Origin: Methanomicrobium sp.
GTDB taxonomy: Archaea; Halobacteriota; Methanomicrobia; Methanomicrobiales; Methanomicrobiaceae
Reading direction: 5' to 3'
Length of the DNA: 33,652 nucleotides
NCBI GenBank assembly: GCA_017412625.1
Contig: JAFPWZ010000055.1
Coordinates: 1-33,652, forward strand
In this document: one piece after another, positions 1 through 33,652 of the stretch
Numbering within the stretch: the first letter of the stretch is position 1
How the letters are laid out: every line of letters begins with the position of its first letter
Notes under the pieces: model-generated
What the model was told of the DNA's origin: nothing
What the model saw: only the letters and a program-made list of their open reading frames with translations
The model's database searches: none
Made by a program: the position numbers and the translations under genes

Positions 1-136
1 GAAGTTTTGCATCTTTGGGAAGGTTGCGCATTACCCCCGAACAGATATGGCTGTAATAGGTATTGCCCCCGCTTTCGTCATATCTGCTGTCGTAGATATC
101 CGCCACCTGATCGTAATGAGATGCAACCTTCGTCAT
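1..136 (-). CDS. class I SAM-dependent methyltransferase, N-terminal part only
   Basis: The first 45 residues of a protein that runs off the left edge of the window. It begins MTKVASHYDQVADIYDSRYD and continues to a segment ending NLPKDAKL. This is the usual opening of small SAM-dependent methyltransferases, in which a 'hYDxxAxxYDxxY' helix precedes the motif I glycine loop; motif I itself lies outside the window. The ATG overlaps the TGA of the upstream RFC-like gene as ATGA, so translation is probably coupled and the gene is the last visible one of the NMD3-to-RFC operon. Substrate cannot be judged. Methyltransferase identity is inferred from the N-terminal pattern only. Confidence 0.6.
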   Translation of the reverse strand, partial: MTKVASHYDQVADIYDSRYDESGGNTYYSHICSGVMRNLPKDAKL

Positions 137-1137
137 TCTCTATCGAAAACTTCCGTTATTATTCTTGAAATCATAGCATTTATCTGTAAGTATTCATTCT
201 GTGCGGTGCAGAGGGAAAAATCCGTGTCCGAAAGAATAACCGTGAGAGTTTCGTCGTTATACTCGCGTTTTGCGGTATTTTTCAGCTCCGCGATAAGTTC
301 GCGTCCGGAAAGGCCGTATTCGAGCATTATCATCTCGGCAATCTCGCAGGATTTCTTCAGATCCTTCTTGCGCATGGTCGCAAAGAGGGCATAGGCAATC
401 GCCGATACCTCCGAGTTCGTGAGATCGATAATGTCGGTATCGCCGTTTGCGACAAATGCCTCGAGGAACATTATTGCCTTTCTCAGATCGCCTTTAGAGA
501 CCTTTGCTATCAGTTCCACGGTGCCGCTGTCGACGGCACCTTCCGAGATTCCCTCTTTTTCGAGAATTTCGGTAAGGTGGGCGACAATCTCCGAGGAGCT
601 CAGCGGCGCGAAGAAGAGCGGCAGACACCTTGACGCAATCGGCGGAATTATCGCCGTCTGCTGCCTTGCGATGAGGATAAAGCGGCATGTCCTGCTGTAT
701 TTCTCCATCGTCCGCCTCAAAGCCGCCTGTGCGTCGAAGGTAAGCTCCCCCGCATCCTCGAATACGATTATCTTGAACTCCGCGTTGAAAGGCTTCATCG
801 AGGCATACCACTTGACGATATGCTTGAAATTCGCAATCAGGCTCTCATCGGGCTTATACAGATGCTTGAATCCGCCTTCCTTCTCGAGCCATGTCTTGCC
901 CTGACGAAAGAGCGTGCCCGCGGGAATTACGGTGACGTTCGTTATGAAAGCGTCGTCGCCGTAAACCGCTTTGGCAAGGCATTCCATCGCACAGCTCTTT
1001 CCGTTACCGTGCGGTCCGAAGAATATCATATGCGGGATGTTCTTCCCGTCGGCGAAATTTTTGATGTGCCCGATTACTTCGGTCTGCCCGCGTATTTTAT
1101 CAAAAGAATCGGGTCTATACTTTTCTACCCAGAGCAT
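133..1137 (-). CDS. divergent replication factor C small subunit (RfcS2-like AAA+ clamp loader)
   Basis: A 334-residue AAA+ protein that opens with the RFC hallmark WVEKYRP. It has a Walker A loop GPHGNGKS (residues 41-48), an arginine-finger SRC motif (169-171) and RFC-like helical C-terminal domains. It resembles the canonical small subunit encoded at 10037-11017 but is clearly a separate paralog. Where the canonical protein has LFLDEADAL, this one has IVFEDAGEL (124-132), so the Walker B aspartate, the catalytic glutamate and the following aspartate are all changed. Some Methanomicrobia and haloarchaea are known to have clamp loaders with two kinds of small subunit, and this is probably the second kind, perhaps with weak or no ATP hydrolysis (inference). 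Its start overlaps the end of the phosphopantothenate synthetase gene by 23 bases, and its stop overlaps the methyltransferase start. Confidence 0.85.
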   Translation of the reverse strand: MLWVEKYRPDSFDKIRGQTEVIGHIKNFADGKNIPHMIFFGPHGNGKSCAMECLAKAVYGDDAFITNVTVIPAGTLFRQGKTWLEKEGGFKHLYKPDESLIANFKHIVKWYASMKPFNAEFKIIVFEDAGELTFDAQAALRRTMEKYSRTCRFILIARQQTAIIPPIASRCLPLFFAPLSSSEIVAHLTEILEKEGISEGAVDSGTVELIAKVSKGDLRKAIMFLEAFVANGDTDIIDLTNSEVSAIAYALFATMRKKDLKKSCEIAEMIMLEYGLSGRELIAELKNTAKREYNDETLTVILSDTDFSLCTAQNEYLQINAMISRIITEVFDRE

Positions 1138-1861
1138 TGGAAAGATTCTCCATGATTGAGGTCACTGCCGAATCCAGCAGTTTCCCGTTATCGTGGTTTT
1201 TGATGAGTTCGTCAGCAGCCGCACCGTTGCCCTTAAGCTCTTTTACGGCGGCGGTAATGTTCGGAAGCGCTCTCGTGAGTTCGTCGCAGATTGTAAGTGT
1301 GGCGGTCTTTGCCGTCCTTGACAGGGGATTTAAGTCAATTGTGATGACTTTCTTGCCCATGCCGATGAGCGCCTCGCATCTGTCGCCGTCCTCGAGGGGA
1401 ACGAGCACGACATCCGCGGAGTAGATGCCGTCGCGGGTGCAGAGTCCGCGGTCGTGAGAGAGCGGAACGAGGCGTTCCACGGGTCCGGTATGGACATCCA
1501 CGCCGTTATCTCTCAGAAGTTTTTCAATCTTCAGCATCCTCTCTTCGGTTCTGTGAAAGAGGTTTATCTCAACCATCGCACCCGATTCCTTCTGCAGATC
1601 GCGGATAAGGTCCGCGGCAAGCGCCGCCGTGTTGCCGTTGACCGAGATTACCGCCCGTTTTGCGTTTAAAAGCATCGCCGCCGCCGTCCTTTCGGCAAGC
1701 AGTGCGGTATCGGTCGTCTTTTCGCCGATAAGATAATCAAAGGCTTCCCCGCGTCCGTGTGATCCGACGCCTTCCATTGCGACGATTTTTTCCCATGCCG
1801 CTTCCGCTATCTTTTCGCGTCTTACCAGCGATGCATATCTCGGGTGATCTTTCGGTATCAT
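1115..1861 (-). CDS. PPS: 4-phosphopantoate--beta-alanine ligase (archaeal phosphopantothenate synthetase)
   Basis: A 248-residue protein of the archaeal COG1701 type. It joins 4-phosphopantoate to beta-alanine with ATP to give 4-phosphopantothenate, replacing bacterial PanC and CoaA. It begins with the family-typical IPKDHPRYASLVRREKI, then has GVGSHGRGEAFDYLIGE near residues 31-47 and a conserved segment around residues 75-90 (VISVNGNTAALA) that belongs to the nucleotide-binding core. Length is normal for the family. It follows pantoate kinase after a 108-base gap, so it may have its own promoter as well as read-through. Its 3' end overlaps the RFC-like gene. Together with the pantoate kinase and CoaBC next to it, it supplies three consecutive steps of CoA synthesis. 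Confidence 0.9.
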   Translation of the reverse strand: MIPKDHPRYASLVRREKIAEAAWEKIVAMEGVGSHGRGEAFDYLIGEKTTDTALLAERTAAAMLLNAKRAVISVNGNTAALAADLIRDLQKESGAMVEINLFHRTEERMLKIEKLLRDNGVDVHTGPVERLVPLSHDRGLCTRDGIYSADVVLVPLEDGDRCEALIGMGKKVITIDLNPLSRTAKTATLTICDELTRALPNITAAVKELKGNGAAADELIKNHDNGKLLDSAVTSIMENLSNALGRKV

Positions 1862-1969
1862 ATTTTATCCCTTAAAATTACGGATATTGCCTCTCGGCAT
1901 TTGCTTACTTTGTATGTAACTTATCAGATATTAGGATATTTTATCCCCGAAAAACGGGTCAGGAATCCG

Positions 1970-2827
1970 TCATGTCTTGTTCTGCGAGACGAAGCCGTTG
2001 TGCGACATCTTCATCATATAGACATCGCCGAATTTCGAGAGGATGCCGGGCGCTTTCTCGCCGTAGGCAAAGACACCGTTGCCGAGCATTGTCATGGATG
2101 CGGGTATGTTCCTGAGTGCGCATTCATCGAGGACTTCCCGTACCTTATCCGAGATGAGTCCCGAATTCTCGGCGAACTCACGCGATATTCTGAAGAAATC
2201 TTCCGGCGATTTCGGGCATTCGTCGCGGAAGGCATCGCTTATCCTTTTCATCGCGTCCGGATTTTTCAGAACGGTGTCCGTCCTCAGCGGTCCGAACGTG
2301 ACCGTGGAGATTGGTTTTTCCATATCGTAGCGGCGGATTATCTTTCCGTGTATTCCCGGGGTTTTGCGGCAGATATAGCCGCCGTTCATGCATGCGGCGA
2401 CGTCCCCGAGCCCCGTCTTGAAATGAATCTCGGTGCTGTTTGCGACTTTTGCGATATCTTCGTCGCTCATCTTCAGGTCGAAGATGTCGGATACGGCTTT
2501 TAAGGACGCGAGCAGGGATGCCGCACTCAGACCGAAACCAGAACTCATCGGCAGAATGCTTTTCGTGGTTATCTCCGCGGTTATTCCGAGGGACCGCATT
2601 GCGTATTCTATAACGTTCGAGCCGTAGATCTCGGCGACGGCATTGCCGCTTCTGTCGACATAGCAGATCTTTACGGATAACTCGTCGGATTTCTTTGCTT
2701 CGGCAAAAACACCCTCGCTTATCACGATTCCGCCGCCGACGCTCGAAGGATTCCCTTCGCCGTCGGGCATCTGTCTGAACCATCCGGAGATATGTCCGGG
2801 GCAGAATGTCAGAGCAGTCTTTTCCAT
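1970..2827 (-). CDS. PoK: pantoate kinase (GHMP family)
   Basis: A 285-residue GHMP-superfamily kinase of the archaeal COG1829 type, which phosphorylates pantoate to 4-phosphopantoate. It opens with the family signature FCPGHISGWF (residues 8-17) and has a glycine/serine-rich ATP loop LPMSSGFGLSAASLLASL at about 92-109, matching the GHMP PxxxGLxxSAA motif. A glycine-containing C-terminal segment, MTMLGNGVFAYG, fits GHMP motif 3. The start ATG lies inside the end of coaBC (19-base overlap), which indicates translational coupling. The product feeds the neighbouring phosphopantothenate synthetase. The overlap and gene order make the assignment firm even though GHMP kinases as a group are hard to tell apart. 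Confidence 0.9.
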   Translation of the reverse strand: MEKTALTFCPGHISGWFRQMPDGEGNPSSVGGGIVISEGVFAEAKKSDELSVKICYVDRSGNAVAEIYGSNVIEYAMRSLGITAEITTKSILPMSSGFGLSAASLLASLKAVSDIFDLKMSDEDIAKVANSTEIHFKTGLGDVAACMNGGYICRKTPGIHGKIIRRYDMEKPISTVTFGPLRTDTVLKNPDAMKRISDAFRDECPKSPEDFFRISREFAENSGLISDKVREVLDECALRNIPASMTMLGNGVFAYGEKAPGILSKFGDVYMMKMSHNGFVSQNKT

Positions 2828-4026
2828 ATTTCCCCCGCCGTTTCTTCTTTTGTTCCGCTGACTTCAGTAACCCCGTCTTTTGTGTGCAGCCGGTATCTGC
2901 CGCAGTCCGCCCCCATATTCTCGGCACCGTTTGCGCAGACAAGGTCAATCCCTGCGGCAACCATCTTTTCCGCCTTTTCGTCGGCATCGTCGCCGAGTTT
3001 GAATGCCGCTATCTTTGCGTTTTTCGCCGATGCCGTTGATTCGAGTGCGCTTACGACTTCGTCGAGGATCTTTGGAAGCGGCAGGAGTTTTATCGAGATA
3101 TCCTTGTTTGACGGGATTTTGCCCGCAATCTTTTCGGGTTTGTAGTCCGATATCGCCGCCGAACTTATGTAGAAGTCGCAGCCGTCTTTAATTGCGCTTA
3201 AGACGGCGGTCCGCATGTCTTCGGCGCTCTCCGTAATCACGTTCCTTACAAGCGCGACCTCATCGCCGCTGTGGACATAGGTGACGTCCGCACCGAGTCT
3301 GTAGGCTTCGAGTGCAAGTTCCCGCCCCATTCTGCCGCCGGAACGCGTCGTAAGCACCCTGACGTCGTCGAGAGCCTCGCGGCAGGCTCCGCCCGTAATA
3401 ATCACTTTTTTGTTCAGAAGAGGTTTGTTTCCGACCGCACGTTCGACTTCGAGGATAATCTCGTCATTCGATGCGAATTTGGCCTTGTTCTCAGCCATGA
3501 AAGGATCGACGAAAGAAATGCCGTAACTTTTCAGTTTTCGGATGTTTTCGACCACCGCGGGATGATTATACATGCTCTCGTGCATTGCCGGCGCGATTAC
3601 AACCGGCATACCCCTGCCGATTGCCGTCGTCGCAAAGGTGGTTACGGGCGTGTCGTCGATTCCGCAGGCAATCTTCGAGATTGTATTCGCCGTTGCCGGC
3701 GCAATAAGGAGCACGTCACCGATTCCGCCTATGCCGCAGAACTTCACATGCTCTATATTACCGCTTATCTTCGTAATCGTCTGCGTATCACAGGCATACG
3801 TCACGGCATCGGGCGTAATGATACCCGTTGCCGCCTCGCTCATAACCGCCTGAACCTTTGCGCCTTTCCTTCTTAGTGCCCGTGCAAGTTTCACGACCTC
3901 GACAGCGGCAATACTGCCGGTAATCGCCAGCACAACGGTTTTCCCTGCAAGAGTCTGCCTTATTCCGTCGCCGAAGGGAACCCCCGATCCCGCATCATTA
4001 CCGGATTCTTTACCCTCACCATTCAT
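2809..4026 (-). CDS. coaBC: bifunctional phosphopantothenoylcysteine decarboxylase / phosphopantothenate--cysteine ligase
   Basis: A two-domain Dfp-type enzyme of 405 residues. The N-terminal flavoprotein decarboxylase domain shows LAITGSIAAVE, a conserved histidine in NIEHVKF, LLIAPATANTISKIACGI and PAMHESMYNHP, the archaeal form of the substrate clamp. The C-terminal ligase domain starts at KKVIITGGACREALDDVRV and has the nucleotide-binding TTRSGGRMGRELA. I chose the ATG at 4026 because it overlaps the TGA of the upstream tRNA-enzyme gene as ATGA; a start ten codons earlier is open but would extend well into that gene. Residues 1-25 before the flavin fold are poorly conserved in character. 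It is coupled to pantoate kinase downstream. Confidence 0.93.
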   Translation of the reverse strand: MNGEGKESGNDAGSGVPFGDGIRQTLAGKTVVLAITGSIAAVEVVKLARALRRKGAKVQAVMSEAATGIITPDAVTYACDTQTITKISGNIEHVKFCGIGGIGDVLLIAPATANTISKIACGIDDTPVTTFATTAIGRGMPVVIAPAMHESMYNHPAVVENIRKLKSYGISFVDPFMAENKAKFASNDEIILEVERAVGNKPLLNKKVIITGGACREALDDVRVLTTRSGGRMGRELALEAYRLGADVTYVHSGDEVALVRNVITESAEDMRTAVLSAIKDGCDFYISSAAISDYKPEKIAGKIPSNKDISIKLLPLPKILDEVVSALESTASAKNAKIAAFKLGDDADEKAEKMVAAGIDLVCANGAENMGADCGRYRLHTKDGVTEVSGTKEETAGEIWKRLL

Positions 4027-4901
4027 GGCAATAACACATCCGAGACAATATGCCATCTGTGCGGCGCGTATTTCTTTACCCTGTTTACCGATATCTCAGC
4101 CCCATCGGCGTCAAAACCGGACTCGCCCAAAGCCGCACGGATGGTATCCGTAATATCATCTATGCTGTGCACATGTAAAATACCACCCTGTTTCATATGC
4201 GGCAGAATGTCGGGGAGCATGTCCTGCGACTCGAAGTGGCCCATGAATGCACGGTCGTATTTTCCTTTGAGCAGATCGCGGCAATCCCCGCATTCCGCAT
4301 CGACTCTGCCGGAAACGCCGTTTAACTCCGCGTTTTTCACAAGGTAACCGCAGGATATCGGGTTAATCTCCATTGCGTGAACTTTTGCCCCCGCGATTGC
4401 CGCAGGGAGCGTGAAATAGCCGATTCCCGCGAACATGTCCGCAATCCTCTCGCCGCTGCGCGTCATCTTTGCCATTCTGGTCTTTTCGTTGCGGTTGCCC
4501 ATCGAGAACATGACCTTTGAGGGATCGAGAGTGTATATGCAGCCGTTTTCCTTATGGCAGACCTCGTGCGTCTCGCCGTAAAGCACCTCGACAATCGGGG
4601 TTCGCTTTATGCCTTCGTATCCTTTGAGAAGCAGGACGCAGGCGGGTTTCTGCCATTCGATAAGACTCTCCAGTTCGTCTTCGGAGGGCATCCGGTAGTG
4701 AATCAGAGCCGTATCGCCGATCATCTGATACCCGGTTCCGCGGTATTTTTTCGGCGGATTGAGCTCGCAGTCATAGTCAAAGCCGTCTTTTACGGGAACG
4801 TATGCCTTTCCCGCGTCGACAAAGGTGCGCCTTGTCGGATCAACCCATTCCCCGCCTTGCGTGGCGTTGAGTTTATCCGCGGGAATGATTCTGACGTGCA
4901 T
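4023..4901 (-). CDS. taw2: Trm5/Tyw2-family tRNA-modifying enzyme, probably Taw2 (wybutosine pathway)
   Basis: A 292-residue class I SAM-fold protein of the Trm5/TYW2 family, which acts on G37 of tRNA-Phe. The segment VMFSMGNRNEKTRMAKM leads into the SAM loop ERIADMFAGIGYFTLPAA, followed by AMEINPISCGYLVKNAELN and GDCRDL. Three features point to Taw2, the aminocarboxypropyl transferase of wyosine synthesis, over Trm5: the FSxGN-type motif, RAFMGHFES where Trm5 has an NLP-type motif, and the late GGILHVHS. I chose the ATG that gives MHVRIIPADKL; the frame is open 35 codons further up, but that region lies inside NMD3. It sits 26 bases after NMD3 and overlaps coaBC by ATGA. Trm5 remains the alternative. 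Confidence 0.78.
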   Translation of the reverse strand: MHVRIIPADKLNATQGGEWVDPTRRTFVDAGKAYVPVKDGFDYDCELNPPKKYRGTGYQMIGDTALIHYRMPSEDELESLIEWQKPACVLLLKGYEGIKRTPIVEVLYGETHEVCHKENGCIYTLDPSKVMFSMGNRNEKTRMAKMTRSGERIADMFAGIGYFTLPAAIAGAKVHAMEINPISCGYLVKNAELNGVSGRVDAECGDCRDLLKGKYDRAFMGHFESQDMLPDILPHMKQGGILHVHSIDDITDTIRAALGESGFDADGAEISVNRVKKYAPHRWHIVSDVLLP

Positions 4902-4927
4902 GACAAAAGAGAAAAAATGTTTAATCC

Positions 4928-5971
4928 TTATCCGACGAAGATTATCCTCTCGTTGCTTGGATCGCGGAGGAATCTGACTCTGTCTCCCGCGTAGATCTCG
5001 TGCCACGGGTAGATGATGACCTCGATATTCTCATAGGTCTTGGGATCGAGGATTGCGGCGGTATCGCCGTTTATGTATATAACGGTGGAGTGCTCCGAGT
5101 CCGCGACATTGCCTATCTTTCGTCCTTCCGGCTCATCCTTGGAGATCTTCGTGGAGCCGTCCATGAGATCGAAGTACTGGACAAGGTTGCCTTCGGTTCC
5201 GCGAATCTCGTAGTATCTGCCGTTGTTTTCGAAGACGTCGCCTTTCTGATATTTCGGCAGTCTGACCAGATACGTTATGCGGTAGACCTGTTTGCCGTTC
5301 TTTTCGCCGATGAGCTTGGGGTGACGGGTTATTTTGCCGCCGAGCTCCTTTGTCAGAGCCTTGGAGACAAGCTCTCCGAGATTGTGGCTGGAGATGATTA
5401 TGTCCATGCCGTCTTTGTTCTCCTCGATATCGGTTATGAACGAGAGTCTTTCGCCGTGCCTCTGGACCTCGTCCTCGACCCTGTGCGCGATATCCACGGC
5501 ACTGTTGCGCTCGTATTCGTCGGGTTTTCTGCCTTCGGCGCGGAGCTGGATGGTTCCCGCATAGTATCCGCCGGCATACCTGCTGCACCGGTCGCACTGC
5601 TCTCTCGACCAGAGAATAAGGACATTGACGTCCTTTTCGACGGGAACGCCGTAGATCTTGCCCTGCACGTTTACCCTGACCGAGGTTCTGTTGGGGCTGG
5701 GGTCATGGTGCCTTATCTCGACGCTCAGTGCATGGACGTCCTCGTGGACGTGAATCGAGTTGAGCGCAATCTCTTCTATGAGTTTTTCGCGGTCGAGCGC
5801 GCAGTCTGACCACGTATTCTGGTGTTTGAGCGATCCGCAGGTAGGGCACTGCACGCAGGGCACTCTGGCGTCATGCGTGATCCACTCGACCGCGGCTGCT
5901 TTGCATCTGTTGCAGAGACCCCCCTCGCTGGGTCCTCCGCACTTAGGGCATATATTCTGTCTTATATTCAT
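4928..5971 (-). CDS. NMD3-family ribosomal large-subunit protein
   Basis: A 347-residue archaeal NMD3 homolog (COG1499). The N-terminus has paired zinc ribbons: CPKCGG..CNRC (residues 9-23) and CVQCPTCGS (39-47). The middle contains VEWITHDARVPC, the basic-aromatic stretch VNVLILWSREQCDRCSRYAGGYY and YAGTIQLRAEGRKP, all typical of NMD3. A C-terminal SH3/OB-like region ends AGDRVRFLRDPSNERIIFVG. In eukaryotes NMD3 is the adaptor for 60S export; archaeal versions keep the ribosome-binding part and lack an export signal, so a role in 50S maturation or subunit joining is likely. It is the first gene of the long minus-strand operon, which links ribosome and tRNA functions with CoA synthesis. Confidence 0.92.
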   Translation of the reverse strand: MNIRQNICPKCGGPSEGGLCNRCKAAAVEWITHDARVPCVQCPTCGSLKHQNTWSDCALDREKLIEEIALNSIHVHEDVHALSVEIRHHDPSPNRTSVRVNVQGKIYGVPVEKDVNVLILWSREQCDRCSRYAGGYYAGTIQLRAEGRKPDEYERNSAVDIAHRVEDEVQRHGERLSFITDIEENKDGMDIIISSHNLGELVSKALTKELGGKITRHPKLIGEKNGKQVYRITYLVRLPKYQKGDVFENNGRYYEIRGTEGNLVQYFDLMDGSTKISKDEPEGRKIGNVADSEHSTVIYINGDTAAILDPKTYENIEVIIYPWHEIYAGDRVRFLRDPSNERIIFVG

Positions 5972-5995
5972 GATAATTCGGTATTTCGGTTCTTT

Positions 5996-6042
5996 GATTC
6001 AAAGGATTAAAGGATACATGGGATTTAAAGATTCACGGGATT
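5996..6042. repeat. short periodic GATT repeat between NMD3 and the DUF424 gene
   Basis: Five copies of GATT and one GATA occur at 5996, 6005, 6013 (GATA), 6022, 6030 and 6039, that is every 8 or 9 bases. The run ends at the DUF424 stop codon and lies in the 70-base gap before the NMD3 start on the minus strand. It looks like slippage-derived intergenic DNA. A regulatory role is not shown. Confidence 0.5.
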
Positions 6043-6329
6043 CAGAGTATCTGGACGTGGGGAACGCCGCCGATCTTTATGCAGGCGTCGGCGTCGATGA
6101 TTCCCGCTTCGACTGCAATTGCGATAACCCTCTCGCCGGCAAGGTTTGCCACGGAGACTTTCTTAAGTGCTCTCAGAAGTTCGTCGCGGTCCGCGAGTTC
6201 GGTTCCGTAGAACTTATCGGATATGTCCAGTTCAAGGTCGCCTTCGGTAAACTTCCGGTTTATGAGTTCCCTGTCGCATGCCGCGAGTAGTTTGTCGACT
6301 CCGTCTATCCTGTAAACCTTCAGATACAT
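6042..6329 (-). CDS. DUF424 family protein
   Basis: A 95-residue archaeal protein of the DUF424 family. It opens MYLKVYRIDGVDKLLAACDR and has the typical pattern ELINRKFTEGDLELDISDKFY followed by a helical middle and the GGVPHVQIL end. The family is widespread in Euryarchaeota and often found beside translation genes; here NMD3 follows 70 bases downstream. Its biochemical function is not established to my knowledge. The ATG at 6329 is preceded at a suitable distance by a TATA element, so the mRNA is probably leaderless or nearly so. Identification is from sequence pattern only. Confidence 0.8.
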   Translation of the reverse strand: MYLKVYRIDGVDKLLAACDRELINRKFTEGDLELDISDKFYGTELADRDELLRALKKVSVANLAGERVIAIAVEAGIIDADACIKIGGVPHVQIL

Positions 6330-6354
6330 CTCTGCATTACTATTGGTGCTGTTT

Positions 6355-6364
6355 GATTATACAA
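6355..6364 (-). promoter_or_regulatory. TATA-type promoter of the DUF424 gene
   Basis: On the minus strand TTGTATAATC is centred about 30 bases before the DUF424 ATG, which would put transcription start within a few bases of the start codon (leaderless). The rest of the 121-base gap up to the TatD-like gene holds no gene that I can support. Confidence 0.5.
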
Positions 6365-6450
6365 GTGTCTGTGAAGGGGTCGGTGCCCTGAAAACCGCTG
6401 ACGAAAAAACGCGGCTGACCAGCCTTGAACAGCGTCGGCAGGAAATGCCG

Positions 6451-7296
6451 TCAAAGCTCGATATCCACGGAATATATCTTTTCGGGCGCGATCTTATGGA
6501 TGCGGACGGCATCCTCGAGGGTAATTGCGCCCTTCTCGAGGAGTCTTCTCGTGAACCGCGGGACCGACTTCGGACCGATAACCGATCCCGGGCGTGTCGG
6601 GTCGTCCATATAGTCGCTCTCCATTGTAAAGTAGCGGTTTTCTCTCGCAAACTTCGCTGCAAATTCCGCAATGCCGTCATATTTGGCTATGAAAGAGGGT
6701 GAAAGCGGCGTGTCGTTCTCAGCGAAATGCTTGACGACGCGGCAGGGGTCCATGCCGGCGCTCCTTGCCATATCGGCGACATCGGCGCAGGGACCTGTCT
6801 CCGCGTGTATCTGAAGGGCGCAGCCGCAGTCTTTTGCAAGTTCGAGCGAATGCATGAGTATTCTGTTGGATGCCGCCCATACTTCATCCTCTACGGGATA
6901 GTGGGGTCTGCCGCTCTTGAGCGCAACGGCATCACCTTCGGCGACATATTTTGCGGCAATATCCATGCCCCCTTTCATTATCTCCTCGATCTCGGGCAGT
7001 GTCATGGACGTCTGTGCCGCAATCTTCGTTATCTCGGCGGGATGAACCCCCAGAACGGCGAAGACCGTGAGACCCGTACCGCGTATCGATTCCGCGGCAT
7101 CAAGGGTGTTCCCGAAGACTTTCCGGAAATCTTCGGCACTGTGCGGAACAATTCCGAAGGTCCACGACGGCAGCGAGACCGCAAACATATGCGTGCCGCC
7201 GGCGTTCCTGAAATCCGTTGCCGCCTTTACTCCGAGACCGTTTATTGTATCGATATGGATATGATCGTCGGTTATCGGTATCTCGTCTAAGATCAT
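6451..7296 (-). CDS. TatD-like metal-dependent hydrolase (TIM barrel)
   Basis: A 281-residue amidohydrolase-fold protein. The N-terminal metal motif DDHIHID (HxH) follows the first strand. Further on come FAVLGVHPAEI, ALKSGRPHYP, a second-metal histidine in LQIHAETG, another in VVKHFAEND, and ESDYMDDPTRPG with the catalytic aspartate. This matches the COG1099 group of TatD-related archaeal hydrolases; the substrate is unknown, though TatD relatives include DNases. I chose the ATG that gives MILDEIPITDDHIHID; a TTG six codons earlier (7314) is also open. No good Shine-Dalgarno is visible, and the tandem TATA-like repeat lies just upstream. The end is 121 bases before DUF424, which has its own promoter. 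Confidence 0.78.
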   Translation of the reverse strand: MILDEIPITDDHIHIDTINGLGVKAATDFRNAGGTHMFAVSLPSWTFGIVPHSAEDFRKVFGNTLDAAESIRGTGLTVFAVLGVHPAEITKIAAQTSMTLPEIEEIMKGGMDIAAKYVAEGDAVALKSGRPHYPVEDEVWAASNRILMHSLELAKDCGCALQIHAETGPCADVADMARSAGMDPCRVVKHFAENDTPLSPSFIAKYDGIAEFAAKFARENRYFTMESDYMDDPTRPGSVIGPKSVPRFTRRLLEKGAITLEDAVRIHKIAPEKIYSVDIEL

Positions 7297-7329
7297 TTGA
7301 AGAATCTGTCCCAAAAATGTGTATTACGG

Positions 7330-7373
7330 TTATATTACTGTTATATTACTGTTATATTACTGTTATTTTACTG
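7330..7373. repeat. 11-base tandem repeat forming a ladder of TATA-like boxes
   Basis: Four 11-base units: TTATATTACTG exactly three times and TTATTTTACTG once, with degenerate flanks on both sides. On the minus strand each unit reads CAGTAATATAA, so an A/T box recurs once per helical turn directly upstream of the TatD-like gene. The block fills most of the gap between that gene and mptD. It may act as a multiple or curved promoter, or be simple slippage. Confidence 0.85.
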
Positions 7374-7395
7374 TTACATCACGTTTATATCCCGA

Positions 7396-7761
7396 TTATA
7401 TCTCTTCCAGACTGAGAATCTTCATCATAGGATAATCGTTTTCGAGTTTAAGCTCGGCAACGCACTTTGCGCCCTCATAAACCGTTGTTATGCGGACTTC
7501 GAACATCTTTCCGGCAAGTTCGCTGTATCCGAACGAGTTTATGACCATCATCTCGGTGTGAATCTTCACTTTTATGTCCGTGACATACGGCTGGAGTCCG
7601 ACGGCATTCTCGATTGCCTTCTCGACCGAAGCCGCGGTCTTGGGGGATATCGGCGTCCCTACCCACTGGTGATAGAGTGCGCCGAGTTTTATGCCCGCCT
7701 CAAAGACTGCCTGTGCTTTGTTGTCTGGCGACGTATTTTTGTCTGCTTTATCTGCGCTCAT
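7396..7761 (-). CDS. mptD: archaeal dihydroneopterin aldolase (MptD)
   Basis: A 121-residue protein of the MptD family (formerly DUF372), which converts 7,8-dihydroneopterin to 6-hydroxymethyl-dihydropterin in the synthesis of tetrahydromethanopterin and archaeal folate-like cofactors. The strongest signature is the N-terminal FEAGIKLGALYHQWVGTPIS (about residues 20-39), followed by KTAASVEKAIENAVGLQPYV and a beta-rich C-terminal half ending LKLENDYPMMKILSLEEI. The first 18 residues are polar and variable. It lies 53 bases after the MCM gene on the same strand, so it may be the last gene of an rfcS-mcm-mptD transcript. The function fits a methanogen. Confidence 0.88.
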   Translation of the reverse strand: MSADKADKNTSPDNKAQAVFEAGIKLGALYHQWVGTPISPKTAASVEKAIENAVGLQPYVTDIKVKIHTEMMVINSFGYSELAGKMFEVRITTVYEGAKCVAELKLENDYPMMKILSLEEI

Positions 7762-7814
7762 ATCTTGTCCTTAAACTGTTTTCAAAGCCTGATATAAAAT
7801 TCTTTATCCTATTC

Positions 7815-10040
7815 TCATATTATGTCCTCTTCTCGGTCCATTAATTTCAATAATCCGTATTTTGGCTGATATATATGCCCCCCATTATTAAGTGCATCAA
7901 TTGTCTTTTTTATCTCTTCTTTATCGTAACCTTTGGTAACAAGCTCTTCAATTACCTGATCTTTCGGTACGGCTTTTGTATCACTATTTGCGATAAGTGA
8001 TTTGATTGTATCCTTTATATCGCGGACTAAATTGCGTTTCTGCTGTGAGAATCCTGTTACCACCCTGTCAATATCAAAAGTATTCGTATTGGGATCGTAT
8101 GCCACATCGCGAAGACAGCGGTCGACTATCTTAATGACACGGTGTGCATCCGATTCGTCAACCGTATTACTGAGCCTTACCCTTGCGCTTGCCTCCGCAA
8201 GTCTTACGAGTGCCTCGAGCTGTCTTGCGGTAACGGGAACGGGTTTTGAACTGTCGGCTGCAAGCCCTCGAAGGTTGAGGTAATACTGAATGAGTATCTC
8301 TCTGGCTTCGTCGCTGAGTTGTGGGATACAGTTGCGCTTTGAGTAGGCAACGTATTTTCTGAAGAGAAGCGGGTCAATTTCTGGGGTGACCGGCGCAAGC
8401 TTATTTTTGATGTTATCTTCGGTCGTGTTCTCAATCGGCGCCTTCCTGTTGAGTTCAATGAGTTCCCCGACTTCGTGAGCTTTCAGGATATGTTCTCCGA
8501 TTGCGCGGTCAAGCTGCTGATTGGGCGCATCTCTCATGAGGAATATGAGGTCGAAACGCGAGAGAAGCGACGGCGGCATATTGACCTGCTCGGATATGGA
8601 GTCATACTGGTTGAAACGCCCCATACTTGGGTTGGCGGCACCGAGGAGTGCGCAGCGCGAACGCAGAGTTGCGGTGATTCCCGCCTTTGCGACGGAAATC
8701 GACTGCTGTTCCATTGCCTCGTGAAGCGAACTGCGGTCGTCTTTATCCATCTTATCCATCTCATCGACGGCGGCGATACCCATATCCGCAAGGACCAGGG
8801 CACCCGCCTCGAGTGTCCAGCGTCCGTCCCCGAAATCGTCCTTGACGGCGGTGGCGGTGAGACCCGCGGATGTCGAGGATTTGCCGCTCGTGTAGATTCC
8901 GCGCGGAGCCAGTCTGATGACGTAACGCAGCATCTGCGACTTTGCAATACCCGGGTCACCGACGAGGAGCATATGAATGTCGCCCCTCAGGTGGGTGCCG
9001 TCGGGAAGCGTCTTCATGACGCCTCCGAATAGGATGAGCGCTATGGATTCCTTGACCTCCTCGTTGCCGTAGATTGACGGCGCTATCGAGTGCCCGAATT
9101 TGCGGTAGATCTCGGGATCGCGGCTCAGCTCAAGGATCTCTTTCTCGTCTTCCTCCGAGATGTCGACCTCCTCGAACTCTTTCTCGCTCATCTCGATTGA
9201 GTTTGCCTCAAGGTAGAGGTCGAAGAGCGGTGACTTTACGGAGCCGTTCGTCTTCTGATACGAGCGCAATATGCCGTTTATGACAACTCTGTCACCCGGC
9301 GATACATTTGCCACAATGTCGTCGGTGATGTCCACGTCGAGGGTCTGGGGCTGTTCGCCGCCGCGGAGACCTTCGGGGGATTCCTGAATTCTGACCTTCT
9401 GTGTATCCACGAATTTCGAGAGCGCGGGCACGAGCTCAAACTTTGTCGGTTTCTGGCACTGTTCGCAGTTTCGGTAAGGCTCGGCGTATGCGCCGAAACT
9501 CGACTGGGGATAGGGCTGCGTCAGCGTTCCGCAGTTTAGGCAGCGGAATACGCTGTAGACAAGACGCGGTCTGACCTCGGTTACTTTTCTGACGATACCT
9601 TCCACCGAGATGAAGGTGTTGATGTGCGAGGCGCGTATATCACGGATATTGGTCCTTTTCGGGAGTTTTATGAAGCGGATATTGATCTCGTCCGCCTTGT
9701 CCTCCTCTTCCTTTGTGAAGATGAGGTTATAGGTTTTGACGGCGTCTTTGACGTCGCCGATGACCTTTGAAGGATTTTTGAGGAGTTCGTCGGCAAGACC
9801 CAGACCTTTTTTACCCCATTTCTCGAGTTTCTGGTAGTCTATGACAAGCGATTTTTTGGAGTTCTGGAAGGAGTATTCGCGTCCGATCTCTCCGAGCTCA
9901 TCCATGTAGTATTTCTTCAGGAACTTTGCCCAGTCCTCAGCCTTGCTCGTGATTTTTACAGACTCGCTCTGTGAGTCAGAACCTTCGAATGGCTCCATTT
10001 CGTCGTTGTCCTTCGGGTTTTCCTTCGCGTTGCCCTTCAT
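7815..10040 (-). CDS. mcm: MCM replicative DNA helicase
   Basis: A 741-residue minichromosome maintenance helicase that unwinds DNA ahead of the fork as a ring. After a polar, acidic start (residues 1-30) the N-terminal domain carries a four-cysteine zinc site (Cys167, 170, 192, 195). The AAA+ domain has Walker [10 protein letters not shown] (361-369), [15 protein letters not shown] with the Walker B DE (about 417-431) and the arginine-finger motif SRFDLIF (494-500). A winged-helix domain ends the protein ([19 protein letters not shown], then [15 protein letters not shown]). The ATG overlaps the rfcS stop as ATGA, so clamp loader and helicase are translationally coupled. Length is slightly above the usual archaeal size because of the N-terminal extension. 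Confidence 0.98.
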
Positions 10041-11017
10041 TTTGTACTACCGTGATTGACGGCGCTTAAGACACAGCGCGCCATGAGAGCTTCCATCTGT
10101 ATGTTCTGATCCGCGCCTTCGCTTATCCTGAAATCGGCCTCGCCCAGATGGCTGATGAGTTCGACTTTCAGCCTGCGGTCGAGTGTCGTGTCATTGACAA
10201 GGGTCCTGTAGAACTGATTTATGAGTTCGTTCGGGGCAATTCCGCGCTTGACCGTGAGCTCGTTGAGGGTGTTTTCCGCGGCCTCGAAGTTTCCTTTAAG
10301 GATTATGTGGAGGAGTTCGAGGATCTCGTCGGGTTTTGCCGTCGACGTTATCTCATAGATCATGTCCTCGGAGATCTCGGAGTTGATTATTGCCGCGCCC
10401 TGAAGGGCATTGATGGCTTTTCTCATATCGCCCTGTGCGACGTAGATTATGGCGTCCATCGCGGCTTCGCTTATCGTGAGACCTTCGTTCTTTGCGATTC
10501 TGCGGAGTTCCTCGGTTATTGCTTCCCTGTCCAGAGGCTTGAAACGGTAGATTGCGCAGCGGCTCTGAATCGGGTCGATTATCTTTGACGAGTAGTTGCA
10601 GGACAGAATGAAACGGCATGTATGAGCGTAATTTTCCATCGTGCGCCTCAGTGCCGACTGAGCGTCGTTTGTGAGCGCATCGGCTTCGTCGAGGAAGAGT
10701 ATCTTGAAGGTCGCGTTACCTATCGGCGCCGTGCGCGCAAACTGTTTTATCTGATTTCTGACTACATCGATGCCCCTCTCATCGGATGCGTTGAGTTCCC
10801 TGAAGTTAACCTGCCAGTTTTCGCCGAAGAACTCACGCGCCAGTGCAACGGCGGATGTCGTCTTTCCTATGCCCGCCGTTCCCGTGAAGAGCAGGTGCGG
10901 AAGGCTCTGCGCACCGACATAGTTCTTCAGACGCTCGACTATCTCGCGTTGCCCCACGACATCGTTCAATGTAGCCGGTCTGTATTTCTCAATCCAGATT
11001 GTGTTGTTCTCGCCCAT
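10037..11017 (-). CDS. rfcS: replication factor C small subunit (canonical)
   Basis: A 326-residue AAA+ clamp-loader subunit that loads PCNA with RfcL. It opens [16 protein letters not shown] and has Walker A GTAGIGKT (46-53), an intact Walker B LFLDEAD (107-113), the sensor region [15 protein letters not shown] and SRC (152-154). The three C-terminal helical domains are complete. GGGAGAT lies eight bases before the ATG on the minus strand and is a good ribosome site. It is the first gene of a unit with mcm (ATGA overlap) and probably mptD. RfcL is not in the window. Comparison with the paralog at 133-1137 shows that paralog's altered ATPase residues. Confidence 0.97.
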
Positions 11018-11377
11018 TCTCGTTATCTCCCGCTTTAATTGTTTTTTATGTCCTGATTATGTCCAGATTATGTCTTGCAGACTGCTGTAATTTATTGCTG
11101 TAATATATTGGTGTTATACTGTAATTATTGTATAACAGATCCTTTCTTTCATGAATTAATATCAAATGCTATTTGTTCATACAGGCGTATCTCGGTCGAA
11201 TACGCAACGATATCGCGGTAATTGTTCAAAGAAAAATTCTGAAGGATTATTTTATCCGAAAAATCTGTCTCGGAAAATTATCAATAATTATCCCGATAAT
11301 ATAACATACAGGATTATTCGGGAAATATTCGTTTGATCAACGGAGCAATCAACGTAGCAATCCTGGGAGCAATGGGA
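11018..11377. other. divergent intergenic region between rfcS and the RPA-associated-protein-like gene
   Basis: A 360-base A/T-rich region with no supported gene. It contains TTATGTC three times at exactly 11-base steps (11046, 11057, 11068) and a 13-base tandem pair CTGTAATTTATTG / CTGTAATATATTG (11085-11110). The rfcS ribosome site and A/T boxes lie at its left end. On the right, several in-frame codons precede the chosen start of the plus-strand gene; a TTG at 11333 is open but lacks a ribosome site. Promoters for both directions must lie here. Confidence 0.6.
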
Positions 11378-12349
11378 ATGTCACTCTGTTATTTTGCCGG
11401 CGAATTCAAAATCCGCGAGAGACTGACGCGGAATGACAAAGTTACCGCCGGTAATGCAGGTAATGCAGGTCATAGGGGTCATGCGGATAATGCCGACAAT
11501 ACCCTTGATGCCCCTAATGCCGCCAAAGCCTGCGTCGGCAGAGCGGCATTGAATCCCGCTTTTAGGAGAGCCGGGTTTTTTGCCGATATTCCGAAGGATA
11601 TACTTGTCTGCGGGGTATTGACGGAGATAAAGAGGAATAATCGCGGGATTGTTCTCTCCGCACGGGTTGCGGACCCGACCGGCGTTTTTCTGCTGAATTT
11701 CGGAAATGACAGGGCTGACTGCGCCCGCGTCATTTCGGGTATGGAGATACCCTCGTTCGTGAGCGTATTCGGCGAAGTTGTCGGATTCGGCGGATCGGGC
11801 GGAGCGGGCGCGGGCGGCAGAGCGGCGTTCTTCAGGGACAGAGTCGCGGGAAGTCTGAAAAACGACGGCTGCGACTGCATAATTCATCCGTATACCGTAT
11901 CGCCGTCAACAAAGGAGAGCCGCGGCAGATGGGTTTTGCAGACCGCGGACGAGACCGCAGACAGAATGGAATCCCTTCTTCAAAGCGCAGGCGGGCTTTC
12001 CGATGCCGAAAGGAAAGCGGCGGCGGAGATATGTGCGATGGCAAAGAGCGCGGTGATTGCCGTCAGTCTTAAGCCGTCGGCGGCGGACGGGGACGGGGTT
12101 GCGGGTCACGACGGCGGTGTTGCCTGTGCGGGAATCTCCGGCGGCAATTCCGCGGAGGAAAACCCCGATGAGCTCATTCTCTCGATAATCGAAGAGAACA
12201 GCACGAAGAAAGGCATATTGCGGGATGACTTCTACAATATCTGTAAAGAGAGGAATATCCCCAGAGAAACCGCCGACGAATGCATAAACAGACTTTTGGA
12301 AGACGGCAGTCTCTATCTGCCCAAAGGCGGATACATTAAGATACTGTAG
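11378..12349 (+). CDS. RPA-associated-protein-like (COG3390-type) OB-fold protein with C-terminal winged helix
   Basis: A 323-residue protein. After MSLCYFAGEFKIRERLTR there is a low-complexity Asn/Ala/Gly/His stretch, then an OB-fold-like core: DILVCGVLTEIKRNNRGIVL, ARVADPTGVFLLNFGND and PSFVSVFGEVVGFG. After a helical middle, the last 60 residues (ELILSIIEENSTKKGILRDD to LYLPKGGYIKIL) look like a winged helix. I chose the ATG at 11378 because GGGAG lies eight bases upstream; the TTG at 11333 and ATG at 11372 are alternatives. The order of this gene, a COG1407 phosphoesterase and Lhr resembles the haloarchaeal rpa-rpap-rpe arrangement, so a role in single-stranded DNA metabolism is likely. 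The family call rests on architecture and context, not on a search. Confidence 0.6.
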   Translation: MSLCYFAGEFKIRERLTRNDKVTAGNAGNAGHRGHADNADNTLDAPNAAKACVGRAALNPAFRRAGFFADIPKDILVCGVLTEIKRNNRGIVLSARVADPTGVFLLNFGNDRADCARVISGMEIPSFVSVFGEVVGFGGSGGAGAGGRAAFFRDRVAGSLKNDGCDCIIHPYTVSPSTKESRGRWVLQTADETADRMESLLQSAGGLSDAERKAAAEICAMAKSAVIAVSLKPSAADGDGVAGHDGGVACAGISGGNSAEENPDELILSIIEENSTKKGILRDDFYNICKERNIPRETADECINRLLEDGSLYLPKGGYIKIL

Positions 12350-12367
12350 GAGAACGATACCGAGAAA

Positions 12368-13447
12368 ATGATGCCCGAATTTATGCCGCAGGGACCCGCA
12401 CTTATCGTCGGGAACACTATGCGTGTGCTGGTCGTCGCCGATACGCATTTCGGTGCGGAGACTTTTCTGGCGCGTCACGGTCTTCACATCCAAAGCAACA
12501 GCGATGAGCGCCTGAATCGGCTTTTGAAGTGCATTGACGATTCAAAATGCGACCTGCTGGTTCTTCTGGGCGACGTCAAACACTCCATTCCGGTGACGAC
12601 ATGGCAGGAAATAAACGAGATGCCCAGGATTTTCTCAAAGATTCGCGAGAAAGTTCCCTTTAAGGTCATGCCCGGAAATCACGATGTCGGCATAGAGCGT
12701 TTTCTGGAAGACGGCGAACTTCTGGAGAAAGAAGGCGCGGTCATAGACGGCGTCGGATACATTCACGGACATACGTATCCCTCCGCCGACCTCCTCGGCA
12801 GGCTGATTGTCTGCGGTCATGCACATCCCGTGGTCTGTCTCTATGACGAGGTCGGCTGCTCGCTGCGTTCGCAACCCGCATATCTCCTTTGCAGCCTCGA
12901 TGCCGGGGAATACATCTCAAAATACAGGAAGAACGAGCAGTACGGCGGATTTTTCGAGACGGAATCCTCGGGTTCCGACGCGGAAACCGGCGACGCGAAA
13001 GGCGGCGGTGCGAAGACGGGCAAAGGCGACGGCAAGGCGAAAAAAGCGAAGAAAGTCCGCGGCAGGGCGGCTCTTTCGGAGAGTTACGCGTATGATACGG
13101 ATACGGTAAGCGATGCCGAACCGAATAATGTCGAACCTGACGGGAATTTCTTCGAAAAGGCGGCAAATACGCATGTTCTCTTTGTGCCCGCATTCTTTGA
13201 GCTTGCCGGGGGCATAGATGTCCGCGAACTGAAATCGAGCAGACTCGGACCGCTTTCAAGGTGCATAAGCACATCAGACGCCGAGGTCTTCTTAAGTGAC
13301 GGCACATACATAAACACGCTCGGAAACCTCATGGACGAGGGAGAATCTAAGAATATACCCGTGCGCAGCGTGCGCCGGAGTAAGCGCACGGCAGATCGCT
13401 TAAAAGACCGTCCCGATATTGAAGGCTCAAGACGGGGTGAGGGATGA
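12368..13447 (+). CDS. calcineurin-like phosphoesterase, COG1407 type
   Basis: A 359-residue metallophosphoesterase with all expected motifs: ADTHFG (DxH, about residue 24), LLGDVKH (GD), MPGNHD (GNHD), YIHGHTYP and VCGHAHP (GHxH). The leader MPEFMPQGPALIVG is typical of the COG1407 group, which is commonly encoded beside Lhr-type helicases. An insert at about residues 198-235 is rich in Gly, Lys, Ala and Asp (for example GDAKGGGAKTGKGDG, then KAKKAKK) and interrupts the family fold; the last 30 residues are basic. A ribosome site TAGGAG lies about 15 bases before the start, and an ATG three bases later is equally possible. The stop lies one base before the preferred lhr ATG. The likely role is cleavage of nucleic acid phosphodiesters in repair (inference). 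Confidence 0.85.
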   Translation: MMPEFMPQGPALIVGNTMRVLVVADTHFGAETFLARHGLHIQSNSDERLNRLLKCIDDSKCDLLVLLGDVKHSIPVTTWQEINEMPRIFSKIREKVPFKVMPGNHDVGIERFLEDGELLEKEGAVIDGVGYIHGHTYPSADLLGRLIVCGHAHPVVCLYDEVGCSLRSQPAYLLCSLDAGEYISKYRKNEQYGGFFETESSGSDAETGDAKGGGAKTGKGDGKAKKAKKVRGRAALSESYAYDTDTVSDAEPNNVEPDGNFFEKAANTHVLFVPAFFELAGGIDVRELKSSRLGPLSRCISTSDAEVFLSDGTYINTLGNLMDEGESKNIPVRSVRRSKRTADRLKDRPDIEGSRRGEG

Positions 13448-13448
13448 G

Positions 13449-16157
13449 ATGGGCGCCGCAGACTCGCTTGACGACAGAATAAAGGCTCTTTTGGAGAAAA
13501 GAAACTTCACGGAGCTTTCGGATACGCAGGAACAGACGATTCCGCCGATAATGCGCGGCAGCCACACCCTCTGTATCGCACCTACGGGCACGGGCAAGAC
13601 CGAGAGCGCCATGCTTCCCGTTTTTCACAAGTTGCTCTCAACGGATGGCAGCGGCTTTAAGGCGATATACATAACGCCGCTGCGCTCTTTGAACCGCGAC
13701 ATACTCCTGCGCCTTGAGTGGTGGTGTCATGAGTTGGGGCTTACGGTCGGCGTCCGCCACGGAGATACGACACAGGCGGAGCGACGCAAACAGACATTGA
13801 AGCCGCCCGACCTGCTCATAACGACACCCGAGACTCTTCAGGCGATGTTCACCGGCAAGAAACTGCGCGAACATATGAAAAACGTGCGCTACGTCATCGT
13901 GGACGAGATTCACGAGCTTGCCGGCAACAAACGCGGCGCACAGCTTGCGGTCGGTCTTGAGCGCCTGCGGGAGTATTCCGGCGAATTTCAGCGCATTGCA
14001 CTCTCGGCAACGGTGGGCAATCCCGACGCCGTCGGCGTATATCTCTGCGGAAAACGACCTTACGAGCTTGTCAACATACCTGTAGCCCCGCTGCTCTCGG
14101 TCGACGTGAAGTATGCCGGCGAATCGTTCACGGAGCAGGTGAAAGCCGTCGAAAAAGCGATTGACTCGAAGGATTCTTCCCTCGTCTTCGTGAATACGAG
14201 GGTGACCGCCGAGGCTCTCGGTCACGAACTGATTGAGAGGGGTGATGTCGACGTGCACCACGGCTCTCTCTCCCGCGAGGTCAGGATCGATGCCGAGGAC
14301 AGATACAAGCGCGGCGAGCTCAAAGCCCTCATATGCACGTCCTCGATGGAGCTGGGTCTCGACATAGGGCATGTCGGTCAGGTGATTCAGTTCGGCTCTC
14401 CGCGTGAGGTGGCACGACTTCTTCAGAGGGTAGGTCGTGCCGGTCACAAACTCGATACCGTCTCGGTGGGGCGGATTCTTGCAACCGGCTTTGACGATCT
14501 TCTGGAGTCCGTCGTTATCGTAAGGCGCGGACTTTCGAACGAATGCGAGGATCTGACTCTGATAAAGAATGCCGCCGATGTCCTTGCCAACCAGATTGCC
14601 GCGATTGCGGTCGAATACGGCGAGATAAGTTTCGAGCGTCTGCATGAGATACTCGAGAGGACGGCGGTATTCTCGGACTGCGTGGCACAGACCCTCGACG
14701 AACTCATACGGACAGTCGCCGATCAGATGGTGAAACACCGCATGATAAAGACGGAATCGGGGATGATAATCAAGACCGGCAGGACGAGGGATTATCTCTA
14801 TTCCAACTTTTCGATGATAAACGACGAGAAAAAAGTCAAAGTCTACGATATAGTCTCGCGCAGGAATGTGGGAACGCTCGACGAGTCGTTTGTCGTCGGC
14901 TTTATCTATACGGGCGCGGCTTTCATCACAAAAGGTCAGCTCTGGCGTGTTCTTGCAATCGAGGACGGCATCATCAAGGTGGAGCCGACGAAGAAGGCAC
15001 AGGGCGAACTGCCGTCGTGGGAGGGGGAGCAGATCCCCGTTCCGTTCGACGTTGCACGCGAGGTCGGCAGACTCAGGCGCACCGGCGATTTCGCGGGATA
15101 TAAGACGGATGCGGTCTCGCGCAGGTTTGCCGAGAGTTTTCTCGAGGGTATGGTGCACACGAATTCGCCGATTGCATCGGACAACCTCATCACTGTCGAG
15201 TATTACCCCGACGGCGTCGTCTTAAACGTCTGCGGCGGTCACAAAGGAAACGAGGCCCTCGGACGCGTTATCTCGGTCCTTCTTGCCGCACGTTTCGGAA
15301 GTTCGGTGGGGATAGAGGTCGGCGCCTACAGAATCGTGTTCAGACTCACGAGCGGCATACGCTCGACCGACGTCATGGAAGTGATAAGATCGATAGATCC
15401 GCAGTCTGTTCGCGGAATTCTCCAGCTTGCCCTTAAGCGCACGGCAATATACAAATGGAAGCTGGTTCAGGTCGCGAAGAAGTTCGGTGCAATAGATTCC
15501 GATGCCGATTACGAAAAGATAAGCATTCACCGCTTAACCGAGCTCTTCGACAATACCGTCATACAAAAAGAAGCCTATCGCGAGCTGTTTACGATAAATA
15601 TGGACACGGATAAGGCGGAACTTATCCTATCCGAGATTCAGTCGGGAGCCTGCGATGTCGTGATTGCGCCGCTCAGCGCCATCGGGCGTGAGGGTATCTC
15701 GTCGTCGCGGGATGTAATCCCTCCGCAGTCGGCGGATGTCGCGGTTCTGACGACGATAAAGAACAGGCTCGAGAATGACAATATCATACTCTTCTGCATG
15801 AACTGCCGCGAATGGAAGAGCAAAACCACGGTCGGGCGCGTTCCCGACGAGATTGTCTGCCCGAAGTGCGGTGCGAGGCTGATTGCGGCGCTGAAGCCCT
15901 ATGAGGAGGATTATATTAAAATAGTGACGAAGAAGACAAAGACGCCCGAGGAGCGTGCCGTTGAGGTAAAGATGCTCAGGAACGCCAACATCGTTCTTTC
16001 AAGCGGAAAGGCGGCGGTAACGGCGTTTGCCGCAAGAGGTGTCGGTCCCGATTCCGTATCCAGAATAATTGCGACTTTCAGGAAGGGCGATGACTTTTAT
16101 CTTGAAATTTTAAAGGCGGAGAGGAATTATATCAAGAATCACAAATTCTGGCAGTAG
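13449..16157 (+). CDS. lhr: Lhr-type superfamily 2 DNA helicase
   Basis: A 902-residue helicase. Motifs in order: Q-like LSDTQEQTIPPI, Walker A APTGTGKTES, ITPLRSLNRD (Ia), TTPETLQ (Ib), VDEIHEL (II, DEIH), LSATVGN (III), VFVNTRVTAEALG (IV), CTSSMELGLDIGHV (V) and QRVGRAGH (VI). The long C-terminal part carries the Lhr winged-helix and beta-sheet region, and near residue 785 a four-cysteine zinc ribbon, CMNC..CPKC. Lhr proteins translocate on single-stranded DNA and act in repair. I chose the ATG at 13449 because GGGGTGA and GGATGA precede it and the phosphoesterase stop is one base upstream; a TTG at 13419 is also open and would overlap that gene. Transcription ends convergently toward tbp. 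Confidence 0.93.
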   Translation: MGAADSLDDRIKALLEKRNFTELSDTQEQTIPPIMRGSHTLCIAPTGTGKTESAMLPVFHKLLSTDGSGFKAIYITPLRSLNRDILLRLEWWCHELGLTVGVRHGDTTQAERRKQTLKPPDLLITTPETLQAMFTGKKLREHMKNVRYVIVDEIHELAGNKRGAQLAVGLERLREYSGEFQRIALSATVGNPDAVGVYLCGKRPYELVNIPVAPLLSVDVKYAGESFTEQVKAVEKAIDSKDSSLVFVNTRVTAEALGHELIERGDVDVHHGSLSREVRIDAEDRYKRGELKALICTSSMELGLDIGHVGQVIQFGSPREVARLLQRVGRAGHKLDTVSVGRILATGFDDLLESVVIVRRGLSNECEDLTLIKNAADVLANQIAAIAVEYGEISFERLHEILERTAVFSDCVAQTLDELIRTVADQMVKHRMIKTESGMIIKTGRTRDYLYSNFSMINDEKKVKVYDIVSRRNVGTLDESFVVGFIYTGAAFITKGQLWRVLAIEDGIIKVEPTKKAQGELPSWEGEQIPVPFDVAREVGRLRRTGDFAGYKTDAVSRRFAESFLEGMVHTNSPIASDNLITVEYYPDGVVLNVCGGHKGNEALGRVISVLLAARFGSSVGIEVGAYRIVFRLTSGIRSTDVMEVIRSIDPQSVRGILQLALKRTAIYKWKLVQVAKKFGAIDSDADYEKISIHRLTELFDNTVIQKEAYRELFTINMDTDKAELILSEIQSGACDVVIAPLSAIGREGISSSRDVIPPQSADVAVLTTIKNRLENDNIILFCMNCREWKSKTTVGRVPDEIVCPKCGARLIAALKPYEEDYIKIVTKKTKTPEERAVEVKMLRNANIVLSSGKAAVTAFAARGVGPDSVSRIIATFRKGDDFYLEILKAERNYIKNHKFWQ

Positions 16158-16183
16158 GCAGCGGGCATTTCTGTTTTGGCATA

Positions 16184-16221
16184 TTGATTATTGAATTGCA
16201 GTTTGATTATTGAATTGTAGT
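16184..16221. repeat. 19-base tandem duplication between lhr and tbp
   Basis: TTGATTATTGAATTG occurs twice, each followed by CAGT or TAGT, giving two adjacent 19-base units that differ at one base. It lies in the 99-base gap between the convergent lhr and tbp genes. No hairpin or function is evident. Confidence 0.85.
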
Positions 16222-16256
16222 CCGAAATCCGAAAAAGCGGGAAAAATAGTTTGTAA

Positions 16257-16811
16257 TTACATTATGCTGTCGAGTTTCTGCTCGAGGAAGTCCAGTCCGC
16301 GTTTTACGTCCTCGATATTCTTGCCGCCTGTGAGGATTATCTTGCCGGATGAGAAGATTAAGGCGACAATCTTGGGCTCGTCGATTCTGTAGACGAGACC
16401 GGGGAACTGTTCCGGCTCATACTCGATGCTTTCGAGATTTAAGGTGACGACAACGCGGTTGAGGTTGATCTGTTTTCCGATATCGTATGAACAGACAATA
16501 TTTGTTATTGCAACCCGCGGTTCGTCGAATGTCTTTATTCCCACATCCCGAAGTGACGAGATAATCTTCTTTAATCCGCGTGGAAGTTCGTCTTTGTCGC
16601 GTAATCCTGTAAGAACAACCTTTCCCGAGGAGAAGATAAGAGATGCAACCTTCGGGTTTTCTATTCTGTAGACCGCTCCCGGGAAGCGTTTTGTATTGAG
16701 TTCGCAGTTCTCAATGTTCTTGGATATCTTTTCCAAATCGATTGTGTCCGCTATTTCTCCCGAGGCAACTATATTTTCTATCTTTAGGGACTCGTATTTC
16801 TTATCAGACAT
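16257..16811 (-). CDS. tbp: TATA-box binding protein
   Basis: A 184-residue TBP made of two direct repeats. Each half contains the signature FPG-VYRI--PK-A-LIFSSGK--LTG: first half RFPGAVYRIENPK then LIFSSGKVVLTG, second half QFPGLVYRIDEPK then LIFSSGKIILTG. The family leader IENIVASGEIADTIDLEKI is present. It binds the TATA element and, with TFB, recruits RNA polymerase. Length is the usual archaeal one. On the minus strand an A/T box GTTAATATTATGC lies about 25-35 bases before the ATG. The gene is divergent from the first DNA-binding acyl-CoA synthetase and shares a 353-base control region with it. Confidence 0.98.
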   Translation of the reverse strand: MSDKKYESLKIENIVASGEIADTIDLEKISKNIENCELNTKRFPGAVYRIENPKVASLIFSSGKVVLTGLRDKDELPRGLKKIISSLRDVGIKTFDEPRVAITNIVCSYDIGKQINLNRVVVTLNLESIEYEPEQFPGLVYRIDEPKIVALIFSSGKIILTGGKNIEDVKRGLDFLEQKLDSIM

Positions 16812-17164
16812 TTGTGTATATAATTTTCAGTCCGCCTTAGCATAATATTAACTATTTCTTTGCGAAAATATGGGCAAAATGCCGTTAAAAAATGATGTTT
16901 TCCTTCCATGACGGCATACGGCGTATGAGAGCGGTGACGAAAGCTGTGGACAAAGCGGGTCTTTAGTCGGGAAGTTTCGGGGAAAGTGTCGTGATAGTGT
17001 TGTGCAAATGTCGTGTCGGAACGGGCGTAACCGTGCATACGAAGTACTTTGAGGTAACGGGCAAGCGATCACTTTGGCAGACAATGTTGTTTTGTGTCGG
17101 GGATGTCGGTGAGGTGCTGTGACGTAAAAGAACATTAATCTACTATAGATACATACATGTAGTC
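16812..17164. promoter_or_regulatory. divergent control region of tbp and the HTH-acyl-CoA synthetase, with palindromes
   Basis: No supported gene in these 353 bases. Visible elements are a 13-base palindrome CATACG-G-CGTATG (16915-16927), another CATACG at 17036, the 8-base palindrome AAGTACTT (17042-17049), an interrupted palindrome ATCTA-CTA-TAGAT (17138-17150) over a likely TATA region, and TACATGTA (17154-17161) just before the ATG at 17165. GTGTCG/ATGTCG is repeated between 16985 and 17105. The palindromes close to the start are natural candidates for binding by the HTH domain encoded by the next gene; this is inference. Confidence 0.5.
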
Positions 17165-19030
17165 ATGAACAAAGACTCCGAGAAGTACTTCACGCCTCAG
17201 GAAGTTGCCGACGCACTCAAGGTTGAGGCGCGTACGGTCCACACATGGCTTCGTGACGGTCAGATGAAAGGGGTAAAGATCGGCAGACTCTGGCGAATTC
17301 CGCAGAGCGAGATAGATAAAGCCAGCGGCGCCGAGAGCGTTCCCGAAGAATCCGTATCAAGAGTGCCGTTTGAGAAAGCCTACAATATGAAGAATTACGA
17401 AGAGACCTGTAAGAATTTCTCGATTGACGTTCCCGAATATTTCAACTTCGGATACGATGTCATAGACAAATGGGCGGAAACCGACAGAAACAAACTTGCA
17501 ATGATCTGGACCAATCAGCAGGGTCTGGAGAAGAAGTATTCATTCCGCGATCTTAAGAATCTCTCGAATCAGGTCGCAAATATTCTGTTAAAATACAATA
17601 TAAACAAGGGCGACCGCGTTCTTATTATGCTGCACCGCGTCCCCGAGTGGTGGATATTTGTCATAGGACTCATCAAACTCGGCGCCGTTGTATGTCCGTG
17701 TCCGACTCTGCTTACACCGAAGGACCTCAAATACAGAATAAATGCCGGCAAGTTCAAGATGGTCATCACCGACCTTGAGAATGCACCCAAGATCAACAAG
17801 ATCTGCAAGCAGTGCCCGACGCTGAGGACAAGGATGGTCGTTGACGGCGAGCTCGAGAACTGGGCGAGCTATCCGATGGAACTTCTGTATCCGGCGCCTG
17901 TATCCCATAAATCCGTAAGTATGCCCGCGGATCTGCGCACACGCTCCAAAGATCCGATGCTGATTTACTTTACATCCGGCACCACGGGTGAACCCAAGAT
18001 GGTGCTGCACAACAACGCATACCCGCTGGGTCACCGCGTTACCGCCGAACTCTGGCACGACCTTACACCGAACGACGTTCATTTCACGTCCTCGGATACG
18101 GGATGGGCAAAATGTGCGTGGGGCAAGATCTTCGGTCAGTGGATTGCGGGCGCATGTCTGCTCGTAATCGATTTCAGGGGCAAATTCGAGGCTACCCAGC
18201 TTCTGCCCTTCCTCGAGAAGTATGAGGTTACGAGTTTCTGCTGTCCGCCGACAATCTACCGCATGCTCATATTGGCGGATTTAAGCAAATTCGACCTCTC
18301 CGAGCTTCGCCACTGCTGCAGTGCCGGCGAGCCCCTCAATCCCGAGGTTATCAGAATATGGGAGGAGGGAACGGGTCTTACCATCCACGAGGGATACGGT
18401 CAGTCCGAGACCTGCTGTGCGATAGCGTCCTTCACCTGCATCAAGAACAAACCCGGTTCAATGGGCAAGCCTTCGCCGGGATGGAATATCGAGCTTCACG
18501 ATGACGAAGGAAAACCCGTGAAAGACTACGAGGAAGGCAGAATTGCCATCTCGCTCAATCCCAGACCCGTCGGTCTTATTGTCGAATACCTCAACAACGA
18601 GGAGGCGAACCGCGAGTCGTTCGTAAACGGATATTACTATACCGGAGATAAGGCATACCGCGACGAAGACGGTTATTTCTGGTTCGTCGGCAGAAACGAT
18701 GATGTCATTAAGAGTTCGGGATACAGAATCGGTCCGTTCGAGGTCGAATCCGCACTTCTGGAACATCCCGCGGTCAAGGAATCGGCGGTTGTCGGCACGC
18801 CCGACAGGATACGCGGAATGGTCGTCAAGGCGTTTATTGTCCTTAATGCCGGATTTGAGCCGAGTGACGAGCTGATTGTGGATATTCAGAAATTCGTGAA
18901 GGAGATAACGGCGCCTTACAAGTATCCGCGTGTGATAGAGTTCATAGACGAACTTCCGAAGACAATCTCGGGAAAGATCAAAAGAAACGAACTCCGAGAG
19001 ATTGAGCTTAAGAAATCAAGAGGAGAGTAA
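17165..19030 (+). CDS. AMP-forming acyl-CoA synthetase with N-terminal excisionase-type helix-turn-helix domain
   Basis: A 621-residue fusion. Residues about 7-53 form an excisionase/MerR-like HTH: YFTPQEVADALKVEARTVHT, then a wing with MKGVKIGRLWRIPQSEIDKA. After a linker of about 20 residues the rest is a complete ANL enzyme of the medium-chain/branched acyl-CoA synthetase group. It has the phosphate loop YFTSGTTGEPK (268-278), EGYGQSE (409-415), YTGDKAYRDEDGYFWFVGR, the DDVIKSSGYRIGPFEVE hinge, and catalytic Lys604 in KTISGKIKR. It should activate a carboxylic acid to acyl-AMP and then acyl-CoA; related methanogen enzymes use 2-methylbutyrate-like acids. All catalytic motifs are intact. 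The HTH is in frame with no internal stop, and its ATG is the only sensible start. A gene-control role for the enzyme is inferred. Confidence 0.9.
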   Translation: MNKDSEKYFTPQEVADALKVEARTVHTWLRDGQMKGVKIGRLWRIPQSEIDKASGAESVPEESVSRVPFEKAYNMKNYEETCKNFSIDVPEYFNFGYDVIDKWAETDRNKLAMIWTNQQGLEKKYSFRDLKNLSNQVANILLKYNINKGDRVLIMLHRVPEWWIFVIGLIKLGAVVCPCPTLLTPKDLKYRINAGKFKMVITDLENAPKINKICKQCPTLRTRMVVDGELENWASYPMELLYPAPVSHKSVSMPADLRTRSKDPMLIYFTSGTTGEPKMVLHNNAYPLGHRVTAELWHDLTPNDVHFTSSDTGWAKCAWGKIFGQWIAGACLLVIDFRGKFEATQLLPFLEKYEVTSFCCPPTIYRMLILADLSKFDLSELRHCCSAGEPLNPEVIRIWEEGTGLTIHEGYGQSETCCAIASFTCIKNKPGSMGKPSPGWNIELHDDEGKPVKDYEEGRIAISLNPRPVGLIVEYLNNEEANRESFVNGYYYTGDKAYRDEDGYFWFVGRNDDVIKSSGYRIGPFEVESALLEHPAVKESAVVGTPDRIRGMVVKAFIVLNAGFEPSDELIVDIQKFVKEITAPYKYPRVIEFIDELPKTISGKIKRNELREIELKKSRGE

Positions 19031-19104
19031 TCCTCTTTTTTCCGGTTTTCAATTTTTTATTATCCGTTTTTCATTTTTTTCAATTTTTCAATTTCTCATA
19101 TTTT
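19031..19104 (+). terminator. T-run terminator region after the HTH-acyl-CoA synthetase
   Basis: Directly after the stop codon there are at least five T-rich runs (CTTTTTT, CAATTTTTT, GTTTTT, CATTTTTTT, CAATTTTT) without a strong hairpin, which is the usual archaeal terminator form. This suggests that the two synthetase genes are transcribed separately despite being tandem. Confidence 0.65.
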
Positions 19105-19340
19105 CCACAGTGGATATCTGCATCATACATACACCGACTGTGGCACCATATGAACTGACTTCGGTGCGGCAAAGTCGTGGAAAAGCACCGCACATGGATT
19201 AACAGGAGCACCTTACACATATTGACATGGCAATGTGCATACATCATTTGGTGCATATCTTGTGGCAAATTCATGTATGTGGTGCGCAATCAAGAATAGT
19301 ATTATATACAAAGCACCACAACCACTATTCACAATGGTGC
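19105..19340 (+). promoter_or_regulatory. operator-rich promoter of the RHH-acyl-CoA synthetase: eight helically spaced GGTGC/GCACC boxes
   Basis: GCACC or its complement GGTGC starts at 19143, 19163, 19185, 19208, 19250, 19281, 19313 and 19336. The steps are 20, 22, 23, 42, 31, 32 and 23 bases, all close to whole multiples of a 10.5-base turn. Random expectation in 200 bases is about 0.4 copies. The last three boxes bracket the TATA element TTATATAC (19302-19309) and cover the start codon. TATA position puts transcription start at about 19331, so the mRNA is nearly leaderless with the ATG at 19334. A 7-base inverted repeat CCACAGT/ACTGTGG (19105-19111 and 19137-19143) lies at the upstream end. 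Array-type operators like this suit ribbon-helix-helix proteins such as the one encoded downstream (inference). Confidence 0.7.
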
Positions 19341-21235
19341 GATTTTCCGTAACTATGGATGACAAACTCGTCGGAAAGATAGATGATTTGTCTGCAAAAC
19401 AGGGTAAATCCCGCTCGGAATGGATAAACGATGTCTGCGGCGAAAGTGTTGCCGAAGGCGGTGCGGTCGGTGCAAAATCCGACGCAGCCAATCAATGCGT
19501 AACCGAAGTTCTGACACTCCGCGACCGAATCCCCAAGAGCACTCCGAACATGGAGGACTATGACACGGTCTACAAAAACTTCAGGATCGATGTTCCCGAA
19601 TACTTCAATTTCGGATTCGATGTCGTGGACGCATGGGGCAAAATCGACAGAAACAAGCGTGCGATGGTCTGGATTAATCAGAGCGGCTATGAAAAGGCAT
19701 TTTCATTCCATCAGATTACCAACAAGTCCAATCAGGCGGCAAACATGCTCCTCAAATACGGCATCAAGAAGGGTGACCGCGTTGCTCTTATGCTCCCGCG
19801 TGTTCCCGAGTGGTGGTTCTTTGCGCTGGCATGCATCAAACTCGGTGCGGTCTTCGTCCCCTGTCCTACGATGCTGACGCCCAAAGATCTCAAATACCGT
19901 GCGAATGCCGCCGGATTCAAAATGATCGTCACAAATATGGAGAACGCATCGAAAGTTGAAGAGATCTGCCCGGAATGTGCCTCGCTTCGTTCAAGGCTTG
20001 TCGTGGACGGCGTTCGCGACAACTGGATCAGCTACCTTGTGGAGCTTGACTACCCCGCGCCCGTATCCAGTAAACTTGTGATGAGCGGTATTGAAAAGAC
20101 GCGTTCATCCGATCCGATGGTCATGTATTTCACCTCGGGAACCACGGGTGAGGCAAAGATGGTTCTTCACGATCATGCACTTGCTCTGGGACATCTGACA
20201 ACCGGCGCCTTCTGGCTCGATCTCAAGAAGGACGACGTGCACCTCACGCTCTCCGATACCGGATGGGGCAAATCTTCGTGGGGCAAGTTCTTCGGTCCGT
20301 GGATTCAGGGTGCCTGCAGTATCGTCTATGACTACCGCGGCAAGTTCAACGCGACCGAGATCCTTCCTATCCTCGAAAAGTATGAGATTACGTCGTTCTG
20401 CTGTCCGCCGACAATCTACCGTATGCTGATAATGGCGGACTTAAACAAGTTCGACCTTAAATCGCTTCGCCACTGCTGCAGTGCCGGCGAACCGCTCAAC
20501 CCCGAGGTAATCAAGGTCTGGAAAGAGGGAACGGGTCTTACAATCTATGAGGGATACGGTCAGACCGAGCTTACTCTCTGTATCGGCACTTTCCCGTGCA
20601 TGGAGGTCAAGCCGGGTTCCATGGGTAAACCGGCGCCCGGATGGCATATCGAGCTTCACGACGACAACGGAAAGAAGGTCGGCATCGGCGAGGTCGGAAG
20701 AATCGCGATTAAGGTCAATCCCAAGCCCGTCGGCATGTTCATGGAGTATGTGGACAATCCCGAGGAGAACAAAGCGGCGTTCTCAAACGGCTTCTACTAT
20801 ACCGGCGACAAGGCGTATATGGACAATGACGGTTACTTCTGGTTCGTGGGCAGGAGCGATGACGTCATCAAGAGTTCCGGTTACAGAATCGGTCCGTTCG
20901 AGGTGGAATCGGCAATCATGGAGCATCCGAGCGTGAAGGAGGTGGCCGTTGTGGGTTCACCCGATCCTATCCGCGGACTGGTCGTAAAGGCGTTTATCGT
21001 GCTTAAAGACGGATATGAGCCCTCGGATGCTCTTGTTGTGGATATTCAGAAGCATGTGAAGAGAACTACGGCGCCTTACAAGTATCCGCGTGTGATTGAG
21101 TTCGTTGAGGACCTTCCGAAGACTATTTCGGGTAAGATAAGACGCAATGTCCTTCGCGATGCCGAGATTAAGAAACATGTCGAGGCAATGAAGTCCCATG
21201 CCGAGGCTGCGAAGAACTCACAGAAACGCGACTGA
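19334..21235 (+). CDS. AMP-forming acyl-CoA synthetase with N-terminal ribbon-helix-helix DNA-binding domain
   Basis: A 633-residue fusion and a close paralog of the gene before it, except for the N-terminus. Residues 1-37 (VRFSVTMDDKLVGKIDDL, then a helix with KSRSEWINDV) are a textbook CopG/MetJ-type ribbon-helix-helix: a short beta strand, helix, turn, and the conserved SRSE start of helix 2. A linker of about 35 residues follows, then the full ANL enzyme: YFTSGTTGEAK (265-275), YEGYGQTE (405-412), YTGDKAYMDNDGYFWFVGR, the DDVIKSSGYRIGPFEVE hinge and catalytic Lys601 in KTISGKIRR. I chose the ATG at 19334 because the RHH begins there and a TATA box is placed for a leaderless start; an upstream ATG in frame (19235) precedes the TATA. 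The enzyme may repress its own promoter (inference). Confidence 0.92.
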   Translation: MVRFSVTMDDKLVGKIDDLSAKQGKSRSEWINDVCGESVAEGGAVGAKSDAANQCVTEVLTLRDRIPKSTPNMEDYDTVYKNFRIDVPEYFNFGFDVVDAWGKIDRNKRAMVWINQSGYEKAFSFHQITNKSNQAANMLLKYGIKKGDRVALMLPRVPEWWFFALACIKLGAVFVPCPTMLTPKDLKYRANAAGFKMIVTNMENASKVEEICPECASLRSRLVVDGVRDNWISYLVELDYPAPVSSKLVMSGIEKTRSSDPMVMYFTSGTTGEAKMVLHDHALALGHLTTGAFWLDLKKDDVHLTLSDTGWGKSSWGKFFGPWIQGACSIVYDYRGKFNATEILPILEKYEITSFCCPPTIYRMLIMADLNKFDLKSLRHCCSAGEPLNPEVIKVWKEGTGLTIYEGYGQTELTLCIGTFPCMEVKPGSMGKPAPGWHIELHDDNGKKVGIGEVGRIAIKVNPKPVGMFMEYVDNPEENKAAFSNGFYYTGDKAYMDNDGYFWFVGRSDDVIKSSGYRIGPFEVESAIMEHPSVKEVAVVGSPDPIRGLVVKAFIVLKDGYEPSDALVVDIQKHVKRTTAPYKYPRVIEFVEDLPKTISGKIRRNVLRDAEIKKHVEAMKSHAEAAKNSQKRD

Positions 21236-21282
21236 ATTTAGGAAGAACATATCAAAAAGAACCGATAAATAATCAGACCCCC

Positions 21283-21328
21283 TTTATTTTTTTGAGATCC
21301 GTGATGCGACTCCCGCCGGATTCGGCGG
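21283..21328 (+). terminator. T-run followed by a GC hairpin after the RHH-acyl-CoA synthetase
   Basis: A run CTTTATTTTTTTG ends at about 21294. About 20 bases later there is a perfect 6-base stem with a 4-base loop, CCGCCG-GATT-CGGCGG (21313-21328). The T-run is the likely terminator; the hairpin may be a processing signal or simply part of the spacer before the tRNA. Confidence 0.5.
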
Positions 21329-21407
21329 ATTCGGGTCTGCCAATTCGCACAAAGACCAAAGTTTATTTTATAGGAGCGCCTATTTATTAAAGCACAATTT
21401 TATTGGA

Positions 21408-21492
21408 GCGAGGGTTGCCGAGCCAGGTCAAAGGCGATAGGTTCAGGGCCTATTTACGTAGGTATTCGAGGGTTCGAATCCCTTCCCTCGCA
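21408..21492 (+). tRNA. tRNA-Leu, anticodon CAG
   Basis: An 85-base cloverleaf with the long variable arm of a class II tRNA. The acceptor stem is GCGAGGG paired with CCCTCGC (21485-21491) plus discriminator A; the D arm is GCC...GGC; the anticodon stem is ATAGG/CCTAT with loop TTCAGGG, placing anticodon CAG at 21444-21446; the T arm holds GGTTCGAATCC. No intron is present and CCA is not encoded. A/T-rich TATA-like sequence (TTTATTTTATAGG and TATTTATTAA) lies 20-45 bases upstream. Confidence 0.97.
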
Positions 21493-21526
21493 CTAGTTTC
21501 ATGATTTTTTGATGCTTCGGTTATTC

Positions 21527-21571
21527 GATTCTTCGATAATTGATTCTACGATAATTGATTCTTCGATAATT
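21527..21571. repeat. 15-base tandem repeat downstream of tRNA-Leu
   Basis: Three adjacent units: GATTCTTCGATAATT, GATTCTACGATAATT, GATTCTTCGATAATT, followed by a partial GATTC. The repeat lies between the tRNA and the convergent DUF1294 gene. A minus-strand reading frame through it encodes only a repetitive peptide and is not a credible gene. Confidence 0.9.
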
Positions 21572-21637
21572 GATTCGGGATAAAACAGTAATTGATTGCA
21601 AAAGTGATTTGTTTTTAAAAAATAATTTGAATGCCGG

Positions 21638-21913
21638 TTAAAAGATGCCGAGCACAAACTTTGCGATGAGCAGAATGTGTACGACCGCAAAGAGATAGAC
21701 CAGATAGAACTTGGGTTTATGCGTCTTGTGGTGCATGATGTGCATTGCCGCGATTGCTCCGAAGGGTCCGAAGATTGCGCAGGTGATAAGCGAACTCTCG
21801 GGTGTTCTCCAGTCTTTGTTGACCGCTTTTCTCTTGTCGTTTGCGTAAACAAGGGCAACGACGACGTTTAATATGATATAGATCAGAACTGCGTATCCAA
21901 TGTCGATAATAAT
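21638..21913 (-). CDS. DUF1294-family small membrane protein with no canonical start codon
   Basis: An uninterrupted 91-codon minus-strand frame encoding a convincing DUF1294 protein. It has three hydrophobic segments (about residues 5-23, 42-60, 69-88) and the family core WRTPESSLITCAIFGPFGAI, then AAMHIMHHKTHKPKF, where the family has R-P-E, a glycine-rich turn and H-K-T-x-K-x-K-F. There is no ATG, GTG or TTG in frame before the core; the frame opens after TAA with GGA TGT GAG ATT ATT ATC GAC. GGATGTGA is an acceptable ribosome site, and a TATA-like GAATATATC lies about 50 bases upstream, so initiation at one of the ATT/ATT/ATC codons is plausible. A lost start codon or a sequencing error are alternatives. 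Function of the family is unknown. Confidence 0.75.
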   Translation of the reverse strand: MIIDIGYAVLIYIILNVVVALVYANDKRKAVNKDWRTPESSLITCAIFGPFGAIAAMHIMHHKTHKPKFYLVYLFAVVHILLIAKFVLGIF

Positions 21914-22177
21914 CTCACATCCTTAATGCGTCTTGAATTTCTTCTCGTAATCCTCTGATATATTCTATCGGCGTTTTTTGAATATAATACTGTGTTTTTT
22001 ATAATACTGCGTTTTTGCGGAATTAAGGTTGGGGGGGTCGTGCTGGCGGACTTATGCGGATATACCGTCATGTTACGATTGCGTAATGTATCATCCGTCT
22101 GCAAACTGAAATACTAATAAACATCTTCTTTGCTTATTATGCATATCTAATATAGGAAAAGAGAGTGATGATGATAA

Positions 22178-23362
22178 ATGACGTATGGTCACAGCGGTGA
22201 AAACTATATTGTCACTGTAGGAGGTCAGAGTTTGTGTCTTGTTTTCGAACGGGACGGTCTGCGGCTTAACTCCATATCCGAGTCGGTTGAGCCGTATTTT
22301 TATGCCTACAACTCAATTCTTAAAATTAAAGAATCGGCGGGGTCGATACCTTCTATCGGGATAACCGTGAACTACGGCGATTTCGGAGATGCCGTAATAG
22401 ATATTGATTTTAAGAGCGCCGACGAGATGAAGAAGGCGCTTGAGGAATTGACGGCACGCAGGAATTCTCCGGCCGCATCCTCAGCATCCGCGGCGGGTCC
22501 GTCGGCATCATCGGTATCATCCGCATCGGGGGCATCATCGGGTAATTCCTCAGCGGGTTACAACCCCTCAAAAAGTTCCGACTATTCGGGCAGGTCATAC
22601 CGGCAATCTGAGAATTCTTCATATTCGGGATCATACAGGGGATCATCCGGTTCTTACCCGGGTTCCTATTCGGGATCTTACTCCGGTTCACATTCAGGTT
22701 CATATTCGGGTTCATATTCAAATTCGAGTTCTTACTCCTCACCTTCGGATTCATACTCCAACCGCTATTATCACTCTCAGGACATCCCCGAATCCGCGGA
22801 AGAACTCTCAATTCAGGAGAAATACATCGAGTTTCTGAGGTATCCGTCCGAGACCTTCGAGGCGATAAAATACGAGACTCCGGATAAGAGCCTCTTCTAC
22901 TTCATCGTCGTTCTCTTCCTGTTTGCGGCAGTAAACACGATAGTCTGCGGATTTGTCGGGATGCTGGCGGCGCCGGACAACCCCTTTTTCGGGCATCTCT
23001 TCAGGGATTTCGGAAGTCTTGTGGTGACGACCCTGATTATATTCGTGATGACAGCCGCGGCTGTGGTAATCTACGGTCTCTGCACCCGCATCATGCTCAA
23101 TGCTTTGGGCTCGGAGCTTGAATTCCACGAATCCATGTCGATAACGTTTTACTCGGCAACGGCGTTCGGAACGGTCGGTCTGATCCCTCTTGTCGGCGTT
23201 TTCCTGGCGCCGTTTTACATGCTCTATCTCCAGATGAAGGGGCTTTGCAGTGCCTATGAGTTGGACACGACGGTCTCGCTGATTGCTTCCGTGGTTCCGT
23301 TTGCGGTTCTGTCGGGGCTGTTTTATTTCTTTATAATGAGCGGTGCGGTGGTGTACGCATGA
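22178..23362 (+). CDS. Yip1-like membrane protein with long Ser/Tyr/Gly low-complexity region (cassette copy 1)
   Basis: A 394-residue three-part protein. Residues 1-95 are a small beta-rich domain with VGGQSLCLVFERDGLRL and VEPYFYAYNSIL, which looks like a PH-type fold but which I cannot assign firmly. Residues 97-203 are low complexity, dominated by Ser, Tyr and Gly with SYSG and SGSY repeats. After the motif RYPSETFE (221-228), residues 238-392 form four or five membrane segments in the pattern of the Yip1 domain. The ATG follows GAGAGTGATGATG, a usable ribosome site, and an A/T box (TTATGCATATCTAATATAGG) lies upstream. Its stop overlaps the next gene as ATGA, so the two are made together. 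A paralog with the same architecture follows at 24415. Function unknown. Confidence 0.85.
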   Translation: MTYGHSGENYIVTVGGQSLCLVFERDGLRLNSISESVEPYFYAYNSILKIKESAGSIPSIGITVNYGDFGDAVIDIDFKSADEMKKALEELTARRNSPAASSASAAGPSASSVSSASGASSGNSSAGYNPSKSSDYSGRSYRQSENSSYSGSYRGSSGSYPGSYSGSYSGSHSGSYSGSYSNSSSYSSPSDSYSNRYYHSQDIPESAEELSIQEKYIEFLRYPSETFEAIKYETPDKSLFYFIVVLFLFAAVNTIVCGFVGMLAAPDNPFFGHLFRDFGSLVVTTLIIFVMTAAAVVIYGLCTRIMLNALGSELEFHESMSITFYSATAFGTVGLIPLVGVFLAPFYMLYLQMKGLCSAYELDTTVSLIASVVPFAVLSGLFYFFIMSGAVVYA

Positions 23363-24240
23363 GAACGATTAACCCGGGAACAATAATAATGGCGGCAGTT
23401 TTGCTGCTCGCTGCGGTTGCGGTGCCCGCAAGTGCGGATTTAACCGTCGATTTCGATTGGGAAATATATCAGATCAACCGTGCCGACTGGGCGGGACTGC
23501 CGGATTATAAGGATTATTCGGAATACACCACAATTTATGAGGTGCATTATACCGATGAAAGCACTACCGATGCCTCCGGCATAAAAAACAGAAAATGGGA
23601 ATTTTCGCCTTCGTACTGGGGCATGGAATCCGCGCCCAATCCCGTGTATATCTACACCGACGAGGAAGTGAAGAAATATAACGGCAGAGTAGAGGTAAAA
23701 CTTGAGGTCACGGATACCGATAATAACCACGATGATGAGAAGAAATGGGTGTATCTGGTCGAAGACGCATGGAATACCCATCCGATTCATTTGAAGACGC
23801 CTTCGTCAACGCCGACAGCCGCACCGACGCCGACACCAACCCCTACACCGGTTCAGACAACGGCGCCGACGGCAACTCCGACTCCGACAACCGAGCCTAC
23901 GACAGAACCGACATCCGAGCCGACTCAGACCGCAACTCCGACCCCGACACCCACGCCGACCGCAACCCCGACCGTTACGGCTACACCCACATCAACTCCG
24001 ACGCCGGTGCCGACGGTTGAGGCAACACCTTCGGAGACTGTCGTGCCCACGGTATCGCCCACGTCGGCACCGAAAGATACGGGTTCATCCAAAGAGGATG
24101 CCATAAACGGTCCCATTCCGCGTCCGCTTGCGGATACGTCGGATGCGGGACTGATGAAGCTGCCGCTGATATCCGATATTTTCGGATATATCCAGTATGT
24201 CTATGACAGCTATGTCAGCCTGATCAATTCGATAATTTAA
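23359..24240 (+). CDS. secreted protein with Pro/Thr-rich stalk (cassette copy 1)
   Basis: A 293-residue exported protein. A signal peptide (residues 1-26, cleavage after PASA) precedes a domain of about 120 residues containing YQINRADWAGLPDYKDYSEY and ending VYLVEDAW. Residues 148-243 are almost entirely Thr, Pro, Ala and Glu in TPTP-type repeats, typical of a glycosylated extracellular stalk. The protein ends with an amphipathic segment (LPLISDIFGYIQYVYDSYV) and has no clear PGF-type sorting signal or strong final membrane anchor. It starts within the stop of the Yip1-like gene. The second cassette encodes a shorter homolog. I recognise no family; surface location is inferred from signal peptide and stalk. 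Confidence 0.85.
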   Translation: MRTINPGTIIMAAVLLLAAVAVPASADLTVDFDWEIYQINRADWAGLPDYKDYSEYTTIYEVHYTDESTTDASGIKNRKWEFSPSYWGMESAPNPVYIYTDEEVKKYNGRVEVKLEVTDTDNNHDDEKKWVYLVEDAWNTHPIHLKTPSSTPTAAPTPTPTPTPVQTTAPTATPTPTTEPTTEPTSEPTQTATPTPTPTPTATPTVTATPTSTPTPVPTVEATPSETVVPTVSPTSAPKDTGSSKEDAINGPIPRPLADTSDAGLMKLPLISDIFGYIQYVYDSYVSLINSII

Positions 24241-24414
24241 TGATTTAACCGGCAAATTCCACTTTTTTTAAAGACTCTTACTCCGACGATGCGTGATTTT
24301 TTGTGGATGCATTCTGCGGTATTGAAAAGCATAATATTTTAATAAGTTAAACCTTAAAAGCAGAATAATTAATTACGAATAATTTTTCAGAGCAATTGAA
24401 TCAGGGATGGTATC
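24241..24414 (+). promoter_or_regulatory. terminator and promoter region between the two cassettes
   Basis: A T-run (CTTTTTTT, near 24264) after the first cassette is a probable terminator. Further on, CATAATATTTTAATAAG (about 24331-24347) is a good TATA candidate for the second cassette, giving a leader of roughly 55 bases. GGGATGGT just before the TTG at 24415 is the ribosome site. Each cassette is therefore probably its own transcript. Confidence 0.5.
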
Positions 24415-25998
24415 TTGAGTTATCTGACGTCAAAAGTACGGGTCGGCGGTCAGCTCTATCATCTGACAATGGATGAAAGCAAACTGAGGCTGGATCTTGC
24501 CGCAGGCGGAGTTGAACCCTACGAATATCCGTATGATGTAATAAAAAGCGCAAAGGCGGTCGCAAACGGCTATTACGAGCCGTGCATCGAGGTTACGGTC
24601 TGTTATAACCTCAATGAGACCGCGTCCATGACAATGACCTTTGATTTCGACGAGGAGCGTGACAATGTATTAAGGCAGATCCTCTCGGTAACCGGAAACA
24701 ACGGCGGCGGTTATCAGCAGGCACCCGCGGCGGCAGGATTCGGGCAGACACAGGCTAATTACGGTCAGGACATGTACGGGCAGAACGCTTCCGGCGGTTA
24801 CGGACAGTCCCGGCAGTATTCCGGCGGCTACGGAAACAGTTCGCACGGAAACAGTTCGGGTTATTCGGATAACTACGGGCAGGGCGGTCAGAATTACGGA
24901 GATAATTACGGTCAGAACAATCAGCAGTATTCGAACAATCAGCAGTATCCGAACAGTCAGCCGTATAATGAATACTCTGACGAAAATACCGATGTCTACG
25001 GCGCCAACCGTTCCGGCGGCTACGGCGGTTACAATGACGGCATGAACGGCTACGGATCCGACGGAGGCTACGGTAACGGCGGTTACGGCAACGACAGCTA
25101 CGGCAACGGTTATCAGGACGGTTATTCGCAGAACAACTCCGGCAATTACTCAAATTACTCCGACAACTATTCGAACAATTACTCCGACAATTACTCCGAC
25201 AATTACGGCAATAACGGAAACAATTACTCCGATAATTATCGCGATAACTATCGGGATGGCTACTCCGACAATTATTCCGACCGCTACTCCGACGGCGGCT
25301 ACGGTAACGGCGATTACGACCGCTACGGCGGCAGAGGCGGCAGGGGAGATGAATACGAACGCGGTTATGACTCCGGTTACGGATCGTCGTATGATTCCGG
25401 ACGGCAGTCTTTCGGCGAATACAAATACTCGCAGGGATCGCTCTCGTTTCCCCAGAAGATAATTGGTTTTATCCGATACCCGTCCGAGACGTTTGAGTCC
25501 TCCAATTCGGACAGCACGGTTTCGGTTCTGATATACGGCATTCTTATGCTGGTTCTGTTCTCGGTTGTAAACGTGGTAATTGCCGCTGTCATCGGTTCGT
25601 CTGCAGCGCCGAAGAACGCGATATTCGGCGCCCTGCTCTCAAACGGCGGCGAACTCGTCAGGCTTATCCTCGAGTATCTGATATTCTCGATAATCTGTCT
25701 GCTCGTATACGGCATTCTGGTATTCCTGCTCACAAAGATTACGGGTCAGGGGCTCAGCATTCAGGAATCGCTTCACACGACGATTTATTCGTCAACGGCG
25801 CTCGGAACAGTCGGGCTTATTCCGCTTATCGGAATCTTCATAGCGCCGCTCTTCCTTATCTTCCTTCAGATAAAGGGACTCATGGCGGGATATGTTCAGG
25901 ATATCAAATTCGCGGTAATTGCGGCTGTGGTGCCCGCGATTATCATGTTCGCGGTCTTCTACTATGTTGTTGTCAGCGGCGAGGTGGCATTTATATGA
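24415..25998 (+). CDS. Yip1-like membrane protein with long Gly/Tyr/Asn/Gln prion-like region (cassette copy 2)
   Basis: A 527-residue paralog of the protein at 22178. The N-terminal domain (1-93) shares VGGQLYHLTMDESKLRL and VEPYEYPYDVI with copy 1. Residues 95-345 are a very long low-complexity region of Gly, Tyr, Asn, Ser, Asp and Gln, with NYSDNY and GYGN repeats and one RGG-like patch, GGRGGRGDEYERG; the composition is like that of eukaryotic prion-like and FUS-type domains. After IRYPSETFE the Yip1-like membrane domain follows with LIPLIGIFIAPLFLIFLQIKG, closely matching copy 1. I used the TTG start because GGGATGGT is well placed and no ATG is in frame. The stop overlaps the next gene as ATGA. 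Function unknown. Confidence 0.85.
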   Translation: MSYLTSKVRVGGQLYHLTMDESKLRLDLAAGGVEPYEYPYDVIKSAKAVANGYYEPCIEVTVCYNLNETASMTMTFDFDEERDNVLRQILSVTGNNGGGYQQAPAAAGFGQTQANYGQDMYGQNASGGYGQSRQYSGGYGNSSHGNSSGYSDNYGQGGQNYGDNYGQNNQQYSNNQQYPNSQPYNEYSDENTDVYGANRSGGYGGYNDGMNGYGSDGGYGNGGYGNDSYGNGYQDGYSQNNSGNYSNYSDNYSNNYSDNYSDNYGNNGNNYSDNYRDNYRDGYSDNYSDRYSDGGYGNGDYDRYGGRGGRGDEYERGYDSGYGSSYDSGRQSFGEYKYSQGSLSFPQKIIGFIRYPSETFESSNSDSTVSVLIYGILMLVLFSVVNVVIAAVIGSSAAPKNAIFGALLSNGGELVRLILEYLIFSIICLLVYGILVFLLTKITGQGLSIQESLHTTIYSSTALGTVGLIPLIGIFIAPLFLIFLQIKGLMAGYVQDIKFAVIAAVVPAIIMFAVFYYVVVSGEVAFI

Positions 25999-26711
25999 AC
26001 GGCAATATTTTGAACGGCAAAAAAATGAACGGTAATATTCCTGAAAAAACGAAAGGCAATGCGGGAAGACTGGCTGCAGGAACCTTGCTTATCCTCATGC
26101 TCCTCGGAGTTCTGATATTCTCGCTTGCGGCTGCACCGGTATCGGCGGAACTGTCCCCTAAAATCGGATATGAACTCTATCAGATAAAACTCTCCGACTG
26201 GGCGGGTTATCCCGACTATGTGAAGTATTCGCGATATGACAAGATATACGAGCTTTGTCTGTACGATAAGGCGGGCAGTTCCGTTAAATCAAGATCATGG
26301 TCGGTGGACGATCCTTACTGGACTTCATCGAGCAAGGAGAAATTTTCGGTTATCTATACCCCGGATGATGTTCAAAAAATGAAGGGCAAGGTGAAGGTAA
26401 AGCTCGTCAACATCGGCAGCGGCGGCGACTACGGAGAAGCCGAGGAATACATTTACCTTACCGAAGAAGCATCGTGGGGCGGTTTTGTCATATATGACCT
26501 GACCCCGGAGCCTACGGCGACACCGACGCCGGTTCCCACGCCGACACCCACACCTGCACCGACACCGGTGCCGACACCGACGCCGGAGCCTACGCCGACG
26601 GCATCACATGTATTGAAACTGCCTGTTTCAAGTGAGATGACAAAACTTCAGGATACATTCTCGTCCTATATCGAGCTGCTGAAGACGCTGTTCGGCTTAA
26701 ATAAAAAATAA
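25995..26711 (+). CDS. secreted protein with short Pro/Thr stalk (cassette copy 2)
   Basis: A 238-residue homolog of the exported protein at 23359. The N-terminus carries a duplicated MNGNI peptide before the hydrophobic signal segment (about residues 26-47, cleavage after PVSA). The mature domain shares [20 protein letters not shown] with copy 1 and ends [14 protein letters not shown] stalk of about 40 residues ([17 protein letters not shown] and similar) is much shorter than that of copy 1. The C-terminal segment [20 protein letters not shown], then [12 protein letters not shown], is amphipathic. An internal ATG at codon 11 is also possible, but the ATGA overlap favours the first. Presumed to act at the cell surface together with the Yip1-like protein encoded before it. 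Confidence 0.85.
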
Positions 26712-26742
26712 ATCTCAAAAATCTTTTTTACTGTTTTATCGT

Positions 26743-27954
26743 TCACTCTTTTCCGCCTTTTGCCGTGAGAATTATCGTTACGCATACCGTCAGGCATAGT
26801 AATGCCGTTGCGAGAAAAGCCTGCGGATAGGAACTTTCGGCAAGGATACCGGCCGCAAACGGCATGAATGCCATACCCGCGTATCCGAAGAGGTTGTATA
26901 TTCCGAGGACAGCTCCCTGCCCGTATTTTGTCTTTGAGAGGTAATCGACCTGGGCAATCGTGACCGTGCCGTATGCGGCGCCGATGCCGATGAAGAGCAC
27001 TCCGGCCGCAATCAGGCTTCCCGTGTTTCCCGCGGGTATAAACATGAGTATGAGGACAAGTGCGGCTATGATAAGAGCGCCGGCAGGTATCTCAAACCGG
27101 AGATCCCTTCCGGCTCTTCGCGATGCGCAGAGCGATCCCGTTATGGTGCCGATGTCCATGAGCCCTATCAGTATTCCGGCGGCAAGAGCGCTTATGCCCG
27201 AAAATCCGGGGTATATCGAGATTACGACACCCGTTGTGCCGGAGAGGACCGCGACCGAGAAGAAGAGCACAAGGAATCCGAGTATTATCTCCGCAATTTC
27301 CGAAAGCTTCGGCTTATCCGCGGCATCGGTTTTTACAGCGGCGGCGAGGTTCCTGCGTATCGTGCCCAAAGAGAGCATCAGCGCAAGGGTTGCGAGAACC
27401 GTGAATATGAGCACGCCCGTCATTAGGCTGTAGCCGCTGAAGTATCCGGTCAGGACAAGACTGCTCAGAAATCCGAGATTTATGCAGGCGAAGTAGTAGC
27501 CCGAGATTTTTTTGTGCTCTTCCTGCTCGTTTATCCACGCAAGTGCGGATGCCACAAAGAGTCCAGCACCGATACCTTCGGCAAAGCGTGCCGCCGCAAT
27601 CATGTAAGGGTTTGTCAGCAGAATCATTGCTATGCCTGCGATAACGGTCAGAATCAGACCCGCATGTATGGGCAAGGTTCTGCCGACCCTGTCGGAGATC
27701 ATACCCGCGGGAAGGACGGTAAGAAAAGCGCCGAGGAAATAGGCGGAATAGATTATGCCCTGGATCTGCGGAGAATCCTTCGCAAGCAGATTGAGAACGG
27801 GCACTACGGCGTTTGACATCGCCATTACCGCGAATGCGCCGGCAAGTACGGTGATGACGACAGCAGTCTTTCCGCGGGTTTTTACGCCTGTCTTTCCGCT
27901 GTTATTCCCTCCGATATTTCCGCCGGTCTCTGCGCAGGTATTTCCGCTCTTCAT
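26743..27954 (-). CDS. major facilitator superfamily transporter
   Basis: A 403-residue integral membrane protein with about 12 membrane segments. The MFS motif A is visible after helix 2 (AGMISDRVGR), and a related motif appears in the second half around SLCASRRAGRDLRF. The first 25 residues are a Gly/Asn/Thr/Lys-rich repeat-like stretch before the first helix, and the true start could lie slightly inside it. Substrate cannot be deduced; drug or metabolite efflux is the usual role of this group. It is convergent with the second cassette, only 31 bases away, and its upstream region carries the 11-base repeat at 28057-28108. Confidence 0.88.
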   Translation of the reverse strand: MKSGNTCAETGGNIGGNNSGKTGVKTRGKTAVVITVLAGAFAVMAMSNAVVPVLNLLAKDSPQIQGIIYSAYFLGAFLTVLPAGMISDRVGRTLPIHAGLILTVIAGIAMILLTNPYMIAAARFAEGIGAGLFVASALAWINEQEEHKKISGYYFACINLGFLSSLVLTGYFSGYSLMTGVLIFTVLATLALMLSLGTIRRNLAAAVKTDAADKPKLSEIAEIILGFLVLFFSVAVLSGTTGVVISIYPGFSGISALAAGILIGLMDIGTITGSLCASRRAGRDLRFEIPAGALIIAALVLILMFIPAGNTGSLIAAGVLFIGIGAAYGTVTIAQVDYLSKTKYGQGAVLGIYNLFGYAGMAFMPFAAGILAESSYPQAFLATALLCLTVCVTIILTAKGGKE

Positions 27955-28056
27955 CTCCGAAATCCTATGAGGATATAGGGTATTTCAGATATTTAATGCT
28001 TTGAGATGTTTGAGATGGTTGAGAAGTTTACGAAAGAGAAAAAGTGTGGTTTTCGG

Positions 28057-28108
28057 GTTATGATTAGGTTATGATTCGGTTTTGATTTGTTATGATTGTC
28101 TTATGATT
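28057..28108. repeat. five-copy repeat of GTTATGATT at about 11-base period
   Basis: GTTATGATT at 28057, 28068 and 28089, with variants GTTTTGATT at 28079 and CTTATGATT at 28100. The steps are 11, 11, 10 and 11 bases. The block lies in the 227-base gap between the MFS gene (whose upstream region this is) and the end of the aCPSF1 gene. It resembles the 11-base blocks at 7330 and 11046. Confidence 0.85.
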
Positions 28109-28181
28109 CGGTGGGATTTGTTTCGGATATTTTTCAGTTCGGGTATTTTAAGCGGTATTTTTTCAGTTCGTTTTTTCGGAA

Positions 28182-30068
28182 TCATACCATGCGGTATGTC
28201 TCGAGATTCTTGGGGGAGTGGGTCTCGATTCTGAACCGCTTGTAGATTGAGCTTGCGAGATCGATTGTGTTCTTCTCTTCGCCGTGGATGGTGAAGATTC
28301 TCTCCGGTCTCGGGTTGAGATGGTTGACCCATGCCATGAGCTGTTTTCTGTCGGAGTGACCGGAGAATCCGTCGACGGTGTGAATCTCGAGGTTAAGGAT
28401 GATGGTCTCGCGTCTTCCCATCGGCACCTCCTTCCAGCCCTTCTGGATTCTGCGACCGATTGTTCCGTCCGCCTGATAACCGACGAAAACAAGGCTGTTC
28501 TGCTCATAGGGAGCAAGACCGTAGAGGTATTCCATGACCGGACCGCCGTTTAACATACCGCTCGTGGTGATGATGATACAGGGGTCGCCGCCTATGACTT
28601 CCTGCCTTATTGCGGGTGAGTCGACCTGCACGAAGCATTCGGCAAGGAAGGGGTTGTGACCTTCCTGGAAGATCTCTTTTCTGAGGTCGGGGTTTAAGTA
28701 TTCGGGGTAGGTTGTGTGAATCGCGGTTGCCTCTTTGATCATGCCGTCAAGGTAGACCTTGACTTTGGGAATCTTTTCAAGGCGCATTCCCTCCTCGATT
28801 GCCAGCATGACCTCCTGTGATCTGCCGACCGCGAACGCCGGAATAATCACTTTGCCGCCGCGTTTGATGGTCTCGTTGATTATCTCGTAGAGTTTTGTCT
28901 CGGCATCGGCCATGGACGGCTGGATATCCTCCGAGCCGCCGTATGTGCTCTCCATAAAGACGGTCTCGAGGCGCGGGAACTGCGAGGTTGCCGGTCCGAA
29001 GAGTCTTGTCTTGCCGTAGTTGAAGTCGCCGGTGAAGGCGATATTGTAGAGACCGTCGCCGATGTGGAAGTGTGCGATTGCCGAGCCGAGGATATGTCCT
29101 GCGTTATGGTAGGTGAGCTTGACGTCGGGGGCGATATCGGTGACACTGCCGTAGTTGAGGGTTATCGAGCGCTTTAGGTATTCCTGGACTTCTTTTGAGG
29201 AATACGGCACCTGATTTGCGTCGTTTACCGCTACATTGAGGTAATCGAGCTGTAGCATGACGGCAAGATCTCTTGTTGCCGGCGTGCTGTAGACGGGTCC
29301 CTGATATCCGTATTTGTAGAGGAGAGGAATCAGACCGCAGTGGTCGAGATGTGCGTGCGTGAGAACGACGGCATCGAGGGTGTTGAGCGGGTATATCTCG
29401 GGGACGTAGAGGTAGGGAACGCCGTCACTGCCGGGCTTGTCGCCGCAGTCGATGAGAATCTTGCTCTCCGGCGTTGTCAGGAGGAATGCCGCGCGTCCTA
29501 CCTCGCGGCAGCAGCCGAGTGTGGTCACGCGGAGCCATCTGTCCTTGCTTGTGATGTCGCGGTGAATCCTTCTTCCGATTGTTCTTAAGAATTCCTTTCT
29601 CTCGTCCTTGAACGCTCTGAGATACTGCCTTGTCTGTTTGACGGTGACGCTCTCTATGGGGGGCGTTCGCACGACCTTTGGCGTCCAGCCTATCTCCTTT
29701 GTGATGTCGCGGAGGGTTGCGCCGTTCTTTCCTATGACGACGCCGGGCTTTTCGGCCTCGATTAAGACCTCTCCCGTGTCGGGGTCGAAGAACATGTCGG
29801 TGATTCCCGCGCCTTCGGGGACAACGGCGTTTATCTTCGTTGTCGCCTTCTCGGGGTCTTCGAGGATATTGGGTCTTACGACTATGCGTTTTCTTAAATC
29901 CCGCGCAAGGATTTTGATAAGGTCCGCCTCGTCGGCGAATTTCTTGGGGTCGTCGGTGTAGATAACCAGTTCGGGACCTTCGAATTCGACGTCCGAGACA
30001 TTGATTCCTGCCGGTACTTTGGAGTTAATCTTATCTTTTAGCTCTTTGAGCCTGTCTTCAATCAGCAT
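28182..30068 (-). CDS. aCPSF1, KH-domain beta-CASP ribonuclease
   Basis: A 628-residue archaeal CPSF73 homolog, the endo/exonuclease that cuts mRNA 3' ends at U-rich sites and drives transcription termination. Two N-terminal KH-like domains include VVIGKNGATLRDI (about 112-124). The metallo-beta-lactamase core has THAHLDHCGLIP (HxHxDH), AGHILGSAIAHF and TGDFNYG. The beta-CASP insert region includes FMESTYGG, AVGRSQEVML, TTSGMLNGGP and the final-metal motifs FSGHSDR and TIHGEEKN. Length is the family norm. It follows psmB on the same strand after 30 bases; the psmB-aCPSF1 neighbourhood is common in Euryarchaeota. The T-rich terminators seen elsewhere in this window are likely substrates. Confidence 0.97.
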   Translation of the reverse strand: MLIEDRLKELKDKINSKVPAGINVSDVEFEGPELVIYTDDPKKFADEADLIKILARDLRKRIVVRPNILEDPEKATTKINAVVPEGAGITDMFFDPDTGEVLIEAEKPGVVIGKNGATLRDITKEIGWTPKVVRTPPIESVTVKQTRQYLRAFKDERKEFLRTIGRRIHRDITSKDRWLRVTTLGCCREVGRAAFLLTTPESKILIDCGDKPGSDGVPYLYVPEIYPLNTLDAVVLTHAHLDHCGLIPLLYKYGYQGPVYSTPATRDLAVMLQLDYLNVAVNDANQVPYSSKEVQEYLKRSITLNYGSVTDIAPDVKLTYHNAGHILGSAIAHFHIGDGLYNIAFTGDFNYGKTRLFGPATSQFPRLETVFMESTYGGSEDIQPSMADAETKLYEIINETIKRGGKVIIPAFAVGRSQEVMLAIEEGMRLEKIPKVKVYLDGMIKEATAIHTTYPEYLNPDLRKEIFQEGHNPFLAECFVQVDSPAIRQEVIGGDPCIIITTSGMLNGGPVMEYLYGLAPYEQNSLVFVGYQADGTIGRRIQKGWKEVPMGRRETIILNLEIHTVDGFSGHSDRKQLMAWVNHLNPRPERIFTIHGEEKNTIDLASSIYKRFRIETHSPKNLETYRMV

Positions 30069-30098
30069 AAAAAAACAAATCCTAAAAAAAGAAAAAAA

Positions 30099-30719
30099 TC
30101 AGTTGGTTATTCCTTTTTTGCTTACTTCTTCGTATTTGTCTTTGGTTATGGATACAATGCAGATATCCTCGCCGGATGCGGAATCCCTTCTCATTGCGGA
30201 GGTGATTGCGCGTGCCGCAAGTGCGGTCGCCTCCTTCTCGCTGATTCCTTTCTTGTATCTGTCTTCGAGAACGCCGTATGCGAAGGGCGATCCCGAACCC
30301 GTTGCGACAAAGTCCTCTTCGGGCGAGGCTCCGCCCATTGCGTCCACGGAGTAGATGGACGGACCGTTTTTGTCGACGCCGCCGACAAGGAGCTGGACGT
30401 AGTAGGGCATCATCCTGTGCTGGTTGAGCACATTGCTTAAGAGCGATGCGGAAGCGCCGACCGTCATCTGTCTGCTCCTTCTGATATTGTAGAGGCTGCT
30501 CTCGACCTGCATCAGACGTGCAAGCTGCTGTGCGTCGCCGACGCCGCCTGCCGTTGTCATACCGATTCTGTCCGAGATCTGATAGACTTTCTTTGCCGTC
30601 TTGCTGGCAATCATGTTACCCATGGTGGCACGTCTTTCCGTGGCGAGGATTACTCCGCCGTCAAAGATGATGCCTACGGTTGTGGTTCCTTTTAAAATAT
30701 CCGAGTTTTCCTGTTGCAT
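30099..30719 (-). CDS. psmB: proteasome beta subunit
   Basis: A 206-residue 20S proteasome catalytic subunit. An 11-residue propeptide ([11 protein letters not shown]) is removed to expose the nucleophilic threonine of TTTVGII. Counting from that threonine, Glu17 lies in ATERRATMG and the catalytic Lys33 in KTAKK, as in the Thermoplasma enzyme; [10 protein letters not shown] and [11 protein letters not shown] are further family motifs. GGGGAGTG lies eight to ten bases before the ATG on the minus strand as ribosome site. It is the first gene of the unit with aCPSF1. The alpha subunit is not in the window. Confidence 0.98.
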
Positions 30720-31107
30720 TCTAAAACACTCCCCGATTCAAGGATTTCATCAGTAATTCAGTAAGTTTGCGGGATTTTTCAGAGTTTTGGGTTTTGTAGT
30801 GTTTGTCGGGTTTTGTCTGGTTTTTCAGAGTTTTGCGGGATTTCGCAGGGTTCCGTAATAAGTTTTGGAGCAGTTTATTCTTTGGTAATTCAGGTCAAAA
30901 GATATCACAGAAGACTGCACGGGTTTTAACCCGCAGTGCCACGCTTCCCCGCTTTGCTTTCGCTTTACGCGCTTTGGGGAGTCGCGGCATTAAAATTTAA
31001 TAAATCCCTTTCATTTCTCCGAAAAACTGATTAACGATATTGAAAGATCTTTCCGGAAAAATGAATTGTATGGATTTGATTAAATCAGTATTTACTTATT
31101 AATGCGT
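30720..31107. other. intergenic region upstream of psmB with direct repeats
   Basis: No credible gene in these 388 bases. It holds the psmB ribosome site at its left end and a direct repeat TTTTTCAGAGTTTTG at 30775-30789 and 30821-30835. Two consecutive GC-rich inverted repeats (30914-30989) are described separately. TTATTAATGC occurs at 31096 and again at 31113, the second copy being the end of the CBS gene, which looks like a small duplication of that gene's 3' end. A plus-strand frame across the palindromes has no family character. Confidence 0.6.
30914..30989. repeat. GC-rich double palindromic element
   Basis: Two adjoining hairpins in otherwise A/T-rich spacer. The first (30914-30937) pairs ACTGC with GCAGT and GGGT with ACCC around a TTTA loop. 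The second (30937-30989) pairs TGCC, CG and TCCCC on the left with GGGGA, CG and GGCA on the right around a loop of about 25 bases. Sharp edges in base composition suggest an inserted repeat element or a structured RNA rather than ordinary spacer. Confidence 0.6.
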
Positions 31108-31926
31108 TTAGTTTATTAATGCTTTGATAACATCGCGGTCAAAGAGCATTGCAACCATCTTTCTGTTGCCGTTGATGACAGGCAGCTGGTCGACTCTCGA
31201 GCGCTTCATCTTAAGGGCACATTCGCTGAGCTCCGCGTTCTGCGGGACTGCGACGACGTCCTTTATCATTGCGTCCTTCACGAGTTTGTCGGGAAGCTGG
31301 ACCTTTGAGATTCCGAACGAGATTGTGTGCATGTCGCGGATGCTCTCCCATGTCCATTCGTCGTCGTCGGTTCCCGTCGAGAGGTCGCTTACCTCGACGC
31401 TGTCCTCGATGAGTGCGTTCTTGATGAGGTCGCGCTCGGAGATGATTCCGGTGAGGATGGCATCTTTGTTCAGAATGGGGATGGAGTCGTATCCGGACAT
31501 CTCCATGATGCTTCCTACAAGCGGGAGCGGTGTGTTGTCCCAGAGCGCGAAGGTCTGCTTTGTGTAGCCGTCTTTGATGGGTGTCTTGATCTTCATCTGC
31601 GCAACCGCGCCGATAAGGTCGGCGACACTCAGGATTCCGACGAGTTTGCCGTCTTCGACAACCGGAAGCCTTCTGAACTTGTTCTTTGTCATTATCCTTG
31701 CGGCTTCGTTAATGGTTGAGTCCGGCGATATCGTGACCGGATCGGCGGTCATGAGTATGCTGAGCTGTGTCTCGTCGGATTTTCTCAGGAGATCCTTTCT
31801 TGTAATGATTCCGACAAGTTTGCCGTCTTTTGTTACCGGTACGCCGCTGATTCCCGTTCTCTTCAGAATTCTGAGTACGTCGTCTCTGCTTCCCGGAGTT
31901 TCCACCGATACTACATCGTCGACCAT
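31108..31926 (-). CDS. four-CBS-domain protein
   Basis: A protein of 272 residues made of four CBS domains, usually arranged as two Bateman modules that bind adenine nucleotides or SAM. Each repeat has the V-V-V...G-L-V-G-I-I-T-RDL pattern: SGVPVTKDGKLVGIITRKDL, RRLPVVEDGKLVGILSVADL, DSIPILNKDAILTGIISERD and DQLPVINGNRKMVAMLFDRD. The ATG at 31926 has no ribosome site at the right distance and begins inside what is normally the first strand. The frame stays open upstream as IIEEKLVRDYM, with GGTGGTGA directly before ATT ATA (31951-31956), so the real start may be a non-canonical codon there. It follows the Usp gene closely, suggesting a shared energy- or stress-sensing transcript. Confidence 0.9.
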   Translation of the reverse strand: MVDDVVSVETPGSRDDVLRILKRTGISGVPVTKDGKLVGIITRKDLLRKSDETQLSILMTADPVTISPDSTINEAARIMTKNKFRRLPVVEDGKLVGILSVADLIGAVAQMKIKTPIKDGYTKQTFALWDNTPLPLVGSIMEMSGYDSIPILNKDAILTGIISERDLIKNALIEDSVEVSDLSTGTDDDEWTWESIRDMHTISFGISKVQLPDKLVKDAMIKDVVAVPQNAELSECALKMKRSRVDQLPVINGNRKMVAMLFDRDVIKALIN

Positions 31927-31949
31927 GTAGTCTCTGACTAATTTTTCCT

Positions 31950-32381
31950 CTATAATCTCACCACCAGAGTTGATATGTTGCTGTGACGGATGACAAATTC
32001 CGTGACACTGCCGAGTAATAATTTTTCAATGTTGCTTTTGCCGGTAGAGCCCATGACGATTAAGTCGGCACCGAGTTCTTCGGCATATTTTGTTATTTCT
32101 TTGCCTGCGTGACCTGATTTGATCACGGCATTGAATTTGGCGTTTCGGGATTCCGCGGTCTTTTCATAGTCCGAAAGAATCTCTCTGCCTATTGATTCGA
32201 ATCTGTTGTAAAGTGTTGCTTTGTCGTTGTCAGGCGGCAGGTCGTCTAAGCCCCCGTTTTCGACGACGTAGATTGCATTGACCGTTGCCCCCGGGTATGC
32301 TTTTGCTTCTCCGAGTGCGGCTTCAAATGCTTTTCTGCCTGATTCCGAACCATCAATTGCTACGAGAATATTGTTGAACAT
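31950..32381 (-). CDS. universal stress protein (UspA family)
   Basis: A 143-residue single-domain Usp. It opens MFNNILVAIDGSESGRKAFE and carries the ATP-binding motif G-x2-G-x9-G-S/T as MGSTGKSNIEKLLLGSVTEF near the end. It probably binds ATP and works in stress or energy-state signalling. The acidic segment ENGGLDDLPPDNDK is a surface loop. A strong ribosome site AGGGAGGT lies six bases before the ATG, and a TATA element is placed for a leader of about 25 bases. The CBS gene follows within about 23 bases; Usp-CBS pairs are common in archaea. Confidence 0.95.
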   Translation of the reverse strand: MFNNILVAIDGSESGRKAFEAALGEAKAYPGATVNAIYVVENGGLDDLPPDNDKATLYNRFESIGREILSDYEKTAESRNAKFNAVIKSGHAGKEITKYAEELGADLIVMGSTGKSNIEKLLLGSVTEFVIRHSNISTLVVRL

Positions 32382-32386
32382 GTAAT

Positions 32387-32439
32387 ACCTCCCTAAAATT
32401 GACTGAACAATTTTATTTTTTTTTGTTTAAAATATATTC
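32387..32439 (-). promoter_or_regulatory. promoter and ribosome site of the usp-CBS unit
   Basis: On the minus strand ATATATTTTAAAC (about 32426-32438) is a good TATA element, and AGGGAGGT (32387-32394) is a near-perfect Shine-Dalgarno sequence six bases before the usp ATG. Predicted transcription start is about 32407. Confidence 0.6.
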
Positions 32440-32440
32440 T

Positions 32441-33520
32441 CTAATATTCCGGAATAACGCCGCGATTTACGACGGATTTTTTAGGAGATCTGCTGAAGCG
32501 CAGATTGGAGGTCTCGGGGTTTATTGTGAAAAAGGCGGCGATGTTGCCTTCTTCGATGAAAAAGGGGCTGTTTATGAGTTTTGAGCCGGCGACTGCCATG
32601 TTGAGTATTTCGTCGGGTGTGAGGCCGTATGCGTAGCTGACGAAGGACATCTCCGCAAACATGTCGGGCTGGACGAACATGACGTTGTCCGTGCCCAGAA
32701 GGACTTCGCAGCCGAGATCGAGCATCTTTCGAATCGGCGGGTGCTCGTTTGAGGTGCTCTGACCGAGGATGTGATTCGAACGCGGGCAGACGGCGATGGG
32801 AATTTCCGATTCCGCACAGCGTCTGAGTTGTGAGTCGGTGGCGTGCGTCATGTGTATGAGGAGGTCGGGCTGCGCATCGATTGCGGCGTCGATGTCGCGC
32901 GTGTCCTTTTCGCCGGCATGAAACGCCACGAATCCGCCGCGTTTTTTGGTTTCGGCGGCATACTCGAGGACCTGCTCTCCTTCTTTCGTGCTCGAGATTC
33001 CTATGCCGTCCGCGACGGATTCCCCGCCGTTTCGCCCGAGTATGAGGGCTTTGAGTCCGGTGCCGGAGTTGTCGAGTGCGGTCTTCAGCGCGTTTACGCC
33101 TTCCGCGCCGCCTTCGCGGAAGTCGCAGAATCCCGCGGTCGCGCTCCTCTTCATGAACTTCAGGCTCTGCGTCATTGCGTCCGTGAGGGTCCCGGACGGA
33201 GTTTCGCTCAGGATTCTGTGCTTGAGTCCGTTCGGGGGTGCGACAAGGTCGGAGAGGGTCATGCCGGGCTTTGTGTGGATATCCATGGCGACGGTATCGC
33301 CGAGGTGGGTGTGTGCGTTGAAGAAGCGGGGGAAGATCCATTGTTCCGCGGCGTTTGCGGCGTTTGCGGCGCTGTCCGTCTCGACAATGCTCTTTATGAT
33401 GCCGTTTTCGACGGCAATTTCGGCATACGCGAGTTCGAATTCGCGTCCGAGACAGACTTTGCCCGATATTGTGTATGTGTCGCCCGCTCTCATTTTCCGC
33501 ATCTCTTTGCCCGACTTCAT
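32441..33520 (-). CDS. amidohydrolase-family protein (cytosine deaminase / chlorohydrolase-like)
   Basis: A 359-residue member of the amidohydrolase superfamily. Metal-binding motifs are in order: NAHTHLGD (HxH, about residue 68), FHAGEKD, HMTHATDSQL and the catalytic aspartate in LGTDNVMFVQPDM. A small beta domain at each end fits the composite-domain subgroup (COG0402-like deaminases). The substrate cannot be named; a purine- or pterin-type deaminase is possible. The N-terminus contains three in-frame ATGs within ten codons (33520, 33502, 33493), and no ribosome site clearly favours one. A short Ala/Asn repeat (AANAANAAE) is near residue 48. It lies upstream of usp on the same strand, but usp has its own promoter. 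Confidence 0.82.
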   Translation of the reverse strand: MKSGKEMRKMRAGDTYTISGKVCLGREFELAYAEIAVENGIIKSIVETDSAANAANAAEQWIFPRFFNAHTHLGDTVAMDIHTKPGMTLSDLVAPPNGLKHRILSETPSGTLTDAMTQSLKFMKRSATAGFCDFREGGAEGVNALKTALDNSGTGLKALILGRNGGESVADGIGISSTKEGEQVLEYAAETKKRGGFVAFHAGEKDTRDIDAAIDAQPDLLIHMTHATDSQLRRCAESEIPIAVCPRSNHILGQSTSNEHPPIRKMLDLGCEVLLGTDNVMFVQPDMFAEMSFVSYAYGLTPDEILNMAVAGSKLINSPFFIEEGNIAAFFTINPETSNLRFSRSPKKSVVNRGVIPEY

Positions 33521-33532
33521 TTCCGGACTTTA

Positions 33533-33612
33533 TTTTCAGTCTTTATTTCCGAACTTAATTTTATGACTTAAATTTCAGTCTTTATTTCCGGAATTATTCC
33601 AGTCTTTATTTT
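33533..33612. repeat. repeats of TTTCAGTCTTTATTTCCG upstream of the amidohydrolase
   Basis: TTTCAGTCTTTATTTCCG occurs at 33534-33551 and 33573-33590, and a partial copy TTCCAGTCTTTATTTT at 33597-33612, in the A/T-rich end of the window. The related GGACTTTATTTTCAG lies just before the first copy. On the minus strand this is the region upstream of the amidohydrolase gene. Bases 33613-33652 continue A/T-rich with a TATA-like TTTATATATG but show no gene. Confidence 0.8.
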
Positions 33613-33652
33613 GTTCTTGCCTTTATTTTATATATGTCGAAAACCAATATAA

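Follow-up and report, generated by a model that had tools for sequence, protein, structure and literature searches.

A PH-fold Yip1 membrane protein paired with tail-bearing secreted proteins suggests a possible undescribed mode of surface-protein handling in archaea

Proteins of the Yip1 family typically have five transmembrane helices and a cytoplasmic N terminus. The hallmarks of archaeosortase CTERM proteins are a C-terminal signature motif, a transmembrane helix, and a basic cluster, together with co-distribution with the cognate sortase. For prokaryotic Yip1 proteins, no function has been reported (PMC6682643). Archaeal Yip1-like cassettes with SpoIIM-like proteins (arCOG02054/arCOG01996) comprise small membrane proteins in Archaeoglobi, Methanococci, and Thermococci (PMC5898192), and in the S-layer protein of Methanospirillum hungatei a proline-rich spacer has been proposed between the Ig-like domains and the membrane anchor (PMC11641113). 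The locus described here, from a Methanomicrobium genome of the order Methanomicrobiales, pairs a Yip1 protein bearing an N-terminal PH-fold domain (PH-Yip1) with a secreted protein that ends in a short amphipathic tail; no description of this pair was found in the openly licensed literature. Such a pairing suggests that these archaea hold or handle proteins on their cell surface in a manner not yet described.

The window (the whole stretch of 33,652 nucleotides that was analyzed) contains two tandem gene pairs on the plus strand, here called copies A and B, with identical gene order and an ATGA overlap in both, as the initial annotation had stated and the open reading frames confirm. In copy A, gene 1 (22178..23362; 394 amino acids) encodes a PH-fold domain, a Ser/Tyr-rich linker, and a Yip1 membrane domain, and gene 2 (23359..24240; 293 amino acids) encodes an exported protein with a degenerate PKD head, a long Pro/Thr stalk, and a C-terminal tail. 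In copy B, gene 1 (24415..25998; 527 amino acids) begins with TTG and carries a Gly/Tyr/Asn/Ser-rich linker between the same two domains, and gene 2 (25995..26711; 238 amino acids) repeats the exported layout of head, Pro/Thr stalk, and tail. Alignments show that the copies are homologous in every folded part. The Yip1 halves, both with the motif RYPSETFE, share 39% identity over 188 amino acids (E 4e-42), the N termini of gene 1 share 30% identity, and the secreted heads, both with the motif DWAG.PDY..YS.Y, share 35% identity over 130 amino acids (E 2e-24). The copy B stalk is 97% identical between the window genome and Methanomicrobium mobile, so that the strong divergence ascribed to the low-complexity parts lies mainly between the paralogues. 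Two trees bear on the timing of the tandem duplication: that of the heads groups the two Methanomicrobium copies together (96/96), and that of the Yip1 domains, which has long branches, supports no particular timing. Elsewhere in the window, tandem acyl-CoA synthetase-like (AMP-binding) genes lie at 17165-19030, with an N-terminal HTH_17 domain, and at 19235-21235, with an N-terminal ribbon-helix-helix domain. Both N-terminal domains score above the Pfam cut-offs, and the genes encode DNA-binding domains fused to AMP-binding enzymes.

The PH fold is a seven-stranded barrel with a C-terminal helix as its cap. In the AF2 model of copy A, residues 8 to 95 approximately (22199..22462) form seven strands and a helix, and a fold search of the PDB gave PH and FERM-F3 domains as best matches (E 2.5e-4, probability 1.00, target TM-score up to 0.83). 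The N terminus of copy A is thus predicted to adopt the PH fold. Window-type N termini also align with the PH region of larger paralogues at an hhalign probability of 97.7, against at most 0.2 for swapped controls; sequence searches of solved structures returned nothing useful. The corresponding domain of copy B (about residues 8 to 94; 24436..24696) was delimited by alignment with copy A. The Yip1 domain of copy A (residues 218 to 383; 22829..23326) matches Pfam PF04893 with 40 bits (cut-off, 28.6), and a low-confidence model places its helices at residues 235-264, 278-309, 316-333, 335-359, and 364-387. Copy B alone gave no Pfam Yip1 match; its domain (25447..25995) is assigned because it is 39% identical to that of copy A and by a score of 214.7 bits against a PH-Yip1 profile of which it is itself a row. 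The initial annotation had called the gene 1 product a Yip1-like membrane protein and had overlooked its PH-fold N terminus. The linker between the PH and Yip1 domains measures 61 to 253 residues. That of copy B (24700-25440; about 245 residues) has a composition resembling that of known phase-separating low-complexity domains.

Gene 2 encodes, in order, a hydrophobic N-terminal signal segment, the head, the Pro/Thr stalk (about residues 148 to 241 in copy A, 23800..24081; about 171 to 204 in copy B, 26505..26606), and the tail. Window-type heads align with the PKD domains of paralogous partners at an hhalign probability of 98.0, and an orthologue at another locus (L064) passes the Pfam PKD threshold with 50.8 bits. 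The window partners themselves gave no Pfam PKD match (PF00801/PF18911), their usual PKD motif being lost, and their heads are, judged by sequence, degenerate descendants of PKD domains. The AF2 model of the copy B protein, of low overall confidence, gives a beta-sandwich for the head and places a C-terminal helix at residues 213 to 232, and a fold search with the secreted head retrieved only Ig- and cadherin-like matches, all nonsignificant. A secreted partner with a Pro/Thr stalk had been correctly recognized, whereas its degenerate PKD head and its C-terminal amphipathic tail had escaped notice.

The tail comprises about 30 residues, usually a proline-containing start followed by an amphipathic helix with the pattern [DE][YFW][IL]x[LI][LI]xx[LIFM]. 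Its hydrophobic moment is mostly 0.4 to 0.65, and it is too polar for a transmembrane helix, since its best 19-residue hydropathy is below 1.6. The window tails, both of them rows of the tail profile, match it with E 8.2e-8 (copy A, 24154..24237) and E 2.3e-10 (copy B, 26613..26702). Across whole genomes, true matches have E values of at most 1.6e-5 and the next ones of at least 0.06; many of the matches are profile rows, and sequences that are not (e.g., G075 C39 and G123 C1) score equally well. A match in G018 (E 0.009) was discarded as noise. Comparison with the NCBIfam CTERM models gave no match. Genomes that have the tail encode only 1 to 6 tail-bearing proteins each, which makes a general sorting role unlikely. 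A few of these proteins have no Yip1 neighbor, namely a G000 protein (C5) with its G087 and G123 relatives and a G025 protein (C1:192237). The G000 protein (G000:C5:12068-12169; L196 5566-7887) is a 773-amino-acid PKD protein encoded divergently from a DUF308 (HdeD-like) gene, an arrangement also seen at an M. mobile locus (L195). Certain genomes of the second family encode, after the first tail-bearing PKD protein, another one of smaller size (L077 7502-8005; L071 7296-7817). Partners at three loci (L100, L103, and L108) have no recognizable PKD domain and keep the tail, so that what stays constant and matches PH-Yip1 is the tail rather than the head.

The window genome also has a larger PH/zinc-ribbon/Yip1 cassette, of which the window pair is a derived paralogue: this third cassette, on contig C100, encodes a PH-like region, a zinc ribbon, and a Yip1 domain in one protein of 679 amino acids, and next to it a protein with two PKD domains and a tail of the same type. 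Members of the wider family have one or more PH domains, in many cases a zinc ribbon, and long linkers, and their exported partners combine a PKD domain or a different ectodomain with the tail and, in most cases, a Pro/Thr stalk; the window-type branch has a single PH domain and no zinc ribbon. Among the 57 PH-Yip1 loci collected in the order, every one has a secreted protein directly downstream, with an intergenic gap between -8 and +21 nucleotides in 51 (exactly -4 in 20). The tail aligns in 51 of the 52 partners that are complete and unbroken, the exception (L095) having an altered tail. Short Yip1 genes (about 200 amino acids) have no comparable secreted neighbor at their loci. Several candidate exceptions were set aside: four (L112, L116, L118, and L120) are really short Yip1 genes with spurious upstream extensions of the reading frame, the partner of L115 is encoded in an overlapping frame, and L083 looks frameshifted. 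One additional genus has a more divergent PH-Yip1, again accompanied by a PKD protein (L259). Several window-type cassettes are immediately preceded by a gene for a membrane protein of about 740 amino acids (L061 2238-4454, L064 6367-8598, L065 6886-9117, and L066 2507-4738); the L061 protein is an MMPL/RND-type exporter by Pfam, and the window has no such gene at that position.

The two families also occur together over genomes. Every strong match of the secreted partner adjoins a Yip1 gene, and the pairing, far from being confined to one genome, spans two families of the order. In a sample of 150 genomes of the order, 39 have both PH-Yip1 and the tail, 106 have neither, 1 has Yip1 only, and 4 have the tail only (Fisher p = 3e-30, uncorrected for the relatedness of the genomes, which are not independent). 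All five mismatches lie at contig ends, and in the one genome with Yip1 alone (G126) the contig breaks off within the partner gene. In a sample of 394 genomes of the phylum, the tail (E < 1e-4) and PH-Yip1 (at least 140 bits, short Yip1 genes reaching at most 114 bits) are found in an identical set of 19. Archaeosortase A, by comparison, is present in all 20 genomes examined, two of which have no tail, so the tail is not co-distributed with this enzyme.

The double cassette recurs in Methanomicrobium mobile BP (locus L253, NZ_JOMF01000008.1), which excludes an assembly artifact; the TTG start of copy B gene 1 is found there too. A scan of named genomes with a narrow PH-Yip1 alignment gave two named loci. 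Between the window genome and M. mobile, all four cassette genes are under purifying selection, with dN/dS values of 0.08 to 0.27. The PH domain is the most constrained part (0.02 and 0.09), and the linker is less so (0.30 and 0.22).

The suggestion of the initial annotation that the membrane protein works with the surface protein is well supported by this genomic association; physical contact between tail and Yip1, the topology, and anchoring as the outcome are inferred. Strict linkage kept in paralogues and a constant tail under a changing ectodomain fit a membrane partner that recognizes the tail, and the chances are about even that PH-Yip1 serves surface proteins with the tail as such a dedicated partner, either anchoring or assembling them. 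Gene 2 would be exported through its signal peptide, its stalk holding the Ig-like head away from the membrane and its amphipathic tail lying along the outside of the cytoplasmic membrane; by analogy with the spacer arrangement of the M. hungatei protein, a membrane-proximal tail is plausible. Gene 1 would supply the multihelix Yip1 membrane protein, with the PH domain or domains, zinc ribbon, and low-complexity linker on the cytoplasmic side. By recognizing the tail, PH-Yip1 may anchor, assemble, or cluster the surface protein and thereby connect the cell surface with the cytoplasmic side. Since these genomes encode a few tail-bearing proteins at other places, the tail probably acts in trans as well. 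More tentatively, PH-Yip1 proteins might be membrane receptors in a nonproteolytic form of surface anchoring, with the tail as a transferable address label that several surface proteins carry. Such a role would be the first concrete function for a prokaryotic Yip1 protein, would tie the archaeal surface to cytoplasmic PH domains, and would add, beside archaeosortase, another route by which archaea attach proteins to their surface, one in which the pair has a PH-fold domain facing the cytoplasm. The strict partner with a recognizable tail makes a direct test feasible in cultured methanogens such as M. mobile.

The elaborate, presumably cytoplasmic part of the wider family, with its one or more PH domains, zinc ribbons, and long linkers, and the varying ectodomain over a constant tail and Yip1 domain would also suit a transmembrane sensor, in which the surface protein detects load, ligand, or envelope damage and signals through Yip1 to the cytoplasmic PH/zinc-ribbon/low-complexity region; PH-Yip1 would then be a receptor rather than an anchor, a role on which there has been earlier speculation for prokaryotic Yip1 (PMC6682643). 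This is fairly unlikely, given that gene 1 carries no known signaling output domain (kinase, cyclase, or DNA-binding), that the window-type branch has a single PH domain and no zinc ribbon, and that tail proteins outside the cassettes suit an anchor better. PH folds often bind lipid, and eukaryotic Yip1 acts in vesicle formation, so that PH-Yip1 might instead shape or bud membrane with the surface protein as cargo or coat. Archaeal Yip1-like cassettes with SpoIIM-like proteins have indeed been assigned to membrane remodeling, with S-layer genes in their loci (PMC5898192). In the gene lists inspected, however, none of the constant neighbors was a SpoIIM-like gene, an AAA ATPase, or a SalXY-type transporter. 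The membrane neighbors seen were MMPL, DUF308, and MFS proteins, and a remodeling module seems a distinctly weak candidate.

Operon inertia or shared expression could by itself keep two genes together, and linkage alone, in genomes that are related, is compatible with this; genes for two steps in a single pathway would likewise be linked, with no contact between their products. Within one genome, paralogous cassettes at separate loci nevertheless keep the pair despite different flanking genes (L070, L074, and L075), and in both samples genomes without one gene are without the other, which renders linkage without function very improbable. The C-terminal tail stays constant while the ectodomains vary, also in proteins encoded outside the cassette; this is reminiscent of CTERM systems and raises the idea that Yip1 or an archaeosortase-like enzyme cuts or modifies the tail. 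This appears very improbable, as the tail has neither the signature/transmembrane layout nor the sortase co-distribution of CTERM proteins, and the wide Yip1 alignment, whose invariant columns are P, F, and G residues only, reveals no recognized catalytic set.

Compared with the archaeosortase A/PGF-CTERM proteins (TIGR04125; M. hungatei S-layer protein, PMC11641113), which are exported proteins found in the same taxonomic order, the gene 2 product likewise has Ig-like domains, a proline-rich spacer, and a C-terminal membrane-proximal element, but its tail is an amphipathic helix without a transmembrane segment or CTERM match and tracks PH-Yip1 rather than archaeosortase A. As in the arCOG02054/arCOG01996 cassettes, a Yip1-family protein lies in a conserved cassette, with surface-layer genes in the loci; here, in contrast, it bears PH domains and is strictly paired with a secreted protein. 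In eukaryotic Yip1/YIPF proteins (PMC6682643), too, the Yip1 domain comes after a cytoplasmic N terminus, in whose place a PH domain, presumably cytoplasmic as well, stands here; the partner is an exported surface protein, and there is no Rab-type pathway. PKD-domain surface proteins of methanogens share the PKD ectodomains and Pro/Thr-rich stretches, whereas the proteins described here have a dedicated tail and a linked PH-Yip1 gene, and the motif usual in PKD domains has been lost from the window copies. More broadly, the PH-Yip1/tail pair belongs with surface proteins that have a membrane partner of their own, a kind already known.
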